From an uncultured Spirochaetaceae bacterium (GTDB lineage Bacteria; Spirochaetota; Spirochaetia; Sphaerochaetales; Sphaerochaetaceae), in assembly GCA_944392985.1 (NCBI GenBank), contig CALXYL010000010.1, positions 1-64,000 of the forward strand: a stretch of DNA of 64,000 nucleotides, read 5' to 3'. Below, one piece after another: positions 1 through 64,000 of this stretch (positions are counted from its first letter, which is position 1; each line of letters starts with the position of its first letter). The notes beneath the pieces were generated by a model, which was not told the DNA's origin, searched no databases, and saw only the letters and a list, made by a program, of their open reading frames with translations. The position numbers were made by a program, and so were the translations under genes.

Positions 1-52
1 GTTGTGTAAAAGGTAACTGATGATGGATGCTGGCTTGCTTTAAAATCTTCTA

Positions 53-700
53 GTGTTCAACTTTGAAATACGGGATTCCAATCACCTTAGTGGCAAGAAT
101 TCAAAGATAACCATTAATGGACATACTGTAGAATATATTGATTCAACTCACACTTACATTGTTGATGGACACAAAATTCCTTGTGTTTCTGATATTCTTT
201 CGTATTATTCAAGAATTCATTATCTTGATGATTATTCCCAAGTTTCTCAATATACACTCCAAAGAGCAGCTCAAAAGGGCACAAATTTGCATAATGCAAT
301 AGAAGCATATGAAAGAGGTGAATCGTATATAAATTGCCCTGAAATTGACAACTATAAGATAATGAAGTCAAAGGCTGGATTTGAAGTCATAAAAATGGAA
401 CAGATCGTATTGTATTGTGATCAAAGGAATGAACCGCTTTATGCAGGTAGACTAGATATGGTTATTTCTCAACAAGGCCAGCTTGGAATACTTGATTTGA
501 AGAGAACATACAAAGTCTATCATGAAAAATTCCAACTTCAATTAAATCTTTACAGACTTGCCTATGAACAGTCTTATCCCCAGAAAATATCTAAACTTTT
601 CTGTATGAGATTAAGAGAAAACAAAGCGAATTTTTACGAGTTCATGATAGACGAAGGAACAGCAAAGGATAGCATCTATTCATATTTGGGCCTAATATAA
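53..700 (+). CDS. PD-(D/E)XK nuclease superfamily protein, phage/RecB-like
   Basis: A 215-residue protein starting at a GTG; an in-frame TAA lies 10 bases upstream, so little or nothing is missing. The N-terminus (ITINGHTVEYI..HTYIVDGHKIPCVSDIL) is the opening strand pair common in phage and RecB-like PD-(D/E)XK proteins. The core motif is at about residues 130-150: GRLDMV, then ILDLKRT, giving the D...(D/E)xK metal site. A QLNLYRLAYE helix follows, as in these nucleases. Family membership is inferred from the motifs; the substrate is unknown. It lies at the left of AT-rich accessory DNA with its own codon bias. A trimmed 5' end or later internal start cannot be excluded. Confidence 0.7.
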   Translation: MFNFEIRDSNHLSGKNSKITINGHTVEYIDSTHTYIVDGHKIPCVSDILSYYSRIHYLDDYSQVSQYTLQRAAQKGTNLHNAIEAYERGESYINCPEIDNYKIMKSKAGFEVIKMEQIVLYCDQRNEPLYAGRLDMVISQQGQLGILDLKRTYKVYHEKFQLQLNLYRLAYEQSYPQKISKLFCMRLRENKANFYEFMIDEGTAKDSIYSYLGLI

Positions 701-737
701 ATGTCTCGCAAACCAAATAAGACAGCTTCCCGCATTT

Positions 738-1514
738 TTATTTCTTGTCAAAAGGTATCCTGAGAAGCCTCATGAAATCCTTCTGAGTCTGCAGTTCTGT
801 CTTTGCAATGAAATCAATGAAGCTATCCAGCTTCCCTTCTCCAAGATGGTAGCTCTGCAAGGCAGAAATATAGTCATGCCTGAAAATCGGTGGAATCGAG
901 ACTGGCAGATATCCATGCTGAAGAAGGATTGTGTTCATCACAAGCCTGGATACCCTTCCATTCCCATCCCTGAATGGATGTATCGATACCAGCCTTGTAT
1001 GTGCTTCACTGGCAAAGACAACAGGGTCGTATTTGCTTTCATTTTCAGAGAGCCATTCTGCAAATCCATCAAACAATGCAGGAACTTCCTGATATGATGG
1101 CAGGATTTCATCAAGACCTGAAATAATCACATCAACATCTCTGAGCTTGCCTGGCTGCAACTCTGGCTGCCCGAATGTCACAAGCTCATGGAAATGAAGG
1201 ATATCATCTTCTGTAATTGCTTTTGATTCGAGGAGGGTGAACATGAAATCATAAGCCTTTCCACCGCCGATGGCTTCAAACATCTCTCCAAGGGTATGCT
1301 TCCCTACGGTTACACCATCACGGAGAATGATTGCGGTCTCATCTTCTGTAAGAGTATTGCCTTCAATCGCATTAGAACTCCAGACATTGGGAACTCTATA
1401 GAAATCCTTGATCTGACTGAGAGTGAAAGGATCGGAGAATGGTCTTTTTCCAGAGATGGCTTCCCTTCTTGCCTTACATTCATTGATTATCTCTTTTGAA
1501 TACATTTTCCTCAC
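738..1514 (-). CDS. Fic family protein AMPylator
   Basis: A 258-residue Fic-domain protein, predicted to transfer AMP from ATP to hydroxyl side chains of target proteins. The catalytic loop HPFRDGNGRVSR (about residues 180-191) matches HxFx(D/E)GNGRxxR completely, so it should be active. SNAIEGN near residue 48 matches the (S/T)xxxE(G/N) inhibitory helix in the N-terminal part, so this is a class II, self-inhibited Fic protein. A TATAAT-like box (complement of 1553-1558) and a GTGAGG ribosome site precede the start. The target is unknown. It belongs to the accessory block and has no antitoxin-like neighbour, which argues against a type I FicT/FicA pair. Confidence 0.9.
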   Translation of the reverse strand: MRKMYSKEIINECKARREAISGKRPFSDPFTLSQIKDFYRVPNVWSSNAIEGNTLTEDETAIILRDGVTVGKHTLGEMFEAIGGGKAYDFMFTLLESKAITEDDILHFHELVTFGQPELQPGKLRDVDVIISGLDEILPSYQEVPALFDGFAEWLSENESKYDPVVFASEAHTRLVSIHPFRDGNGRVSRLVMNTILLQHGYLPVSIPPIFRHDYISALQSYHLGEGKLDSFIDFIAKTELQTQKDFMRLLRIPFDKK

Positions 1515-1981
1515 TCCACTCTTTCATATTCATCCCGAAAGGCTTTTGTAACATTATAATGCAATGCGGGGTATTCTCCCATACCTCAAGACTAACAGCT
1601 TTTCGGAATCACTCCATGTTCTGTGAGAAAACATGGCTGCTTCGACAATGCATCATCGCGGGCACTTCTGATGCCCAGAGATAACATTCCTTGCATAGTC
1701 TGTAGACTGCTGCGTAAAATTATAATCAGGAGATTGACATCAAACCTGGGATGGAAGAATCTCGGAATTGTCTATGTAGGTGGAAACATGGATGCTGGTG
1801 CAATCCTTGAAAAGCCCGAGCAGATAAAAGAAGCGGAAAATCTGGGTTTGAGATGCTAAAGAGCCGACTATATTCATGATGAACATAGTTCCTTGACTGT
1901 ATTTCGGATTGGGCTGTATTATGATTATAGAAAGAGTCGCCAGCAAGACGGCGGCCTCAAGAAATTTGGATTATCTCCGCT
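1515..1981. other. Non-coding or decayed stretch
   Basis: About 470 bases without a convincing gene. A plus-strand frame ending near 1859 has a protein-like tail (ILEKPEQIKEAENLGLRC) but no ribosome site and no recognisable family, so it may be a decayed fragment. The Fic promoter lies at the left end. I see no RNA gene here. Confidence 0.4.
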
Positions 1982-2089
1982 TTACCTTTTGGCTTTTGGA
2001 CGGCGGAGATCTTTTATATCCTTAAACAGGCCGAGAACCTCTTTCAAGATCCGCAGGAGCACCAGAGCAAGCTCTAATACTACTTTCAT
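1982..2089 (-). CDS. Small hydrophobic 35-residue peptide
   Basis: A 35-codon frame with a near-perfect Shine-Dalgarno site, AAAGGAGGTGA, ending 9 bases before the ATG. The peptide starts MKVVLELALVLLRILKEVLG, an uncharged-rich amphipathic helix, and ends in a basic tail with RRPKAKR. An inverted repeat, ATCTCCGC/GCGGAGAT, overlaps the 3' end of the frame and may form an mRNA hairpin. It resembles small membrane-active peptides such as type I toxins or regulatory peptides, but there is no homology evidence. It sits in the accessory block between the Fic gene and transposon remnants. Translation is likely on the ribosome site; the function is unknown. Confidence 0.5.
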   Translation of the reverse strand: MKVVLELALVLLRILKEVLGLFKDIKDLRRPKAKR

Positions 2090-2212
2090 TCTGGTCTTTC
2101 ACCTCCTTTCCCATGGTGGATTAGGAAGATTGCTCTCCCTCCACAGGATCAGAGGCCACCGTCTGTCATCTGCTGACGACTCTGAAATCTTATCAAACCA
2201 ATCAGACCGGCT

Positions 2213-2470
2213 TCAAGATGATTTCGGGAAGACAAGGATATTGCTCGAAACCTTACCTATCTGCAGAAGCCTTTCCCTTATCTCATGAGTATAGTTGTCA
2301 CTCATCCTCTCGCTCTGATGCCCTACAATGAAGAAGAGATTGCTGTCATCAATCTGGACACAGAGCATCAAGTTGAAGAAGTGTCTCAGAGAATGGAAGT
2401 CAATGTTCCTTTCCTTACGTTTCCCTTCTGTAATGCCTATGGGCACTAATGCCGCATAATAGTACTTGTT
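2213..2470 (-). pseudogene. Tyrosine recombinase (integrase) C-terminal remnant
   Basis: The frame encodes the C-terminal catalytic part only. FHSLRHFFN supplies the HxxR box, VGHQSERMSDNYTH gives the GH motif, and the Tyr nucleophile region follows. The N-terminal arm-binding and core domains and the first catalytic Arg are absent. The sequence runs into an IS256-type remnant in the same frame. A phage-type integrase inactivated by truncation is the simplest reading. It supports the view that the region left of tRNA-Val was acquired by integration. Confidence 0.7.
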
Positions 2471-2569
2471 TGTTTGTAATAGCCTGAGAACACCAAGAAA
2501 GATCGTCAGGATTTCCAGAGAAAGATAATGAATGGAAAAGCAGATGGTTGAGCTTGGCACACTTGATAG

Positions 2570-2773
2570 GAGGTGCGTATCCATCTTGGCTTAAAGTGCC
2601 TTGTTCAGAAGCCTTGATGTGAGCATCTTCGCTAGCCCGTCTGCTCCGAACAGCTCTTCCTGAGTCATCCCATGCAGATCCAGCTGGTCGAGAATCTGAT
2701 CGATTACATCCTTTTCCCTTGTGCTTTTCTTGGTCATCTGCTGTCTTTCCTTTTTTACAGTAGCATTTTCCAA
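2570..2773 (-). pseudogene. IS256-family transposase N-terminal remnant
   Basis: The reading frame encodes KKSTREKDVIDQILDQL, then LFGADGLAKMLTSRLLNKAL, a TAA stop, and AKMDTHL in the same frame. IS256-type transposases normally read ...LLxxALEAEMDEHLGY at this point, so the stop replaces an expected Glu codon. Everything beyond DTHL, including the DDE catalytic domain, is missing. This is a dead fragment of about 67 codons joined directly to an integrase remnant. The family call rests on the FGxDGLxKxLTxxLL pattern. Confidence 0.65.
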
Positions 2774-2837
2774 TTACACAAACTGTTTTTCAGGCCTTCC
2801 CAACATGCAAAGATAGCGTATCCTTTCATAGTCTCAC

Positions 2838-2872
2838 AGTCTTCCGGATTCCATGCCTGAATCCGAAAGACT
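2838..2872. repeat. Imperfect inverted repeat
   Basis: AGTCTT-CCGGATTC at 2838-2851 pairs with GAATCCG-AAAGACT at 2859-2872 around a 7-base loop, with one bulge. It lies between the transposase remnant and the AlbA_2 gene. It could be a hairpin terminator remnant or a transposon end; it has no T run. Confidence 0.4.
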
Positions 2873-2880
2873 CCTACCTT

Positions 2881-2929
2881 TTTGATGTAAATACGAACGT
2901 ACTGCGTTCACATTTGATAATACATCAAA
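2881..2929 (-). terminator. Terminator-like stem at the end of the AlbA_2 gene
   Basis: TTTGATGTA (2881-2889) and TACATCAAA (2921-2929) form a 9-bp outer stem with an inner GAACG/CGTTC helix. The stop codon of the minus-strand gene is inside the outer stem. Read on the minus strand, a short A/T stretch follows, so it is a plausible, if unusual, terminator. Confidence 0.45.
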
Positions 2930-4310
2930 GAACTTTCCAGTATCCGACTCTGGTATTTCCTTCTCGTTTGAGTAATCCAGCTTCCCCCAATTCCTTTACA
3001 TATTTTCCTGCAGTACTTCTGACAACACCTACTGCATCGCTTATTTCCTGATAAGAAGCTGTATGGTTATTTCGAAGAAAAGAAAGAATGTCAGCTTTTA
3101 CAGCTTCTTTTGAAACTGATTTACGGATTGTTTTATCAGTCTGCGGACTAATCACAGTCTTTTCATCAGTCCGCGGACTAATCGCGGACTGTTCATGAGT
3201 CGCTTCTGAACCATTCGGAATGGCCTCATCCACTGACATTGCAAACCTGAAAACAACCTTGATGGTATCCTCATAGATTTCAAAGATACCTTTGTCATAA
3301 TACTGAAGGATTCTATTCATCCCCGATCCAAGCTGTTCAACCATATCAACATCATGAAAGATCCTCATTATCTCCCTGTTGCGAGGTCTGCTGACTCCTT
3401 TGAAGAGCATATCCTCAGAAAGACCGTCCGGAAGTCCACCATGAGATGTCAGCTCAAGCCTATCTGAAAAGAGCTCAACAACAGGAGTGTAGCCATGAAT
3501 ATACTGATTGTGAACGAGCATATTGATGACCGCTTCCCTTACAGGAACTGGTTCAAACATATGTCTTTCAAGACGATACTTTGAAGTGATCTTCGTCCAT
3601 GTTCTGTTCTCTACGTGCAGACGGTCAATTATTCTATCAGCAGTCTGCAACAGGCATCCAAATCCATATTCGGAACTTTCGATGAGATCGCATTTATCTG
3701 TTCCTGCATATTTGGCAACCTTGAAAGTCAGATGATTGTTATCTGAAAAAAGGTAAGCAACGAAGTTGTACTTTCCATCAGGAGTAAGGAAATCAAGATT
3801 CTTCGCAAACTGATCGGTAAGTATCAGTCCATGATTTCTGTAATAGATCTCCAGCACCTGGAATGTAAGATCCTGGTCAGGGGATTCTATTTTCGCTATC
3901 GTTCTTGGAACACGCTTCGAATATAGCTCTCTGATCATACCCTCAGTCATTTGCCGGCAAGAAGCACCAACTCGGTAATAGCAGCCTTTCGGTGTCATAC
4001 CGTACTTTGTGAGATAATATGGCCGCTCAGATCCAGCAGAAACGACAACTTTGACAATATGCTTGTTCTTACGTCTTTCGACATGGATATCAAAGAGCCC
4101 GAGGCAAGATGGCTGGATATTTGAATCGAGCCGCTGAGCATTTTTTGTCTGTACAGCATCGACATCTTCAACACCATATACTGTACCATCATTATTCACT
4201 CCGAAGAGCAGCGCTCCACCATACGTATTAAGAAAAGAGACAACTTCCCTCTCAAGACCATCTACATCTTTTGTCAGTTCACGCTTGTATTCGATTACTC
4301 TATCTTCCAT
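2925..4310 (-). CDS. AlbA_2 (Schlafen-type) domain transcriptional regulator
   Basis: A 461-residue three-part protein. Residues 1-120 are an AlbA_2/AAA_4 putative DNA-binding domain (EYKRELTKD..., VSFLNTYGGALLFGVNNDGTVYGV). The middle carries a degenerate HATPase-like region (PVPVREAVINMLVHNQY, then LPDGLSEDMLFKGVSRPRNREIMRIFHDVDMVEQLGSGMNRI). The C-terminal 60 residues form a winged helix (YQEISDAVGVVRSTAGKYVKELGEAGLL). A linker with repeated ISPRTDE/ISPQTDK units joins the last two. Such proteins are common orphan regulators in accessory DNA and their ligands are unknown. It follows the nuclease gene upstream by 14 bases, so the two probably share a transcript. Confidence 0.8.
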   Translation of the reverse strand: MEDRVIEYKRELTKDVDGLEREVVSFLNTYGGALLFGVNNDGTVYGVEDVDAVQTKNAQRLDSNIQPSCLGLFDIHVERRKNKHIVKVVVSAGSERPYYLTKYGMTPKGCYYRVGASCRQMTEGMIRELYSKRVPRTIAKIESPDQDLTFQVLEIYYRNHGLILTDQFAKNLDFLTPDGKYNFVAYLFSDNNHLTFKVAKYAGTDKCDLIESSEYGFGCLLQTADRIIDRLHVENRTWTKITSKYRLERHMFEPVPVREAVINMLVHNQYIHGYTPVVELFSDRLELTSHGGLPDGLSEDMLFKGVSRPRNREIMRIFHDVDMVEQLGSGMNRILQYYDKGIFEIYEDTIKVVFRFAMSVDEAIPNGSEATHEQSAISPRTDEKTVISPQTDKTIRKSVSKEAVKADILSFLRNNHTASYQEISDAVGVVRSTAGKYVKELGEAGLLKREGNTRVGYWKVL

Positions 4311-4324
4311 TCATAATCCTCAAA

Positions 4325-5251
4325 TCAGCTTCGTCCTGTTTTCTTCTCATATGTTTTTCGAATCAAAGGGATAAGCATTTCAATTTCTGCCTCTGTTGAA
4401 ATATCAAACTGATAATCACCATTACCATGGTGTCCTATATTCGAAACATCAATTACAGGCAGCTCCGAAGGAATTTCCCCTAGCTCATTCCATCTAAGGT
4501 TGAGCCATATCTTCAGCTTTTTCTTAGTGAATGCACAATCAAAAACATTCGTATGCTTTGCTTTGAATGCGATATAGACTTTCTTATAATCGATAGAAAA
4601 TGAGGCAATATCTGACACGCTATCAACAAGCTGGGAATACAACTCCAGTACATCATTGCAAGGATTTGTCTTCTTGCAATAATCATCGAAAGTCCAGACT
4701 TTAATTTCTTTGTTCACGGACTCAATTACCTTATCTTGTATTGATGGTTCGAACTCAGTTTCCGTTTTATTTTCTATCTCGGTGATTTCTATCAGACCAC
4801 CGTCATACTGCTGAATTCCAAAAAGCTTGAAAGGCATATTTGCAAAGCCTGTAGCAGCAAGCTGGAACTTGCTGAAATATGGTGATACGAAATAAATCCT
4901 TGTCATATCCCAGCTAAAATCCGGGACTTGCTTTTTATCATTCTTTACTTTGTTGTAAAGGAGTACCGATTCCGCTTTACGGTCGAGAACAGTGTGAAGA
5001 TACGCATATCCCTGATCCACAAGACTTGCATTTCTCACCTTTTTGTATTCGATAATGACAAATGCTGCATTCTCCTCATCATAGGCAACTGTATCAAACC
5101 TCATATCCTTCAAAGGGAATTCTGTCTCAAGAAACTGCAATCCAAAGGCTAATTCAAGATTATTCTCTAGCAGTTTCTGGATATCTTTTTCCAGCTTGAA
5201 ATCGATGTGGTTGATTTCCCTCAATGTATTCTGAACCTTCTGAAACAGCAT
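4325..5251 (-). CDS. PD-(D/E)XK nuclease-like protein with DUF5655-like C-terminus
   Basis: A 308-residue protein. The N-terminal half (about 20-120) resembles DUF91/NucS-like nuclease folds: LELAFGLQFLETEFPLKDMRFDTVAYDEE followed by FVIIEYKK gives the D...ExK active site. The C-terminal 120 residues (VYIAFKAKHTNVFDC..LKIWLNLRW..DVSNIGHHGNGDYQF) match the DUF5655 pattern often fused to such nucleases. It is predicted to bind or cut DNA, perhaps in defence or repair, but this is inference. It sits directly upstream of the AlbA_2 regulator in a probable two-gene operon. Confidence 0.75.
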   Translation of the reverse strand: MLFQKVQNTLREINHIDFKLEKDIQKLLENNLELAFGLQFLETEFPLKDMRFDTVAYDEENAAFVIIEYKKVRNASLVDQGYAYLHTVLDRKAESVLLYNKVKNDKKQVPDFSWDMTRIYFVSPYFSKFQLAATGFANMPFKLFGIQQYDGGLIEITEIENKTETEFEPSIQDKVIESVNKEIKVWTFDDYCKKTNPCNDVLELYSQLVDSVSDIASFSIDYKKVYIAFKAKHTNVFDCAFTKKKLKIWLNLRWNELGEIPSELPVIDVSNIGHHGNGDYQFDISTEAEIEMLIPLIRKTYEKKTGRS

Positions 5252-5314
5252 CTTCTGATGATTCTCCTAATATGATTGATGCTATCCGACGGATCAAAGC
5301 ATTTGCAAGCATAA

Positions 5315-5353
5315 ACAAAAAAGCACCTCATTGCTTATCCAGCAACAAGATGC
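5315..5353 (-). terminator. Terminator of tRNA-Val
   Basis: On the minus strand GCATCT and AGGTGC pair outside an inner TTGCT/AGCAA helix, with a symmetric TG/TG internal loop. A run of T residues follows. It starts 5 bases beyond the tRNA 3' end. Confidence 0.75.
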
Positions 5354-5358
5354 CTTAG

Positions 5359-5430
5359 TGGGCGATGGCAGGATCGAACTGCCGACTTCCACGATGTCAA
5401 CGTGACACTCTCCCGCTGAGTTAACCGCCC
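5359..5430 (-). tRNA. tRNA-Val (GAC)
   Basis: The sequence folds as a 72-base cloverleaf. The acceptor stem is GGGCGGT/ATCGCCC and the anticodon stem is TCACG/CGTGG with loop TTGACAT, giving anticodon GAC. The T arm is GGCAG-TTCGATC-CTGCC. The 3' CCA is not encoded. Its 3' end faces the AT-rich accessory block to the left, the geometry expected for integration at a tRNA, although its terminator is intact. Confidence 0.95.
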
Positions 5431-5440
5431 GAACAAAAGC

Positions 5441-5469
5441 ACATTAGCATCGTTGATTGACTGTGTCAA
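5441..5469 (-). promoter_or_regulatory. tRNA-Val promoter
   Basis: On the minus strand TTGACA, a 17-base spacer, then TAATGT preceded by an extended TGC. The -10 lies about 10 bases upstream of the mature tRNA 5' end. Confidence 0.8.
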
Positions 5470-5679
5470 CAGCTACGGATCAAATATACCTGCTTTGCCG
5501 GAAAAGTGGACAGTCAGCCTAGGAAGGTGGGGTGTACTGCAGATGCAGACCTCCAAAGCCTCCAGCCATTCTCCCTGGCAAGCAAGGTACCTGCAATGAG
5601 ACTAGCACCTGTATATGGACGAAGGAAGCCGGATGCGGCAAATCCCGCATCCCGTGCGATGAATCAATAATGCCCCCTG
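5470..5679. other. Gap with a possible gene fragment
   Basis: No complete gene. On the minus strand a 49-codon frame at 5514-5663 reads ...GFAASGFLRPYTGASLIAGT..., bounded by stops and without a start codon. It looks like the tail of a lost protein, perhaps a flavoprotein C-terminus; this is tentative. Confidence 0.35.
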
Positions 5680-6228
5680 TCAGAGCGCTTCCTGCACTTC
5701 CCTGTCCGCATTCACCACGTCCCATACCTTGGCAAGGAATGATGCGACATCATCATCGGAGATGCCCTTTGCCTTGAGCATAGGGGGCCTCATGAGGGAA
5801 ACAAGCCCTCCCATGGAGAACTCCATCATCACGACATTCACCTTGCTGGAAAGATCAAGACCGGCAAATGACGTACAGATATCCTCCAGCTTGGTCTCAA
5901 ACATACGGAAGAAGCGATCCTCAAGTCCTGCCTTACGCATCTTGCACATAAGACCGGAACAGGACAGATCCGAATAGATACGCTGCCAGAATTCCAGGCT
6001 GCTCCTGATACGGCCGATCCTTATATCATCAGAGATGGACGAAAGAACGCGATCCGAATAACTGAGGAGAATATCCTCCTTTGATGTGAAATTCCTGTAG
6101 TATGAGATCCTGGACACCCCTGCCCTTTCCGCAATCTCTGAAACCGTGATCCGCTCAAGCGGCTTATCGGAAAGGATGCTCAGCAGTGCCAGGGCAATCC
6201 GATCTCCAACGGCCGACCCTTCTGACAT
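5680..6228 (-). CDS. TetR/AcrR family transcriptional regulator
   Basis: A 182-residue repressor-type regulator. The start at 6228 is chosen because GAGGAGGT precedes it and the frame upstream has no domain. The N-terminal helix-turn-helix is clear: LLSILSDKPLERITVSEIAERAGVSRISYYRNFTSKEDILLSY (about 15-57). The C-terminal ligand-binding domain is divergent, as usual. The gene diverges from the SIMPL-domain gene at 6385 across a 156-base gap, which holds the palindrome AGGATATCCT (6341-6350) as a possible operator. The effector is unknown. Confidence 0.85.
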   Translation of the reverse strand: MSEGSAVGDRIALALLSILSDKPLERITVSEIAERAGVSRISYYRNFTSKEDILLSYSDRVLSSISDDIRIGRIRSSLEFWQRIYSDLSCSGLMCKMRKAGLEDRFFRMFETKLEDICTSFAGLDLSSKVNVVMMEFSMGGLVSLMRPPMLKAKGISDDDVASFLAKVWDVVNADREVQEAL

Positions 6229-6384
6229 GCTACCTCCTCGCAAGCAACATGGTATCACGCCGAATATGGTATTAACAACTCTTCGACCCCCTTCAAAAGC
6301 GCATCCAAATCTACATAACATCTTCACAGGCTCTCTTCAAAGGATATCCTGAGGTGAAGTAGAATCAATGGCAAGGAGATCAAC

Positions 6385-7095
6385 ATGAGAAAGGCAATAC
6401 TATCTGCAATGGCAGTCCTTATCCTGGCTATACCGCTATCAGCAGCGGAAGGAGACGGGTATACACCGACGATTTCAGTCTCAGGAAGCGCTGAGGTCTC
6501 GATGAAGCCTGATACCGCTTCATTCTCGATCACAGCATCATTCACAAGGGACACCACATCAGAAGCAAGTGCAGAGGCATCTGCGATGATCGGTGACGCC
6601 ATAGCGGTCCTCACCGGCAGCTTTGGGATCACCGAGGAAGATCTTGAGACATCATTCATATCCGCTTCGCCTGAATACCGATGGGTTGATGACGAGAGGG
6701 TCCTGGTCGGGCAGAAGGCGACACAGACGCTTGAGGTCAGCGTACATGATCTGGATTCAATCGGAGGAATCTATGACCAGCTCATGTCCCTGAGCGGGAT
6801 CACGCTGTCAGATGTGACGCTCGACAAGGAGGACAAGAGCGAGGCATACAGGGAGGCAAGGATGAAAGCCGTACTCGATGCAAGGGCAAAGGCTGATGCA
6901 TTCGCCGAAGCTGCCGGAATCAGCGTCGGAAACGTCCTCTCGATATCAGATGGATCCTCCTACACAGCACCTCTCTATCGATCCGCGAACCTGATGCTGG
7001 CTTCTGCGGACAGCGCTGAGGGTTCATCTGCAGCCTTCTACAGCGGCGATATCTCCGTCTCAGCATCCGTGGACATCATCTACGCGATCGAATGA
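6385..7095 (+). CDS. SIMPL domain (DUF541) secreted protein
   Basis: A 236-residue protein with a signal peptide (MRKAILSAMAVLILAIPLSAAEG, probable cleavage after LSAA) followed by one SIMPL/DUF541 domain. The domain starts ISVSGSAEVSMKPDTASFSI and continues with repeated alpha/beta segments such as ARMKAVLDARAKADAFAEAAG and GNVLSISDGSS. Family members are periplasmic or outer-membrane proteins of poorly known role, linked to oxidative stress in some bacteria. An AAGGAGAT ribosome site is 5 bases upstream. It is probably transcribed alone. Confidence 0.85.
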   Translation: MRKAILSAMAVLILAIPLSAAEGDGYTPTISVSGSAEVSMKPDTASFSITASFTRDTTSEASAEASAMIGDAIAVLTGSFGITEEDLETSFISASPEYRWVDDERVLVGQKATQTLEVSVHDLDSIGGIYDQLMSLSGITLSDVTLDKEDKSEAYREARMKAVLDARAKADAFAEAAGISVGNVLSISDGSSYTAPLYRSANLMLASADSAEGSSAAFYSGDISVSASVDIIYAIE

Positions 7096-7100
7096 TTGAC

Positions 7101-7185
7101 AGCGAGGCTTCCTTATCATCATGCCGAAGGCTTCTCTTCATAGCAAATCATTTCACTGGCAAAAGATGAAATAGTAAGCCTCGCT
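7101..7185. repeat. Branched inverted-repeat element
   Basis: AGCGAGGCTT (7101-7110) and AAGCCTCGCT (7176-7185) are perfect 10-bp inverted repeats. They enclose two smaller hairpins: GCC-GAA-GGC (7123-7131) and ATTTCA/TGAAAT (7150-7172). The result is an 85-base three-way-junction fold just after the SIMPL gene and before the MEMO gene. A T-rich tract follows on the plus strand. It could be a terminator, a small RNA or a miniature transposable element. Confidence 0.55.
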
Positions 7186-7222
7186 GATTTTACTTTCCGC
7201 ATCACGATTCGATCTTCAGTGA

Positions 7223-7234
7223 TAGAATCAGCAT
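7223..7234 (+). promoter_or_regulatory. -10 box for leaderless MEMO-type gene
   Basis: TAGAAT at 7223-7228 ends 6 bases before the ATG at 7235, and no ribosome-binding sequence is present. Transcription would start at or next to the start codon. No good -35 hexamer is seen. Confidence 0.6.
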
Positions 7235-8047
7235 ATGATACGAAAGGCTCGATTCGCAGGACTATGGTATCCCGCAGAAAAGGAAACCCTCGAGGCCATC
7301 ACTGGTGACATGCAGGGATCAGGACCATACGATGCTGCTGTGCTTCCCCATGCGGGGCTGATGTACAGCGGTACCCTCATACGCTCCGTGCTCTCACGGA
7401 TACCTCATGATACAGAGAGAGTGATCATCCTCTCCCCTTCCCATTATTTCCATCTACCTCCAAGCCTGCTCGTAACATCTTCCTTCTCAGAAGCGGAAAC
7501 GCCATTCGGGATGCTCAGATGCAGTCCTCTGGATATTCCAGACGCTGTTCTATGCAATGAAGCCATCGCTGCAGAGCATGGAGTCGAGATGTTCCTTCCG
7601 TTCATCAGAAGGAAAGGAGATATCAACGTCTCGTTCGGTATCATAAGCTCTCTCAGAACCGCGGAGGACGCATCTGCCATCGCCCATCAGATCGCAGGGA
7701 AGTCAGGTGAAAGGACTGTGCTGATAGCCTCCTCTGATTTCACACACTACGGGAAGCGGTTCGGATACACGCCATACGGCAATGATGGCAGGAAGGAGAC
7801 AGAATACCATGACGACAGATGCGCGGAAATGCTTGCAGAAGGGAAAGGATGCCGCGCGTACAGCGAATACAGAAGATCCACCATCTGCGGTATTGCAGCA
7901 GCGGCAATCGCAGCAGAGTATTCATCCCAGCTTGGCCTGAAAGGGGAAATGGGTGCGCATGCACTATCTTCAGACATCTCTGCCGATAGCGATGGATTCG
8001 TATCATACAGGACAGTCATGTGGAGGAAATGTGACAGACAGCAATGA
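7235..8047 (+). CDS. amrB: AmmeMemoRadiSam system protein B (MEMO1 homologue)
   Basis: A 270-residue MEMO family protein, related to extradiol dioxygenases and to human MEMO1. The expected metal-site positions are all present: LPHAGLMYSG, SPSHYFH, SSDFTHYG and the late Cys in STICGIAA. The N-terminus RKARFAGLWYPAEKETL is the family signature. It is the first gene of a tight operon with the AMMECR1 and radical SAM genes; it overlaps the next gene by 17 bases. The biochemical role of this conserved trio is not settled. The start has no ribosome site and is probably leaderless. Confidence 0.92.
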   Translation: MIRKARFAGLWYPAEKETLEAITGDMQGSGPYDAAVLPHAGLMYSGTLIRSVLSRIPHDTERVIILSPSHYFHLPPSLLVTSSFSEAETPFGMLRCSPLDIPDAVLCNEAIAAEHGVEMFLPFIRRKGDINVSFGIISSLRTAEDASAIAHQIAGKSGERTVLIASSDFTHYGKRFGYTPYGNDGRKETEYHDDRCAEMLAEGKGCRAYSEYRRSTICGIAAAAIAAEYSSQLGLKGEMGAHALSSDISADSDGFVSYRTVMWRKCDRQQ

Positions 8048-8564
8048 GAGAAGGAGGATCCTTGCCATCGCAAGGGGTTCCATAGAGTCGGCTTTCACCG
8101 GAACAGGGATGGAAATTCCCGTAACTGACAAGCGTCTTGGTGCCTTCGTGACGCTCAGGAAGGACCATGCACTCAGGGGATGCATAGGATTCCTTGTCGG
8201 CGTAATGCCTCTTTACGAGGAGATAGCACAGCTTGCAAGGGAAGCGGCATTCGAGGATCCGCGCTTTCCTCCCCTTCAGGAAAGCGAGCTTGACTCGATC
8301 ATCATCGAGGTATCCCTGCTGTCAGTACCGGAACGCATCGATTCACCAGGCTCATTCGTACCGGGCCGTGACGGTATCATCATGACGAATGGACGGCACA
8401 GGGCCGTATTCCTGCCGCAGGTCGCTGATGAGACAGGCTGGTCAAGGGAGGAGATGCTCACTGCCCTCTCAAGGAAGGCGGGACTGGATGGGAATGCGTG
8501 GAAATCACAGGAATCCATATTCGAGACATTCCAGGCCGAGGTATTCGATGAAAGCAACGTGTGA
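8031..8564 (+). CDS. amrA: AmmeMemoRadiSam system protein A (AMMECR1 domain)
   Basis: A 177-residue AMMECR1-domain protein. The GTG at 8031 is chosen because GGAGG precedes it by 4 bases; a longer frame starting at 7953 would overlap the MEMO gene heavily. The hallmark LRGCIGFL is at about residue 45, and FVTLRKDHALRGC plus FEDPRFPPL and SLLSVPERI are the usual blocks. It overlaps both neighbours by 17 bases, so translation is probably coupled. Its activity is unknown; the conserved Cys may accept or bind a substrate. Confidence 0.92.
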   Translation: MTDSNERRRILAIARGSIESAFTGTGMEIPVTDKRLGAFVTLRKDHALRGCIGFLVGVMPLYEEIAQLAREAAFEDPRFPPLQESELDSIIIEVSLLSVPERIDSPGSFVPGRDGIIMTNGRHRAVFLPQVADETGWSREEMLTALSRKAGLDGNAWKSQESIFETFQAEVFDESNV

Positions 8565-9480
8565 TTTCTGCTTCAGGAGATGCTCTGCAGAGGAAGGGGA
8601 AGCTGGCAGATGCGGAAGGCGCATCAACCGCTGCGGCAGGATGACCTCTCCCTTCTATGGCATGATTCCGGCAATCGCCATCGATCCTGTGGAGAAGAAG
8701 CCTCTATACCATTTCCTTCCAGGAACGAAGACCCTCTCATTCGGGGCATCCGGATGCAACCTTACATGCCTCTTCTGTCAGAACTGGCAGCTGAGCCAAG
8801 GCAATGGGAAAGGGGAAAGGATCGATCCCGGCGATGCAGCTGCATACGCGTCCATCAATGGCATTCCCTCCATCAGCTTCACATACTCCGAGCCAATTAT
8901 CTGGCAGGACTGGGCATTCGAGACCGCATCATATGCCAGAGATGAGGGAATACGGACCATCATGGTATCAAACGGGACATTCACTCCGGAATCACTTGCT
9001 CAGGCGCTGGACATGATCGATGCCTTCAATATCGATCTAAAGGGGGACAGCGGCTTCTACAGCAGCATCTGCGGAGGTGGTTTCAGCAGCGTTATCGAAT
9101 CGATTTCCCAGATCGCAGCCTACGGCCGCCATATTGAAGTCACGACAATGGCAATCGAGGGAATCCATACCGACTGCATGATGCATTCACTTGCTAGGAT
9201 CCTACGCGAGGCAGGTGTCCAGGTATGGCATATCACACGCTTCTTCCCTCATTATAAGATGAATAATAGAGAACCTACTTCGGAACGATGTATCGCACGC
9301 TTTATCGATATAGCCAAAGAGGAAGGAATACCCTATGCCTATCCCGGGAACAGTCTGCTCAGCTCTCCCACGATCTGCCCATCCTGTGGACACACCATCA
9401 GGAAGGGGCCGGGCAGCACCATTGACGGGGGATGCTGCCCGTTCTGCGGCACACCAGTCTATGGGCTATGGACACCTTAG
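8548..9480 (+). CDS. amrS: AmmeMemoRadiSam system radical SAM enzyme
   Basis: A 310-residue radical SAM protein. Start at 8548 (MKATCDFCFRRC), overlapping the AMMECR1 gene by 17 bases. The 4Fe-4S-binding CxxxCxxC motif is CNLTCLFC at about residue 70. Before it lies a Cys-rich N-terminus (CDFC..C..GRCGRR). The C-terminal 40 residues carry two CPxCG knuckles (CPSCG, CPFCG), probably a zinc ribbon. This is the AmmeMemoRadiSam architecture, related to pyruvate-formate-lyase activating enzymes; the substrate is unknown. Its stop overlaps the convergent Nudix-like gene by 4 bases. Confidence 0.93.
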   Translation: MKATCDFCFRRCSAEEGEAGRCGRRINRCGRMTSPFYGMIPAIAIDPVEKKPLYHFLPGTKTLSFGASGCNLTCLFCQNWQLSQGNGKGERIDPGDAAAYASINGIPSISFTYSEPIIWQDWAFETASYARDEGIRTIMVSNGTFTPESLAQALDMIDAFNIDLKGDSGFYSSICGGGFSSVIESISQIAAYGRHIEVTTMAIEGIHTDCMMHSLARILREAGVQVWHITRFFPHYKMNNREPTSERCIARFIDIAKEEGIPYAYPGNSLLSSPTICPSCGHTIRKGPGSTIDGGCCPFCGTPVYGLWTP

Positions 9481-9935
9481 ATGGCTGCTGTACAATGACC
9501 GATCCCGGAAAGGAAGGAGCGCAGCTCCATACGCGTGAGGATATCGCAGTCCTCGACGTTTCCGTCTGGCATGATGCAGAACCATGTGCCATCTGTGTAG
9601 CTGCCACGGCATTTCGGAACAAGAGCCGATGAGACACGCTGCGAATACAGCGTCACGGAGATATTCCCCTCCTGCGCTTTCCAGAACGGGGACAGCTTCG
9701 ATCTGTCCGCCATGAGGCCAAGCTCGTCATGCAGGGCGCGGACAGCAGCATCCGTGACATCCTCCCCGCTCCCGGTTGCTGCCAGCGGAATCGAGAACGC
9801 ATGGACAGGGCCGAGGAGCATCTCCATCCGCCGCCTCGCGAGCAATCCCCAGATATTCCCTTCTCCATCCTCCCTCCAGAGCAGGATGCCGCCAGCACTG
9901 TATCCAAATCCTGTGAAAAGCATATTGCTATCCAT
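9477..9935 (-). CDS. Nudix-like domain protein with diverged Nudix box
   Basis: A 152-residue protein with a Nudix fold by pattern: GGILLWRED..NIWGLLARRR, then GSGEDVTDAAVRALHDELGL at about residues 55-74, which aligns with Gx5Ex7REUxEExGU. The RE pair reads RA and one metal-binding Glu is Asp, so hydrolysis may be weak or changed in metal preference. GAGGAGG precedes the start. It is a single gene, convergent with the radical SAM gene. The substrate is unknown. Confidence 0.7.
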   Translation of the reverse strand: MDSNMLFTGFGYSAGGILLWREDGEGNIWGLLARRRMEMLLGPVHAFSIPLAATGSGEDVTDAAVRALHDELGLMADRSKLSPFWKAQEGNISVTLYSQRVSSALVPKCRGSYTDGTWFCIMPDGNVEDCDILTRMELRSFLSGIGHCTAAI

Positions 9936-10050
9936 TTCCGTCCTCCTCTATGGATACTGTACCTCCCACGGCGTGAAGAATGGTCAAGGGACGATGGGAT
10001 ATGGATGGAGTTGCAATGGAAGGAAAGTGGAAGAGCGTGGAAATTGATGC

Positions 10051-10063
10051 TATCATCGCCTCC
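10051..10063 (+). promoter_or_regulatory. -10 box for leaderless phosphodiesterase gene
   Basis: TATCAT at 10051-10056 with an extended TGC ends 7 bases before the ATG at 10064. There is no Shine-Dalgarno sequence. Confidence 0.6.
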
Positions 10064-10615
10064 ATGAGATTCCTTATCGCATCAGATATACATGGAGCTG
10101 CGGAACCGGCTAGGAGAATCGCCTCAATCTACGCTGAAGGCGGATTCGATGGGCTTCTGCTGCTTGGAGACCTGCTCTACCACGGACCACGCAACGACAT
10201 TCCTGAAAGCTATGCGCCAAAGATTGTCATAGAGCTGCTTTCCGCAATGAAGGATCAGATCATAGCAGTCAGGGGAAACTGCGAGGCGGAGGTTGACCAG
10301 ATGGTGCTGCCTTTCCCTGTCCTCTCCGATAGCGCGATCGTCTTTGCGGATGGACACAGGATACTCATGACCCATGGGCACAGGGAAACACCGGAAAGCC
10401 ACAGAGGAGGAATCGATGCCATCTTCTCCGGGCACACGCATATCCCGGTGCTGGAAAGAAAGGATGGGATCATAATGCTCAATCCCGGATCCGTCTCGAT
10501 TCCGAAGGGAGGATTCCCTCCAAGCTACGCGCTCTGGGAGGATGGAAGGATCTCTGTGATCTCGCTCACTGATGGCTCTCTGATGATGTCCCTTGACGCG
10601 GGAATGAAAGCGTAA
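10064..10615 (+). CDS. yfcE: YfcE/MJ0936-family metallophosphodiesterase
   Basis: A 183-residue calcineurin-like phosphoesterase. The start at 10064 gives the canonical N-terminus MRFLIASDIHG. Metal-site motifs run in order: SDIHG, LLGDLLYHGPRND, VRGNCEAEVD, LMTHGHRE, FSGHTHIP. LNPGSVSIPKGG is the family C-terminal signature. Homologues hydrolyse phosphodiester model substrates; the natural substrate is not established. The last 50 bases overlap the 3' end of the sensor kinase gene on the other strand. A leaderless start is predicted. Confidence 0.9.
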   Translation: MRFLIASDIHGAAEPARRIASIYAEGGFDGLLLLGDLLYHGPRNDIPESYAPKIVIELLSAMKDQIIAVRGNCEAEVDQMVLPFPVLSDSAIVFADGHRILMTHGHRETPESHRGGIDAIFSGHTHIPVLERKDGIIMLNPGSVSIPKGGFPPSYALWEDGRISVISLTDGSLMMSLDAGMKA

Positions 10616-12095
10616 CGGAGACAGTACCGTCCCTTTCACCGATCACAACCGACCCACCATGGAGCTCCATGATCTGATAGACGATCGGAAGCCCAAGCCC
10701 GGAACCGCCTTCCGTGCGTGAGGCATCCCCTCGCGCCCACGGCTCGAAGAACTGAGGAAGAGGATCGGGAAGATGCCCTGAGTTCGAGATGCATATCATC
10801 ACGGCACCATCGGACACGGACACAGATGCAGAGGGATCCGATCCTTCATCGGAATATGCAGAAGCATTGTCCAGCAGCTCTGTAAGCGCTCTCTGAAGCA
10901 GCCGGGGATCAGCAGCAACGACAGCGTCCTCCCCAGACACGCTGCAGTCCATACCACAGGACAGGAGAGCCTCCTTGATCGCCTCCCTTGCAGAGAGAGA
11001 GGTTTTCTCCACCCTCGCATCCGGTGAAAGCAGATATGAATAATACGCAACTGAGCGGATACGCTGCATAAGGCAGTCATTCTCCTTCTGCATATCCAGA
11101 AGCAGCTTCCGATCAAGCGGGAAAACACCATCAAGAGCGCCATTGATAAGTATATTCAGGCTCGTCACCGGCGTGTTGAGGTCATGCGAGATATTCCTGA
11201 TCCACTCCTTCCTTGACTTCTGATGCCGCGAGAGATCCCTGCCGAGGGCTGTGATCGAATCGGCGATTTCCGCCATCTCCTCGGTATTCTGCTCCGGCAG
11301 GTTGATATCATAATACCCCTGCGAAAGGCTTGTCAGTGACTGCTGTATCTCCTTGACGCTCTTCTCGTTCCACTTCGAGACGATTGCGGCAAGCAGGGCT
11401 GAGATGATGAGTGCGACAGGCAGCGAAAGCAAAAAGGATGCAAGGATCGCACGTGTTGCGAATAGCGTTGGCTGGTAGTAATCCATGCGGTAGACAAGGA
11501 CATCGATATACCCCGCTGTTTCCCCGTTGAGGACGATGCGCACCGTTCCCGCGATATCCTGGTCAGCCACTATGGACGGAAGGGAGACAAGCATGTCATG
11601 GCTGCTTCTATCCTCTTCCACCTCCACCGATGCGATCACAAGAGTCCCGGGATGCGTCTCGACATTGAATGCATACCTTGCAGCTGGGATCTCCGTATCG
11701 ACATATGAGATCGACGACTGGTAGGAGAGCTTCAGGCGGCTCTGTGCAAGCTCAGGAACGGCAAGGCTCCTCCTTGCCTCAGGACTCGGCATCTGCTCCC
11801 CTGCAGGGGAGGCGCCCAGAGAAAGGATATACCGCCCGCTGTCATCGCGGAGAAGAAGCCCTGAAATCCGCTCGGAGGTCCTCTGCACCATCATGTTCAC
11901 AACGCTGCTGTCCTCAGCATCGTCGATGCTCCCGATGGATGACCTGAGGGAAGTGATGAAGTCCTCGAATACCATGTCCTTCCATGAACGGGCAACATAC
12001 CAGTTGCCTATGAAGAGGATGAGGCACTGGACCAATATCACGACGAGGGATATGAGTACGATTGATAGGAACAGCCGGACGAAATGGTGCTTCAT
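10566..12095 (-). CDS. Sensor histidine kinase
   Basis: A 509-residue membrane sensor. TM1 is at about 8-33 and TM2 at about 215-240 (ILASFLLSLPVALIISALLAA), with an extracytoplasmic sensor of about 180 residues between them. A HAMP segment follows, then HisKA with the phosphoacceptor His in WIRNISHDLNTPVTSL. The HATPase part has an N box (LTELLDNASAYS) and a G box (GGSGLGLPIVYQIMELHGG). It lies 12 bases downstream of its response regulator in one operon. The signal is unknown. Its 3' end overlaps the convergent phosphodiesterase gene. Confidence 0.92.
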   Translation of the reverse strand: MKHHFVRLFLSIVLISLVVILVQCLILFIGNWYVARSWKDMVFEDFITSLRSSIGSIDDAEDSSVVNMMVQRTSERISGLLLRDDSGRYILSLGASPAGEQMPSPEARRSLAVPELAQSRLKLSYQSSISYVDTEIPAARYAFNVETHPGTLVIASVEVEEDRSSHDMLVSLPSIVADQDIAGTVRIVLNGETAGYIDVLVYRMDYYQPTLFATRAILASFLLSLPVALIISALLAAIVSKWNEKSVKEIQQSLTSLSQGYYDINLPEQNTEEMAEIADSITALGRDLSRHQKSRKEWIRNISHDLNTPVTSLNILINGALDGVFPLDRKLLLDMQKENDCLMQRIRSVAYYSYLLSPDARVEKTSLSAREAIKEALLSCGMDCSVSGEDAVVAADPRLLQRALTELLDNASAYSDEGSDPSASVSVSDGAVMICISNSGHLPDPLPQFFEPWARGDASRTEGGSGLGLPIVYQIMELHGGSVVIGERDGTVSVTLSFPRQGTSSESHQ

Positions 12096-12107
12096 GGTAT
12101 CAGATCA

Positions 12108-12800
12108 TCATGCCTTCTTTCCTGAGAAACGGTAGCCGTAGCCGCGTACCGTATCGATCCATGTCCCCGGCTTCAGCTTGGCCCTGATGTTCTTGATATG
12201 CGTATCAACCACGCGCTCATAGCTTTCAAAGCTGTAATCGAAGCATTCCTCAAGGATCTGCGCACGTGTGATGAGATTCGGGGCATTGGTTGCAAGATAA
12301 AGGACGATCCTCCACTCGGCCGCCGTGAGCGCTATCGGGCTTCCGTTTATGGAAAGTACATGCTCGTTGTCGTCAATGATGAGTACATTGTCCTCATCCT
12401 TGTATGTATAGACGCTCTCCGTCTGCGTATCGTTCTCATCGATGCGGCGGAAAAGCGCCTGGATCCTCAGTACAAGCTCCTTCGGGCTGAATGGCTTGGA
12501 GATATAATCATCAGCACCAAGCTCGAACCCCAGTATCCTGTCGGATTCCTCCGTCCTTGCAGTGAGGAAGATCACAGGCAGGTGCGGATAGCGCTGCTTC
12601 ATCTCCTTCACAAATGAAAAGCCATCGCCGTCTGGCAGCATGACATCCTGTATCAGCAGATCAGGCATCCTCTCAGAGAATGCAGCCCTGGCTTCCTCAA
12701 GATTCCTTGATCCGACAGCCTCATAGCCGGAAATGGAAAGATACTGGACAACGCCATTGCGTATCACATCATGGTCTTCAACGATATATACGAGCTTCAT
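12108..12800 (-). CDS. OmpR/PhoB-family response regulator
   Basis: A 231-residue regulator. The start at 12800 (MKLVYIVEDHD) fits the receiver domain; the frame upstream is not conserved in type. Receiver residues are visible: EDHD acidic pair, phosphoacceptor Asp in LIQDVMLPDGDG, Thr in FLTARTE, Lys in YISKPFSP. The C-terminal winged helix ends VDTHIKNIRAKLKPGTWIDTVRGYGYRF. It is the first gene of the pair with the histidine kinase and diverges from the NusG_II gene over 117 bases, so the two operons may be co-regulated. Confidence 0.93.
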   Translation of the reverse strand: MKLVYIVEDHDVIRNGVVQYLSISGYEAVGSRNLEEARAAFSERMPDLLIQDVMLPDGDGFSFVKEMKQRYPHLPVIFLTARTEESDRILGFELGADDYISKPFSPKELVLRIQALFRRIDENDTQTESVYTYKDEDNVLIIDDNEHVLSINGSPIALTAAEWRIVLYLATNAPNLITRAQILEECFDYSFESYERVVDTHIKNIRAKLKPGTWIDTVRGYGYRFSGKKA

Positions 12801-12904
12801 AGCCTGAAGTTTCCCGTAATGTGCATCCAAAGGCAAGGAACAGCCGGCAAACTCCACATGAAAAACAGAATCACGCATTGCTTCCAAGAATGATGGAATG
12901 AGGC

Positions 12905-12917
12905 TATCATCGAACAG
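12905..12917 (+). promoter_or_regulatory. -10 box for leaderless NusG_II gene
   Basis: TATCAT at 12905-12910 ends 7 bases before the ATG at 12918; no ribosome site is present. A poor -35 (TTCCAA) lies 17 bases upstream. Confidence 0.55.
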
Positions 12918-13256
12918 ATGAGGAAGATCGGGGATGCCATCGCAGCGGCTGTATATGCAGCCATGCTTCTATTATCTCTTTCACTGCTGCCGGGAGGTGG
13001 CGATACGCTTGTCGTGAGGACGGATGATGGAGAATACGCGTTCTCCCTCTCAGAGAACGGCATCCACTCATTCACAGGCCCGCTGGGAACGACGGAGATC
13101 GAGATAAAGGATGGCAGGGCGCGCGTGATCTCCTCCCCATGCAGGAACAGGCTCTGCATCGAATCAGGGTGGTCCGAGAACCTCTGCTGCCTGCCGAACA
13201 GGATCATTGCCACTGCATCCGGTGGCGAAGGAGATCTCGATGCAGTCGCAGGATAG
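12918..13256 (+). CDS. NusG domain II-containing membrane-anchored protein
   Basis: A 112-residue protein with an N-terminal hydrophobic segment (AIAAAVYAAMLLLSLSLLP) followed by a NusG_II domain on the outside of the membrane. The family Cys pattern is present: SSPCRNRLCIESGW...CCLPNRI. It overlaps the downstream Gx transporter gene by 17 bases. This pairing recurs in bacteria, often near flavin-transfer (ApbE) or Rnf genes; its function is not known. The start is predicted leaderless. Confidence 0.85.
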   Translation: MRKIGDAIAAAVYAAMLLLSLSLLPGGGDTLVVRTDDGEYAFSLSENGIHSFTGPLGTTEIEIKDGRARVISSPCRNRLCIESGWSENLCCLPNRIIATASGGEGDLDAVAG

Positions 13257-14283
13257 GATCAGTTCGCTCGCGGCCCTTTCCCTGTTCATGAGCGCCATGG
13301 AGCTATTCGTACCACGCTTCCTGCCATTCTTCCGCCTCGGCCTTGCCAACATCCCCATACTGATGGCACTCAGCATGGACACGCCGTCCCTGATGCTCCT
13401 CGCCCTCCTCAAGGGCATAGGAACCAGCTTCATCTCCGGCAATCTACTATCCATATTCGCCATCATATCCATCACACAGTCACTTGCATCAGCTGCCGCG
13501 ATGAAGGCGATGAAACGCGTATTCGATTCCCATATCTCGGTTTATGGCGTCTCCCTCACAGGAGCTGGTGTAAGCACAATCATCCAGATAGCGCTTGCAT
13601 CCATATACGCAGGGCGGGGAACGCTCGCCTTTCTCCCCCTGATGCTCGCGCTCTCCGCCCCTGCATCAATCCTCACCGCATATATATCAAAGAGGATACC
13701 TGAACCGAGAATTGAGATACAGAGAGCGGAAGAGGACTCAAGGACACCACGTTGGACGATCGCGCTCATGGCTGCAGCGGGACTTTCGATGATGATGACG
13801 GAGAGTATCGCATTCCTTGTTCCATCCGTGCTGCTTTCCTTCCTCCTGCAGCGGCTGTCCGGACGCGGGATCAAGCTGCTCCCGCATCTTGCGATGTTCC
13901 TTTTCATGCTGATCTCATCGCTGCTCACCCCCCACGGCAAGGTGCTTTTCTCCATCTTCTCATTCCATGTGACTGACGGCTCCCTCATCGATGCCTTCTC
14001 GCGCAGTCTCCGTCTATCCGGCGGTGTCGCCCTCTCCCAGGCCTTCTCCGCATCAATCAGGCCAGGAAACGGGATCATCGGAAGGACAATCTCCGCATTC
14101 GGAATGCTTTTATCCTCCTTCAAGGCTTCTGAAGGCAGCTTCACTGAGCGCATCCGGGCAGCATTAAGTGGTGAATGCACCGAAAACCAGCAGAAAACCA
14201 CAGTATATATTCCAGATTTCACATTAATCGCAGTATCACTCACGATAACAGCACTTTGCATCGCGGATTGTATCTTTTTCTGA
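13240..14283 (+). CDS. Gx transporter family membrane protein
   Basis: A 347-residue polytopic protein. Start at 13240 with AAGGAG 6 bases upstream. The first half (SLAALSLFMSAMELFVPRFLPFFRLGLANIPILMAL..LLALLKGIGTSFISGN) matches the Gx transporter family, formerly named heptaprenyl diphosphate synthase component I, which resembles ECF S-components. The second half is also hydrophobic and ends with a TM helix (LIAVSLTITALCIADCIFF). It may be fused to a T-component-like part, but that is tentative. The substrate is unknown. Confidence 0.8.
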   Translation: MQSQDRISSLAALSLFMSAMELFVPRFLPFFRLGLANIPILMALSMDTPSLMLLALLKGIGTSFISGNLLSIFAIISITQSLASAAAMKAMKRVFDSHISVYGVSLTGAGVSTIIQIALASIYAGRGTLAFLPLMLALSAPASILTAYISKRIPEPRIEIQRAEEDSRTPRWTIALMAAAGLSMMMTESIAFLVPSVLLSFLLQRLSGRGIKLLPHLAMFLFMLISSLLTPHGKVLFSIFSFHVTDGSLIDAFSRSLRLSGGVALSQAFSASIRPGNGIIGRTISAFGMLLSSFKASEGSFTERIRAALSGECTENQQKTTVYIPDFTLIAVSLTITALCIADCIFF

Positions 14284-14313
14284 AAGCATATAAGGTTATT
14301 TCAGGAAAAGCGA

Positions 14314-14342
14314 TTGACACGCTATAGCGTTATTACTATAAA
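14314..14342 (+). promoter_or_regulatory. adhE promoter with palindrome in spacer
   Basis: TTGACA (14314-14319), a 17-base spacer and TATAAA (14337-14342), which is close to consensus. The spacer contains the 12-base palindrome ACGCTATAGCGT (14319-14330), a candidate operator that would block polymerase. It does not resemble the known Rex site. Confidence 0.8.
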
Positions 14343-14369
14343 TCTTTATCGATAAGAAAGGAGCAATTT

Positions 14370-17027
14370 ATGGCAGAAGTCAATGAACTCTTCCCTGGAC
14401 AGCTCGAGCTCCAGGAAATGATCGAGAGGACGAAGCGCGCCCAGCTCATCTACGCCAACTTCCCGCAGGAGAAGGTCGATGCCATCTTCCGCGCCGCGGC
14501 TATAGCTGCTAACAATGCACGCATCCAGCTCGCCATCGATGCCGTCGAGGAGACTGGCATGGGAATCGTCGAGGACAAGGTAATCAAGAACCACTTTGCC
14601 GCTGAGTATATCTTCCACAAGTACAAGGATGAGAAGACCTGTGGCATCATCGAGAGCGACAAGGCTTTCGGAATCGAGAAGATCGCGGAGCCAAAGGGTG
14701 TCATCTGCGGAATCATCCCGACAACGAACCCGACATCAACAGCGATCTTCAAGTCCCTCATCGCGCTCAAGACAAGGAACGCTATCATCTTCTCACCCCA
14801 CCCGAGGGCAAAGAAGTGCACATGTGATGCCGCTCGCCTGGTGCGCGATGCCGCAGTCGCAGCCGGCGCTCCTGAAGATATCATCGGATTCATCGAAGAG
14901 CCTTCGATGGAAAAGACCGACTATCTGATGAAGCACCCGCTCATCAACCTGATCCTTGCAACAGGCGGCCCTGGAATGGTCAAGTCCGCATATTCCTCCG
15001 GCAAGCCTGCAATCGGCGTCGGCGCTGGCAACACACCGGCTCTTATGGACAAGAACTGCAACATAAAGATGGCAGTTGCTTCGATTCTTATGTCCAAGAC
15101 ATTCGACAACGGTGTCGTCTGCGCTTCCGAGCAGTGCGTCATCGTCCACAAGGACATCTATTCAGAGGTCAAGAAGGAGTTCAAGGAACAGGGTGCCCAC
15201 TTCCTTTCAAAGGAGGAGCTTTCTCTGCTTGAGCCTATCATCCTCGACCCGAAGAGGGGTTCGGTCAATCCGAAGATCGTCGGACAGCCGGCTCATAAGA
15301 TCGCGGAGATCGCAGGCTTCAAGGTACCTGAGTCGACAAAGGTCCTCATCGGAGAGGTCAAGAGGGTCGCGGTGGATGAGCCGTTTGCCCATGAGAAGCT
15401 CTCACCGGTCCTTGGCATGTACTCATGCAACAACTTCGGTGAAGGAGCCGCAATGGCTGCTGATCTGATCGCGCTCGGCGGTTTCGGCCATACATCAGTC
15501 CTCTACTGCGATGAGAAGGAGCAGGACAAGATCGATGCATATGGCAAGGCCGTCAAGACAAGCCGCATCCTCATCAACATGCCCGCTTCCCAGGGTGCTA
15601 TCGGAGATATCTACAACTTCCGCCTCGAGCCATCCCTCACCCTTGGCTGCGGCAGCTGGGGCAACAACTCCATCTCGGAGAACGTCGGCCCGAAGCATCT
15701 TCTCAACGTCAAGACAGTAGCAGAAAGGAGGGAAAACATGCTCTGGTTCAAACTTCCGCCGAAGATCTATTTCAAGTACGGCTGCCTTCCTGTCGCGCTG
15801 CAGGAGCTTGAGAACAAGAAGAGGGCGTTCATTGTCACAGACAGCTTCCTCTTCTCCTCCGGCATGATTGACAGGATCACCGAAACGCTGAATCAGATGG
15901 GCGTTGAAACAGAGGTATTCCACCAGGTCAAGCCTGATCCGACCCTTGGCACGATCAACATGGCAATGGAGCTTGTCAACGCATACAAGCCGGATGTGTT
16001 CATCGCAGTCGGCGGCGGTTCCCCAATGGATGCAGCGAAGATCATGTGGCTCCTCTATGAGCACCCGGAGGTCAGCTTCGAGGGCCTTGCACTGAGGTTC
16101 ATGGATATCCGCAAGAGAATCTACGCATTCCCCAACATGGGCAAGAAGGCAGAGCTCGTCTGCATCCCGACAACCTCGGGAACAGGATCGGAGGTCACTC
16201 CATTTGCCATCATCACCGATGAGAACACAGGCATGAAGTGGGCTATCGCTGACTATGCGATCACGCCGAGCATGGCAATCGTCGACAGCGAGCTTGCCAT
16301 CGGACAGCCAAAGGGACTTACAGCCGCATGCGGTGTCGATGTCCTGACACATGCCCTTGAATCGCTTGTCTCCTCGATGTGCACGGACTACACAGCACCT
16401 CTTTCCCTTGAGGCCGCAAGAATCATCTTCAAGTACCTGCCACGCGCCTATGCCGACGGCACGGACAAGAAGGCAAGGGAGAAGGTCCATGATGCAGCAA
16501 CCATGGCCGGTATGGCATTCGCGAATGCGTTCCTTGGTATCTGCCACTCGATGGCACACAAGCTCGGAGCTGCATTCCACGTGCCGCACGGAATGGCAAA
16601 CGCGCTTCTTCTGACGAATGTCATCCGCTTCAATGCCAATGACACTCCGACGAAGCAGGCTGCATTCCCTCAGTATGAGTATCCTTCAGCGATCTCACGC
16701 TATGCCCGCGCTGCTGATTATATCTCGATGGCGCTCAATGACACGAAGAACACTGAGTACATCGTGACAACGCCGAAGATGAGTATGGAAGAGAAAGTAC
16801 AGGTGCTTATCGATGGCATTGAGAAGCTGAAGAAGGAGCTTGGCATCCCTGCTTCCATCAAGGAATGGGGCATCGATGAGGCAGAGTTCCTCGCACAGGT
16901 CGACGAGCTTTCCGTGAAGGCTTTCGATGATCAGTGCACGGGATCCAACCCACGCTATCCGCTCATCAGCCAGATCAAGCAGCTCTACCTTGACTCCTAC
17001 TATGGAAGGGAGTGGAAGGAGAACTGA
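14370..17027 (+). CDS. adhE: Bifunctional aldehyde-alcohol dehydrogenase
   Basis: An 885-residue AdhE, converting acetyl-CoA to acetaldehyde and then ethanol with NADH, and so recycling NAD in fermentation. The N-terminal ALDH half has the catalytic Cys in NGVVCASEQ and the CoA/NAD region GGPGMVKSAYSSGKPAIGVG. The C-terminal iron ADH half has GGGSPMDAAK, TTSGTGSEVTPFAI and the metal-binding His in CHSMAHKLGAAFHVPHG. The length is typical for the family (about 870-890). AGGAG precedes the ATG. It is transcribed alone from a strong promoter and ends in paired terminator hairpins. Confidence 0.97.
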   Translation: MAEVNELFPGQLELQEMIERTKRAQLIYANFPQEKVDAIFRAAAIAANNARIQLAIDAVEETGMGIVEDKVIKNHFAAEYIFHKYKDEKTCGIIESDKAFGIEKIAEPKGVICGIIPTTNPTSTAIFKSLIALKTRNAIIFSPHPRAKKCTCDAARLVRDAAVAAGAPEDIIGFIEEPSMEKTDYLMKHPLINLILATGGPGMVKSAYSSGKPAIGVGAGNTPALMDKNCNIKMAVASILMSKTFDNGVVCASEQCVIVHKDIYSEVKKEFKEQGAHFLSKEELSLLEPIILDPKRGSVNPKIVGQPAHKIAEIAGFKVPESTKVLIGEVKRVAVDEPFAHEKLSPVLGMYSCNNFGEGAAMAADLIALGGFGHTSVLYCDEKEQDKIDAYGKAVKTSRILINMPASQGAIGDIYNFRLEPSLTLGCGSWGNNSISENVGPKHLLNVKTVAERRENMLWFKLPPKIYFKYGCLPVALQELENKKRAFIVTDSFLFSSGMIDRITETLNQMGVETEVFHQVKPDPTLGTINMAMELVNAYKPDVFIAVGGGSPMDAAKIMWLLYEHPEVSFEGLALRFMDIRKRIYAFPNMGKKAELVCIPTTSGTGSEVTPFAIITDENTGMKWAIADYAITPSMAIVDSELAIGQPKGLTAACGVDVLTHALESLVSSMCTDYTAPLSLEAARIIFKYLPRAYADGTDKKAREKVHDAATMAGMAFANAFLGICHSMAHKLGAAFHVPHGMANALLLTNVIRFNANDTPTKQAAFPQYEYPSAISRYARAADYISMALNDTKNTEYIVTTPKMSMEEKVQVLIDGIEKLKKELGIPASIKEWGIDEAEFLAQVDELSVKAFDDQCTGSNPRYPLISQIKQLYLDSYYGREWKEN

Positions 17028-17031
17028 GAAA

Positions 17032-17090
17032 GGATGCGGCGCTGAGGCCGCATCCGAATGTGGAGACCGTCGCCCAGCGGCGGTCTCTTT
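17032..17090. terminator. Double-hairpin terminator between convergent genes
   Basis: Stem one pairs GGATGCGGC (17032-17040) with GCCGCATCC (17047-17055). Stem two pairs GAGACCG (17063-17069) with CGGTCTC (17081-17087), followed by a short T run. It probably serves adhE and the opposing gene ending at 17094. Confidence 0.75.
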
Positions 17091-17093
17091 CTA

Positions 17094-17999
17094 TCAGGAA
17101 ATGGAGCTGAGGAAATCCTCTATCTCATATGCCCGTTCAGTCTCGGACGGAAGAGGATCCATTTCCGCCACATACAGCGAGAGCGCATAGTAGCAGAGCT
17201 GCATCGCTTCCTGATCATCGGACATCTCCCCAAGCGGAGCAGATGCATAGAATACCTCCGTATCGCGTCCGTCACGGCCCTCATAGAATTTCATCTTCTC
17301 CGTAGGCACGCTCTCCTCTGCAAACCTTTCGGCCATCTTATCAAGCTCCTTAGCCCTCTTCGAGGCGCTCCAGCCACGATCATGGAGCTGCTGGGCAAGC
17401 TCAAGGAAGTTCGTAAGGTTCAGCCTGTTCTCAGTATCCTGCGTATCGATGCATCGTCTGATATAGCTGATGGCGTAGTTGTCATTCCCGAAGCTGATCG
17501 GAGCTCCAGGGAGCTGGTTGTATAGCAGTGAAAGCACGTACCACGCATCCGACATATCCGCATTGAAATCATTCTGGACGCGCTCGATATACCCCCTCAT
17601 CGGCTTTGCCTTGGAAAGGCTGTTCAGCGGCCCGTTCACCTGCCCGATCCTGCCTATTGCGGAAGCAAGCCAATGATAGCCATCAGCTGTCTCCTCCGCA
17701 TCCAGCGACTCCTGGGCATACGTCTGGCTCTCGCCGTATCCTGCAAGACGGCCATCCTTATCGTCCTCATCGATGCCGTCTGTGATGTAAAGCGTCGAAC
17801 GCGATAGCCTCCAGAGGATTGCAGCCCTCTCGCTCTCATCCTCTGCATCCGGCAGCACGGAGAGAAGATAATCCCTGTCCGCTTCAAATGCCTCCTCATG
17901 GTAGAACAGCCTGTCGCTCTCAGCTGCATCGAAAGACGCAGCGAGCGGCAGCACTGCCGCAGCAATGAGGAAGGGAATCATGATCATTTTCATTTTCAC
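17094..17999 (-). CDS. Secreted TPR-like protein
   Basis: A 301-residue protein with a signal peptide (MIMIPFLIAAAVLPLAASF). The mature part is helical and TPR-like: EADRDYLLSVLPDAEDESERAAILWRLSRSTLYI, then GYHWLASAIGRIGQVNGP and DAWYVLSLLYNQLPGAPISFGNDNYAISYIRRC. This spacing resembles TPR proteins of the RMD/TatT type known in treponemes, but I cannot assign it firmly. No lipobox Cys is seen. A GAGGTG ribosome site precedes the start. It converges with adhE across a terminator and diverges from chrA. Confidence 0.65.
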   Translation of the reverse strand: MKMKMIMIPFLIAAAVLPLAASFDAAESDRLFYHEEAFEADRDYLLSVLPDAEDESERAAILWRLSRSTLYITDGIDEDDKDGRLAGYGESQTYAQESLDAEETADGYHWLASAIGRIGQVNGPLNSLSKAKPMRGYIERVQNDFNADMSDAWYVLSLLYNQLPGAPISFGNDNYAISYIRRCIDTQDTENRLNLTNFLELAQQLHDRGWSASKRAKELDKMAERFAEESVPTEKMKFYEGRDGRDTEVFYASAPLGEMSDDQEAMQLCYYALSLYVAEMDPLPSETERAYEIEDFLSSIS

Positions 18000-18072
18000 A
18001 CCTCAGCACAACCTTACCATGAAAAACAGGGCATGACAGCAGAAGGGGATTATTGCAGGAGAGGAAAAACGC

Positions 18073-18085
18073 TACAATCCTTACC
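18073..18085 (+). promoter_or_regulatory. -10 box for leaderless chromate transporter gene
   Basis: TACAAT at 18073-18078 ends 7 bases before the ATG at 18086, and there is no Shine-Dalgarno sequence. Confidence 0.6.
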
Positions 18086-18649
18086 ATGGAACGGAATGCA
18101 AGGACATATCTCAAGCTCTTTCTTACAACGCTTGGGATCAGCGCGTTCACATTCGGCGGAGGATATGTGATCATCCCCCTGATGCGGCGCACATTCGTGA
18201 GTAGGCTCAGATGGATAGAGGAAAGCGAGATGCTTGACCTTACGGCCATCGCCCAGTCCTCCCCCGGCCCTATTGCCGTAAATGCCGCCATACTCATCGG
18301 ATACAGGATCGGAGGTATTCCAGGCGCCATCATAAGCTGCCTTGGGGCTGTTATCCCCCCTCTTGTCATCATCTCTGTGATATCTGCGTTCTATAAGGCA
18401 TTCAGAAGCAACAGATATGTCTCTGCCGCGATGACTGCAATGAGCGCGGGAGTCGCAGCTGTGGTCGTAGATGCGGTGATCTCGATGACAAGGGACATAA
18501 TCCGCACGCGGCGGATCCTGCCCATTGCCATGCTTGTCGCCGCATTCATCCTCGTTGCATTGCTCGGGGTGAACATAATCGCGGTCATCATCATCTCAGG
18601 CGCCATCGGCTATCTCTCTGCCACGGTATCGGAAAGGAGGAGAGGATGA
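18086..18649 (+). CDS. chrA: Chromate transporter, first half-size subunit
   Basis: A 187-residue half-size ChrA (CHR) protein. Start MERNARTYLK at 18086. Family motifs are FGGGYVIIPLMRR, then LTAIAQSSPGPIAVNAAILIGYRIGGIPGAIISCLGAVIPPLVIISVI. There are five to six membrane helices. Paired short CHR proteins act together, probably as chromate/sulfate antiporters, although the physiological substrate of many is unproven. Its stop overlaps the start of the partner gene by 4 bases. Confidence 0.9.
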   Translation: MERNARTYLKLFLTTLGISAFTFGGGYVIIPLMRRTFVSRLRWIEESEMLDLTAIAQSSPGPIAVNAAILIGYRIGGIPGAIISCLGAVIPPLVIISVISAFYKAFRSNRYVSAAMTAMSAGVAAVVVDAVISMTRDIIRTRRILPIAMLVAAFILVALLGVNIIAVIIISGAIGYLSATVSERRRG

Positions 18650-19197
18650 TATACCTCGAGCTGCTATGGGCATTCATCCAGATCGGGTTATTCAGCATCG
18701 GAGGAGGATACGCCGCGATGCCGCTCATCCAGCATCAGGCGATAGACGTGCATGGCTGGCTCACGATGCAGAGCTTCGCGGATATAATGACAATTTCCCA
18801 GATGACACCTGGCCCCATAGCGATAAACGCCGCGACCTTCGTTGGCATCCAGACCGCGGGGATCCCCGGCGCGCTTGTTGCGACATTCGGCTGTGTGCTG
18901 CCCTCTTCCATCATCGTGCTGTCGCTTGCATTCATCTACTACCGGTTCAAAGGGCTGAAGGCCATGGACAGCATCCTGAAAGGGCTCAGGCCAGCAGTTG
19001 TTGCTATGATCGCCTCCGCAGCTCTTTCCCTGATTGCAATGGCCTTCTGGCCAGAAGGCATGGAAGGCTCCACGGACTGGCTGAATGCAGCAATCTTCAT
19101 CCTGGCCCTTCTGATCCTGAGGATATGGAAACCCAATCCGATCATCGTCATGGCAGCGGCCGGATGCATCGGGATCGCAGCTTCATTCCTTGTATAG
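18646..19197 (+). CDS. chrA: Chromate transporter, second half-size subunit
   Basis: A 183-residue half-size ChrA, homologous to the preceding protein. Motifs are FSIGGGYAAMPLIQHQ, then MTISQMTPGPIAINAATFVGIQTAGIPGALVATFGCVLPSSIIVL. Translation is coupled to the first half (ATGA overlap, ribosome site within the upstream gene). Half-size CHR subunits are thought to insert in opposite orientations. Its 3' end overlaps the convergent panE gene by 15 bases. Confidence 0.9.
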   Translation: MIYLELLWAFIQIGLFSIGGGYAAMPLIQHQAIDVHGWLTMQSFADIMTISQMTPGPIAINAATFVGIQTAGIPGALVATFGCVLPSSIIVLSLAFIYYRFKGLKAMDSILKGLRPAVVAMIASAALSLIAMAFWPEGMEGSTDWLNAAIFILALLILRIWKPNPIIVMAAAGCIGIAASFLV

Positions 19198-20190
19198 CGC
19201 GAGATTTTCCATGGAAGGGACAAGCCGGCCTTCAGTGATTCGATGAACGATCCAGATCGTCCTGTCTGTGATCGGCGTTGGAACACCGGCTCTTCTTCCC
19301 TCATGGGAAAGCGCGCCATCGATTGCGTCGATTTCGGTCATTCTCCCCTTCTCGATATCCTGCAGCATTGAGGATTTCAGATTCCTATGACGGCGCATGG
19401 CAATCGGTATGAGCATGAATGAGATCAGCTTGTGCAGGGGATTCTCCGCATTGGCTATGAATGATACATCCTTTCCCTGCATCGGAGCGAAGCGTATTCC
19501 CTTGGCCTTTGCGACTGCGGCGCACTCACGGAGTATCCCCTGTATGATACGGCGTGACCTGAAAGCGGAGGCAGCCTCGCCGAACGTGCACCCCGTGACA
19601 GCGGAGACAGCTGAGAAGGAGGCATTGATCAGCAATTTGGACCAGCGCGATCCGATGAAGTCCTGATCTATCTCCGCCGTACCCATCCTAGAAAGAATCG
19701 ACTTGAGAATGACAAGATTGCCGTCGGTTCCGCCTGAAAGCGAGCCTAGGGTGAATGTGAATGTCCCCTCGCCGCTTGTCAGCTCAGAGACACCGGGGCC
19801 AATATACGTCGCACCCCAGCCGATAGTGCAACCATATGTCCTATCGTTTCCGATGATCCTGGCAATCCCCTCCTCAGGAAGGCCGTTCTGGCAGGTGCAG
19901 ATAATGCCGCGCCCAGAAAGATGGGAAGAGAGGAAGTAAACTATCCCGTCATTGCCGATGCTCTTCGTCATGAGGAAGATCACATCGTAGTCTGACCCCA
20001 TCTGCTCCGGCAGCATCGCAGAGACAGGGACGGTGAAATCCACCATCCCCGTCACATGCGCGCCCCTTTCCTGAAGCGCCTCTATATGGGCTCTGTTATG
20101 GGAAACGAGATCAACAGCCAGCCCGGAACGGGCAAGGTAGGCACCAAGCACCGTTCCAAGGCTTCCAGCTCCGTAGATCGCGATACGCAT
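19183..20190 (-). CDS. panE: 2-dehydropantoate 2-reductase
   Basis: A 335-residue ApbA/PanE protein that reduces ketopantoate to pantoate with NADPH for CoA synthesis. The N-terminal Rossmann motif is YGAGSLGTVLGAYLA. The C-terminal catalytic part has the substrate Lys/Asn region SRWSKLLINASFSAVSAVTG. It is the last gene of the branched-chain amino acid operon, immediately after ilvB. That context fits, because ketopantoate derives from 2-ketoisovalerate, the product of IlvD. No panB or panC is near, so an alternative 2-keto acid reductase role is possible. Confidence 0.88.
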   Translation of the reverse strand: MRIAIYGAGSLGTVLGAYLARSGLAVDLVSHNRAHIEALQERGAHVTGMVDFTVPVSAMLPEQMGSDYDVIFLMTKSIGNDGIVYFLSSHLSGRGIICTCQNGLPEEGIARIIGNDRTYGCTIGWGATYIGPGVSELTSGEGTFTFTLGSLSGGTDGNLVILKSILSRMGTAEIDQDFIGSRWSKLLINASFSAVSAVTGCTFGEAASAFRSRRIIQGILRECAAVAKAKGIRFAPMQGKDVSFIANAENPLHKLISFMLIPIAMRRHRNLKSSMLQDIEKGRMTEIDAIDGALSHEGRRAGVPTPITDRTIWIVHRITEGRLVPSMENLALYKE

Positions 20191-21875
20191 CAGGTATTAT
20201 CCTGCAGATCCTCATAACCGATCATATCGGAAATGGAGGCTCCAGGAGCAACCATGGGATAGACCTTGTCATCGGATGGGATGATCGCCTCGACAACCAC
20301 TGCCTCACCAAGCTCCACCGCTTCTTTCAGGATCTTCTCAGGATCATCATCCGGCGTGATCCTCATGCCCTTCACACCGTACGCCTCTGCAAGGCGCACC
20401 CAGTCAAGCGGAGTGTCCAGCGTCGTCTCGGAGTAATGTCCTTCATAGAACAGTGTCTGCCACTGCCTGACCATGCCGAGCGCATGGTTGTTCATTATCA
20501 GGATCATCACAGGCAGTCTGTAGCGTGCAATCGTGGCAAGCTCATTTGCATTCATGCGGAAGGATCCATCCCCCGCGATATTCACCACCCTCTTGTCAGG
20601 ATGCGAGACCTGCGCACCGATCGCGGCTCCCGTACCATATCCCATCGTTCCGAGACCGCCGGATGTCAGGAAATGCCGTGGCTCCCTCGAATGGAGGAAC
20701 TGAGCGGCCCACATCTGATGCTGTCCGACTTCCGTCGTTATGAATCCATCCTTCGGGAACACCTTGTCGAGGGCCTCGATGATCTGCTTAGGGCGTGCGG
20801 CATCGGAGGAGACCTTCAGAGGATAGCGCTTCCTCGCCTTCTCAACAGATGCCATCCACTCAGAATGATCAAGCTGTCCACCGATCCTCTCCATGATCGC
20901 CTTCAATGCCACCTTCACATCAGCTACGACATGCACAGAGGATATGATGTTCTTGTTGAACTCAGCGGGATCCACATCAATCTGTATGATCTTCGCCTGC
21001 TTCGCGAATGTCGAGCTCTTGGAGATGACGCGGTCAGAGAAGCGGGCTCCGATGACGATCAGCAGGTCACACCGGTTGATCGACAGGTTTGAAAGCCTTG
21101 TCCCATGCATTCCGATCATGCCTGTAAAGCGAGGAGAGGAGGAATCCATCGCACCAAGGCCCATAAGGGATGACCCGACTGGCGCGTCGATGAGATCGAC
21201 GAAATCCCTCAGCTCAGCTGCTGCATCGGAACGTATCACACCGCCCCCGATATAGCACATGGGCCTTTCAGATGCCCGGATCAGCCCAACTGCATCATCG
21301 ATGTCCTTATCCCGGAGCCTGGAGCGGACAGGAGAAGGCTCGGCAATCTCCCTTGCCTCATACTCATACTCCCCGACCTGGATATCCTTGGGAACGTCAA
21401 TAAGAACAGGTCCCGGCCTTCCTTCCTTTGCGATGCGGAAAGCCTCACGCACTGTATCAGCAAGTTCGGAAATATCCTTCACGATATAGTTATGCTTAGT
21501 GACAGTAAGCGTGATGCCCCTGATATCCACCTCCTGGAAGCTGTCACGTCCCAGTAGGGAAAGGGGGACATTGCCTGTGATCGCGATCATCGGCACCGAG
21601 TCCATATAAGCTGTAGCAAGTCCGGTCACGAGATTCGTCGCCCCAGGACCGGAGGTGGCGATGCAGACTCCCACCTTCCCTGTCGATCTTGAGTACCCAT
21701 CAGCTGCATGGCTTGCACCCTGCTCATGTGCAGTGAGGATATGCCTTATCCTTCCTCTGTTCCTGTATATCGCATCATAGAGGGGGATCACCTGTCCTCC
21801 GGGATAGCCGAATACCGTATCAACCCCTTCCTCAATGAGGCATTCGATGATGATATCTGCACCTGTCATCCTCAT
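20190..21875 (-). CDS. ilvB: Acetolactate synthase large subunit
   Basis: A 561-residue thiamine-diphosphate enzyme condensing pyruvate with pyruvate or 2-ketobutyrate. The start at 21875 is preferred because GGAG lies 8 bases upstream. Motifs are VFGYPGGQVIPLYDAI, HEQGASHAADGYSRSTGKVGVC with the catalytic Glu, and the ThDP-binding stretch NIAGDGSFRMNANELATIARYRLPVMILIMNN. The small subunit gene is at the other end of the operon, 7 kb upstream, which is unusual since ilvB and ilvN normally adjoin. It overlaps ilvD by a few bases. Confidence 0.96.
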   Translation of the reverse strand: MRMTGADIIIECLIEEGVDTVFGYPGGQVIPLYDAIYRNRGRIRHILTAHEQGASHAADGYSRSTGKVGVCIATSGPGATNLVTGLATAYMDSVPMIAITGNVPLSLLGRDSFQEVDIRGITLTVTKHNYIVKDISELADTVREAFRIAKEGRPGPVLIDVPKDIQVGEYEYEAREIAEPSPVRSRLRDKDIDDAVGLIRASERPMCYIGGGVIRSDAAAELRDFVDLIDAPVGSSLMGLGAMDSSSPRFTGMIGMHGTRLSNLSINRCDLLIVIGARFSDRVISKSSTFAKQAKIIQIDVDPAEFNKNIISSVHVVADVKVALKAIMERIGGQLDHSEWMASVEKARKRYPLKVSSDAARPKQIIEALDKVFPKDGFITTEVGQHQMWAAQFLHSREPRHFLTSGGLGTMGYGTGAAIGAQVSHPDKRVVNIAGDGSFRMNANELATIARYRLPVMILIMNNHALGMVRQWQTLFYEGHYSETTLDTPLDWVRLAEAYGVKGMRITPDDDPEKILKEAVELGEAVVVEAIIPSDDKVYPMVAPGASISDMIGYEDLQDNT

Positions 21876-21877
21876 GA

Positions 21878-23551
21878 TCAATCCTCCACGACAATAGCAC
21901 CCTGGCGGGCAGATGTGACATGCTTCGAGTATCTGTAGAGATACCCCGTCCTTATCGGTGACTCATGGGGAGCAAGATGCTTCCTTCTCTCCTCCAGCGT
22001 ATCCCTGTCAACGAGCACATCCAGCTTTCCTCCGGGGATATCGATTGAGATCATGTCACCTTCTTCAACAAGGGCGATCGGACCACCGGCAGCAGCCTCC
22101 GGAGAGACATGGCCAATGGAAGCGCCGCGGGTTGCGCCGGAGAAGCGTCCATCGGTGATCAAGGCGACTTCCTTATCCAGCCCCATGCCAGCGATAGCCG
22201 ATGTAGGACTGAGCATCTCGCGCATTCCCGGACCTCCCTTCGGTCCTTCATAGCGGATGATGATCACATCGCCTGGCTTGATTCTCTTGCCGAAGATAGC
22301 GGCAATCGCCTTCTCCTCGCTGTTGAATACCCTCGCAGGCCCCTGATGCACGAACATCTCAGGAGCGACGGCGCTCCTTTTCACGACCGCGCCTTCAGGA
22401 GCGAGGCTTCCCTTCAGCACCGCGATTCCACCGGTTTCTGAATATGGATTGTCTATCGGCCTTATGACCTCGGTATCTGTATTCCTTGCCTTCGCGATGG
22501 ATTCACCGATGCTCCTTCCCGTGACCGTAGGCAGGGACAGATCGATAAGATCGCGCCTTGCAAGCTCCTTCATCACAGCCATCACACCACCCGCCTGATA
22601 GAGATCCTCCATATGATGCGGCCCTGCGGGAGCCAGATGGCAGAGGTTCGGGACAACTGCGGAGATATCATTCGCCTGGAAGATATCGATCTCAACGCCC
22701 GCTTCATGGGCAATCGCAGGCAGGTGGAGCATCGTATTGGTGGAACAACCAAGCGCCATATCGACCTTGAGGGCATTGATGAATGCCTTCTCGGTCAGGA
22801 TGCTGCGCGCCGTGATGCCGCTCCTGAGAAGCTCCATCACCTGATACCCCGCTTCCTTTGCAAGCCTGAGGCGCTCTGAGTAGACCGCAGGTATCGTGCC
22901 ATTGCCGGGAAGTCCCATTCCGATCGCCTCCGTCAGGCAGTTCATCGAGTTGGCTGTGTACATTCCCGAACAGGAACCGCAGGAAGGACACGCGCTGTTC
23001 TCCCACTCAAGGAGCTCGGCATCATCCATTGTTCCCGCCGCGTGCTTTCCGACAGCCTCGAACATCGAGGAGAGGGACATGCCACGCTTGTCACCGCCCT
23101 TGACGTGCCCAGCAAGCATAGGGCCGCCGGAGACGAAGATGGAAGGAAGGTCAAGCCTCGCAGCAGCCATCAGCATCCCCGGGACGATCTTGTCGCAGTT
23201 GGGTATGAACACCAGAGCATCGAATGGATGGGCTGTCGCCATGACTTCGATCGAGTCAGCAATGAGCTCACGTGACGCAAGCGAGTATTTCATTCCCTTG
23301 TGCCCCATGGCGATACCATCGCATACACCGATGACAGGGAACATCACGGGGTTTCCCCCATTCTCCCTGACACCAGCCTTCACAGCCTCCGCAATACTCT
23401 GGAGCTGCATGTGGCCGGGAATGATCTCATTATGGGCACAGACAATGCCGATCGTCGGCATCGCGATCTCCCTGTCAGTCCAGCCAAGCGCCTTCATCAG
23501 CGACCTGTGCGGCGCCTTGTCAACGCCGCTCTTCATTGCATCGGATCTCAT
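21878..23551 (-). CDS. ilvD: Dihydroxy-acid dehydratase
   Basis: A 557-residue iron-sulfur dehydratase making 2-ketoisovalerate and 2-keto-3-methylvalerate. Cluster cysteines are visible in [13 protein letters not shown] and [23 protein letters not shown]. Other signatures are [18 protein letters not shown] and [20 protein letters not shown]. The length is typical. AGGAGG precedes the ATG. The start overlaps the end of leuB by 4 bases. Confidence 0.97.
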
Positions 23552-24615
23552 CCAATCCTCCTGATTATCTCACTGCAACACGCTTGAGTGCCGACGTACT
23601 CCTCGCCTTCAGAAGCGATATCCTTCGTCCGCACTCCATCGGCGAGCGCCGCCTCAACAGCATCCTCGATCGCCTTCGCCTCCTTCTCCAATGAGAACGA
23701 GTAGCGCAGCATCATCGCGGCAGAGAGGATCGTGGCGATCGGGTTCGCAAGATCCCTCCCCGCGATATCCGGGGCAGAGCCATGGATCGGCTCATACATC
23801 CCAAACGCATCATCCCTTAGCGATGCCGAGGCAAGCATACCAATCGATCCGGTGATCATCGAAGCCTCATCGGAAAGGATGTCTCCGAACATGTTCTCAG
23901 TCAGAAGCACATCGAAATGGCGTGGATCGCGTACCAGCTGCATCGAAGCATTGTCTACATACATGAAATCAAGCTCGACATCGCTGTATGAGGTTGCGAT
24001 GGCGGATACAGTCTCCCTCCAGAGTCGGGATGTCTCAAGGACATTCGCCTTGTCGACGACTGTCACCCTCCTCCGTCTGAGCCTCGCCGCCTCAAACGCC
24101 TTCCTTGCGATGCGCTCGATCTCCGCCTTTGAGTAGCTCATCACATCATATGCGCTTCCGCCATCCTCGCTCCTGCCCTTCTCACCGAAGTAGATTCCCC
24201 CTGTCAGCTCACGGACAACGACAAGATCGACTCCGCCGGAGATGACGGACTGCTTCAATGGAGAGGCAGCGGCAAGCTCAGGGTAGATCCTTGCGGGACG
24301 CAGATTGCAGAAAAGCCCCAGACCGCTTCTCAGACCGAGAAGAGCCTTCTCCGGGCGGAGGCTGCCGGGCATATGATCCCACTTGGGGCCTCCGACGGCA
24401 CCGAGAAGCACGGCATCAGACTCTGCAGCGCTCTCCAGCGCATCCTCTGTCAGCGGCCTTCCGTATCTGTCTATCGAGATACCACCCGCATCGATTTCCC
24501 TGTATGAGATGCTGTGCCCGAACCTATCGGCTGTCCTGTCCAGCACGCGGACGGCAGAACGCACGATATCAGGGCCGATGCCATCTCCTGGCACCAGCGC
24601 AATATGCATTTCCAT
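23548..24615 (-). CDS. leuB: 3-isopropylmalate dehydrogenase
   Basis: A 355-residue NAD-dependent dehydrogenase of leucine synthesis. The N-terminus [14 protein letters not shown] is characteristic. [13 protein letters not shown] and [15 protein letters not shown] belong to the isopropylmalate subgroup. [41 protein letters not shown] carries the metal-binding Asp residues, and [20 protein letters not shown] the NAD loop. Its ATG overlaps the leuD stop (TGATG). Confidence 0.97.
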
Positions 24616-25103
24616 CAGAAATTCTCCTTGATATACTCCGCCAGTCCGCCAGCCTCGATAAGACGCTGCATGAACGGCGGGAATGGTTCCGCCTTGTACT
24701 CCTTCCCCGTTGTCTCATCATGGATGACCCCCGTGGAGAAATCGATGGAGACCTTATCGCCCTCAGCGATCTCCGCTGAAGCCTCAGGGCATTCAAGTAT
24801 AGGAAGCCCGATGTTGATCGAATTGCGGAAGAAGATCCTGGCGAATGTGGAAGCGATGACGCAGCTGACACCTGATTCCTTGATGGCAATCGGGGCATGC
24901 TCGCGGGATGAGCCGCAGCCGAAATTCCTTCCTGCCACGATGATGTCACCCGCGCTTACACGCTTCACGAAAGTGCTGTCAAGATCCTCCATGCAGTGCG
25001 AGGCAAGCTCCTTCCTGTCCGATGTGTTGAGATAGCGCGCAGGGATGATCACATCCGTGTCAACGTTATCGCCATAGCGGAAAACACGTCCCTCAGCCTT
25101 CAT
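24615..25103 (-). CDS. leuD: 3-isopropylmalate dehydratase small subunit
   Basis: A 162-residue swivel-domain subunit. The N-terminus [19 protein letters not shown] and the loop [18 protein letters not shown] with the substrate-binding Arg are diagnostic. The short length places it with the archaeal/clostridial-type LeuD. GGAGGTGGGG precedes the start, which overlaps leuC by 11 bases. It works with LeuC as a heterodimer. Confidence 0.96.
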
Positions 25104-26364
25104 ACCCCACCTCCTCTGGATCGGCGATGTACCCCATCACGGCACTTGCGGCCGCGACCTCTGGCGAGGCAAGATAGATCTCGCTCCTCACATGGCCCAT
25201 GCGCCCTACGAAATTGCGGTTCGTAGTCGAAACGCAGCGCTCCCCTTCTGCAAGTATTCCCATGTAGCCGCCAAGGCATGGCCCGCATGTCGGGGTGGAA
25301 ACAACACAGCCCGCTTCGACGAAGATATCGAAAAGGCCCTCATGCATCGCTTCAAGCCATATCCTCTGCGTAGCAGGGATGATGATACACCTCACCCCTG
25401 GTGCGATCTTCCGCCCCTTGAGGATACGCGCTGCCGCCTCAAGATCGGAAAGACGACCATTCGTGCAGCTTCCTATGACAACCTGATCGATCCTGATGTC
25501 CTTCCCATCCTTCGCGCTGTGCGTATTCTCGGGAAGATGAGGATAGGAAACCGTCGGCACGATCTGTGAAAGATCGATATCGATCGTCTTCTCGAATTCA
25601 GCATCAGGATCGGAGGCGAAGATCTTCGGCTCAGCGGCCCCATGCTCCTTCAGGTACTGGAGCGTCAGGTCATCGACGGGGAATATCCCATTCTTCGCGC
25701 CAGCCTCTATCGCCATGTTGGCAACTGTGAAGCGGTCATCCATCGTCAGGGAGTGCACACCATCACCTGAGAACTCCATCGCCCTATACAGAGCGCCATC
25801 GACACCGATCATTCCGATGATCGTGAGTATGAGATCCTTTCCGGAAACATGCGGCCTGAACTTGCCTGAAAGGCGGAAGCGGATTGTCGAAGGCACCTTG
25901 AACCACGCCTTGCCTATAGCCATGCCCGCCGCCATGTCAGTGGAGCCGACACCGGTCGAGAATGCACCAAGGGCACCATATGTACAGGTATGGCTATCAG
26001 CACCGATGACGGTATCCCCTGCAGTGACAAGCCCCTGCTCCGGCAGCAGTGCATGCTCGATGCCGACCCTGCCGACCTCGAAGTAGTTCGTGATGCCTTC
26101 CTTTGAGGCGAACGCGCGGACACATGCGCACTGCTCAGCGGCCTTTATGTCCTTGTTCGGCGTGAAATGATCGGGCACAAGCGCTATCTTCGTCCTGTCG
26201 AACACCTTGTCCTTGCCGAATCTGGGGAACTCCTTGATCGCGACGGGACTTGTGATATCATTGCCAAGCACCATGTCCAGATCAGCCATGATCAGCTGTC
26301 CCGGATGCACCTCTGGAAGCCCTGCCGCATGGGCGAGGATCTTCTCCGTCATCGTCATTGCCAT
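25093..26364 (-). CDS. leuC: 3-isopropylmalate dehydratase large subunit
   Basis: A 423-residue aconitase-family subunit. The ATG at 26364 is preferred over an upstream GTG because GGAGG is 7 bases away. The 4Fe-4S cysteines are in VIGSCTNGR and the CGPCLGG loop ([18 protein letters not shown]). [23 protein letters not shown] is the family signature. The length of about 420 matches the two-subunit homoaconitase-like branch that pairs with short LeuD. The start overlaps the leuA stop. Confidence 0.96.
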
Positions 26365-27959
26365 CACTCGACCTCCTTATCGGTGTGTCCAACAAGCATA
26401 TCGTTATCAAATGTGAGCGTTGACGTCTTGTTGCCACCGGATATCGAGGAGCTGCCGCCTTCAAGCATACGGTTCACAGCCGCGAGGCAGGCGAGTATCG
26501 AAGCCTCGATAACATCCGTGGAGACACCGCGTCCGCGGTATACGCCGCTTCCATCTGATATCTTCACAAGCGCTTCGCCGAGCGCGTCGCGATGTTCCGT
26601 CACAGCCTGGAGCTGGTAGTCATCAAGGGAGAACGGATGGCGGATGATCTTCTCAACCGCCCTGAGCGACGCATAGACAGGGCCGGTTCCAGTTGCGACA
26701 CCCTCGATGATCTTATCGCCGTTCTTAAGCGCGATGCATGCCGTGGACGTGATCTTGTTGCCGCTGTTCACGACGTAGGACGAGAGCGTCCACGTCTGCT
26801 TAGCGACCGCTTCAGTGGCCTCGACAAGCGCCACAATGTCGCGATCAGTGACATTCTTCTTCCTGTCGCAGAGGTTCTTGAACTCCTCGAAGAGCCTTGC
26901 CACATCCGCTTCAGGAAGCACATATCCAAGCTCATCGAGCTTCTTCGAGAAAGCATGCTTGCCTGAGTGCTTGCCAAGGACGTAGTTCGTCTTGACGACG
27001 CCGACGCTTTCCGGGGTCATGATCTCGTACGTCTTTGAATTAGCCATCATGCCATGCTGATGGATTCCTGACTCATGGGCGAATGCATTGTCCCCCACTA
27101 TGGCCTTCGACGGGAAGATCCTCACACCGGTGATGGATGAAAGGAGACGCGCTGAGCGGCAGAGCTCCTCCGTCCTGATTCCCGTCTCGGTGTCATAGAG
27201 ATCCGGTCGGGTCTTCATCGCCATCACAACCTCTTCCAGCGCAGTGTTTCCCGCCCTCTCGCCAATTCCGCAGAGGGTGCATTCAATCTGCCTTGCGCCG
27301 GCCATGACACCCGCGAGGCTGTTTGCGGCTGCAAGCCCGAGATCATCATGGCAGTGCATCGAGATGATTGCCTTGTCGATATTCGGAACCCTGTTCCTGA
27401 CAGCCGACACCATCTCCGTGATATCCCCAGGGGATGCGTAGCCAACGGTATCGGGAAGATTGATCGTCGTCGCGCCTTCCGCGATAGCGGTCTCAACGAC
27501 ACGGCACATATAATCCAGATCGGTACGTGTCGCATCCTCAAGGGAGAACTCGATATCAGGGCAGAGGGAACGGGCATAGCGCACAGCTTCCCTGATCCTT
27601 TCAACAGCCTCGTCCCTCGTCATCCTGAGCTTATACTGCAGATGAAGGTCCGATGTCGCGAGGAATACGTGGATACGTGGTTTTCTGGCCCTCTTCACAG
27701 CATTCCATGCGGCATCGATATCCTTTGTGAGAGCACGGGCAAGGGAGGCCACGGTCACATTGTCCACAGCCTTGGAAATAGCCTCGACGCTCTCGAAATC
27801 CCCAGGGGATGAAATGGCAAAGCCGGCTTCTATGATATCCACGCCTAGTGTCTCAAGCTGCTTTGCTACCCTGATCTTCTCCTCCAGGTTCATGCTGTAA
27901 CCAGGAGCCTGCTCTCCATCGCGGAGCGTGGTATCGAATATATAGATCCTCTCTGCCAT
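26364..27959 (-). CDS. leuA: 2-isopropylmalate synthase
   Basis: A 531-residue enzyme condensing acetyl-CoA with 2-ketoisovalerate, the committed step to leucine. The catalytic barrel begins [33 protein letters not shown] and [20 protein letters not shown] follow, with metal-binding HCHDD ([16 protein letters not shown]). The C-terminal part (about 390-520) is the regulatory domain that binds leucine, so feedback inhibition is likely in addition to attenuation. GGAGGGGAAGG precedes the start. Confidence 0.96.
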
Positions 27960-27974
27960 CCTTCCCCTCCGTCC

Positions 27975-28979
<1,005 letters not shown>

Positions 28980-29516
28980 TTATCTATCGCCTTCGTCTCC
29001 GAAGGTTGTTTCCGAAATCGGTCTCGAACCACGTTCGAGAGCTGTTATTCCAGTCCTGACGAGCTCGACAATGCCATATGGCCTCGCAAGCTCCAGAAAG
29101 GACTCCAGTTTATCGAGGGACCCAGTAAGCTGCATCGTTATCGTTGTCGGTGTCACATCAAGGATCTTCGCCTTGAATATCTCCCCGATCTCGACGATTG
29201 CACCGCGGGAAGCGCTGTCCGCCTTGATCTTCACAAGCACGAGCTCCCGCTGAATGGAGCCGCTTCGGGTCATCTCATAGACCTTTATGACATCGACCAG
29301 CTTCTCAACCTGCCTGATGATCTGCTCAACAATCTGCCTGTCCCCTGTCACGACGATTGTGATGCGGCTTCTGGAAGGATCCTCCGTCTCACCCACAGAG
29401 AGGGAATCGATGTTATAGCCACGGCGCGAGAAGAGGGCTACGACCCTCATCAGTACGCTCGGCCTGTTGTAGACAAGGATCGCAAGCGTATAGCTGTTCT
29501 CATTCCCATATACCAT
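28980..29516 (-). CDS. ilvN: Acetolactate synthase small (regulatory) subunit
   Basis: A 178-residue regulatory subunit. The start at 29516 is supported by GGAGG 7 bases upstream. An N-terminal ACT domain (LAILVYNRPSVLMRVVALFSRRGYNIDSLSVGETEDPSRSRITIVV) senses valine, and the C-terminal domain (GIVELVRTGITALERG) is the ALS_ss_C type. It is the first structural gene after the attenuator, while its catalytic partner is near the end of the same operon. Confidence 0.95.
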   Translation of the reverse strand: MVYGNENSYTLAILVYNRPSVLMRVVALFSRRGYNIDSLSVGETEDPSRSRITIVVTGDRQIVEQIIRQVEKLVDVIKVYEMTRSGSIQRELVLVKIKADSASRGAIVEIGEIFKAKILDVTPTTITMQLTGSLDKLESFLELARPYGIVELVRTGITALERGSRPISETTFGDEGDR

Positions 29517-29530
29517 CCCAGAACCTCCAG

Positions 29531-29568
29531 AAAACAAAAATGCCCGCGGTTTTCATTGCACCACGGGC
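29531..29568 (-). terminator. ilv operon attenuator terminator
   Basis: On the minus strand GCCCGTGGT pairs with ACCGCGGGC around a 9-base loop and is followed by ATTTTTGTTTT. It lies 15 bases before ilvN. Its 5' arm can alternatively pair with ACCACGG (complement of 29592-29598) to form an antiterminator. Confidence 0.9.
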
Positions 29569-29598
29569 TTACACATCACCATATGCTCAAACCGTGGT

Positions 29599-29664
29599 TC
29601 AGCATCTAATGACGAGTACGGATAGAAGGAGAGCTGAAGAAATAGATGATGGTCTGTCATTCAT
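29599..29664 (-). CDS. ilvL: Branched-chain operon leader peptide
   Basis: A 21-codon frame preceded by AGGAGGAGACAGGA. It reads MNDRPSSISSALLLSVLVIR followed by one Cys. Eight codons are Ile, Leu or Val, with the run ALLLSVLVI near the end. The antiterminator arm starts directly after its stop codon, and the terminator follows 31 bases later. This is the layout of ribosome-mediated attenuation as in ilvGMEDA and leuABCD leaders. Scarce charged tRNA would stall the ribosome and favour readthrough. Confidence 0.88.
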   Translation of the reverse strand: MNDRPSSISSALLLSVLVIRC

Positions 29665-29695
29665 TCCTGTCTCCTCCTTGATTGCGATTTACCTT

Positions 29696-29725
29696 CTTAT
29701 ACGGCAACAGACGCAATAATGTCAA
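29696..29725 (-). promoter_or_regulatory. ilv-leu operon promoter
   Basis: On the minus strand TTGACA, 18 bases, TATAAG. Transcription would begin near 29689, about 25 bases before the leader-peptide start. Confidence 0.8.
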
Positions 29726-29772
29726 CAAACCCTGAGTAGAAAATGCAGGAATATGCAGAAAAATGCATACGA

Positions 29773-29838
29773 TCACTTCTTCTTGACCAAGGCCCAGATA
29801 ATCACGCCTCCAAGAAGGCATACGATGATCGCTTCCAT
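29773..29838 (-). CDS. Small membrane peptide after HAD gene
   Basis: A 21-codon frame whose ATG directly follows the HAD gene stop (TGAATG), which suggests translational coupling. It encodes MEAIIVCLLGGVIIWALV followed by KKK: one membrane helix with a positive cytoplasmic end. There is no separate Shine-Dalgarno site. It could be a small membrane protein of unknown role or a chance frame; no homology can be seen by eye. Confidence 0.35.
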   Translation of the reverse strand: MEAIIVCLLGGVIIWALVKKK

Positions 29839-30426
29839 TCAGATGAAGGGACGGAAGAACGCTTCAGCCCTTGCCTCCCTGTCCTCCCCCGCATACAGAA
29901 GCGCGGTGATTCCAAGTTCCGATGCAGCTGCTGTGTTCTCCTCCCTGTCATCGGTGAAGAAGGTATCGCTGTAGCTGTATCCTTCCTCGGTGCAGATGAT
30001 ACGCCAAAATGCCTTCTCAGGCTTTGACATATGGATGATATGGGAGGCATAGAGACAGTCGAAATGCTCCAGCGGCTTTTCATCCATCATCTTGATATAC
30101 TCCCAATGGGGATGGAAGGTGTTGGAGCCGACAACGCACCTGTGGCCGTTTGCCCGAAGCGCATCCACTGTGCTGAGCATCGGAAGATTGACTGTAGGAT
30201 GGAAGAACGTGAGGAAAAGATCCTCCGTAATCGCGACAGAGTATTTGTCCTCAAGATGCCTGTAGTAGTCGTCACAGGACATGTAGCCATCCATAAGCGC
30301 CATCTCATACTGGCCATAATCCGTTCGGAGATCCCTGTAGCTGACGCCGATCGTATCCGCAATACCCTTAAGCGTCCTTATATTCTGGAGGATGACCTCC
30401 CCCATATCGAAGATGAAAAGGCTCAT
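29839..30426 (-). CDS. HAD-superfamily hydrolase
   Basis: A 195-residue HAD protein resembling YihX-type sugar phosphatases. The start at 30426 gives MSLFIFDMGEVILQN, where motif I is DMGEV; the usual nucleophile-x-D pattern is therefore changed, with Gly-Glu after the first Asp-Met. Motif II is VVGSNT, Lys is in SKPEKAFW, and motif IV is FFTDDREEN. The loss of the second motif-I Asp may mean altered activity. A leaderless promoter precedes it. It may be co-transcribed with the 21-residue peptide. Confidence 0.75.
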   Translation of the reverse strand: MSLFIFDMGEVILQNIRTLKGIADTIGVSYRDLRTDYGQYEMALMDGYMSCDDYYRHLEDKYSVAITEDLFLTFFHPTVNLPMLSTVDALRANGHRCVVGSNTFHPHWEYIKMMDEKPLEHFDCLYASHIIHMSKPEKAFWRIICTEEGYSYSDTFFTDDREENTAAASELGITALLYAGEDREARAEAFFRPFI

Positions 30427-30438
30427 GTTCTGATGATA
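30427..30438 (-). promoter_or_regulatory. -10 box for leaderless HAD gene
   Basis: TATCAT (complement of 30433-30438), with extended TGC, ends 6 bases before the ATG at 30426; no ribosome site. Confidence 0.6.
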
Positions 30439-30497
30439 GCACATGAAACATCATTCATGTCATACAATTATATTGATGAAAGACCGGTGCTCCGGTA

Positions 30498-30526
30498 TTC
30501 AAACTCATTCCCATTGCAAGTATAAT
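30498..30526 (+). promoter_or_regulatory. Amino acid ABC operon promoter
   Basis: TTCAAA (30498-30503), a 17-base spacer and TATAAT (30521-30526). It gives a short leader containing GGAGG before the ATG at 30550. Confidence 0.7.
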
Positions 30527-30549
30527 CGCAGCAACGGAGGATACCCGTC

Positions 30550-31359
30550 ATGAAGAAGATTCTTTCTGTATCATTTATCGCGCTGGTCGCGTCGTCACTG
30601 CTCTTCGCTGGTGGCGCAACGGAATCAGGAGAGGATACATCCTTTGCGGATGTGCAGGAGAAATGCACGTTCATCCTCGGTCTGGATGATTCATTCCCGC
30701 CCATGGGATTCAGATCCGAAAGCGGGGAGATCGTCGGTTTCGATATCGACACGGCAAAGGAAGTCGCATCACGCCTCGGCGTAGAGCTCGTAGCACAGCC
30801 GATTGACTGGAACTCAAAGGAGCAGGAGCTTGCAACCGGCAATATCGACTGCATCTGGAACGGATTCACCGTCACGCCGGAAAGGGAGAAGGTGATGATC
30901 TTCTCCGAGCCATACCTGAGGAATGCTCAGGTTGTCGTGGTTCGCTCGGACAGCCCGTTCCAGACGCTTGATGACCTAGCGGGAAGCACGATCGGAGTAC
31001 AGGCGGGTTCCTCTGCGCAGGAAGCGATTGAGGACACACCGGGCTTCAGCGAGTCACTGGATGAAGTCGTGGAATTCCGCGACAACCTCACTGCATTGAT
31101 GGATCTCGAGATCGGTGGCCTTGATGGTGTCGTGATGGATCTTGTCGTCGCGAATTACAGCATCCAGACCTCTGGAAAGGATTTCAGGGTCCTTGACGAG
31201 ACGCTGACAGAGGAGGAATATGCCATCGGATTCAGGAAAGGCGACGTGGCTCTCCGCGATGCTGTCAACATGGAGCTTGAGGCAATGGCCGCCGATGGGA
31301 CTCTGGCCGGCATCTCCGCATCCTGGTTCGGATCGGATATCACGGTCGTAGGGAAATAG
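30550..31359 (+). CDS. Polar amino acid ABC transporter substrate-binding protein
   Basis: A 269-residue periplasmic binding protein. The signal peptide MKKILSVSFIALVASSLLFA leads into GGATESGE, a spirochaete-like mature start without a lipobox Cys. The SBP_bac_3 fold is clear: FILGLDDSFPPMGFRSESGEIVGFDIDTAKEVASRLGVELV, then WNGFTVTPEREKVMIFSEPYL and VQAGSSAQEAI. The family binds amino acids such as glutamine, histidine or cystine; the ligand is not assigned. It is the first gene of a three-gene operon. Confidence 0.92.
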   Translation: MKKILSVSFIALVASSLLFAGGATESGEDTSFADVQEKCTFILGLDDSFPPMGFRSESGEIVGFDIDTAKEVASRLGVELVAQPIDWNSKEQELATGNIDCIWNGFTVTPEREKVMIFSEPYLRNAQVVVVRSDSPFQTLDDLAGSTIGVQAGSSAQEAIEDTPGFSESLDEVVEFRDNLTALMDLEIGGLDGVVMDLVVANYSIQTSGKDFRVLDETLTEEEYAIGFRKGDVALRDAVNMELEAMAADGTLAGISASWFGSDITVVGK

Positions 31360-31364
31360 GATAG

Positions 31365-32000
31365 ATGCAGGGACTGCTGCTGCAGATGCTCGAGGGGACT
31401 GTCACGTCCCTTCAGATATTCTTCCTCACGCTGCTTTTCTCCCTTCCGCTCGGCTTTGTCGTAGCGAAGGGGAGAATGGCCTCGTTTGCCCCTATCAGAT
31501 GGATTACCGATCTCTATATACAGATAATGCGCGGAACCCCTCTGATCCTGCAGCTGATCTTCGTTTACTTCGCTCCGTTCTACGTATTCGGCACTTCCTA
31601 TGACAGGTTCACTGCGTGCATTGTCGCGTTCGTGATCAACTACAGCGCGTACTTCTCGGAGATATACCGCTCTGGACTGCAGTCGATCGACAGAGGACAG
31701 CATGAAGCGGCGAAGGTTCTGGGCTTCTCAAAGGCATACACATTCTTCCATATCATCCTGCCACAGGTGGTGAAGAGGATACTGCCAGCCCTGGGAAACG
31801 AGGTCATCACGCTTGTCAAGGATACTGCGCTGGCACAGACTATCGGGGTAGCTGAGCTATTCCGTGTTGCACAGACTGCATCCTCAAGGGAATTCTCGAC
31901 AGTCCCGATCTTCATCGCAGGCATCTTCTATTTCATAATGAACTACATCGTCTCCAGGCTGTTCGCCATCGGAGAGAAGAAGCTGGAATACTACAGGTGA
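31365..32000 (+). CDS. Amino acid ABC transporter permease
   Basis: A 211-residue HisM/GlnP-type permease. It opens MLEGTVTSLQIFFLTLLFSLPLGFVVA and contains YIQIMRGTPLILQLIF, then the EAA loop QHEAAKVLGFSKAYTFFHIILPQVVKRILPALGNEVITLVKDTAL. About five membrane helices. It starts 5 bases after the binding protein stop. It probably forms a homodimer, since no second permease is present. Confidence 0.93.
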   Translation: MQGLLLQMLEGTVTSLQIFFLTLLFSLPLGFVVAKGRMASFAPIRWITDLYIQIMRGTPLILQLIFVYFAPFYVFGTSYDRFTACIVAFVINYSAYFSEIYRSGLQSIDRGQHEAAKVLGFSKAYTFFHIILPQVVKRILPALGNEVITLVKDTALAQTIGVAELFRVAQTASSREFSTVPIFIAGIFYFIMNYIVSRLFAIGEKKLEYYR

Positions 32001-32005
32001 GCGCT

Positions 32006-32767
32006 ATGAAGGAGATGATAAGGCTTTCCGGTCTGAGGAAATCATTTGGCAGCCTTGATGTGCTGAAGGATATTTCATTCACCCTCGAGGAGGGAAGCGT
32101 CCTATCCATAATAGGCCCTTCGGGGTCGGGGAAGTCGACAACACTGAGGATCATAACCCAGCTGGAGAAGGCAGATGATGGCTCTCTGGAGATCGCGGGG
32201 CACACGCTTTTCTCATCGGTAATGGGAAAGGCCGTTTACGCGCGCCCAGAGGAAGAGCGCCTGATCGGGCTCAAGACAGGGCTTGTATTCCAGAACTTCA
32301 ACCTCTTTCCCCACTTCTCCGTTCTGAGGAATATCACGGAAGCGCAGAGAGCGGTACTGAAAAGGCCGAAGGAATACGCCGAGGAGAAGGCGATGAAGCT
32401 GCTGGAGAAGATGGGCATTGCGGACAAGGCCAGGCAATACCCCTACCAGCTCTCAGGTGGACAGCAGCAGCGCGTATCCATTGCCCGTGCGCTTGCGCTT
32501 GATCCCGAGGTCCTCTTCTTCGACGAACCGACCTCAGCCCTCGATCCGGAGCTGACACGCGAGATACTGAAGGTCATCAGGGAGCTTGCGGAGGAAAGGA
32601 TGACAATGGTTGTCGTCACGCATGAGATGCACTTCGCAAGGGCGATATCCGACCATGCGATCTTCATGGATCGGGGCGTGATCGTAGAACAGGGAAGCCC
32701 TGATGAGCTCTTCGGCAACCCGAAGGAAGAGAGAACAAGGCAGTTCATCGCCTCGTTTGAGGACTAA
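32006..32767 (+). CDS. Amino acid ABC transporter ATP-binding protein
   Basis: A 253-residue GlnQ-type ATPase. The start at 32006 has CAGGTGAG upstream. Walker A is GPSGSGKST, the signature LSGGQQQRVSIARALALDPEV, Walker B VLFFDEPTSALDPE, and the switch His is in VVVTHEM. The insert FSSVMGKAVYARPEEERLIGLKTG between Walker A and the Q loop is a bit long. The stop overlaps the convergent deacylase gene by 4 bases. Confidence 0.95.
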   Translation: MKEMIRLSGLRKSFGSLDVLKDISFTLEEGSVLSIIGPSGSGKSTTLRIITQLEKADDGSLEIAGHTLFSSVMGKAVYARPEEERLIGLKTGLVFQNFNLFPHFSVLRNITEAQRAVLKRPKEYAEEKAMKLLEKMGIADKARQYPYQLSGGQQQRVSIARALALDPEVLFFDEPTSALDPELTREILKVIRELAEERMTMVVVTHEMHFARAISDHAIFMDRGVIVEQGSPDELFGNPKEERTRQFIASFED

Positions 32768-34308
32768 AGAACCTCCCCTGACCTGGGATGGTAAGAGCGG
32801 CCATCCATCAGGCAGGGCTTCCCTCCGACCATGATCACTGAAAAGCCGCGGTTGCTGTCCCCGTCCGCCTCAAGCGCGTCCGGATCGAAAAGCACGAGGT
32901 CTGCCTTATAGCCTTCCTTTATGTATCCCCTATCCTTCAGCCCCAGCTTGTCGGCATTCTCCCCTGTCATCTTCCTGATAGCCTCAGGCAGCGTCATGAC
33001 CTTCTCCTTCATCGTGTATCGCGCGAGATACTCCACCGTTGAATGGAATGAGCGCGGATGGGGGATCGGGGAGGAGTAGAGAGCATCGGTTCCGAAAGAG
33101 ACCAGCGGATGCGACATGATCAGGCGGAGGTTGTCCTCAGACTGCGTTACATCGCTCATGACAGCAAGCCCCGTCTCATCCGCAAGCAGATCGAACAATG
33201 CGGACAGCGGATCCTTGCACGCTTCCCGCCCTATCTCGGAAAGCGTCTTGCCAGCGCAGTCCGGCCTGCTTTCCAGATACATCACCGAAATATCATCAGG
33301 GCCAGCCATCTCATACACGCTGTCCCAGCCGCATGGATGCATGATCTCATCGATCATCTCCAACCTCTCATTCTCCAAGGAGAGCGCGAGGCGCTGCTCG
33401 AAACGTGTGCGTGAGAGTATATGCGGTGGAAGAAGCGAGAAAAGGCTTGTCGATCCATAGGCATATGGATACTGATCGGCCTTGACATCAATGCCCCTTG
33501 CCCTCGCGTCCTCAAGCATGCGCAGCATCTGGGGAACCTTATGCTGGTTGCTGCGGCCGATCGCCTTCAGATGGGACACCTCCAGCCTGACGCCAGTCCT
33601 TTCCGCAAGCGAAAGCACCTCTTCAAGCGATGCGATGACATCATCCCCTTCGCATCTATGATGCACGGCGAAGAGCTTATCATGCTTCCTGACGACACGG
33701 AGCAGCGCCTCAAGCTCATCATGACGGGCAAAGAGGCATGGAGAATAATACAGGCCCGAGGAGAACCCCCATACCCCTGCACTGAGAAGATCGTCAAGCA
33801 TCGAGCACATGGCGCTTATTTCAGCACCTGTCGCTTCCCGGCCCGCATCCTCGCCCATCGCGGCATAGCGCAGCGCCGTATGGGAAGCGAGGAATGCTTC
33901 GTTGATGCCTATTCCATCCCGCATGAGGACTGCCCGATAACCATCATAGTCCTTCCAGGACCAGTCATCATACGTGCCAAGGACATCCTCCACTGCATCA
34001 TGGAGAGCTTCGCCGCTGTTGGGGAAAACGCCGATGCCGCAGTTTCCGGAGACATCGGTCACAATCCCCTGCCCGATCTTCGCCTTCATATCCCTGTCCC
34101 TCAGCACCTGGAGATCAGTATGTGTATGCATGTCGATGAAGCCGGGCGCAAGGACAAGGGATGAGGCATCTATGACAGAACGGGAACGGGAGATCCCCTC
34201 GCTGCCGATGAATGCGATCCTGTCCCCGAATACAGCAAGATTCGCCCTGTAGGGCTCACAGCCAGTGCCATCAACGATCAGGGCATTGCGGAACATGAAA
34301 TCATACAT
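32764..34308 (-). CDS. N-acyl-D-amino-acid deacylase (D-aminoacylase)
   Basis: A 514-residue amidohydrolase. The N-terminus FRNALIVDGTGCEPYRANLAV, the metal site GFIDMHTHTD, VSGNCGIGVFPN with the bridging Cys, HHRCEGD, EVSHLKAIG and VSFGTDALYSS follow the D-aminoacylase order. It hydrolyses N-acyl-D-amino acids or similar N-acyl compounds in the cytoplasm. It overlaps the upstream HTH/Fic-like gene by 8 bases, so the two share a promoter at 35205-35233. The neighbouring amino acid transporter may feed it, but it is on the opposite strand. Confidence 0.9.
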   Translation of the reverse strand: MYDFMFRNALIVDGTGCEPYRANLAVFGDRIAFIGSEGISRSRSVIDASSLVLAPGFIDMHTHTDLQVLRDRDMKAKIGQGIVTDVSGNCGIGVFPNSGEALHDAVEDVLGTYDDWSWKDYDGYRAVLMRDGIGINEAFLASHTALRYAAMGEDAGREATGAEISAMCSMLDDLLSAGVWGFSSGLYYSPCLFARHDELEALLRVVRKHDKLFAVHHRCEGDDVIASLEEVLSLAERTGVRLEVSHLKAIGRSNQHKVPQMLRMLEDARARGIDVKADQYPYAYGSTSLFSLLPPHILSRTRFEQRLALSLENERLEMIDEIMHPCGWDSVYEMAGPDDISVMYLESRPDCAGKTLSEIGREACKDPLSALFDLLADETGLAVMSDVTQSEDNLRLIMSHPLVSFGTDALYSSPIPHPRSFHSTVEYLARYTMKEKVMTLPEAIRKMTGENADKLGLKDRGYIKEGYKADLVLFDPDALEADGDSNRGFSVIMVGGKPCLMDGRSYHPRSGEVL

Positions 34309-35197
34309 CCTGAATCACCTTATATGAATCGTGTATCCTGCGTTCGATGAAATGGGAGAAGTCCCCATAGTTGCCCCTTTTCACGGCAAGGGAGAAAGCC
34401 GCTTTCGCCTCATCTCCTCCTTCCTTGTCAAGAAGAGGGGGAAGGATCCCGTTCCTAAGCAGTTCCCCACAGAGCATCAGATAAGCAAAGAGCGCAGGAT
34501 ACTCCTCGTATGGCCTGACACGGAGAATGGATGCATAGAGAAGCACCGCGGACGTGATGCCCTGGAAGCTCCTCCAGGAATTCTCATACTGAAGGAACAG
34601 CGTCTCCATCTGCACGGGGACAGCAGCATTGTCCCCTTCCCTTACCGGATAGACCGCGAAGCCGCTGCGGTACTCCTCCGCGTCAAGGTCATCGATGCCC
34701 TGAAGAAGCCTGGCATGCATCCTGCGGGCATCCGATTCAGTCCATTTCTCATGGCTTGCTGCAAGAGAGAAGAGCACCGAACGCGCATTGACGAGGATGA
34801 GATGGCTTTCCAGGGGAAGATGAGGAACGAGGCGTCCGGAGAGGATGGCTTTCGCGTCCTTGTCGGAGACAACCATGCCATCAAGCTCGAGAAGCACCCT
34901 GAAGCTCTGCCGGAGGATTCCCGCGAAGGCGGATGATTCCAGAAGGGATCTATCAAGCGGGGTTCTCTCCATCAGGCGGCGGAGAGCATCGACATCCACA
35001 GTTCCAGGGCGTATATCAAGCGCCTTGAATCTCCTGAGCACCCTGCCATCCCTGGGCTTGGGTGTATCGGAAGGGATCGTCCAGGACCAGCCCAGCTTGA
35101 TCGCACCATCGATACGCCCTTCTGCGCAGAGGATCCTGATGCGCCTGTCCGAAATGCCCCACTTGGCAGCTGCCTCTTTCACGTCAATATATTTCAT
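34301..35197 (-). CDS. Excisionase-type HTH protein with degenerate Fic-like domain
   Basis: A 298-residue protein. Residues 1-50 form a MerR/excisionase-type winged helix (MKYIDVKEAAAKWGISDRRIRILCAEGRIDGAIKLGWSWTIP). The rest resembles a Fic fold: an early LLELDGMVVSDKDAKAIL segment, then RVRPYEEYPALFAYLMLCGELLRNGILPP at about 225-255, where the catalytic loop should be. The His is replaced and the DGNGR core is missing, so AMP transfer is unlikely. It probably acts as a DNA-binding regulator of the deacylase operon. The Fic relation is inferred by eye. Confidence 0.6.
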   Translation of the reverse strand: MKYIDVKEAAAKWGISDRRIRILCAEGRIDGAIKLGWSWTIPSDTPKPRDGRVLRRFKALDIRPGTVDVDALRRLMERTPLDRSLLESSAFAGILRQSFRVLLELDGMVVSDKDAKAILSGRLVPHLPLESHLILVNARSVLFSLAASHEKWTESDARRMHARLLQGIDDLDAEEYRSGFAVYPVREGDNAAVPVQMETLFLQYENSWRSFQGITSAVLLYASILRVRPYEEYPALFAYLMLCGELLRNGILPPLLDKEGGDEAKAAFSLAVKRGNYGDFSHFIERRIHDSYKVIQDV

Positions 35198-35204
35198 AAT
35201 TGGT

Positions 35205-35233
35205 ATTATAATCCGACTTCGGGATGATTACAA
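35205..35233 (-). promoter_or_regulatory. Promoter for leaderless HTH/deacylase operon
   Basis: On the minus strand TTGTAA (complement of 35228-35233), a 17-base spacer, TATAAT (complement of 35205-35210), then 7 bases to the ATG at 35197. There is no ribosome site. This is the clearest full leaderless promoter in the window. Confidence 0.8.
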
Positions 35234-35327
35234 TGTTTTTCTATACAGGATAAGAGGGGACGATCCTTACTTGATTCTGCCTTATACCGGGCGATCCATC
35301 AAGCTCTTCCGCACCACGGCATCCCAT

Positions 35328-35356
35328 TTGATAACATGAGGATAATGTTGCATAAT
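35328..35356 (+). promoter_or_regulatory. Promoter of the flavoprotein gene
   Basis: TTGATA (35328-35333), a 17-base spacer and CATAAT (35351-35356). A GGGAG ribosome site lies between it and the ATG at 35375. Confidence 0.6.
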
Positions 35357-35374
35357 CCATTGGGAGCGTAACAG

Positions 35375-36661
35375 ATGGATAAGTACGATGCGATCATAGT
35401 CGGAACCGGACCTGCTGGAATGGGAGCAGCATTCTCTCTCCTCGAACGGAAGCCTGGCATCTCGATACTCATGCTTGACAAGGCACCAGTCTCAACCGGA
35501 GGCATGAGGAATGACTGCAAGATGAACTTCACCTATCCGATAGGATTCCCCTTTGAATACTGGACCGAGGATACAGCGAACCGCTACCTTGAGATCGTCA
35601 AGGATTTCCTCAAGCCTGATATCCTGCCGAAATCGAATATCGGGACATACCAGTCAAGAGCGGAGAAGCTCGGCTGCTCGCTGCTTGAGATCCAGCAGAC
35701 ACACCTTGGCACCGATGGTGGCCTGAGGCTTATCCAGCGCCTGATGAAGGAGCTTGATGAACGCGGCGTTGACATCGCGCTCAAGGAGGAGATGCTCAGC
35801 ATCAACAATGAGCAGAAGTTCATCACGACCGACCAGAGGGAAATAGGATACCGCACCATCCTCATCGCTCCCGGACGACAGGGATTCCACTTCCTCCAGA
35901 GCGTGATGCATCAGCTTGGCGTCAAGTACATGGACAACATCCTCGACGTAGGCATCCGCGTGGAAACGAGGATCGAGCACTACCCAATCGTCAAGGACTA
36001 CTACGATCCGAAGTTCTACTTTCCGGAGAAGGTCAGGACATTCTGCACGAACAGCGGAAACGCACATGTCGTGAAGGAGAAGTATGTCACGGAGCGCGGA
36101 GATGTATGGTATTCGGTGAACGGACATGCATACGCCCCCGATGCCGCACGCAACAACGGACTTGTGAACTTCGCGATACTGAAGACCGTGCGCTTCACTG
36201 AGCCGCTTGCTTCGGGGCAGGAATACGCAGAGCACCTTGGTGTCATGGCAGCGCTGATGGGCGGCGGAAGGCCGCTGATGCAGCGTGTCGGTGATTTCAG
36301 GATGGGAAAGAGATCACGCCAGGCGACATTCAATGGCGATCTCTATGATTTCGAGCCTTCCCTCAGGGATTGCTGCCCCTCTGATATCTCGCTGGCGATG
36401 CCCTCGAAGATACTCAGATACATCTGGTCCGCGATGAAGAAGCTGGACACAATCATCCCAGGAATACTGCATCCATCAACGATCATGTATTACCCGGAGA
36501 TAAAGCTCTATGCGAACAAGCCGGAATACAGGGATGACCACTTCCAAGTTGCCCCCGATGTGTTCTTCGCCGGTGATGGCGCAGGCACAAGCCGCGGCAT
36601 AACCGGAGCATGGGCTTCTGGAATCAGGGCATCAGAAGGCATGATCGAGGCTTTGCACTGA
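35375..36661 (+). CDS. FAD-dependent dehydrogenase, COG2509-like
   Basis: A 428-residue flavoprotein. The FAD-binding Rossmann motif is YDAIIVGTGPAGMGAAFSLLE at residues 4-24. The region VSTGGMRNDCKMNFTYPIGFPFEYW and the C-terminal FFAGDGAGTSRGITGAWASGIRASEGM are typical of uncharacterised FAD-dependent dehydrogenases of the COG2509 kind. The reaction is unknown. It has its own promoter, and its stop codon overlaps the -35 region of tRNA-Leu. Confidence 0.85.
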   Translation: MDKYDAIIVGTGPAGMGAAFSLLERKPGISILMLDKAPVSTGGMRNDCKMNFTYPIGFPFEYWTEDTANRYLEIVKDFLKPDILPKSNIGTYQSRAEKLGCSLLEIQQTHLGTDGGLRLIQRLMKELDERGVDIALKEEMLSINNEQKFITTDQREIGYRTILIAPGRQGFHFLQSVMHQLGVKYMDNILDVGIRVETRIEHYPIVKDYYDPKFYFPEKVRTFCTNSGNAHVVKEKYVTERGDVWYSVNGHAYAPDAARNNGLVNFAILKTVRFTEPLASGQEYAEHLGVMAALMGGGRPLMQRVGDFRMGKRSRQATFNGDLYDFEPSLRDCCPSDISLAMPSKILRYIWSAMKKLDTIIPGILHPSTIMYYPEIKLYANKPEYRDDHFQVAPDVFFAGDGAGTSRGITGAWASGIRASEGMIEALH

Positions 36662-36681
36662 AAAGCCATAGCGTGTAGAAT
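36653..36681 (+). promoter_or_regulatory. tRNA-Leu promoter
   Basis: TTGCAC (36653-36658), a 17-base spacer and TAGAAT (36676-36681), 10 bases before the tRNA. Confidence 0.7.
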
Positions 36682-36691
36682 GCATTTATAT

Positions 36692-36774
36692 CCCCAGATG
36701 GTGGAATGGTAGACACAAGGGACTTAAAATCCTTTGGCTGCAAGGCCGTGCGGGTTCAAGTCCCGCTCTGGGGA
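36692..36774 (+). tRNA. tRNA-Leu (UAA)
   Basis: An 83-base cloverleaf with a long variable arm (TTGGCTGCAAGGCCGTG region). The acceptor stem is CCCCAGA/TCTGGGG with U8, and the anticodon loop CTTAAAA gives UAA. The T arm is GCGGG-TTCAAGT-CCCGC. CCA is not encoded. Confidence 0.95.
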
Positions 36775-36799
36775 TGATCGCGTCAGGCCGTGGAAATCC

Positions 36800-38131
36800 T
36801 CAGATGAGCCCAAGGCGCTTCCTGGCATGGAAGTAATACGGAACCTCGAAAAGGAGCATCACAGTCCAGCCGATTGCACAGGCGTATGCGATGCCATGGA
36901 TTCCGAACCGAGGGACAAGGATGAATGTGAACACCACCCTGAGGGATGTCTGGATGAACGTGGAGATCAGCGTCACCTTCATATCCCCCATACCGCGGAA
37001 GAACCCCTGTATGCCGTTGGTCAATGCAGGCAGGAAATAGAAGAAGCACATCGTGGAGAGATATGCATGCCCCTGCTCTATCACGGTTACTGCTTCAGGC
37101 CCACTGACGAAGAGCGACATGAGATGACGGTTGAGAAGAAATACAACCGAAGCAATCAGGGCAAAGTAGCAGAGCTCCAGCAGAAGTCCTTTCCTGAATC
37201 CCTTCCTCACGCGATCCATATTCCCAGCGCCCCTGTTCTGCGCGCCGAACGTGGTTATCGCATGGCCAATGCTCTGCTCAGGTGTGAATGCGAAGTCATC
37301 GACGCGCGTGACTGCGTTGTATGCCGCGACAACTGCAACGCCGAGTGTATTGACAGAGCTTTGGATCAGGAGCTTGCCAACAGGCTGGCATGCCTGCTGC
37401 AGCGCTGTTATCGATCCGTATTGCAGAGTTGTTTTCAGCAGCGATCTGTCGATGCGGATATTATCGATGCAGAGCATCGGCATCTTCCTTCTGATGTAGA
37501 TCAGGCAGAGAACCGCGGAAACTGATTGGGCAACGACAGTCGTCACCGCGGAGCAGATGATACCGAATCCGAGGACACCTATCAGGAAAAGGTCAAGAAG
37601 GCAGTTCAGCACGGAGGAGGCGGCAAGAAACTTCAGAGGGGTCTTTGAGTCCCCCACGCTCTTCATCGCCTGGGAAAGCGCATTGTAGAAGCATGTGAAA
37701 GGAAGTCCGATGAATATGATGGAAAGATACGTCGCCGTCATATCCAGAACGGAGTCAGGGACATTCAGCAGCCGGAGAAGCGGAGAGGCAAAGAGGATCC
37801 CGAGCACTGCCGCGGCGATTGAGAACACCGTGCCAGACCCAAGCAGCGTCGACAACTCCCGCGAGAGCATCTGATGGTCTCCAGCGCCGAAATATGCGCT
37901 CATAATTACCCCTGCACCAATCGATAGGCCGGAGATGCCAAGTATGAGGATGTTCATCACAGGCCCTGCCATCCCAGTTGCCGCCAGCGCATCCGCACCT
38001 ATGAACCTGCCAGCGATCATCGAGTCGACCGCGTTATAGGCCAGCTGGAACATGCTACCGAGGATCAGAGGTATCGCATAGCCTGCCAGCTGCCTGATTA
38101 TCCCTCCTTTCGTCATATCCGTACTTGCCAT
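36800..38131 (-). CDS. MATE family efflux transporter
   Basis: A 443-residue, 12-helix membrane protein of the MATE/NorM-DinF type. The start [17 protein letters not shown] at 38131 is chosen because TATAAT ends 7 bases upstream. Typical segments are [56 protein letters not shown] and the second-half repeat [22 protein letters not shown]. It exports cationic drugs or metabolites in exchange for Na+ or H+; the substrate is unknown. It diverges from the DUF362 operon with only 29 bases between start codons. Confidence 0.92.
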
Positions 38132-38144
38132 AGAAGCCATTATA
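38132..38144 (-). promoter_or_regulatory. -10 box for leaderless MATE gene
   Basis: TATAAT (complement of 38139-38144) ends 7 bases before the ATG at 38131. The -35 region would lie inside the divergent DUF362 gene. Confidence 0.65.
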
Positions 38145-38160
38145 CGATTTCAATATTGCT

Positions 38161-39237
38161 ATGGACAGAACGATATCCGTCATATACGGAAAGAACATAC
38201 ATGATATGACGCTTCGCCTTTTATCCTCTTGTGATCTCCAGCTTCCTGCATCCGGCGCGAACGCCTCAGCCGTCATCAAGCCGAATCTCGTCACTCCTTC
38301 AGGAAGCGATACAGGAGCGACAACCCACACAGAGATCGTGGAGGCCATCATCATCCATCTCATCAGCCTTGGATTCAGGAATATAACAGTCGCTGAGGGA
38401 TCGTGGGTCGGTGCATCGACGGAAAGCGCATTCCGGGCCTTGGGATATTATGATCTGCGTGACCGCTACGGTATCCATCTCGTCGACACGAAAAAGGATG
38501 AATACCGATCATTGGCCCCATTCGGAATACCGATGGAGGTATCAAGGACGGTGCTGGATGCCGACCTGCTCATCAATGTCCCTGTACTCAAAGGTCATTG
38601 CCAGACGCTGATGACAAACGCGATGAAGAATCTCAAGGGATGTCTTTCTGACCGCTCGAAGAGGGAATTCCACAGGCTTGGCCTTGATCTTCCGATCGCG
38701 GCGCTCAACAGCGTGATCCACCCTGACCTGACAATCGTGGACAGCATCTGCGGCGATCTTGACTTCGAGGAAGGAGGGAATCCTGTACAGACGGACAGGA
38801 TGCTTGCCTCTGCATATCCCGTGCTCCTCGATGCGTATTCCGCAACGCTGATGGGATACAGGCCGGAGGACATCGGATACATCAGGAAGGCACAGGAGAT
38901 CGGACTGATCGAGGACTTCAGATGGGAGGTGAAGGAGCTCTCGAAGCCAGTTGTTTCCAACGCGAGGGCCGGAGGAGAGGCAAAGCGGCTATCAGTGCAT
39001 ACATCACCAATCGATGCATGCTCTGCCTGCTATGCCGCCCTGATACATGCACTCAAGCGCCTCGAGGATGAGAACGGGCTTGGCCGCCTCAAAGGCCGGA
39101 CGATAGCAATCGGACAGGGCTACAGTGACAAAGCACCTGAAATCGGAGTCGGCGCATGCTGCAGGAAAGCTGGAACAGGGGTCGCAGGCTGCCCTGCCTC
39201 TGCTGATTCGATACTCCAGATGCTGAGGGGATTATGA
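38161..39237 (+). CDS. DUF362 domain-containing protein
   Basis: A 358-residue protein of the DUF362 family. Conserved parts are ASAVIKPNLVTPSGSDTGATTHTEIVEAIIIHLISLGFRNITVAEGSW, LINVPVLKGHCQTLMTNAMKNLKGCLSD and DLTIVDSICGDLDFEEGGNPV. The C-terminus has Cys groups (DACSACYA, GACCRK, GCPAS), which may bind a metal or cluster, though no clear ferredoxin domain is present. Its function is unknown. It heads a DUF362-GNAT-TatD operon with 4-base overlaps. Confidence 0.85.
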   Translation: MDRTISVIYGKNIHDMTLRLLSSCDLQLPASGANASAVIKPNLVTPSGSDTGATTHTEIVEAIIIHLISLGFRNITVAEGSWVGASTESAFRALGYYDLRDRYGIHLVDTKKDEYRSLAPFGIPMEVSRTVLDADLLINVPVLKGHCQTLMTNAMKNLKGCLSDRSKREFHRLGLDLPIAALNSVIHPDLTIVDSICGDLDFEEGGNPVQTDRMLASAYPVLLDAYSATLMGYRPEDIGYIRKAQEIGLIEDFRWEVKELSKPVVSNARAGGEAKRLSVHTSPIDACSACYAALIHALKRLEDENGLGRLKGRTIAIGQGYSDKAPEIGVGACCRKAGTGVAGCPASADSILQMLRGL

Positions 39238-39722
39238 TCAGTATAAGGATCGCGGGAACATGCGATGCCGCTGCTATCGCGGCAATCTACAGCTATTATG
39301 TCGAGGAGACAGCGATCTCCTTTGAGTACGAAGCTCCAGACGAAGAGGAAATGGCAAGGCGGATCGCTGGAAATGGCGGCTTTCCATTCCTTGTTGCCGA
39401 GGATGACGGGATGATCGTGGGCTATGCTTACGCGCATCCATTCTCGTCACGGGCTGCATACTTCAGAAGCGTTGAAGTCACCATCTATCTTGATAAGGAC
39501 AGATCCGGCAGAGGATACGGGAAAGCGCTCTATGAGGAACTTGAAAAACGGCTGAAGGCAATGGACATCACGAATCTGTATGCGATCGTGATGTATCCGG
39601 AGAACAAGGAAAGCATCGCGTTCCACGAAAGAATGGGATACAGGATCGTCGGCATCCTCAACGGCTGCGGAGAGAAGTTCGGGCGTCTCTGGTCAGTCGC
39701 CTATATGGAGAAGATAATATGA
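39234..39722 (+). CDS. GNAT N-acetyltransferase, phosphinothricin acetyltransferase-like
   Basis: A 162-residue GNAT protein. IRIAGTCDAAAIAAIYSYYVEETAISFEYEAPDEEEMARRI opens the fold as in PAT/YwnH enzymes. The acetyl-CoA loop is DKDRSGRGYGKALYEEL, and ENKESIAFHERMGYRIVGILNGCGEKFGRLWSVAYMEK is the C-terminal signature. It probably acetylates an amino group of an amino acid analogue such as methionine sulfone or phosphinothricin. It overlaps both neighbours by 4 bases. Confidence 0.9.
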   Translation: MISIRIAGTCDAAAIAAIYSYYVEETAISFEYEAPDEEEMARRIAGNGGFPFLVAEDDGMIVGYAYAHPFSSRAAYFRSVEVTIYLDKDRSGRGYGKALYEELEKRLKAMDITNLYAIVMYPENKESIAFHERMGYRIVGILNGCGEKFGRLWSVAYMEKII

Positions 39723-40501
39723 TCATCGACAGCCACTTCCACACTGCATCGATGCGTAAACGGGGCATAGAGACGCTACCTGAGGATCTCATTGGGATCG
39801 ACATAGGAACTGATGCAGGAGATGCGGCATCAAGGATCGCGCTCCTGCCTCAATCCGGGACTGTATTCCTCTCGATCGGTTCAGGTCCATGGGTACTGGA
39901 CAGCGATCGGTACGTCTCCATCGAGGACGAAAGGAACAGGCTGCTCTCGGATTACCGATCCTACGGGGCTGACGCCATAGGGGAATGCGGCTTCGATAAC
40001 CACTGGAAGTATGGAACGGAAAAGGAGCAGAGAGAGCTTTTCATGATGCAGGTGGAACTTGCATCGGAGCTTGATCTTCCCCTCATCATCCACACCCGTG
40101 ACGCGGACAGGGAAATAGCGGATGCCCTCTCTTCCCCATCGTTTCGATGCCGGGGCATCATGCACTGCTTCTCATCAGGCACAGACCTGATGAGGAAGGC
40201 CCTGGACAAAGGACTCTATATCTCTTTTGCGGGAAATGTGACATACAAGGGAAACGAAAGGATACAGGAAGCGGCCTCATCAGTCCCGATGGACAGGTTC
40301 CTGGTAGAGACCGACTCCCCCTACCTTGCACCAATACCGATGAGGGGAAAGCCCTGCAGGCCCGAATACACGGAATACACGCTCAGCGCGATTGCGGATC
40401 TCAGGAACGAGGACAAGGAAAAGCTGAAGGAAGCGGCGAAGGACAATCTTCTGAGGCTTCTACAGCGGGAGAACACAGTAAGAAAGCTCCTCCACTCCTG
40501 A
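39719..40501 (+). CDS. tatD: TatD family metal-dependent hydrolase
   Basis: A 260-residue TIM-barrel hydrolase. The first metal site is IDSHFHT, followed by GECGFDNHWKYG, LIIHTRDADREI, GIMHCFSSGTDLMRKA and FLVETDSPYLAPIPMRGKPCRPEY. TatD proteins act as 3'-5' DNA exonucleases or D-aminoacyl-tRNA deacylases. The N-terminal region is slightly shorter than usual. The last 42 bases overlap a convergent gene. Confidence 0.92.
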   Translation: MIIDSHFHTASMRKRGIETLPEDLIGIDIGTDAGDAASRIALLPQSGTVFLSIGSGPWVLDSDRYVSIEDERNRLLSDYRSYGADAIGECGFDNHWKYGTEKEQRELFMMQVELASELDLPLIIHTRDADREIADALSSPSFRCRGIMHCFSSGTDLMRKALDKGLYISFAGNVTYKGNERIQEAASSVPMDRFLVETDSPYLAPIPMRGKPCRPEYTEYTLSAIADLRNEDKEKLKEAAKDNLLRLLQRENTVRKLLHS

Positions 40502-41149
40502 CAGAAGATCCTGGACTGTCCTGTTCCAGTCTATCGATACGGCGGCATCGACTTCGGTCGTGTCCATGGCAGCCGCGTCACGTATATCCATTATGACAGA
40601 CCACTCATGATCGCTTCTTATGAGGCTCATGGACGTCGAAGGGGTGAGAAGAAGGACTGTATCCGCCTCGGCCGATGCTATTTCCCTGCGTACCGAATCG
40701 ATATTCGCGCTTGAGATACGGCCCATATAAGGAATAGGAACAACGCCAAGCGGTTCAAGAACCTCCATTATGCTGGAAGCAAGGAGCGATGACTCCTCGA
40801 AAACAGCCGCATAGCGACCTTCATCGATTGCCTCAGCCCACATCCTGCCATTATCTATACCAAGCACTGCCGACGGATTTTCCCCTTCTTCCGCCTCCCT
40901 TCCGAAAAGATAGCCACCGCTTGATGGAACTTCAGCATCAGGTGAGACAATAACGAGATCAGCAGATGAGGCATCAGAGGTTCTCCTGAACGAGAAGAAC
41001 GAGCGGGGCTTGGGGAGATCATACCCACGGGGAAAGGATCCGGAGGTGATGAACGCAACAGAAGGTCTTGTGGAATGGAACAGGGCAAGCGCCACAGACA
41101 CACAAAGCAAAACTGCAATGACAATGACCAGAACCTTCTTCCTGCGCAT
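40460..41149 (-). CDS. Membrane-anchored protein of unknown function
   Basis: A 229-residue protein that I do not recognise. It starts MRRKKVLVIVIAVLLCVSVALALFHS, an uncleaved signal or anchor helix, and is otherwise soluble alpha/beta: SVAFITSGSFPRGYDLP, ADLVIVSPDAEVPS, YAAVFEESSLLASSIMEVLEPLGVVPIPYMGR, EADTVLLLTPS. The pattern recalls a type 1 periplasmic binding domain, but the length is short. The start at 41149 is set by a full leaderless promoter. Its 3' end overlaps tatD by 42 bases. Confidence 0.6.
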   Translation of the reverse strand: MRRKKVLVIVIAVLLCVSVALALFHSTRPSVAFITSGSFPRGYDLPKPRSFFSFRRTSDASSADLVIVSPDAEVPSSGGYLFGREAEEGENPSAVLGIDNGRMWAEAIDEGRYAAVFEESSLLASSIMEVLEPLGVVPIPYMGRISSANIDSVRREIASAEADTVLLLTPSTSMSLIRSDHEWSVIMDIRDAAAMDTTEVDAAVSIDWNRTVQDLLSGVEELSYCVLPL

Positions 41150-41184
41150 AAAAAGAGGATAACCGGCTAATGGAATGGTGGCAA
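41150..41184 (-). promoter_or_regulatory. Promoter for leaderless gene 40460-41149
   Basis: On the minus strand TTGCCA (complement of 41179-41184), a 17-base spacer, TATCCT (complement of 41156-41161), then 6 bases to the ATG. No ribosome site. Confidence 0.75.
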
Positions 41185-41252
41185 TAGAATGGCAGAGCAG
41201 GAGCGATATCATGACAGAGGCCTTCCCATCCTGTTATCTCTGCAGGTTTTTC

Positions 41253-41304
41253 CTTATCTGTTGACCCCACCATGTTCGATGGGATAGTCTTATCTGAGGA
41301 TAAG
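41253..41304 (+). promoter_or_regulatory. fba promoter with repeated CTTATCTG
   Basis: TTGACC (41261-41266), 18 bases, TAGTCT (41285-41290). CTTATCTG occurs just upstream of the -35 (41253-41260) and again at the start region (41289-41296), where it also forms a CTTATC/GATAAG hairpin. Both could bind a regulator. Confidence 0.55.
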
Positions 41305-41315
41305 GAGGCAGATCA

Positions 41316-42314
41316 ATGATCAGCTATAAGGAAGTCGGACTTGTCAATTCCCGTGACATGTTCGCTAAGGCCATGAAGGGCCAGTATGCTATCGGAGCTT
41401 TCAACTTCAACAATATGGAGCAGATGCAGGCGATCATCGCAGCATGCGTTGAGACAAAGGCACCTGTCATCCTTCAGGTCTCCAAGGGCGCGAGGGACTA
41501 TGCGAACATCAACATCCTGCGCAACATGGCACGCGGCGGCGTCGAATATGCGCATGAGCTTGGCTGCGATATCCCAATCGTTCTCCATCTTGACCATGGT
41601 GATTCATTCAAGACAGCGAAGGACTGCATCGACAATGGATTCTCATCAGTCATGATCGACGGCTCGCATCTTCCCTATGAGGAGAATGTCGCACTGACGA
41701 AGCAGGTTGTCGACTATGCTCATCAGTTCGATGTCACCGTAGAGGGAGAGCTTGGAGTGCTTGCAGGAATCGAGGACGAGGTTTCCTCTGCTGTCTCGCA
41801 CTACACACGCCCGGAAGAGGTCGTTGACTTCGCAACCCGCACTGGCGTCGATTCCCTCGCGATTTCCATCGGAACAAGCCATGGCGCGTATAAGTTCACA
41901 CCGGAGCAGTGCACAAGGAATGCTGATGGCATCCTCATACCGCCACCGCTCAGGTTCGACATCCTTGAGGAGATTGAGAAGCAGCTTCCTGGATTCCCGA
42001 TTGTCCTCCATGGTTCCTCATCAGTGCCGCAGGAGTATGTGAAGATCATCAACGAGCACGGAGGAAAGCTCGCTGACAGCGTCGGCATCCCTGAGGAGCA
42101 GCTGAGGAAGGCTGCAAAGTCAGCTGTATGCAAGATCAACATCGATTCCGATGGACGCCTTGCGATGACTGCAATGATCAGGAAGATCTTCGACGAGAAG
42201 CCTGCTGAGTTCGATCCTAGGAAGTATCTTGGACCGGCCCGCGAGGAACTCAAGAAGATGTATATGCACAAGAACATCGATGTTCTTGGCAGTGCAGGAC
42301 ATGCTCTTGACTGA
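41316..42314 (+). CDS. fba: Class II fructose-1,6-bisphosphate aldolase
   Basis: A 332-residue zinc aldolase of glycolysis, cleaving fructose 1,6-bisphosphate to two triose phosphates. Motifs are GAFNFNNMEQMQAIIAAC, VLHLDHGDSFKTAKDCIDNGFSSVMIDGSHLPYEENV with metal-binding His and catalytic Asp, LGVLAGIEDE, IGTSHGAYKF and IVLHGSSSVPQEYV. The start has AAGGAGG. A related tagatose-bisphosphate role is possible but the length and motifs favour Fba. Confidence 0.95.
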   Translation: MISYKEVGLVNSRDMFAKAMKGQYAIGAFNFNNMEQMQAIIAACVETKAPVILQVSKGARDYANINILRNMARGGVEYAHELGCDIPIVLHLDHGDSFKTAKDCIDNGFSSVMIDGSHLPYEENVALTKQVVDYAHQFDVTVEGELGVLAGIEDEVSSAVSHYTRPEEVVDFATRTGVDSLAISIGTSHGAYKFTPEQCTRNADGILIPPPLRFDILEEIEKQLPGFPIVLHGSSSVPQEYVKIINEHGGKLADSVGIPEEQLRKAAKSAVCKINIDSDGRLAMTAMIRKIFDEKPAEFDPRKYLGPAREELKKMYMHKNIDVLGSAGHALD

Positions 42315-42321
42315 GAATGCA

Positions 42322-42349
42322 CGGAGGGGCGGCTTGTGCTGCCCCTTGC
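42322..42349 (+). terminator. Hairpin after fba
   Basis: AGGGGCGGC and GCTGCCCCT pair around TTGT with one G-U pair, just after the fba stop. No long T run follows, so it may be a weak terminator or an mRNA-stabilising stem. Confidence 0.5.
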
Positions 42350-42362
42350 TGCATCTTCCCTC

Positions 42363-42416
42363 TCGACAGAGTGCATCATTCTATGCTATAAATATACGGT
42401 GTGACTTAGTCACGCC
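42363..42416 (+). promoter_or_regulatory. infC operon promoter and leader hairpin
   Basis: TCGACA (42363-42368), 18 bases, TATAAA (42387-42392). The short leader contains an 8-bp hairpin, GGTGTGAC-TTA-GTCACGCC (42398-42416), followed by a few pyrimidines. It could act in autoregulation of the operon by L20 or IF3. Confidence 0.6.
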
Positions 42417-42463
42417 ATTTCTTCATGTATATAGGTCAGATATCTGTACTATAAGGAGTTCAG

Positions 42464-42991
42464 TTGGCTACGAGGGAGCTTAGAATCAATCGGCAGATAA
42501 GGGCACACCAGGTGCTCGTTATCGATGAGAACGGCGTACAGAGGGGCGTAATGAGCGTCCCGGAGGCATGTCGCCTGGCAGACGAAGCGGGAATGGATCT
42601 TGTAGAGGTCTCCCCGAACGCGAATCCCCCGGTATGCAAGATACTCGACTTCGGCAGATACCGCTATGAGATGGAGAAGAAATCCAGGGAAGCGAAGAAG
42701 AACCAGACTGTCGTCAAGATCAAGGAGATCAGGATGCAGCCCAAGATCGAGAAGCATGACCTGGAAACGAAGAGCAAGGCCATCGCCGAATTCCTTCAGC
42801 AGGGGAACAAGGTGAAGGTATCCATCCGCTTCCGCGGAAGGGAGCTTGCCCATCCAGAGCTCGGCAAGGTCGTACTGGACAGGATACTCGATGCCCTTAC
42901 TGGGCTGGGAGTGCAGTATAATCTTGATAAGGGCGCTCTTATGGAAGGGAAGATGATGAGCATGACTGTCTCCCCTTCAAAGGGAAAGTGA
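42464..42991 (+). CDS. infC: Translation initiation factor IF-3
   Basis: A 175-residue IF-3 that keeps 30S subunits free and checks start-codon pairing. It begins at a TTG preceded by AAGGAG; a rare start codon is usual for infC and allows autocontrol by IF-3 itself. N-terminal RELRINRQIRAHQVLVIDENGVQRGVM and C-terminal KEIRMQPKIEKHDLETKSKAIAEFLQQGNKVKVSIRFRGRE are diagnostic. It starts the conserved infC-rpmI-rplT operon. Confidence 0.97.
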   Translation: MATRELRINRQIRAHQVLVIDENGVQRGVMSVPEACRLADEAGMDLVEVSPNANPPVCKILDFGRYRYEMEKKSREAKKNQTVVKIKEIRMQPKIEKHDLETKSKAIAEFLQQGNKVKVSIRFRGRELAHPELGKVVLDRILDALTGLGVQYNLDKGALMEGKMMSMTVSPSKGK

Positions 42992-43072
42992 GATAATCTC
43001 CGTATGGAGACTATATAACGCAGCTTCAGGGGTTCTTGTTCCCTGCGGCGCGAGAAAGAGGTAGGTAGGAAA

Positions 43073-43273
43073 ATGCCTAAGATGAAAACAAGAAAGTCAG
43101 CGTCCAAGCGCTACAAGGTGACGGGATCTGGCAAGGTGGCTTACAAGAAGATGGGCCTCCGCCATATTCTCACGAAGAAGAGCTCCAAGAGGAAGATGCA
43201 CCTCAGACATGCAGGAATCCTCTCAGATGTCGAACAGAAGAGAGCAAAGTCAATGCTCCCCTATGCGAACTAA
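43073..43273 (+). CDS. rpmI: 50S ribosomal protein L35
   Basis: A 66-residue basic protein: [20 protein letters not shown] at the N-terminus and [16 protein letters not shown] in the middle, as in all L35. It sits between infC and rplT in the usual order. The 81-base gap after infC has a GTAGGTAGG-type ribosome site. Confidence 0.97.
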
Positions 43274-43285
43274 GGAGTGTGAGAA

Positions 43286-43642
43286 ATGCCAAGAGCAGTA
43301 GACGGAACCAGGCGTTCGGACAGAAGGAAGAAGATTCTCGACCAGGCTAAGGGCTATTGGGGAAGAAGGAGCACGAACCACCGCGTCGCAAAGGATGCTG
43401 TCGCAAAGGCAGGTCAGTATGCATACCGCGGCAGGAAGGAGAAGAAGAGGGATTTCAGGAAGCTCTGGATCGCTAGGATTTCCGCAGCAGTCCAGGCAGA
43501 GGGAATGAACTACTCGCAGTTCATGCATGGCCTCAAGCTCATGAACAGCACTCTCAACAGGAAGGCTCTCTCCAATATGGCAATCGAGGATAAGGCTGCA
43601 TTCGCAGCTCTCGTGGCAGAGGTGAAGAAGGCACTCGCCTAA
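43286..43642 (+). CDS. rplT: 50S ribosomal protein L20
   Basis: A 118-residue L20 with the N-terminal extension MPRAVDGTRRSDRRKKILDQ, then YWGRRSTNHRVAKDAVAKAGQYAYRGRKEKKRDFRKLWIARI. It binds 23S rRNA early in assembly and in other bacteria represses its own operon. It follows rpmI by 12 bases with AAGGAG. Confidence 0.97.
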   Translation: MPRAVDGTRRSDRRKKILDQAKGYWGRRSTNHRVAKDAVAKAGQYAYRGRKEKKRDFRKLWIARISAAVQAEGMNYSQFMHGLKLMNSTLNRKALSNMAIEDKAAFAALVAEVKKALA

Positions 43643-43652
43643 GGAGGTTCAT

Positions 43653-44003
43653 ATGACCACGATCGAAAGCAGCAAGCTGTTGCTGATGAGGGTACAGAAG
43701 GCAGTTGGGCTCATCAACCACCTTCGCGATGAGAACAGGGAGCTCCAGGCAAGGTTCACGCTTGTCGAGAACCACAACAAGGAGCTGCAGGATCTTTACG
43801 ACAAGCTCAGCACGGATCAGGCTGCGATCGATCAGGCCATTGCATCGGCTCTCGAAGAGCTCGATACATCCCTTGGCGATCTCGAAGGCTTCGAGGATTT
43901 CGGCACGCTCGATTCCCAGGAGCTTTCCGCAGCAGAGGATTTCTCCGCAGGAGATGGCCTGGAGGATATGGACATCGAGACATTCGAGGACGAGGATCTC
44001 TGA
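43653..44003 (+). CDS. ZapB-like coiled-coil protein with acidic tail
   Basis: A 116-residue protein. Residues 1-70 are a coiled coil (KLLLMRVQKAVGLINHLRDENRELQARFTLVENHNKELQDLYDKL), similar in design to the division protein ZapB. Residues 70-116 are an acidic, probably disordered tail (EDFGTLDSQELSAAEDF, EDMDIETFEDEDL). It starts 10 bases after rplT with AAGGAGG and ends before a strong terminator, so it is the last gene of the ribosomal operon. The role in division is inferred only from shape. Confidence 0.7.
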   Translation: MTTIESSKLLLMRVQKAVGLINHLRDENRELQARFTLVENHNKELQDLYDKLSTDQAAIDQAIASALEELDTSLGDLEGFEDFGTLDSQELSAAEDFSAGDGLEDMDIETFEDEDL

Positions 44004-44022
44004 GATCATTCCTTCAAGGACG

Positions 44023-44053
44023 AGGAGGCAGCGATGCCTCCTTTTTCTTTTTC
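44023..44053 (+). terminator. Terminator of the infC-rplT operon
   Basis: AGGAGGCA-GCGA-TGCCTCCT (44023-44042) is a perfect 8-bp stem with a tetraloop, followed by TTTTTCTTTTT. Confidence 0.92.
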
Positions 44054-44064
44054 CATAACTTGTG

Positions 44065-44077
44065 TATCTTTCATCTC
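44065..44077 (+). promoter_or_regulatory. -10 box for leaderless yidD
   Basis: TATCTT at 44065-44070 ends 7 bases before the GTG at 44078; no ribosome site is seen. Confidence 0.5.
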
Positions 44078-44359
44078 GTGAGGAAACTTCTCAGAGAGCT
44101 CTATCTGATACCTGTCTATCTATACAAGGCGCTGATCAGTCCTTTTGTCGGCCCGTGCTGCCGTTACACGCCATCATGCTCCGTGTACATGATGCAGGCA
44201 GTGAAGAAGCATGGCGTGATAAAAGGAACGATAATGGGAAGCGCAAGGCTCCTGAGATGCCGCCGGGGCTTCCTTGGCGGACCCGATCCTGTTCCTGATG
44301 ACTGGTCATGGAAGAGAATACGCTCTGACTGGAGAGCCTACAGGATCAATCACAGATAG
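44078..44359 (+). CDS. yidD: Membrane protein insertion efficiency factor YidD
   Basis: A 93-residue YidD. The GTG at 44078 gives VRKLLRELYLIPVYLYKALISP, matching the amphipathic family start. FVGPCCRYTPSCSVYMMQAVKKHGVIKGTIMGSARLLRC and FLGGPDPVP are diagnostic. It helps YidC-dependent membrane protein insertion. It is away from its usual rpmH-rnpA-yidC locus. Its 3' end overlaps the convergent udk gene by 14 bases. Confidence 0.9.
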   Translation: MRKLLRELYLIPVYLYKALISPFVGPCCRYTPSCSVYMMQAVKKHGVIKGTIMGSARLLRCRRGFLGGPDPVPDDWSWKRIRSDWRAYRINHR

Positions 44360-44954
44360 AGTGGACAAAGGAGAAGAGCACCTGCATGGCGCTCTCATTG
44401 TAACCGCCCTCAGGAATGATGAGATCAGCATATTCCTTCATCGGCTCTATGAAGTTGAAATGGCCGGGACGTACGACCTTGGTGTACTGCTCGATCACGC
44501 TCTCCACTGTTCTTCCACGCTCCGCGATATCACGCTGAAGGCGTCTTATGAACCGGATATCCGCAGGCGTGTCGACATAGAGCTTCAGATCGAGGATATC
44601 TCGGATCCTCTCATCGTAGAAGATCATCAGCCCATCGATGATGATCAGCTTCTTCGGCTCGACGCGGATGTACTCATCCCGTCGCCTATGGTGAACGAAA
44701 TCATACTGCGGCATCATGCATGGCCTGCCATTCTTCAGGTCCGTCAGGTTCTCCAGCATCAGATCCATATCGAACGCATCGGGATGATCGAAGTTGTATG
44801 CAGTGATATTCTCATTGCTGATGAATGGAGCGCTCTTGTAATAGCTGTCCTGGGAGACAAGGACGGACTCCGAATGGGCCTGCTTGATACGCCTGACAAC
44901 AGTGCTCTTACCCGATCCCGATCCACCTGTGATCCCTATCAGCTTCACATCCAT
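44346..44954 (-). CDS. udk: Uridine kinase
   Basis: A 202-residue P-loop nucleoside kinase that phosphorylates uridine/cytidine. The start at 44954 (MDVKLIGITGGSGSGKST) is preferred because GAGG lies 9 bases upstream, inside the end of lepA. Other motifs are SQDSYYK, FDHPDAFDMDLMLENL, YDFVHHRR and DIRFIRRLQRDIAERGR. It is the last gene of the minus-strand ftsH-lepA-udk run. Confidence 0.92.
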   Translation of the reverse strand: MDVKLIGITGGSGSGKSTVVRRIKQAHSESVLVSQDSYYKSAPFISNENITAYNFDHPDAFDMDLMLENLTDLKNGRPCMMPQYDFVHHRRRDEYIRVEPKKLIIIDGLMIFYDERIRDILDLKLYVDTPADIRFIRRLQRDIAERGRTVESVIEQYTKVVRPGHFNFIEPMKEYADLIIPEGGYNESAMQVLFSFVHSICD

Positions 44955-44955
44955 A

Positions 44956-46767
44956 TCATTCATCCTCATCAGTCTTGAGAACAGCGAGGAACGCGCTCTG
45001 TGGGATCTCGACATTGCCGACCATCTTCATGCGCTTCTTTCCCTCCTTCTGCTTCTCAAGGAGCTTCCTCTTGCGGGATATATCACCGCCATAGCATTTG
45101 GCTGTGACATCCTTGCGGTATGCCGAGACAGTCTCACGGGAGATGATCTGTCCCCCGATAGCAGCCTGTATGGCGATCTTGAACTGCTGACGCGGTATCT
45201 CCTTCTTCAGCCTCTCGCAGACAACACGGCCACGTGACTGGGCATTGCCTCTGAACACAAGCTGCGAAAGCGCGTCAACACTGTCCCCATTGACAAGGAT
45301 ATCCAGCCGCACAAGCTCTGTCGGCCTGTATCCGATGACGGAATAATCAAAGGAGGCGTAACCCCGCGAAATGGACTTGAGGCGGTCATAGAAGTCGAAG
45401 AGAACCTCGGCAAGGGGCATCTCATATATAAGCTCAACGCGCTTCTCATCAAGATAGTTCATTCCTGTCTGCACGCCGCGCTTCTCAAGGCAAAGTGTGA
45501 TGATGGGGCCGACATACTGCGTCGGCGTTATGATATCCGCGCTGATATAAGGCTCCTCCGTCATCTCGATGCGTGTCACATCGGGATACTCCAGAGGATT
45601 GTCAATTTCCAGCGTCTCCCCATTCTTCATATGGACGATGTAGCGTACAGAGGGGGATGTGAACACGATCGAGAGATCGAATTCCCTCTCTATCCTCTCC
45701 TGCACGACCTCAAGATGGAGCATTCCCAGAAAGCCGCAGCGGAAGCCGAATCCAAGGGCCGCAGAGCTGTCCTTCTCATAGACAAGGGAGGCATCATTGA
45801 GCTTGAGACGTTCAATCGCCTCCTGAAGCTCCTCGTAATCATTGCTGTCCACTGGATAGATCGAGGAGAATACAACAGGCTTGACCTCCTTGAATCCTGC
45901 CATTGGCTCATCAGCCGGATTGCTGACAAGAGTCACAGTATCGCCCACGCGGATATCGGAGATTGTCTTGATGCCGGCGATGAAATACCCTACGTCCCCG
46001 GCAGACAGCTCCGGACGCGAAACCAGCTGCAGCTGGAAGATGCCTGTATCCTCCGTCCTGTACTCCGCGCCGGAATGCATGAACCGGATGCTGTCCCCAG
46101 GATGCAACGCTCCTGAGAAGAGACGGCAGTGCACGATGACACCGCGGTACGGATCATAATGGGAATCGAAGATCAGCGCCTTCAGAGGATCAGATGGACT
46201 TCCAGATGGCGGCGGAATGAGATTGACTATCGCCTCATAGAGCGTATCAACGCCCTCCCCTGTCTTAGCCGAGACATAGCACGCCGAATCAGGATCGAGA
46301 CCGAGGTCGTGGTCGATCTGATGGAGGCATGATGGTATGTCAGCTGAAGGGAGGTCTATCTTGTTGATGACAGGGATGATCTCCAGATTATGCTCCATAG
46401 CGAGATAGAGATTCGCAAGCGTCTGGGCCTCGACGCCCTGGGAAGCATCGATGAGCAGCAATGCTCCCTCGCATGACGAGATCGCCCTGGAAACCTCATA
46501 GGTGAAGTCAACATGGCCCGGAGTATCAACGAGATTCAGCTCATACTCCTCACCGTTCTTCGCTGTATAGGGAATCGTAACAGCCTGGCTCTTTATGGTG
46601 ATGCCACGCTCCCTCTCGATATCCATATTGTCCAGGATCTGCGTCTGCTGAGGGCCTCGGGATGTGACAAGGCGGGCACGCTCGATGAAGCGGTCCGCCA
46701 GCGTTGACTTCCCATGATCGATATGGGCGATGATGCAGAAATTCCTCTTGTGGCCTGTATCTGTCAT
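44956..46767 (-). CDS. lepA: Elongation factor 4 (LepA)
   Basis: A 603-residue translational GTPase, typical length. G motifs are AHIDHGKST, the RGITIK switch I, DTPGHVDF and NKIDLPSAD. The LepA-specific C-terminus GQIISRETVSAYRKDVTAKCYGGDISRKRKLLEKQKEGKKRMK is present. It promotes back-translocation or ribosome recovery under ionic stress. It overlaps ftsH by 4 bases and udk by coupling. Confidence 0.97.
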   Translation of the reverse strand: MTDTGHKRNFCIIAHIDHGKSTLADRFIERARLVTSRGPQQTQILDNMDIERERGITIKSQAVTIPYTAKNGEEYELNLVDTPGHVDFTYEVSRAISSCEGALLLIDASQGVEAQTLANLYLAMEHNLEIIPVINKIDLPSADIPSCLHQIDHDLGLDPDSACYVSAKTGEGVDTLYEAIVNLIPPPSGSPSDPLKALIFDSHYDPYRGVIVHCRLFSGALHPGDSIRFMHSGAEYRTEDTGIFQLQLVSRPELSAGDVGYFIAGIKTISDIRVGDTVTLVSNPADEPMAGFKEVKPVVFSSIYPVDSNDYEELQEAIERLKLNDASLVYEKDSSAALGFGFRCGFLGMLHLEVVQERIEREFDLSIVFTSPSVRYIVHMKNGETLEIDNPLEYPDVTRIEMTEEPYISADIITPTQYVGPIITLCLEKRGVQTGMNYLDEKRVELIYEMPLAEVLFDFYDRLKSISRGYASFDYSVIGYRPTELVRLDILVNGDSVDALSQLVFRGNAQSRGRVVCERLKKEIPRQQFKIAIQAAIGGQIISRETVSAYRKDVTAKCYGGDISRKRKLLEKQKEGKKRMKMVGNVEIPQSAFLAVLKTDEDE

Positions 46768-48770
46768 ACGAGATCCGTCACATGCTCCTGCGGGGGAAAT
46801 CCGAACATCTCCCTGATGTCCTTATCATCAAGCGTCTCCTTCTCAACAAGCGCCTCCGTCAGCTGATCAAGCTGATCACGGTGCTCTGTGAGGATGGACC
46901 TTGTATCATCCATGCATCTGTCAAGTATCCTGTGGATCTCCTGATCGATGCGGCGTGCAGTCTCCTCGGAGTAATCCTTGTGCTGCGTGATCTCACGGCC
47001 GAGGAACAGAGGCTCATCATCATTGGCAAGGGAGATGAATCCGAGATCGGACATTCCCCATTCCGTTACCATGCGGCGGGCCATCTCAGTCGCCTGCTTG
47101 ATATCATTCGAGGTACCTGTCGTCGTCTCGCCGTAGACAATATCCTCAGCGACATAGCCGCCCATGCAGATCTTGATCCTATCCTCGAGGTATGAGCGGT
47201 TCTTCGTGTATGAGTCCTTCTCAGGAAGGCTCATCGTAAGTCCCAGCGCCCTGCCATGGGGGATGATCGTCACCTTATGGAGAGGATCGGTATACTTGAG
47301 ATAGTAATGAAGCAGCGTGTGTCCTGCCTCATGGTAGGCGGTAGCCCTCTTCTCCTCTTCCGTCATATACACGGACTCCCTCGCCACGCCGAGGAGTATC
47401 TTATCCCTGGCACGCTCGAAATCATCCATGCTGACAGTTGTACGGTTACCCCTTGCAGCAAAGAGCGCCGCCTCATTCACAAGGTTCGCCAGATCGGCAC
47501 CGGAGGAACCTGGAGTTGCGCGGGCAATACGTGGAAGATCCACATCTCCTCCGGTCTGCACCTTGCGTGTATGGATACGGAGGATATCGAGGCGTTCCTG
47601 CACATCCGGCAGGGACACAACGACCTGCCTGTCAAAGCGACCCGGACGGAGAAGCGCCGGATCAAGGACATCCGGCCTGTTTGTCGCCGCCATGACGATG
47701 ACTCCCGGATCCGATGAAAAGCCATCCATCTCCACCAGCATCTGGTTGAGCGTCTGCTCCCTTTCATCGTGGCCGCCACCAAGACCGGAACCTCTGGAGC
47801 GTCCCACTGCATCAAGCTCATCGATGAATATGATGCATGGCGCGTTCTTCCTTGCCTCAGCAAAGAGATCCCTGACGCGGGCAGCGCCCATACCAACGAA
47901 CATCTCGACGAAATCAGAACCCGATGTGTGGAGGAAGGAGACACCTGCCTCGCCTGCAACAGCGCGGGCAAGAAGCGTCTTTCCAGTTCCTGGAGGGCCG
48001 ACAAGGAGAACGCCGCGCGGGATTCGTGCTCCGATCTTCACGAAGCGATCGGGGTGCTTGAGGAAATCGACGACTTCCTGCAGCTCATTCTTTGCCTCTT
48101 TCTGCCCTGCGACATCGGCGAATGTGACCTTCTTGTCATTCTTGCCATACATCTGCGCGTGGCTCTTGCCGAAGCTGCTCATCATGCGGTTCCCGCCAGC
48201 GGCCCCCGTCTGCCTCATCACCATGACGATCATGACTATGAACACGAGCCATGGAAGCAGCTGTATCAGGATATACCAGAACGGAGTCGGCTGGACCGCT
48301 CCAGAGACATTGACCCCATAAGAGGAAAGCATGGAAAGAAGATCAGTGTCGAGATACGGGATACGGCATGTCATCTCATAGCCGGACACTGTGTAGTTGA
48401 TCGTGCTCTGCTCGACTATTGTCGCATCCGAGACAGCACCGGCCTCCACATATGCAAGGAATTCGGAATATGTCGTCTCAGTACGCTGGGCACTCGATGT
48501 GTCACCGAAGAACACATATGCAAATGATATGATCAGCAGGATGAGGGCAACAAGCGCGACACGGTTACGGCGCACGCTGCCCTTCCCGCCATTGCCGCCA
48601 CCGCCATTGCCGCTGTCGCTTCCCCAATACCGGTACTGGTCATATATGCTCTTCTTCGGCTTCTCCTCTTTCTTCTTATCATCAGAAGGATTGCCGCTGT
48701 TTTCGGGCTCATTGGAATGAGGGGGCTCCTGGGGCTTTCCCTCTTCCTCCTTATAGTCTTTATCGTCCAT
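46764..48770 (-). CDS. ftsH: ATP-dependent zinc metalloprotease FtsH
   Basis: A 668-residue membrane AAA+ protease. The start at 48770 ([11 protein letters not shown]) has AGGAAG 9 bases upstream. A charged, glycine-rich N-terminal extension of about 65 residues precedes TM1 ([18 protein letters not shown]); TM2 is [19 protein letters not shown]. Walker A is GPPGTGKT, Walker [12 protein letters not shown], second region of homology [21 protein letters not shown], and zinc site HEAGH. It degrades membrane and regulatory proteins. It follows tilS, its common partner. Confidence 0.97.
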
Positions 48771-48795
48771 TGGATTCATCTTCCTGAATATACCT

Positions 48796-50070
48796 TCAAT
48801 CCACCCTAATAGCAAGGCCGATGCCGCGCTGCCCATCGGAGAGCAGACGGCTGGCGAGCCTGTCACGGCCACCAAGGAAACGAGAGAAGAAGGCCACGAT
48901 GCCTGAGCGGTCCTCAAGCACCAGCGAATACGGGATCCTGAAATCCTTCTCAAGTGATGAGACGAGCTTTTCCCCGTCCTTGAGATGGATTCTGTCTCCC
49001 TCCCTTGCGGTACGGAGTATCACGGGAGGCTTCAGGCGTTCAGGATCGATGACAAGCGTCTGCGGATCCGGCTCTATGGCTGTCAGCGATACAGATCCAT
49101 AAGCAGCCCCATCCATACCGCATTCCACGACGAAATCATCAATAGGCGGATAGATGCGGATGGATCGCCCGGAGAAGAAGAACGCGAAGCCTGATGCGTA
49201 GAGCCTTCCCCTGCCCTCCGCTGCCTTTGCATCAACAGCTTCCACAAGCTCCCTCGATATCCTCTCCGAGACTCCAGCCCGGGAAAGTGTGCGAAAGATC
49301 AGCTCATCCCGCTGCATGGGCAGGGCTTCGATGAAGGCCGCCCTGTCGACCTCGGTAAAGAAGCCATCATCAGAGGGGATTGAAGGAAAGCGGCGCCTGA
49401 AAAGCGCAGTATTGTCCGCGATAGAGGAAAGCAGCTGACGTTCCCTCTCATTGATCAATGGAAGGATCGAATGGCGTATGGAGCTGCGAAGAAAGCCTGT
49501 ATCGCTGTTGGTTGAGTCCTCTGACCATTCAAGCCCTTCAGCGCGGAGATATGAAAGGATATCCTCCTTTGGAACATCAAGCAGCGGACGGAAGATCCTT
49601 CCATCAGAGCGCAGTATACCCTGCCAGGAATAGAAGGGACTGCCGGAAAGAAGGCGCATCAGGACAGTCTCCACCTGGTCCTCACGATGGTGCGCCGTAA
49701 GTATATGGTCAAATCCTTCCCTATCTGCCTTCTCCTGAAGGATGCGGTACCTCAGGGCCCGTGCTGCAGCCTCGATGCCACACTTCCTGCGTCTGGAGTA
49801 GGAAGCAACCTCTCCGTCGGGGATCCTCTCCACAGAAAGGGGGATGCCAAGCATGTCGGCATTCCGCCTGTTGAGCTCTATCTCCTTTTCCAATTCATCC
49901 CTGCTGCGGATGGAGTGATCAACATAGATGGCCTCCGTGCGCTCGGGAGCAAGGCGCGAAAGCACGGAAAGCAGGAAGAGGGAATCAGAACCGCCAGAGA
50001 ATGCGGCAAGCAAACGTCCCTCTGGAATGATGATGCCGTCAGGAATTCGCCCATTGAACGACACTTTCAA
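48796..50070 (-). CDS. tilS: tRNA(Ile)-lysidine synthase
   Basis: A 424-residue enzyme that converts C34 to lysidine in tRNA-Ile(CAU). The PP-loop is LLAAFSGGSDSLFLL. Other signatures are GIEAAARALRYRIL, LTAHHREDQVETVLMRLLSGS and RPLLDVPKEDILSYL, then SNSDTGFLRSSIRH-type sequence (STNSDTGFLRSSIRHSILP). The start is taken as TTG at 50070, with GGGGAG 6 bases upstream; it overlaps the end of pth by 32 bases. A GTG six bases later is possible. Confidence 0.93.
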   Translation of the reverse strand: MKVSFNGRIPDGIIIPEGRLLAAFSGGSDSLFLLSVLSRLAPERTEAIYVDHSIRSRDELEKEIELNRRNADMLGIPLSVERIPDGEVASYSRRRKCGIEAAARALRYRILQEKADREGFDHILTAHHREDQVETVLMRLLSGSPFYSWQGILRSDGRIFRPLLDVPKEDILSYLRAEGLEWSEDSTNSDTGFLRSSIRHSILPLINERERQLLSSIADNTALFRRRFPSIPSDDGFFTEVDRAAFIEALPMQRDELIFRTLSRAGVSERISRELVEAVDAKAAEGRGRLYASGFAFFFSGRSIRIYPPIDDFVVECGMDGAAYGSVSLTAIEPDPQTLVIDPERLKPPVILRTAREGDRIHLKDGEKLVSSLEKDFRIPYSLVLEDRSGIVAFFSRFLGGRDRLASRLLSDGQRGIGLAIRVD

Positions 50071-50575
50071 AGCGTTCTCCCCCGTAAAGCCTGAGCACAG
50101 CCTCCGCCGCTTTCTCCTCCGCTTCATCGACCAATGCGCGATCCTCCCGGCTGTAGCGCGTAAGCACATGGTCGACCACGCTTACACCAGCTGCTGGCCG
50201 CCCTGTACCGATATAGATGCGTATGAAATCCTCCCCGATCGCACCGATCATAGATTTCAGGCCATTATGCCCTGCAGAGGAGCCTCCTCGCCGTATCCGT
50301 ATACGTCCAGGAGCGAGATCCATCTGATCCACGATCACGATGACAGTGTCGCCAGGGACAATGCACTCACCTGCAATGCGTCCGGAAGCATTCATGTAGG
50401 TCAGAGGCTCAATGAGCGTCAGGGAATCGGAGACAGCCCTCCTGTAAAGACGGAAGCAGCGCTTGCGGAGCTTCACCCCACGATGCGCTGCTATCCTCTC
50501 AACTGTCTCGAAACCGGCATTATGCCGCGTTCCCCTGTATCTGGCCCCAGGATTCCCAAGACCGAATACAGTCAT
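50039..50575 (-). CDS. pth: Peptidyl-tRNA hydrolase
   Basis: A 178-residue enzyme releasing peptides from prematurely dropped tRNAs. GLGNPGARYRGTRHNAGF contains the catalytic His; LTYMNASG, VDQMDLAPGRIRIRRGGSSAGHNGLKS and FIRIYIGTGRP complete the active site. It overlaps rplY by one base and tilS by 32, consistent with a coupled operon. This order is common in spirochaetes and Gram-positive bacteria. Confidence 0.96.
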   Translation of the reverse strand: MTVFGLGNPGARYRGTRHNAGFETVERIAAHRGVKLRKRCFRLYRRAVSDSLTLIEPLTYMNASGRIAGECIVPGDTVIVIVDQMDLAPGRIRIRRGGSSAGHNGLKSMIGAIGEDFIRIYIGTGRPAAGVSVVDHVLTRYSREDRALVDEAEEKAAEAVLRLYGGERFESVVQWANS

Positions 50576-51213
50576 TATTTCGTCTCTGCGCCATCAGCAG
50601 CTGCTGGAGCTGCGGCTGCATCCTCTCCGGCATCCTCTGCGCTCTGTACAGGCTCTTCCTTGACTGTCCTGACTGTGGCGACAGTTGCTTCTGGATCCTC
50701 GTGGACCTTGACGCCAGCAGGAAGCTGGATCTGATCGATGCGGAGGGCCTCGTTGATATCAAGGGCTGAGACATCCGCCTTGATGACCTCGGGAAGATCC
50801 TTAGGCAGACACTCGATCTCGACCTCATGGATGACCTGATCAAGAACACCGCCAACGCGGCATCCTGCAGGAGTTCCCTCAAGCTCGATGCGGACATGCG
50901 TGCGGACAGTATGCCCAGCGGTTACCTCGTAGAAATCGATATGGTGGATACAGCGGAGAAGAAGGTTCTCCTGATATGACTTCACGAACACGCTGTGATC
51001 CTTCTCACCATCGACATGGAGCGTGATGAGAGTCGACTCGCTGAATCCAGCTCTCTTCATCTCGAACTCATGCGCATTGACGATCACATGAAGCGGTTCT
51101 GACTTTCCATAGACGACTGCAGGAATCTCTCCGTTCCTGAGAAGCCTCCTCGACCCTGCTGAACCGAAGTCAGCAGTCCTGAGCCTTGCGTTAAGCGTCT
51201 TGCTGTTGCTCAT
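50575..51213 (-). CDS. rplY: 50S ribosomal protein L25/general stress protein Ctc
   Basis: A 212-residue two-domain L25 (TL5/Ctc type) that binds 5S rRNA. The start at 51213 has AAGGAG. The N-terminal domain is LNARLRTADFGSAGSRRLLRNGEIPAVVYG, and the C-terminal TL5 domain starts near residue 95 (EGTPAGCRVGGVLDQVIHEVEIECLPKDLPEVIKADVSALDINEAL). The tail is Ala/Glu-rich. It leads the rplY-pth-tilS run. Confidence 0.95.
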   Translation of the reverse strand: MSNSKTLNARLRTADFGSAGSRRLLRNGEIPAVVYGKSEPLHVIVNAHEFEMKRAGFSESTLITLHVDGEKDHSVFVKSYQENLLLRCIHHIDFYEVTAGHTVRTHVRIELEGTPAGCRVGGVLDQVIHEVEIECLPKDLPEVIKADVSALDINEALRIDQIQLPAGVKVHEDPEATVATVRTVKEEPVQSAEDAGEDAAAAPAAADGAETK

Positions 51214-51331
51214 TCCGTTACTCCTTATACTCTCATCGGCTATGCCGATTACCATGAAGTGCCGAAGCACAGGGAAGTATCATATAGGATGCTGGCTTTT
51301 TCTGCAATAACAGCCAACCCAGAGATGAAAA

Positions 51332-51404
51332 CTGGGAAGGAAGGATTCGAACCTTCGGATGCCGGTATCAAAAACCAGTGCCTTAACCTCTTGGCGACTT
51401 CCCA
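51332..51404 (-). tRNA. tRNA-Gln (UUG)
   Basis: A 73-base cloverleaf. The acceptor stem is TGGGAAG/CTTCCCA with discriminator G. The anticodon stem is CTGGT/ACCGG with loop TTTTGAT, giving UUG. The T arm is GAAGG-TTCGAAT-CCTTC. It lies between spoVG and rplY. CCA is not encoded. Confidence 0.95.
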
Positions 51405-51417
51405 TCGACAAGAAGAG

Positions 51418-51446
51418 AAACTAGCAGAAAGGATGTATCACTGCAA
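51418..51446 (-). promoter_or_regulatory. tRNA-Gln promoter
   Basis: On the minus strand TTGCAG, a 17-base spacer with TGC before TAGTTT. The -35 overlaps the last codons of spoVG. Confidence 0.6.
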
Positions 51447-51698
51447 GTCCGCAGCGCTATAGCGCTCCAGTATGGCCTTCTGCAGCTTCTCCCTGAATAC
51501 CGTATTGATCGGGTGCGCGATATCCTTGTGCGTCCCATCCGCAGCGGCCTTGGATGGCATGGCGATGAAAAGCCCGTTCTGTGATTCAATGACCTTTATA
51601 TTGTGAACGGCGAACTCATCATCAAAAGCTACCGTCACATAAGCGCGGAGCTTATCATTGCCGTCGACCTTCCTTATCCTGATGTCAGTAATCTCCAT
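51438..51698 (-). CDS. spoVG: SpoVG family RNA/DNA-binding protein
   Basis: An 86-residue SpoVG. The start at 51698 yields [50 protein letters not shown] is the family core. In Borrelia and firmicutes SpoVG binds nucleic acids and regulates genes. It lies just downstream of ispE and upstream of tRNA-Gln. A GGGGAT sequence precedes the start. Confidence 0.96.
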
Positions 51699-51736
51699 AT
51701 CCCCAAATCCCCAGGCATAGCGCAATTATGCCTTCT

Positions 51737-52543
51737 TTATATGATATATTCAGAAACAATACCATATTTTTCCAGATTGTCAAACTTCACGTCCTCTTCA
51801 CCACGCAGTATAGCAAACCATGCGGAACCCGATCCCGTCATGGACACATAGGCTCCGGAAGAGACGATATCATGGGGGATGAAGGCAGGAATTCCGCCTA
51901 GAAGGAGCTCGAAGTCATTGGGATGGGAAGCGCGCGTCGGGAAGCCATGGTCAAGAGGCGGTAGATGGCGCAGGGGGCGTGCCATCGAATCGAGCGCTGA
52001 ATATGCACCCCCTGTCGCGACCCTCTCCTCCGGAATGAAAAGGAGGACACGGAAGCGATGCGGAACCGATGCCGGACGGATTGCATCGCCGCGCCCCGAC
52101 ACGAATGCCCCGCTGAGCCCGGACACGAAGAACGGGACATCGGAGCCAACAGAGGCGGCAAGCGACATAAGGGATGGACCGTCAAATGCCGATGGGAAAC
52201 AGGCGGAAAGATACCTCAGGATCTCAGCCGCATCGGAGGAGCCACCACCGAATCCAGCGCCAACAGGAATGCGCTTGTCTATTGCTATGCGAAGGGAGAA
52301 CGGAATGCCCGATCCGAAAAAGAATGCCCGGGCCGCCTTCTCCATCAGATCCACTCCTTCTCCGACATACCCTTCATTGCCCTCAACCGTGACAGAGAAC
52401 CTTCCGGCAGGCTCCGCCACCGCTTCAATCGTATCAGAGAGGGATATCCTGGCCATGATGGTCTCTATGCTGTGGTATCCGTCAGGACGGCGATCCCCGA
52501 CCAGAAGCCCGATATTGATCTTCGCGTTAGCCTCAAGCCTCAC
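51737..52543 (-). CDS. ispE: 4-diphosphocytidyl-2-C-methyl-D-erythritol kinase
   Basis: A 268-residue GHMP kinase of the MEP isoprenoid pathway. Motifs are EANAKINIGLLVGDRRPDGYHSIETIMARI, the ATP loop IPVGAGFGGGSSDAAEIL, and SMTGSGSAWFAIL. It shows that the organism has the MEP rather than the mevalonate route. It overlaps the glycosylase gene upstream by 11 bases and precedes spoVG, an arrangement also known in other bacteria. Confidence 0.95.
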   Translation of the reverse strand: MRLEANAKINIGLLVGDRRPDGYHSIETIMARISLSDTIEAVAEPAGRFSVTVEGNEGYVGEGVDLMEKAARAFFFGSGIPFSLRIAIDKRIPVGAGFGGGSSDAAEILRYLSACFPSAFDGPSLMSLAASVGSDVPFFVSGLSGAFVSGRGDAIRPASVPHRFRVLLFIPEERVATGGAYSALDSMARPLRHLPPLDHGFPTRASHPNDFELLLGGIPAFIPHDIVSSGAYVSMTGSGSAWFAILRGEEDVKFDNLEKYGIVSEYII

Positions 52544-53243
52544 CTATAGCCTCCCTGAAGCGCCGCAGCGCCTCTCCGCTGTCCCAGAACGCAGTGGATG
52601 AAGGGCTGCGAGGAGATGGATGCGGAAATACGGTGACATCAGTGCATCCTGCTGCCTTCAGCCTCTTTTCCGCATAGCGTCCAAGCGCGATAGCCCTGCT
52701 TATGCCAAGCGCAGCCATAGCAGATGCAAGATACCTGTCACAGATCGATTCAACAGTCCTTCTGTCCTCTTTGCAGAGTTCTGGCAAAGTCACGTTGCGG
52801 CTGCCATCGATGAACACAAGCGGACAGTAGTTCCATACAGAGGCAACAGCGAAGAACTCCTCCTTGCTGCCGTACCCAGCGGCCATCTGCCAGAACTTGC
52901 GTCCTGATACCTCATGACGCCGTACGTTCATCCCCTCGATCGGCTTGAGCGGTGATTCATGCTCCGGCCTTCCCACACTGCCCCTGATCCCCAGATACGA
53001 CCGGACAGCATCGATTTCACCGAACGGAACGCCTGTCTGCATCATTCCATACGGCCCCGGATTCATTCCGACGAACAGCACGCGCTGCCCTTCGCGGCAG
53101 GAAAGATGCAGGAATGCCTCGTGGTTATCCCAGGCATATGAAAGGGGATCATAGATGATGCCGCTGAAGGAGAACACAGCCTCATGGAGCTCTTCCGAAA
53201 GCCTTTTCGAGAGGGCGATGATCTCCGATAGACTCCTGTCCAT
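52533..53243 (-). CDS. SMUG1-type uracil-DNA glycosylase
   Basis: A 236-residue glycosylase. The active-site motif VGMNPGPYGMMQTGVPFGEI is that of SMUG1, rather than family 1 Ung. The C-terminal motif is HPSPRSPSS. It removes uracil or hydroxymethyluracil from DNA. The start at 53243 is set by TACACT ending 6 bases upstream. It forms an operon with ispE and spoVG and diverges from a HAD gene with 46 bases between the start codons. Confidence 0.88.
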   Translation of the reverse strand: MDRSLSEIIALSKRLSEELHEAVFSFSGIIYDPLSYAWDNHEAFLHLSCREGQRVLFVGMNPGPYGMMQTGVPFGEIDAVRSYLGIRGSVGRPEHESPLKPIEGMNVRRHEVSGRKFWQMAAGYGSKEEFFAVASVWNYCPLVFIDGSRNVTLPELCKEDRRTVESICDRYLASAMAALGISRAIALGRYAEKRLKAAGCTDVTVFPHPSPRSPSSTAFWDSGEALRRFREAIGEA

Positions 53244-53255
53244 ATGGCGAGTGTA
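53244..53255 (-). promoter_or_regulatory. -10 box for leaderless glycosylase gene
   Basis: TACACT (complement of 53250-53255) ends 6 bases before the ATG at 53243; no ribosome site. Confidence 0.55.
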
Positions 53256-53289
53256 GCCAAAAACCATTCTTTTGCATATGCTGATTGAT

Positions 53290-54039
53290 ATGGGCATCAA
53301 GGGCATCATCCTCGACAAAGACGGCACGCTCTTCCGATATGGGGAAGTATGGGGTCCTATACTCTCCACAGCCATCGAGAAGGGACTTGTCAAAGCGCGG
53401 ATGCCGGAGAAAAGGAAGAAGGAATGCATCGCTGACTTCTGCCGCATCGTCGGTGTCGATCAGGATGGAAGGACCTATCCCGATGGGATCATCTTCCGCC
53501 ATGACAGGATCCTGCAGGCCACATTCCGTATCCTTATTAAGACATTCCAGTACCGGATGAACCCCTGGCGTGTCTGGAAAGCAGTGAAGCCCATCCTGAA
53601 CCATGAGGATTTCGGCCTGAAGGAACGGCTGAAGCACATGGAATTCCCCGGTGTCAGGGAGATCTTCGAGGCCCTGCATGCCAAAGGCTACATCATCGGC
53701 ATAGTGACATCGGACACGACTTCATCGACGGATCTCTTCCTGGAAAGGATGGAGATCACGTCATACGTCTCATTCCTAAGGACAAAGGACTCCCCCACGC
53801 ACAAGAAGCCCAATCCGGAAGCCATCAGGGAATTCTGTGCCCAGTTCTCCCTGGAAAGCAATGAGGTTGCTGTCATCGGGGATACGGTCGTGGATATGGA
53901 ATTCGGCCGCGCCGGAAAGGCAGGGTACTGCATCGCTGTTCTTACAGGTTCAGGTGACAAGGAAGGACTCAGTGCAGTCGCTGATGTCGTCTATCCGGGG
54001 ATAAGGAATATACTCTCTGATCCTATCTTATTCCCCTGA
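53290..54039 (+). CDS. HAD-superfamily phosphatase, phosphoglycolate phosphatase-like
   Basis: A 249-residue HAD hydrolase. Motif I is IILDKDGTLFRYG, motif II IGIVTSDTTS, the Lys is in HKKPNPEAIREF, and motif IV is VAVIGDTVVDMEFGRAGKAGYCIAVLTG. This is the Gph-like subgroup. The start is uncertain: the ATG at 53290 is preceded by TATGCT at 7 bases, while ATG 53278 and TTG 53272 are in frame upstream. The substrate is unknown. Confidence 0.85.
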   Translation: MGIKGIILDKDGTLFRYGEVWGPILSTAIEKGLVKARMPEKRKKECIADFCRIVGVDQDGRTYPDGIIFRHDRILQATFRILIKTFQYRMNPWRVWKAVKPILNHEDFGLKERLKHMEFPGVREIFEALHAKGYIIGIVTSDTTSSTDLFLERMEITSYVSFLRTKDSPTHKKPNPEAIREFCAQFSLESNEVAVIGDTVVDMEFGRAGKAGYCIAVLTGSGDKEGLSAVADVVYPGIRNILSDPILFP

Positions 54040-54052
54040 CGGATTTTGCCAT

Positions 54053-54081
54053 TTGCAAAAATCATCTTTACTATGTATAGT
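54053..54081 (+). promoter_or_regulatory. Promoter of acyl-CoA synthetase gene
   Basis: TTGCAA (54053-54058), a 17-base spacer and TATAGT (54076-54081). Confidence 0.7.
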
Positions 54082-54148
54082 TAGTTTTCGCTAGTAAGGG
54101 GAAAGTCTCATCTCCATCGCTTCTGCGATGAAAAAGGTAAGGAAAGAC

Positions 54149-55861
54149 ATGCATTCATGGGATGAATTGAAGGAACTGAGGGAAAAGAAGATCGTAAAAG
54201 GCGAATGGCCTACGATACCGGAGCTTTTTGAGATAGCATATTCGCGCTTTCCAGAGCGTCCATGCTTCACAGTGTTCGAGCCTGAAAGGAAGGATCTCAC
54301 ATACGCCCAGGCATATGATAGGATCATGAGGGGTGCGGCGCTCCTCGTCTCAAAGGGCATAAGGAAGGGAGACAGGGTCCTTGTGAATGGCAAGAACAGC
54401 CCTGACTGGGCAATCGCATACTTCGCCGTCCTCTTTGCTGGCGGTATCGTCGTGCCAATCGATAACCAGATGCACGTTGACAGGTGCATGAGACTGTCGG
54501 AATACGCGAAGGTTCGCTTTGCGCTCTGTGATTTCGATGTACTGGAGAAGATGAAGGGCATCGGCGGCGCATGGTATGATTCGCTTCTCGGAACCGCGAT
54601 GCTCAAAGGCAGGAGCGACAGCTACGATAAATTCACCGAGCTCAGCATCGAGCCTCTGAAGGAGAAGGTGGAAACAGACGAGAACGAAGATGCCGCGATC
54701 CTCTTCACATCGGGAACAACCGGAAACGAGAAGGGAGCAGTGCTTTCGCACAGGAATATCACAGCAAATGTCTATCAGGCGGCAAATGGAATGGGCGTGA
54801 CTGAGAATGATGTGCTCTATGCCCTCCTCCCACTCCACCACAGCTACTGCTGCACGGCAGTGCTCCTTGAGACAGTGAAGCATGGTGCTGACTGCATCTT
54901 CGGCCATGGGATCGTCGTCTCCAGGATGATTGCCGACATGAAGCAGGGCAAGGTCACGATCTTCATGGGAATACCTCTTCTCTACAACAAGGTGATCGCG
55001 GGAATCTTCAAGCAGGTCAAGGCAAAAGGCGCTGTGACATACGCGCTTGTCAGGACACTGATGACGCTCAATGGATGGTGCAAGAAGCTCTTCGGAAAGA
55101 CACCATTCAAAGGCTTCTTCGACAAGAACATCACATCAAAGGTCGGCCTTGACAACTCAAGGATCCTCATCTGCGGTGCGGGCCCTCTCTCTCCGAAGGT
55201 GTTCAAGCAGTACCAGCAGCTTGGGCTGAACTTCCTCCAGGGCTATGGCCTGACGGAAACATCCCCGATCCTGACGCTCAACCCGCCGGAGCACTTCAAG
55301 GTTGATTCCGTAGGACGTGTCCTCTCCTTTGTCGATATGATCATCGCGGACAAGGACAGCGAGGGAATCGGTGAGATTAGGGTCAAGGGACCGAACATCA
55401 CACGCGGCTACCTCGACGATGCGGAGAATACAGCGGCGCTATTCGATGAGAACGGCTATCTCAGGACAGGAGACCTCGGATACCTCGATAGCGAGAACTA
55501 TCTCTACCTCAAGGGAAGGGCGAAGAACATCATCGTCACCGAAGGCGGCAAGAACGTATTCCCGGAGGAGATCGAGGATATGTTCCAGCTCTATCCGCAG
55601 ATTGACCAGATCCTCATCAGGGGATTCCAGATGAAGAAGGATGTTCCCTGCGAGTGCATCGAAGCTGTCATCCACCCATCTGATGAACACTACAAGGAAA
55701 GCGGCCTCTCTCCCGAGGACATCGCAAAGGATATCAACAGCGTTGTGTCCGAAGTGAACAAGAGCCTTGTCGGGTACAAGAAGATCGAGAAGGTCACAAT
55801 CGTCGACAAGCCGATGGAGATGACGACGACGAAGAAGATCAAGAGAGCGCTGGTGAAATAA
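54149..55861 (+). CDS. Long-chain acyl-CoA synthetase (AMP-binding)
   Basis: A 570-residue adenylate-forming enzyme activating a fatty acid with ATP and CoA. The P-loop motif is AAILFTSGTTGNEKGAVLSHRN, followed by QGYGLTETSPILTLN and YLRTGDLGYLDSENYLYLKGRAKNIIVTEGGKNVFPEEIE; the catalytic Lys region is EMTTTKKIKRALVK. The start at 54149 has AAGGAAAG 5 bases upstream; an ATG at 54128 is possible. It probably serves fatty-acid uptake for phospholipids. Confidence 0.9.
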   Translation: MHSWDELKELREKKIVKGEWPTIPELFEIAYSRFPERPCFTVFEPERKDLTYAQAYDRIMRGAALLVSKGIRKGDRVLVNGKNSPDWAIAYFAVLFAGGIVVPIDNQMHVDRCMRLSEYAKVRFALCDFDVLEKMKGIGGAWYDSLLGTAMLKGRSDSYDKFTELSIEPLKEKVETDENEDAAILFTSGTTGNEKGAVLSHRNITANVYQAANGMGVTENDVLYALLPLHHSYCCTAVLLETVKHGADCIFGHGIVVSRMIADMKQGKVTIFMGIPLLYNKVIAGIFKQVKAKGAVTYALVRTLMTLNGWCKKLFGKTPFKGFFDKNITSKVGLDNSRILICGAGPLSPKVFKQYQQLGLNFLQGYGLTETSPILTLNPPEHFKVDSVGRVLSFVDMIIADKDSEGIGEIRVKGPNITRGYLDDAENTAALFDENGYLRTGDLGYLDSENYLYLKGRAKNIIVTEGGKNVFPEEIEDMFQLYPQIDQILIRGFQMKKDVPCECIEAVIHPSDEHYKESGLSPEDIAKDINSVVSEVNKSLVGYKKIEKVTIVDKPMEMTTTKKIKRALVK

Positions 55862-55920
55862 GCACGGTGCTGGATCGGAGGCAGGCTGCGGCCTGCCTTT
55901 CTTATTGCCGTCCCGGATGC

Positions 55921-55932
55921 TACAATATCCAC
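55921..55932 (+). promoter_or_regulatory. -10 box for leaderless deaminase gene
   Basis: TACAAT at 55921-55926, preceded by an extended TGC, ends 6 bases before the ATG at 55933; no ribosome site. Confidence 0.65.
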
Positions 55933-57210
55933 ATGACCACGCTTATCAAAAACGCACTGATCATCCCCATGACAGCGAAGGAAAAGACCATAAGGGGCAG
56001 CATACTGATAGAGGACGGCATCATCCGCTCAGTGGGCAGTACCACGGAAGAAGCGGATGAGATCATCGACGCCTCCCGCATGATAGCGCTCCCCTCTTTC
56101 GTCAATGCCCATACCCATCTTTCAATGACGCTGATGCGCAACTACAAGGATACCGCCGAGAACCTCCAGGCCTGGCTTTCGGAGATATTCCCGATCGAGG
56201 ACAAGCTCGATGATGAGGATATATACCAATCCTCACGGCTTGGATGCGCGGAGCTCATCCAGTCCGGGTGCACTGTCTTTGCTGACATGTACTTCCATGC
56301 CTGGAATACAGTGAAGGCGGTGAAGGAAGCGGGAATGAGGGCGATCGTCGGACAGACATTCATGAATGATGCCGCCGATGCTGCGTTCAGGATCAGGGAG
56401 CTTGCGCCACGCACTCTTGAGGCTATCGGCTCCAGCGATATGATCCGTCTCGATGCGGCGGTGCATGCCGTCTATACAGCAACTCCTGATTGCTATGTGA
56501 TAGCCGTTGAATGGGCAGCAGGAAGAGGCGCGAGGCTCCACACCCATCTTTCAGAGACAAGGAAGGAGGTCGATGACTGCCTGAAGGAGCATGGAAAGAC
56601 TCCTGTGGACCTCTTGGAGAGCATCGGTGCATTCTCCATACCGACATATGCCGCCCATGCAGTGCACATCAGCGACAAGGAGATGGAAACACTGAAGGCG
56701 CGCTCTGTGTCAGTTGTCCACAATCCATCCTCAAACATGAAGCTCGCCTCCGGTGTCGCTCCGCTGCCTGGATTCCGTTCAAAGGGAATCAATATCGCTA
56801 TCGGAACCGATGGGGCCTCATCGAACAACAACCTGTCGATGATGAAGGAAATGAACGCGGCAGCGCTCCTGCAGACGATCGCGAACATGACACCTTCTGC
56901 TGCACGGCCCTATGATATAATCGAAGCCGCAACGCTTGGGGGCGCAAGGGCGCTCGGGCTTGATGGCAGGATAGGAACGATTGAAGTCGGGAAGGAAGCC
57001 GATATAACCCTGATAAACACCTGCGAAGTGAACATGACACCGCTCAATGACCCCTTCTCCGCGATAATCTTCGCAGCAGACAGGAAGAACGTCGATACAG
57101 TATTCTGCCGCGGCAGGAAGCTGATGGAACATGGGAATCTCCTCACCATCGACAAGGATGAGGCGATAAGAAAGACCAATGAACGCTGGGAGGACATCCT
57201 GAGGCGATAG
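55933..57210 (+). CDS. Amidohydrolase, MTA/SAH deaminase family
   Basis: A 425-residue amidohydrolase. The start at 55933 gives MTTLIKNALIIPMTAKE. Metal and catalytic sites follow in order: SFVNAHTHLSMTLMRN, ARLHTHLSETRKEVD, YAAHAVHISDKE and IAIGTDGASSNNNLSMM. This matches 5'-methylthioadenosine/S-adenosylhomocysteine deaminases (MtaD) and related 8-oxoguanine or N-isopropylammelide enzymes. Deamination of MTA or SAH for salvage is the best guess. Confidence 0.87.
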   Translation: MTTLIKNALIIPMTAKEKTIRGSILIEDGIIRSVGSTTEEADEIIDASRMIALPSFVNAHTHLSMTLMRNYKDTAENLQAWLSEIFPIEDKLDDEDIYQSSRLGCAELIQSGCTVFADMYFHAWNTVKAVKEAGMRAIVGQTFMNDAADAAFRIRELAPRTLEAIGSSDMIRLDAAVHAVYTATPDCYVIAVEWAAGRGARLHTHLSETRKEVDDCLKEHGKTPVDLLESIGAFSIPTYAAHAVHISDKEMETLKARSVSVVHNPSSNMKLASGVAPLPGFRSKGINIAIGTDGASSNNNLSMMKEMNAAALLQTIANMTPSAARPYDIIEAATLGGARALGLDGRIGTIEVGKEADITLINTCEVNMTPLNDPFSAIIFAADRKNVDTVFCRGRKLMEHGNLLTIDKDEAIRKTNERWEDILRR

Positions 57211-57243
57211 GGGCTATGATAGGGAATGGAGAGGAGCTCTGAG

Positions 57244-57272
57244 TTGCCCTCTCCATGATTCCGTATTAAGAT
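57244..57272 (+). promoter_or_regulatory. Promoter for leaderless yhcH-like gene
   Basis: TTGCCC (57244-57249), a 17-base spacer and TAAGAT (57267-57272), then 6 bases to the ATG at 57279; no ribosome site. Confidence 0.75.
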
Positions 57273-57278
57273 GCCTGT

Positions 57279-57734
57279 ATGATCTACGATGAATATGACA
57301 GAATGAAGCTCTACATCGGCGCTTTGCCGTTCCTTGGAGAGCTTATTGACGAGCTGGAAAGCATCGATGTGGAAGCAATACAGGCCGGGACATACTACAC
57401 GAAGGTGAGCGGCATCAAGTATATGGTGCAGGAGTATGAGACCGCAGCGGAAAAAAGACCGGAGGTGCACGCGGACTTCGCCGATGTGCAGCTGATCATC
57501 AGCGGCAGCGAGAAGTTCACGGCATACAGGGAGATCGATTCCCTGCCGGATGGCTTTGACAGCAGTGCTGATATCGGATTCCTCGATGCCGAGGATGGTG
57601 TTGACTTCCCTCTCAGGCCAGGCACATTCATCATCGTATTCCCATACGAGCCGCATACACCCGGCCTTACGCTTGATAAGACCGGGCATATCAGGAAGAT
57701 AGTGGCGAAGATACCCTATCGCGTGGATATCTAA
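57279..57734 (+). CDS. YhcH/YjgK/YiaL family protein
   Basis: A 151-residue cupin-like protein. VSGIKYMVQEYETAAEKRPEVHADFADVQLIISGSEKF and DFPLRPGTFIIVFPYEPHTPGLTLDKTGHIRKIVAKIPY are the family blocks, with the metal-binding residues (E, H, D, H). Members act with sialic acid or uronate/L-sugar catabolism. It converges with, and overlaps by 4 bases, the GH112 gene of the sugar operon, so a link to glycan use is plausible. Confidence 0.9.
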   Translation: MIYDEYDRMKLYIGALPFLGELIDELESIDVEAIQAGTYYTKVSGIKYMVQEYETAAEKRPEVHADFADVQLIISGSEKFTAYREIDSLPDGFDSSADIGFLDAEDGVDFPLRPGTFIIVFPYEPHTPGLTLDKTGHIRKIVAKIPYRVDI

Positions 57735-59851
57735 AAGGGGATCACCTCAAAGCCATAAGGCTTTATTGCCATGGAGCGGCCATGGAAGGAGAACACCTCC
57801 TCCTTGCCGCTCTGGCTTGCTGCCACAGCCTTGCCTGATGCAGGGAAAACCGCGATATCCACACAGGGATTTCCGCTTTCGCTTCCATCCAATCCCATCA
57901 GGCTCCGAAGTGCAGCAGCCGATTCCGGTGAATACCGGAATGACGCGGCATAGATTCCATATCCCTTGCCGAAACCATGGCGTGTAACCGCCGGCCAGAT
58001 GCCATCGGATGAAAGGATCTCCGTTTCAGGATCTGTCAGGACAACATGCTCCAACGCCTGGATCACAGCAGGGAATCCTTCCCTGCCCTGAACATCCCAA
58101 CGTCCTTCGCATAGCCTCCTGTCATCGAGAAGATCCACGCCAAGCACATGTGACATCCTGAGGAGTGTGCTGTATCCCCGGAGCATCGTTGCCTGCCCAG
58201 CGGCAATGAATACACCGCCTCTGTCGACCCAGGATGAAATGCATTCGATGATCCCCGCATCCGCCCATGCCTCTCCCCCGCTCCATGCGCTGTGCTCCGT
58301 TCCTGCAGAGATCAGCACATCGTAGCCATCCAGTGCAGAAGGAAGCTCATCGAAGGAGCAGAAGGAAACATTCACGGGCATTCCAGAGAGCGCTTCCAGG
58401 ATGTTTATCAGATCGAGATCCGGATGCTCGTGGTAATGGCCGCCGCATGTCCAGGCACGTATCCTTCCCCACTCTGTCAGGACAAGCACCTTCTTATCAT
58501 AGGAAAGGACATCGCTTTCCCTATGCAGATCACGGATGGTCCTGAACTCATCGGCAATTTGCTCAACGGCATCCACGAATTCGGGATAGCCCTCAGTCAG
58601 ATGAAGATAGCCACCAAGCCCTATGCGGTCGACAGGTTTCCTGAGGATAGCCCGTCGTACCCGGCTCCAGTAAAGCATCGCATCCTCTTCAGGGTGTCCT
58701 CCTTCGCTGAATGTAGGCGCTCCTCCAAGCCCTGTCGGAAACAGGTACGGATGAAGGCGAAGCTCATGGACATCAACGCTTTCACACGCCGCACAGAGCC
58801 TCGCCTCGAAACCGGAGAACACGCATTTGATCAACCCATCGAAACCAATCGACTGGAAATACCTTCCATTCGGCTCAAGCCCGATCCAGCTATCATCATA
58901 GAAAACATATGCCTTCTTGCCATATGAATGGACGATTCCGACCAGATCCTTTGCAAAGGATGAGACAAAACGGCATGTGAAATCGATATAGTCACGGATC
59001 TTCCTTGAATGGGTCATATGATTCGGATTGCGCCGTCCCTGGTTGATGAAATCCTCACATTCCAGGGAATAGCCCATTTCAGCCTTGAAATCATCAAAGG
59101 CCCTGGGACTTACGGAGAAATCATAGGATCCCCAGTCGGTGAAGATATCCCTGCGGCGGCTGTCGTCTCCCCAGATCCAGACAAAGTTGTAGAAGAGCGA
59201 GGTAAAGCGCACAACAGAGGTACGGGGGTGGCTGATGCACCATTTATCAAGCCAGTCACAGAGATAGCGCCTGACCTCAGGATAACGGGGATCGAGCTGC
59301 ATCAGATGCTCTTTCGTCCATCCGTTGGTGACATGGTTGTACATGCTGATCTCCTCCCAGATACGCCAGGCGAAGAAATCAGCGGAATACACATGATAAG
59401 GCACCGTTCCATCAATCGAGAGCTTTCCTGATGCCTCATCGTAGGACCAGGAGGAAGAAGGAAGCTCCTTGCCCGTGGTCCGGTCGAACACCTGCCAGAG
59501 CCTGACGCTCTCTGCTGAGGTATTGACGGAGAACTGCTCCCTTGAGTACCCGGCAAGAAGATCGATCTCCAGACTCCTGCCACGGGCTATAGAGGGGCGG
59601 CTTTCAAGTATCGTCTGCTGCTGGAAGCTGGGATGCTGGAGCGCGTACTCATTATGATCACGGATGATGCAGATAGTCGAGTAAACCTCCATCCCGGTCT
59701 TAAGCAGCTCCGGTGAAAGCTCCGTGCCATCGCTGTCCCGGATGACATCCGCCTTCCAGCGCCTCGCGAGATCAAGAGTCAGTTCCTCGTATGACGATTC
59801 GCCGGGAATCGTGAAGCCCCCATCACTCACTGCGTCCTCCGATGATTTCAT
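57731..59851 (-). CDS. GH112 phosphorylase (galactosyl-N-acetylhexosamine or galactosyl-rhamnose)
   Basis: A 706-residue GH112 enzyme that uses phosphate to release alpha-galactose 1-phosphate. Family blocks include MYNHVTNGWTKEHLMQLDPRYPEVRRYLCDW, VVRFTSLFYNFVWIWGD, DWGSYDFSVSPRAFDDFKAEMGY, KKAYVFYDDSWIGLEP and HPYLFPTGLGGAPTFSEGGHPEEDA. The acceptor sugar (GlcNAc, GalNAc or L-rhamnose) cannot be read by eye. No signal peptide: it acts in the cytoplasm after ABC import. GGAGGATAG precedes the ATG, which overlaps the reductase gene by 29 bases. Confidence 0.9.
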   Translation of the reverse strand: MKSSEDAVSDGGFTIPGESSYEELTLDLARRWKADVIRDSDGTELSPELLKTGMEVYSTICIIRDHNEYALQHPSFQQQTILESRPSIARGRSLEIDLLAGYSREQFSVNTSAESVRLWQVFDRTTGKELPSSSWSYDEASGKLSIDGTVPYHVYSADFFAWRIWEEISMYNHVTNGWTKEHLMQLDPRYPEVRRYLCDWLDKWCISHPRTSVVRFTSLFYNFVWIWGDDSRRRDIFTDWGSYDFSVSPRAFDDFKAEMGYSLECEDFINQGRRNPNHMTHSRKIRDYIDFTCRFVSSFAKDLVGIVHSYGKKAYVFYDDSWIGLEPNGRYFQSIGFDGLIKCVFSGFEARLCAACESVDVHELRLHPYLFPTGLGGAPTFSEGGHPEEDAMLYWSRVRRAILRKPVDRIGLGGYLHLTEGYPEFVDAVEQIADEFRTIRDLHRESDVLSYDKKVLVLTEWGRIRAWTCGGHYHEHPDLDLINILEALSGMPVNVSFCSFDELPSALDGYDVLISAGTEHSAWSGGEAWADAGIIECISSWVDRGGVFIAAGQATMLRGYSTLLRMSHVLGVDLLDDRRLCEGRWDVQGREGFPAVIQALEHVVLTDPETEILSSDGIWPAVTRHGFGKGYGIYAASFRYSPESAAALRSLMGLDGSESGNPCVDIAVFPASGKAVAASQSGKEEVFSFHGRSMAIKPYGFEVIPF

Positions 59852-60821
59852 CTATCCTCCTCTCCTCCTCTTCCGAGAATGAAAGACAGGAAAGGGCCCC
59901 GAGATTCTCCTTGATCTGCTCACTGTTCCGTGCGCCGATGATGACGCTCGCCATCTGCTTGCGCGCGAGTACCCAGCTCAGCGCCATCTCCGCAAGGCTC
60001 TGTCCGCGCTCATCTGCTATCGCCTTGAAGCGCCTGGTCTTATCCATGACTTCTTCAGTGATTGATGCCCCTGTAAGGAACACACTGTGTCCATTTGCCC
60101 TTGAATCGGAAGGAATGCCGCCAAGATACTTGCCTGTCAGTATGCCCTGGGCAAGTGGAGAGAAGGCGATGCCGCCGATCCCCTCCTCCTCCAGTGCATC
60201 GAGAACGCTCTCATTGGAAGTATCGAGAAGGGAATACCGCATCTGGTGGATAAGCAGATGGATGTTCTCCTTCTGCAGCAGGCGGCTCATCTTCCTTGTT
60301 CCTTCCGCATCATAGTTGCTGATGCCGACATACAGAGCCTTTCCGCTCCTCACGATCTGCGTAAGCGCCTCTGCAGTCTCCTCCAGCGGCGTATCAGGAT
60401 CCGGACGATGATGGTAGAAGATATCAACATAATCAAGTTGCATGCGCCTCAGGCTCTGATCAAGGCTTGCAATGAGATTCTTCTTGCTGCCCCATTCCCC
60501 ATAAGGACCGGGCCACATGTAGTAACCCGCCTTGGTCGAGACGATGATCTCATCACGGTAAGACGAGAGATCAGCCTTCATCACACGGCCGAAGGTCTCC
60601 TCTGCAGTCCCTGCTGCCGGGCCATAGTTATTCGCGAGATCGAAATGGGTGATTCCGTGGTCAAAGGCTGTGAGGATCATGCTTCTGCTGTTGGAGTAAA
60701 CAGCTTCCGACCCGAAATTATGCCACATGCCAAGAGAGAGGGCAGGAAGGAGCAGCCCGCTCCTGCCGCATCGCCTGTAGACCATTGAATCATAACGTGA
60801 TGAAGAAGCCAGATAACCCAT
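59823..60821 (-). CDS. Aldo/keto reductase, YghZ-like
   Basis: A 332-residue NADPH-dependent reductase. MVYRRCGRSGLLLPALSLGMWHNFG, HFDLANNYGPAAGTAEETFGRVMK with the catalytic Asp/Tyr, STKAGYYMWPGPYGEWGSKKNLIASLDQSLRRMQLDYVDIFYHHRPD and VIIGARNSEQI match the L-glyceraldehyde-3-phosphate reductase (YghZ) group. It could reduce an aldehyde made by the preceding aldolase. The start at 60821 has GGAGG and overlaps the aldolase stop. Confidence 0.92.
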   Translation of the reverse strand: MGYLASSSRYDSMVYRRCGRSGLLLPALSLGMWHNFGSEAVYSNSRSMILTAFDHGITHFDLANNYGPAAGTAEETFGRVMKADLSSYRDEIIVSTKAGYYMWPGPYGEWGSKKNLIASLDQSLRRMQLDYVDIFYHHRPDPDTPLEETAEALTQIVRSGKALYVGISNYDAEGTRKMSRLLQKENIHLLIHQMRYSLLDTSNESVLDALEEEGIGGIAFSPLAQGILTGKYLGGIPSDSRANGHSVFLTGASITEEVMDKTRRFKAIADERGQSLAEMALSWVLARKQMASVIIGARNSEQIKENLGALSCLSFSEEEERRIDEIIGGRSE

Positions 60822-61594
60822 CAGAAATCCTCCAGTGCATCAAGATTGGCCTTAAGCGCCTTTCCGAGGACAATTGAATCCTGTCCGAAAACCACCCATT
60901 CCACGCCCTTTGACATGACGCGCCTGGCATCCTCCGGCGTCGGCCCGATGGCAGCCCCCAGATGGAGCCCCTTTGCCTTGACGCGCCGGCAGATATCATC
61001 ATACACCGTATCAAGATCGTAGCGCCCGTTGCTGCCAGCGATGCTCCGCGAGAGATCCGCAGCACCGATGAAAAGGGAATCAATGCCGGGGACTTCCATG
61101 ATGCTGTCAAGGTTCTCATAACCCTCGACAGTCTCTATCTGCATGATCTTCCACACCTTCTCATACGCATGAGCCAGGTACTCCCCTTCATCGTCGACAC
61201 CATACCTGATCGCGCGGCAAGGGCCCTGTCCACGCATGCCATGGTAGATGCTGTCAGGATAGGAGCATGCAGCGACCGCACGACGTGCTGTGTCCGCATC
61301 ATTGCAGAACGGGAAGATCACGCCATCTGGCCCCATGTCCAGAATCGATTTCATGATTGAAGGCTCTGCTGCGCGCACCCTTACGATTGCACAGCATCCA
61401 GCTCCCTGCGCTGCCATTATGTGATGCAGTATCTCCTGCCTATCAAGAGGGCCGTGTTCGGAATCAATCCACACGAAATCATATCCGCAGTACCCCGCCA
61501 TCTCGCTGCTTACGCAATCAGACATGGTGATGAAAACACCTTTCACCAGCCTGCCTTCGGCAATCTTCTTCTTCAGGTTGTCTATCCTGTTCAT
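60821..61594 (-). CDS. HpcH/HpaI family 2-keto acid aldolase
   Basis: A 257-residue class II pyruvate aldolase. Conserved parts are FITMSDCVSSEMAGYCGYDFVWIDSEHGPLDRQEI with the catalytic His region, IVRVRAAEPSIMKSILDMGPDGVIFPF, MQIETVEGYENLDSIMEVPGIDSLFIGAADLSRSI with the metal-binding Glu and Asp. Relatives include 2-keto-3-deoxy-L-rhamnonate aldolase (RhmA) and HpaI. It would give pyruvate and an aldehyde. GGAGGCAGATA precedes the ATG. Confidence 0.9.
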   Translation of the reverse strand: MNRIDNLKKKIAEGRLVKGVFITMSDCVSSEMAGYCGYDFVWIDSEHGPLDRQEILHHIMAAQGAGCCAIVRVRAAEPSIMKSILDMGPDGVIFPFCNDADTARRAVAACSYPDSIYHGMRGQGPCRAIRYGVDDEGEYLAHAYEKVWKIMQIETVEGYENLDSIMEVPGIDSLFIGAADLSRSIAGSNGRYDLDTVYDDICRRVKAKGLHLGAAIGPTPEDARRVMSKGVEWVVFGQDSIVLGKALKANLDALEDF

Positions 61595-61604
61595 TATCTG
61601 CCTC

Positions 61605-62444
61605 CTACCCTTTCACAGCACCAAGCGTGACGCTTGAAAGGAATTTGTTCTGGAAAATAAGGAATACTATGATCAGTGGCACAGTAACGAGCGTACAGCC
61701 GGCAAGAACCAGCTCCCATGGAACGCTCCTGGCCGATTCGATCTCATTGAGCGTCGGCAGGATCACCATGATCGGCATAAGCTCCTCATCGGTGAGCATC
61801 GTCTTCGGGTAGATGAGCTCATTCCACTTGCTCAGGAACTGCAGAATAGCCAGTGCTCCGATGCTCGGTGTGGATGTCGGGATTATGATCCTCCTGAACA
61901 CAGTGAAGTCACCTGCCCCATCAATCCTCGCCGCCTCGATGAGGGAATCGGGGATCGTCACCATATACTGCCTCATCAGGAAAAGCGCGAATACATTCGC
62001 CATGCTCGGTATGATCTGCACCTTGTATGTATTGAGCCAGTCGAGCTTCGCATAGAAGAGATAGAGCGGAGTGAGGTTCAGCTCTACAGGGATCATCATC
62101 GTCATAAGCAGAAGGAAGAAGATCGTATCACGGCCGCGGAAACGGAATTTCGCGAATGCGAAACCTGCAAGGCACGCGACTGCCACGATGAGCAATGTCG
62201 ATGTCGCGGAGACGAAGATGCTGTTGAAGAATGTCCTGAGGATCAAGCCGGAATTGACAGTGAAGAGGCGTCTGAAGTTCTCCAGGCTTGGCTCATGGGG
62301 AAAGCCGGATGCGTTGATCGCCAGCTCATTGGCGCTTTTCAGCGAACCGCTGACCATGACGAACACCGGGTATATCGCTATGAAGCAGGCTGCAAGCAGC
62401 ACGATGTGCACGAATATGGTGGTGATTGTCCTTCTCTTGTTCAT
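61605..62444 (-). CDS. Carbohydrate ABC transporter permease, MalG type
   Basis: A 279-residue permease. The start at 62444 (MNKRRTITTIFVHIVLLAACFIAIYPVFVMVSGSLK) has GGGGAGGAAGC. The EAA motif is DSLIEAARIDGAGDFTVFRRIIIPTSTPSIGALAILQFL. About six membrane helices. It pairs with the MalF-type permease upstream, overlapping it by 4 bases. No ATPase gene is present, so a shared MsmX-like ATPase is likely. Confidence 0.93.
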   Translation of the reverse strand: MNKRRTITTIFVHIVLLAACFIAIYPVFVMVSGSLKSANELAINASGFPHEPSLENFRRLFTVNSGLILRTFFNSIFVSATSTLLIVAVACLAGFAFAKFRFRGRDTIFFLLLMTMMIPVELNLTPLYLFYAKLDWLNTYKVQIIPSMANVFALFLMRQYMVTIPDSLIEAARIDGAGDFTVFRRIIIPTSTPSIGALAILQFLSKWNELIYPKTMLTDEELMPIMVILPTLNEIESARSVPWELVLAGCTLVTVPLIIVFLIFQNKFLSSVTLGAVKG

Positions 62445-63328
62445 GCTTCCTCCCCGTTCCCGAAGAACTTGAGCTGCAGTATGGTGAGAATGAGTATGAC
62501 GATGACCAGGAGCCACCCTGCGGCACAGGCCATTCCGAACTGCCCTCCTCCCATGCTGTTGACGATCAGGTTGATATACGGCGCCACCTGCATCGGTGGA
62601 TCGTAGTTCTGCGCAAGCAGGAGATTTGGCTCCGTATATATCTTCAGCGAACCGATCGCATTGGTTATGAATGCAAGCATGAAGGTCGGCTTCATCATCG
62701 GCACGGTGATTCTGAATACCGTTGAGATAGTACCCGATCCATCGATTGTCGCAGCTTCTATGATGTCATCGCTGATTGTGGTGAGACCGGAAAGGAATAT
62801 GATGAAATACCATCCGATCCCCCTCCACGTCAGGAGGATGACGACGACAAGCCGCATCAGGGATGTGTCGGACAGGAATGGTATTGATTTCCCAAGGATC
62901 TGGCTGAATACGCCGACACGCTCTCCGAAGATGATCTTGAAGCAGAGCGAGCACGCTACGACCGCACATACCTGTGGAAGGAATATGACGGGCTTGTATA
63001 TGAACTGGAAACGCCTTGCGCTGCGTGACCTGACGAGAAGAGCGAGGATGAATGAGAAGAGCATCGTCGGGATGAAGCTGAAGATGAAGTAGAAGAACGT
63101 ATTGCCAAGGCAGTCCCACATCGTCCCGTATTTCAGAAGGTTCTCATAATTCTTGAAGCCTATGAAGGATGCGCCGCCATAGCCCTTGTAGCGGAAGAAG
63201 CTCAGCACGAGGGAATAGAACGCCGGATACAGGAAGAATATCGCGTAGAAGATCAGGAATGGCAGTATGAAAAGGTATGGAATGAAGGGTTTCTGCCCCT
63301 TGATTCCATGCTGTATTCGCTTGGACAT
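62441..63328 (-). CDS. Carbohydrate ABC transporter permease, MalF type
   Basis: A 295-residue permease with FIPYLFILPFLIFYAIFFLYPAFYSLVLSFFRYKGYGGASFIGFKNYENLL at its start and the EAA loop DDIIEAATIDGSGTISTVFRITVPMMKP. Six helices. It lies 78 bases after the solute-binding protein, across a strong hairpin that probably adjusts relative expression. Confidence 0.93.
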   Translation of the reverse strand: MSKRIQHGIKGQKPFIPYLFILPFLIFYAIFFLYPAFYSLVLSFFRYKGYGGASFIGFKNYENLLKYGTMWDCLGNTFFYFIFSFIPTMLFSFILALLVRSRSARRFQFIYKPVIFLPQVCAVVACSLCFKIIFGERVGVFSQILGKSIPFLSDTSLMRLVVVILLTWRGIGWYFIIFLSGLTTISDDIIEAATIDGSGTISTVFRITVPMMKPTFMLAFITNAIGSLKIYTEPNLLLAQNYDPPMQVAPYINLIVNSMGGGQFGMACAAGWLLVIVILILTILQLKFFGNGEEA

Positions 63329-63350
63329 ATGATGCCTCTGGATGTATTGT

Positions 63351-63385
63351 GGTCCTCCGGTCAGAACCTGTCTGATCGGAGGGCC
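63351..63385 (-). promoter_or_regulatory. Intercistronic hairpin between binding protein and permease
   Basis: On the minus strand CCTCCG-A-TCAGA pairs with TCTGA-C-CGGAGG around a short loop, with one A-C mismatch. There is no T run, so it is more likely an mRNA-stabilising or partial-termination stem than a full terminator. Confidence 0.65.
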
Positions 63386-63406
63386 TTATCGAAGAAAGTA
63401 CAGTTA

Positions 63407-64000
63407 TCAGAAGTATGGGTTGCCTATCTGATTCTGCATATCCGTCTGAGCAGCCATAAGTGCCTCATCGAGCGTCATCGTCTCATTCAGATACTCATTG
63501 AGATACTGGATGGCTATCGTTATCTCCTGGGATGAAGCAGGAGTGAAAGGATAGACCTTGAGGTATCCAAGTGTCTCGAAGTTCACCGGTCCGAGGCTTG
63601 AGGCATAGTAATCATGAGGCGCATTGTAATACGGATCCGCCTGGGCACTCTTGAGTGCTGGGATGATTCCTGTCTCGTCATAGATGATCCTGGCAGCTTC
63701 AGGGTTGAAGCAGAGCTCCGCGATATACGCTGCTGCGACTTCCTTGTTCTTGCTGTCCTTCGGGATCACCCAGATAGCGCCACCGGCATCTGATCCGGCC
63801 CTGATCTCCTCCGGCCATGGTGCGATTGCCCACTTGCCTTTCTGCTCCTCAAGCCCGAAATTCATGAAATCGGTCTTGAACCAGCCTCCGATAAGCTGGC
63901 TGACAAGCTCTCCGCTGTTAAGAGCTGGAGCCCAGTCAGCACTCCACTCGATCACGGAGCTGTTGACTGAGGAATCATGGATCTTCTTGATCCTCTCGAA
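63407..64000 (-). CDS. Extracellular sugar-binding protein (partial, C-terminal)
   Basis: The C-terminal 197 residues of a family 1 solute-binding protein; the gene runs off the right end of the window, so the signal peptide is not seen. SADWAPALNSGELVSQLIGGWFKTDFMNFGLEEQKGKWAIAPWPEE, IWVIPKDSKNKEVAAAYIAELCFNPEAARII and NEYLNETMTLDEALMAAQTDMQNQI are typical. It is the first known gene of the operon and delivers a sugar or oligosaccharide to the permeases. Confidence 0.9.
   Translation of the reverse strand, partial: FERIKKIHDSSVNSSVIEWSADWAPALNSGELVSQLIGGWFKTDFMNFGLEEQKGKWAIAPWPEEIRAGSDAGGAIWVIPKDSKNKEVAAAYIAELCFNPEAARIIYDETGIIPALKSAQADPYYNAPHDYYASSLGPVNFETLGYLKVYPFTPASSQEITIAIQYLNEYLNETMTLDEALMAAQTDMQNQIGNPYF

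Follow-up and report, generated by a model that had tools for sequence, protein, structure and literature searches.

In a gut spirochaete, an ilv-leu operon of nine genes is preceded by a leader region that is very probably a ribosome-mediated transcription attenuator. The operon lies on the minus strand of the window, i.e. the whole stretch of 64,000 nucleotides that was analysed. The leader displays the testable defining features of known leader-peptide attenuators, in a phylum for which no earlier report of such an attenuator was found in the open-licence literature; priority is not claimed. The parts of the leader, their conservation, the enrichment in rare codons and the foldability of both conformers are direct observations.

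The operon and its host

The operon has the order ilvN-ilvC-leuA-leuC-leuD-leuB-ilvD-ilvB-panE-like (Table 1), which is kept among relatives. According to the open reading frames and profile matches of the window, its nine neighbouring ORFs overlap or are separated by gaps of at most 15 nt; the start of ilvN was taken as the ATG at 29516. The preliminary description, made from the DNA alone, had spoken of a nine-gene ilv-leu operon in a probable spirochaete. The nine close or overlapping ORFs are indeed present, but only eight of them are ilv or leu genes, the ninth encoding a homologue of 2-dehydropantoate 2-reductase. The host is a spirochaete of the Sphaerochaetaceae, belonging to the Candidatus Ornithospirochaeta group according to the names of its closest relatives, which are Spirochaetaceae/Spirochaetales MAGs and Candidatus Ornithospirochaeta.

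Table 1. Coordinates in the window of the leader elements, the operon genes and a neighbouring palindrome
Feature	Coordinates	Strand	Basis or remark
ARG-box-like palindrome, possible ArgR operator	29752..29769	.	match to TNTGNATWWWWATNCANA
-35 hexamer TTGACA	29720..29725	-	sequence; conserved in genus
-10 hexamer TATAAG, spacer 18	29696..29701	-	sequence; conserved in genus
Leader Shine-Dalgarno AAGGAGGAG	29671..29679	-	sequence
Leader peptide MNDRPSSISSALLLSVLVIRC*	29599..29664	-	21 codons, stop TGA; 8 Ile/Leu/Val
Segment 2, ACCACGG, antiterminator 5' arm	29592..29598	-	directly 3' of leader TGA
Antiterminator inner hairpin (GCATAT/ATGTGT)	29571..29586	-	fold; two-sided changes in relatives
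Segment 3, GCCCGTGGT, common to antiterminator and terminator	29560..29568	-	fold, conservation
Segment 4, ACCGCGGGC, terminator 3' arm	29542..29550	-	fold, stem alignment
U tract ATTTTTGTTTT	29531..29541	-	sequence
ilvN, acetolactate synthase small subunit	28980..29516	-	NF008864, 207.9 bits
ilvC, ketol-acid reductoisomerase	27975..28967	-	profile search
leuA, 2-isopropylmalate synthase	26364..27959	-	profile search
leuC, 3-isopropylmalate dehydratase large subunit	25093..26367	-	profile search
leuD, 3-isopropylmalate dehydratase small subunit	24615..25103	-	profile search
leuB, 3-isopropylmalate dehydrogenase	23548..24615	-	profile search
ilvD, dihydroxy-acid dehydratase	21878..23551	-	profile search
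ilvB, acetolactate synthase large subunit	20190..21881	-	profile search
2-dehydropantoate 2-reductase (panE-like)	19183..20190	-	TIGR00745, 164.8 bits

Elements of the leader region

Every element proposed in the preliminary description, i.e. the promoter TTGACA-N18-TATAAG, a 21-codon leader with eight Ile/Leu/Val codons, the ACCACGG arm and the terminator, is found on the minus strand, and the count of eight codons is exact. The control codons are, in order, CTC CTT CTA TCC GTA CTC GTC ATT. The leader is a short ORF that has its own ribosome-binding site and an excess of codons for the amino acids that are the end products of the operon. A 9-bp stem and the U tract form an intrinsic terminator before the first structural gene, and the Shine-Dalgarno sequence and ATG of ilvN follow this tract. 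A generic consensus scan of the window flagged neither the ilv promoter nor the terminator, because it accepts only -10 hexamers ending in T and loops of at most 8, whereas here the hexamer ends with G and the terminator loop is 9. Both are nevertheless conserved across the genus.

Conservation of the leader and choice of control codons

A homologue of ilvN was found in 94 of 139 genomes of the family (an order-level search gave the same 139 genomes), and the DNA upstream of ilvN was collected from 91 loci, 90 of them distinct. A strict pattern, in which the ORF stops at a CC(A/G)CNN arm and a CCGTGG-type partner follows further downstream, is present in 87 of the 91; three more (L055, L059 and L061) carry a diverged version recognized by eye, and the leader is absent from one member of the genus (L036). 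This conservation in about 90 related loci, as judged by sequence comparison, is decisive for considering the predicted attenuator elements as real.

Among 86 distinct leaders, the stop codon lies 0–1 nt from the arm in 82, while its identity varies (TGA 48, TAA 22, TAG 16). Such a fixed spacing with a changing stop codon is expected if termination of translation has to place a ribosome over the arm. The leader codons, whose comparison in related genomes had been proposed as a possible refutation, are conserved. Indeed, in 39 loci of the genus, codons -3, -4, -5, -6, -8, -9 and -10 specify Ile, Leu or Val in 90–100% of cases, and codons -1 and -2 do so in 0% and 10%. A stalled ribosome covers about 12 nt past the first base of the A site. 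Given this textbook footprint, segment 2 stays essentially free only if the ribosome stalls at codon -3 or earlier, and the two non-control spacer codons fit the mechanism. The stop codon adjoins segment 2 and the control codons of the genus end where such a footprint would require.

The choice among synonymous codons is also biased. Within the final 15 codons of the genus leaders, CTA accounts for 31.5% of the codons for Leu, against 1.9% (5/261) in the nine operon genes and 1.5% in 18 ORFs of the window, and 84 of 86 leaders contain it. GTA and ATT show enrichment in leaders too. The theory of Elf and Ehrenberg designates CUA as the sensitive Leu control codon (PMC1183508), and experiments on Salmonella leu, as cited in that paper, point in the same direction.

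These data bear on two other explanations. According to the first, a constitutive terminator merely lowers operon expression and the hydrophobic ORF is fortuitous. Composition alone provides some room for this, as chance yields eight or more Ile/Leu/Val codons out of 20 with p = 0.06, which is weak evidence of a leader, but 7 of the 8 codons from -3 to -10 of the window leader are Ile, Leu or Val (p = 2e-4), the arrangement is conserved across about 90 loci with rare codons enriched in leaders, and hisG is preceded by a His leader of the same logic in 17 of 20 members of the genus, so that this explanation is extremely improbable. The second, hardly more credible, is that the RNA is a riboswitch or a protein-binding element, responding to a metabolite, a regulator or, as a T-box, to tRNA, with an incidental short ORF. 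The near-invariant arms ACCACGG and GCCCGTGG would suit a binding site too, and the host genome does have a T-box before thrS; nevertheless, Rfam, T-box included, gives no match to the leader region even at E = 1, and translation is needed to account for the conserved control codons, the excess of rare codons and a stop-to-arm distance that stays fixed while the stop codon changes.

Two specific identities were examined and rejected. The T-box model (RF00230), which detects the thrS T-box, has no match up to E = 1 in 29480-29780, and the known Rfam amino-acid leader families of enterobacterial type have none at gathering score or up to E = 1.

Two exclusive predicted RNA structures

In the window, the computed folding energy is -22.9 kcal/mol for the terminator conformer and -16.5 kcal/mol for the antiterminator in an RNA that stops short of segment 4. 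In all 51 loci of the host genus and of a neighbour genus, stem 2:3 belongs to the minimum-energy fold as long as segment 4 does not exist, and stem 3:4 forms when segment 2 is masked. Segment 3 being shared, the two stems are mutually exclusive, as had been proposed from the window sequence.

A comparison with related genomes for compensatory changes had been proposed. The two stems are conserved and the terminator stem is compensated: in alignment A1, 87.8% of the pairs of stem 3:4 are standard (32–50% paired in slid controls) and 9 cells are changed on both sides (0/500 shuffles). Stem 2:3 is paired at 95.8% (28–53% in slid controls), but its outer arms are almost invariant and therefore devoid of covariation. 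Its inner helix, by inspection of relatives, changes on both sides (for example CTGCAG/CTGCAT, CTGTAG/CTACAT, GCGGAAA/TTTCCGT). The support for the antiterminator arm thus comes from invariance, folding and these inner-helix changes.

A protector stem 1:2 is frequent but not universal among leader-peptide attenuators and does not define them. Here, the complementarity of the leader to segment 2 is no better than that of codon permutations (mean z +0.17). The Leu run CTCCTTCT (29624-29631) is complementary to the leader's own Shine-Dalgarno sequence (29671-29679), a pairing that could make leader translation self-limiting. The mean energy of pairing between the Leu codons and this sequence is -13.7 kcal/mol, compared with -11.0 kcal/mol when the leader codons are permuted (mean z -1.34), although the loci are non-independent and a cluster of pyrimidine-rich Leu codons could by itself produce such values.

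Proposed mechanism

From this arrangement, we infer leader translation, stalling, termination and read-through as follows. Transcription would start near 29689 and a ribosome would load on the leader ORF. With charged Leu-, Val- and Ile-tRNAs available, the ribosome would reach the stop codon and cover ACCACGG; segment 3 would then pair with segment 4 and RNA polymerase would terminate 15 nt before ilvN. If Leu, Val or Ile is short, and especially if charged tRNA for the rare CTA codon is lacking, the ribosome would stall at least three codons before the stop; the free segment 2 would pair with the emerging segment 3 and the polymerase would read into all nine genes. As the codons for the three amino acids are interleaved, shortage of any one of them should relieve termination, the decoding of CTA and GTA being probably the most sensitive to shortage. 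As no conserved 1:2 stem was found, the polymerase should also read on when the leader escapes translation altogether.

Relatives and the nature of the off-switch

Sphaerochaeta-type leaders have not maintained the spacer, Ile or Leu being frequent at codons -1 and -2. Long Leu/Ile/Val-rich leaders and a CCACGG..CCGTGG hairpin are kept upstream of ilvN in eight such loci (L044, L046, L049, L050, L053, L056, L068 and L070), where a conserved TATACCC-like motif takes the place of the U tract after the next hairpin. Pairing of these leaders with the 3' arm of the downstream hairpin was also considered and is unsupported (mean z -0.32).

More generally, many Sphaerochaeta-type hairpins located after the antiterminator lack a U-rich tail, and the off-switch may differ in these relatives. 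The existence of distant relatives that carry the leader and the hairpin without such a tail counts against the attenuator reading. It is also consistent with control of translation by the leader, in which the 3:4 hairpin would block ribosome entry at ilvN or uncouple translation and the U tract would be incidental. With 15 nt between the end of this tract and the start codon of ilvN, a structure at this place could influence initiation. Within the host genus, however, a conserved U tract comes after stem 3:4 and the ilvN Shine-Dalgarno sequence is outside the stem, which makes translational control very unlikely and favours transcription attenuation.

A broader proposal, which we regard as tentative and rather doubtful, would be that leader-peptide attenuation is an established family-wide strategy in Spirochaetota, for ilv-leu and his, beside the thrS T-box, and that the off-mechanism has changed within the family. 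The U-tract terminator would have disappeared from Sphaerochaeta-type relatives while their leader and antiterminator hairpin persisted, so that the same sensor would act there through Rho or on translation. Inspection by eye of 19 ilvN-upstream loci in other families of spirochaetes revealed no leader of this kind; ilvN is often not the first gene of the operon there, so that absence is only weakly indicated.

Comparison with known systems

In a 2010 survey, leader-peptide systems were then known only from Proteobacteria and Actinobacteria, to which a Firmicutes His case was added (PMC2965389). The statement of the preliminary description that Firmicutes use T-boxes instead is overstated, and the control of nine genes by a single leader, which it presented as notable, is not unique. 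Indeed, a leucine-rich leader-peptide attenuator precedes the nine-gene operon ilvDBNCleuABCDilvA of S. aureus (PMC5794164). Both systems place one leader rich in branched-chain codons before a single ilv-leu operon and rely on a choice between terminator and antiterminator, but that of S. aureus belongs to a Gram-positive host, has an added control by CodY and another gene order, and no sequence relation was noted.

The enterobacterial leu and ilv leaders share with the spirochaete leader a leader peptide, control codons including the rare CUA and exclusive 2:3 and 3:4 stems. By contrast, the spirochaete leader has no Rfam match and no conserved 1:2 stem, and its stop codon abuts segment 2. 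In E. coli, separate leaders serve the separate ilv and leu operons. The ilvBNC operon of Corynebacterium is likewise described as subject to uORF-controlled transcription attenuation, but with a three-hairpin arrangement and in an actinobacterium, as far as the consulted parts of these articles go (PMC10272879, PMC11857589). The ilvB (WRC-14-1) motif of Leptospira, the only related case met with for spirochaetes in the open-licence literature, is also a conserved RNA element before an ilv gene; it has seven representatives and has been put forward as a weak riboswitch candidate, with no leader peptide described in the relevant portion of the source (PMC8632094).

As no sequence relation to known leaders was found, the CUA enrichment looks convergent and would allow the theory of how control codons are chosen to be tested independently. 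The interest of the system, which we consider moderate, lies in its lineage, in this convergent usage and in the large set of natural variants. The family, with about 90 variants and with a T-box beside two attenuated operons in one genome, is useful for comparing ways of sensing uncharged tRNA, and annotators gain a leader peptide to name.

Other regulatory elements of the genome and genus

In the host genome, hisG is preceded by a His leader peptide, MERKIVHIHHAVLVS* (locus L260, G000 C17). The hisG leaders of relatives (L244-L261) carry HHH or HHHH; in the host as in these relatives, GCCATGATGGG and a terminator come between the leader and hisG. The 17 leaders found in the 20 genus genomes searched have 2–5 His codons followed by a terminator, and the hisG leader is a second predicted ribosome-mediated attenuator. 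The T-box upstream of thrS (L284, G000 C11:61127-61352) scores 94.4 bits, above the gathering score. With this T-box beside the predicted ilv and his leaders, the host genome would use a T-box as well as leader-peptide attenuators. No leader was seen by eye before thrA or the prephenate dehydratase gene in the host genus, and no trpE-type (chorismate-binding) gene was found in the host genome.

About 27 bp upstream of the ilv -35 hexamer lies an ARG-box-like palindrome, the only match to TNTGNATWWWWATNCANA with at most one mismatch in the 64 kb (0.08 expected). The best matches in the genus have a mean of 2.6 mismatches, against 4.4 in mononucleotide shuffles, and an ArgR family protein is encoded in all 11 genomes searched, including that of the host. 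These matches suggest that ArgR may add control at the ilv promoter. Further upstream, a 21-aa hydrophobic microprotein ORF, MEAIIVCLLGGVIIWALVKKK* (29838-29773, minus strand), starts right at the stop codon of the upstream HAD-type phosphatase gene, and similar C-termini occur upstream of ilvN in several members of the genus.
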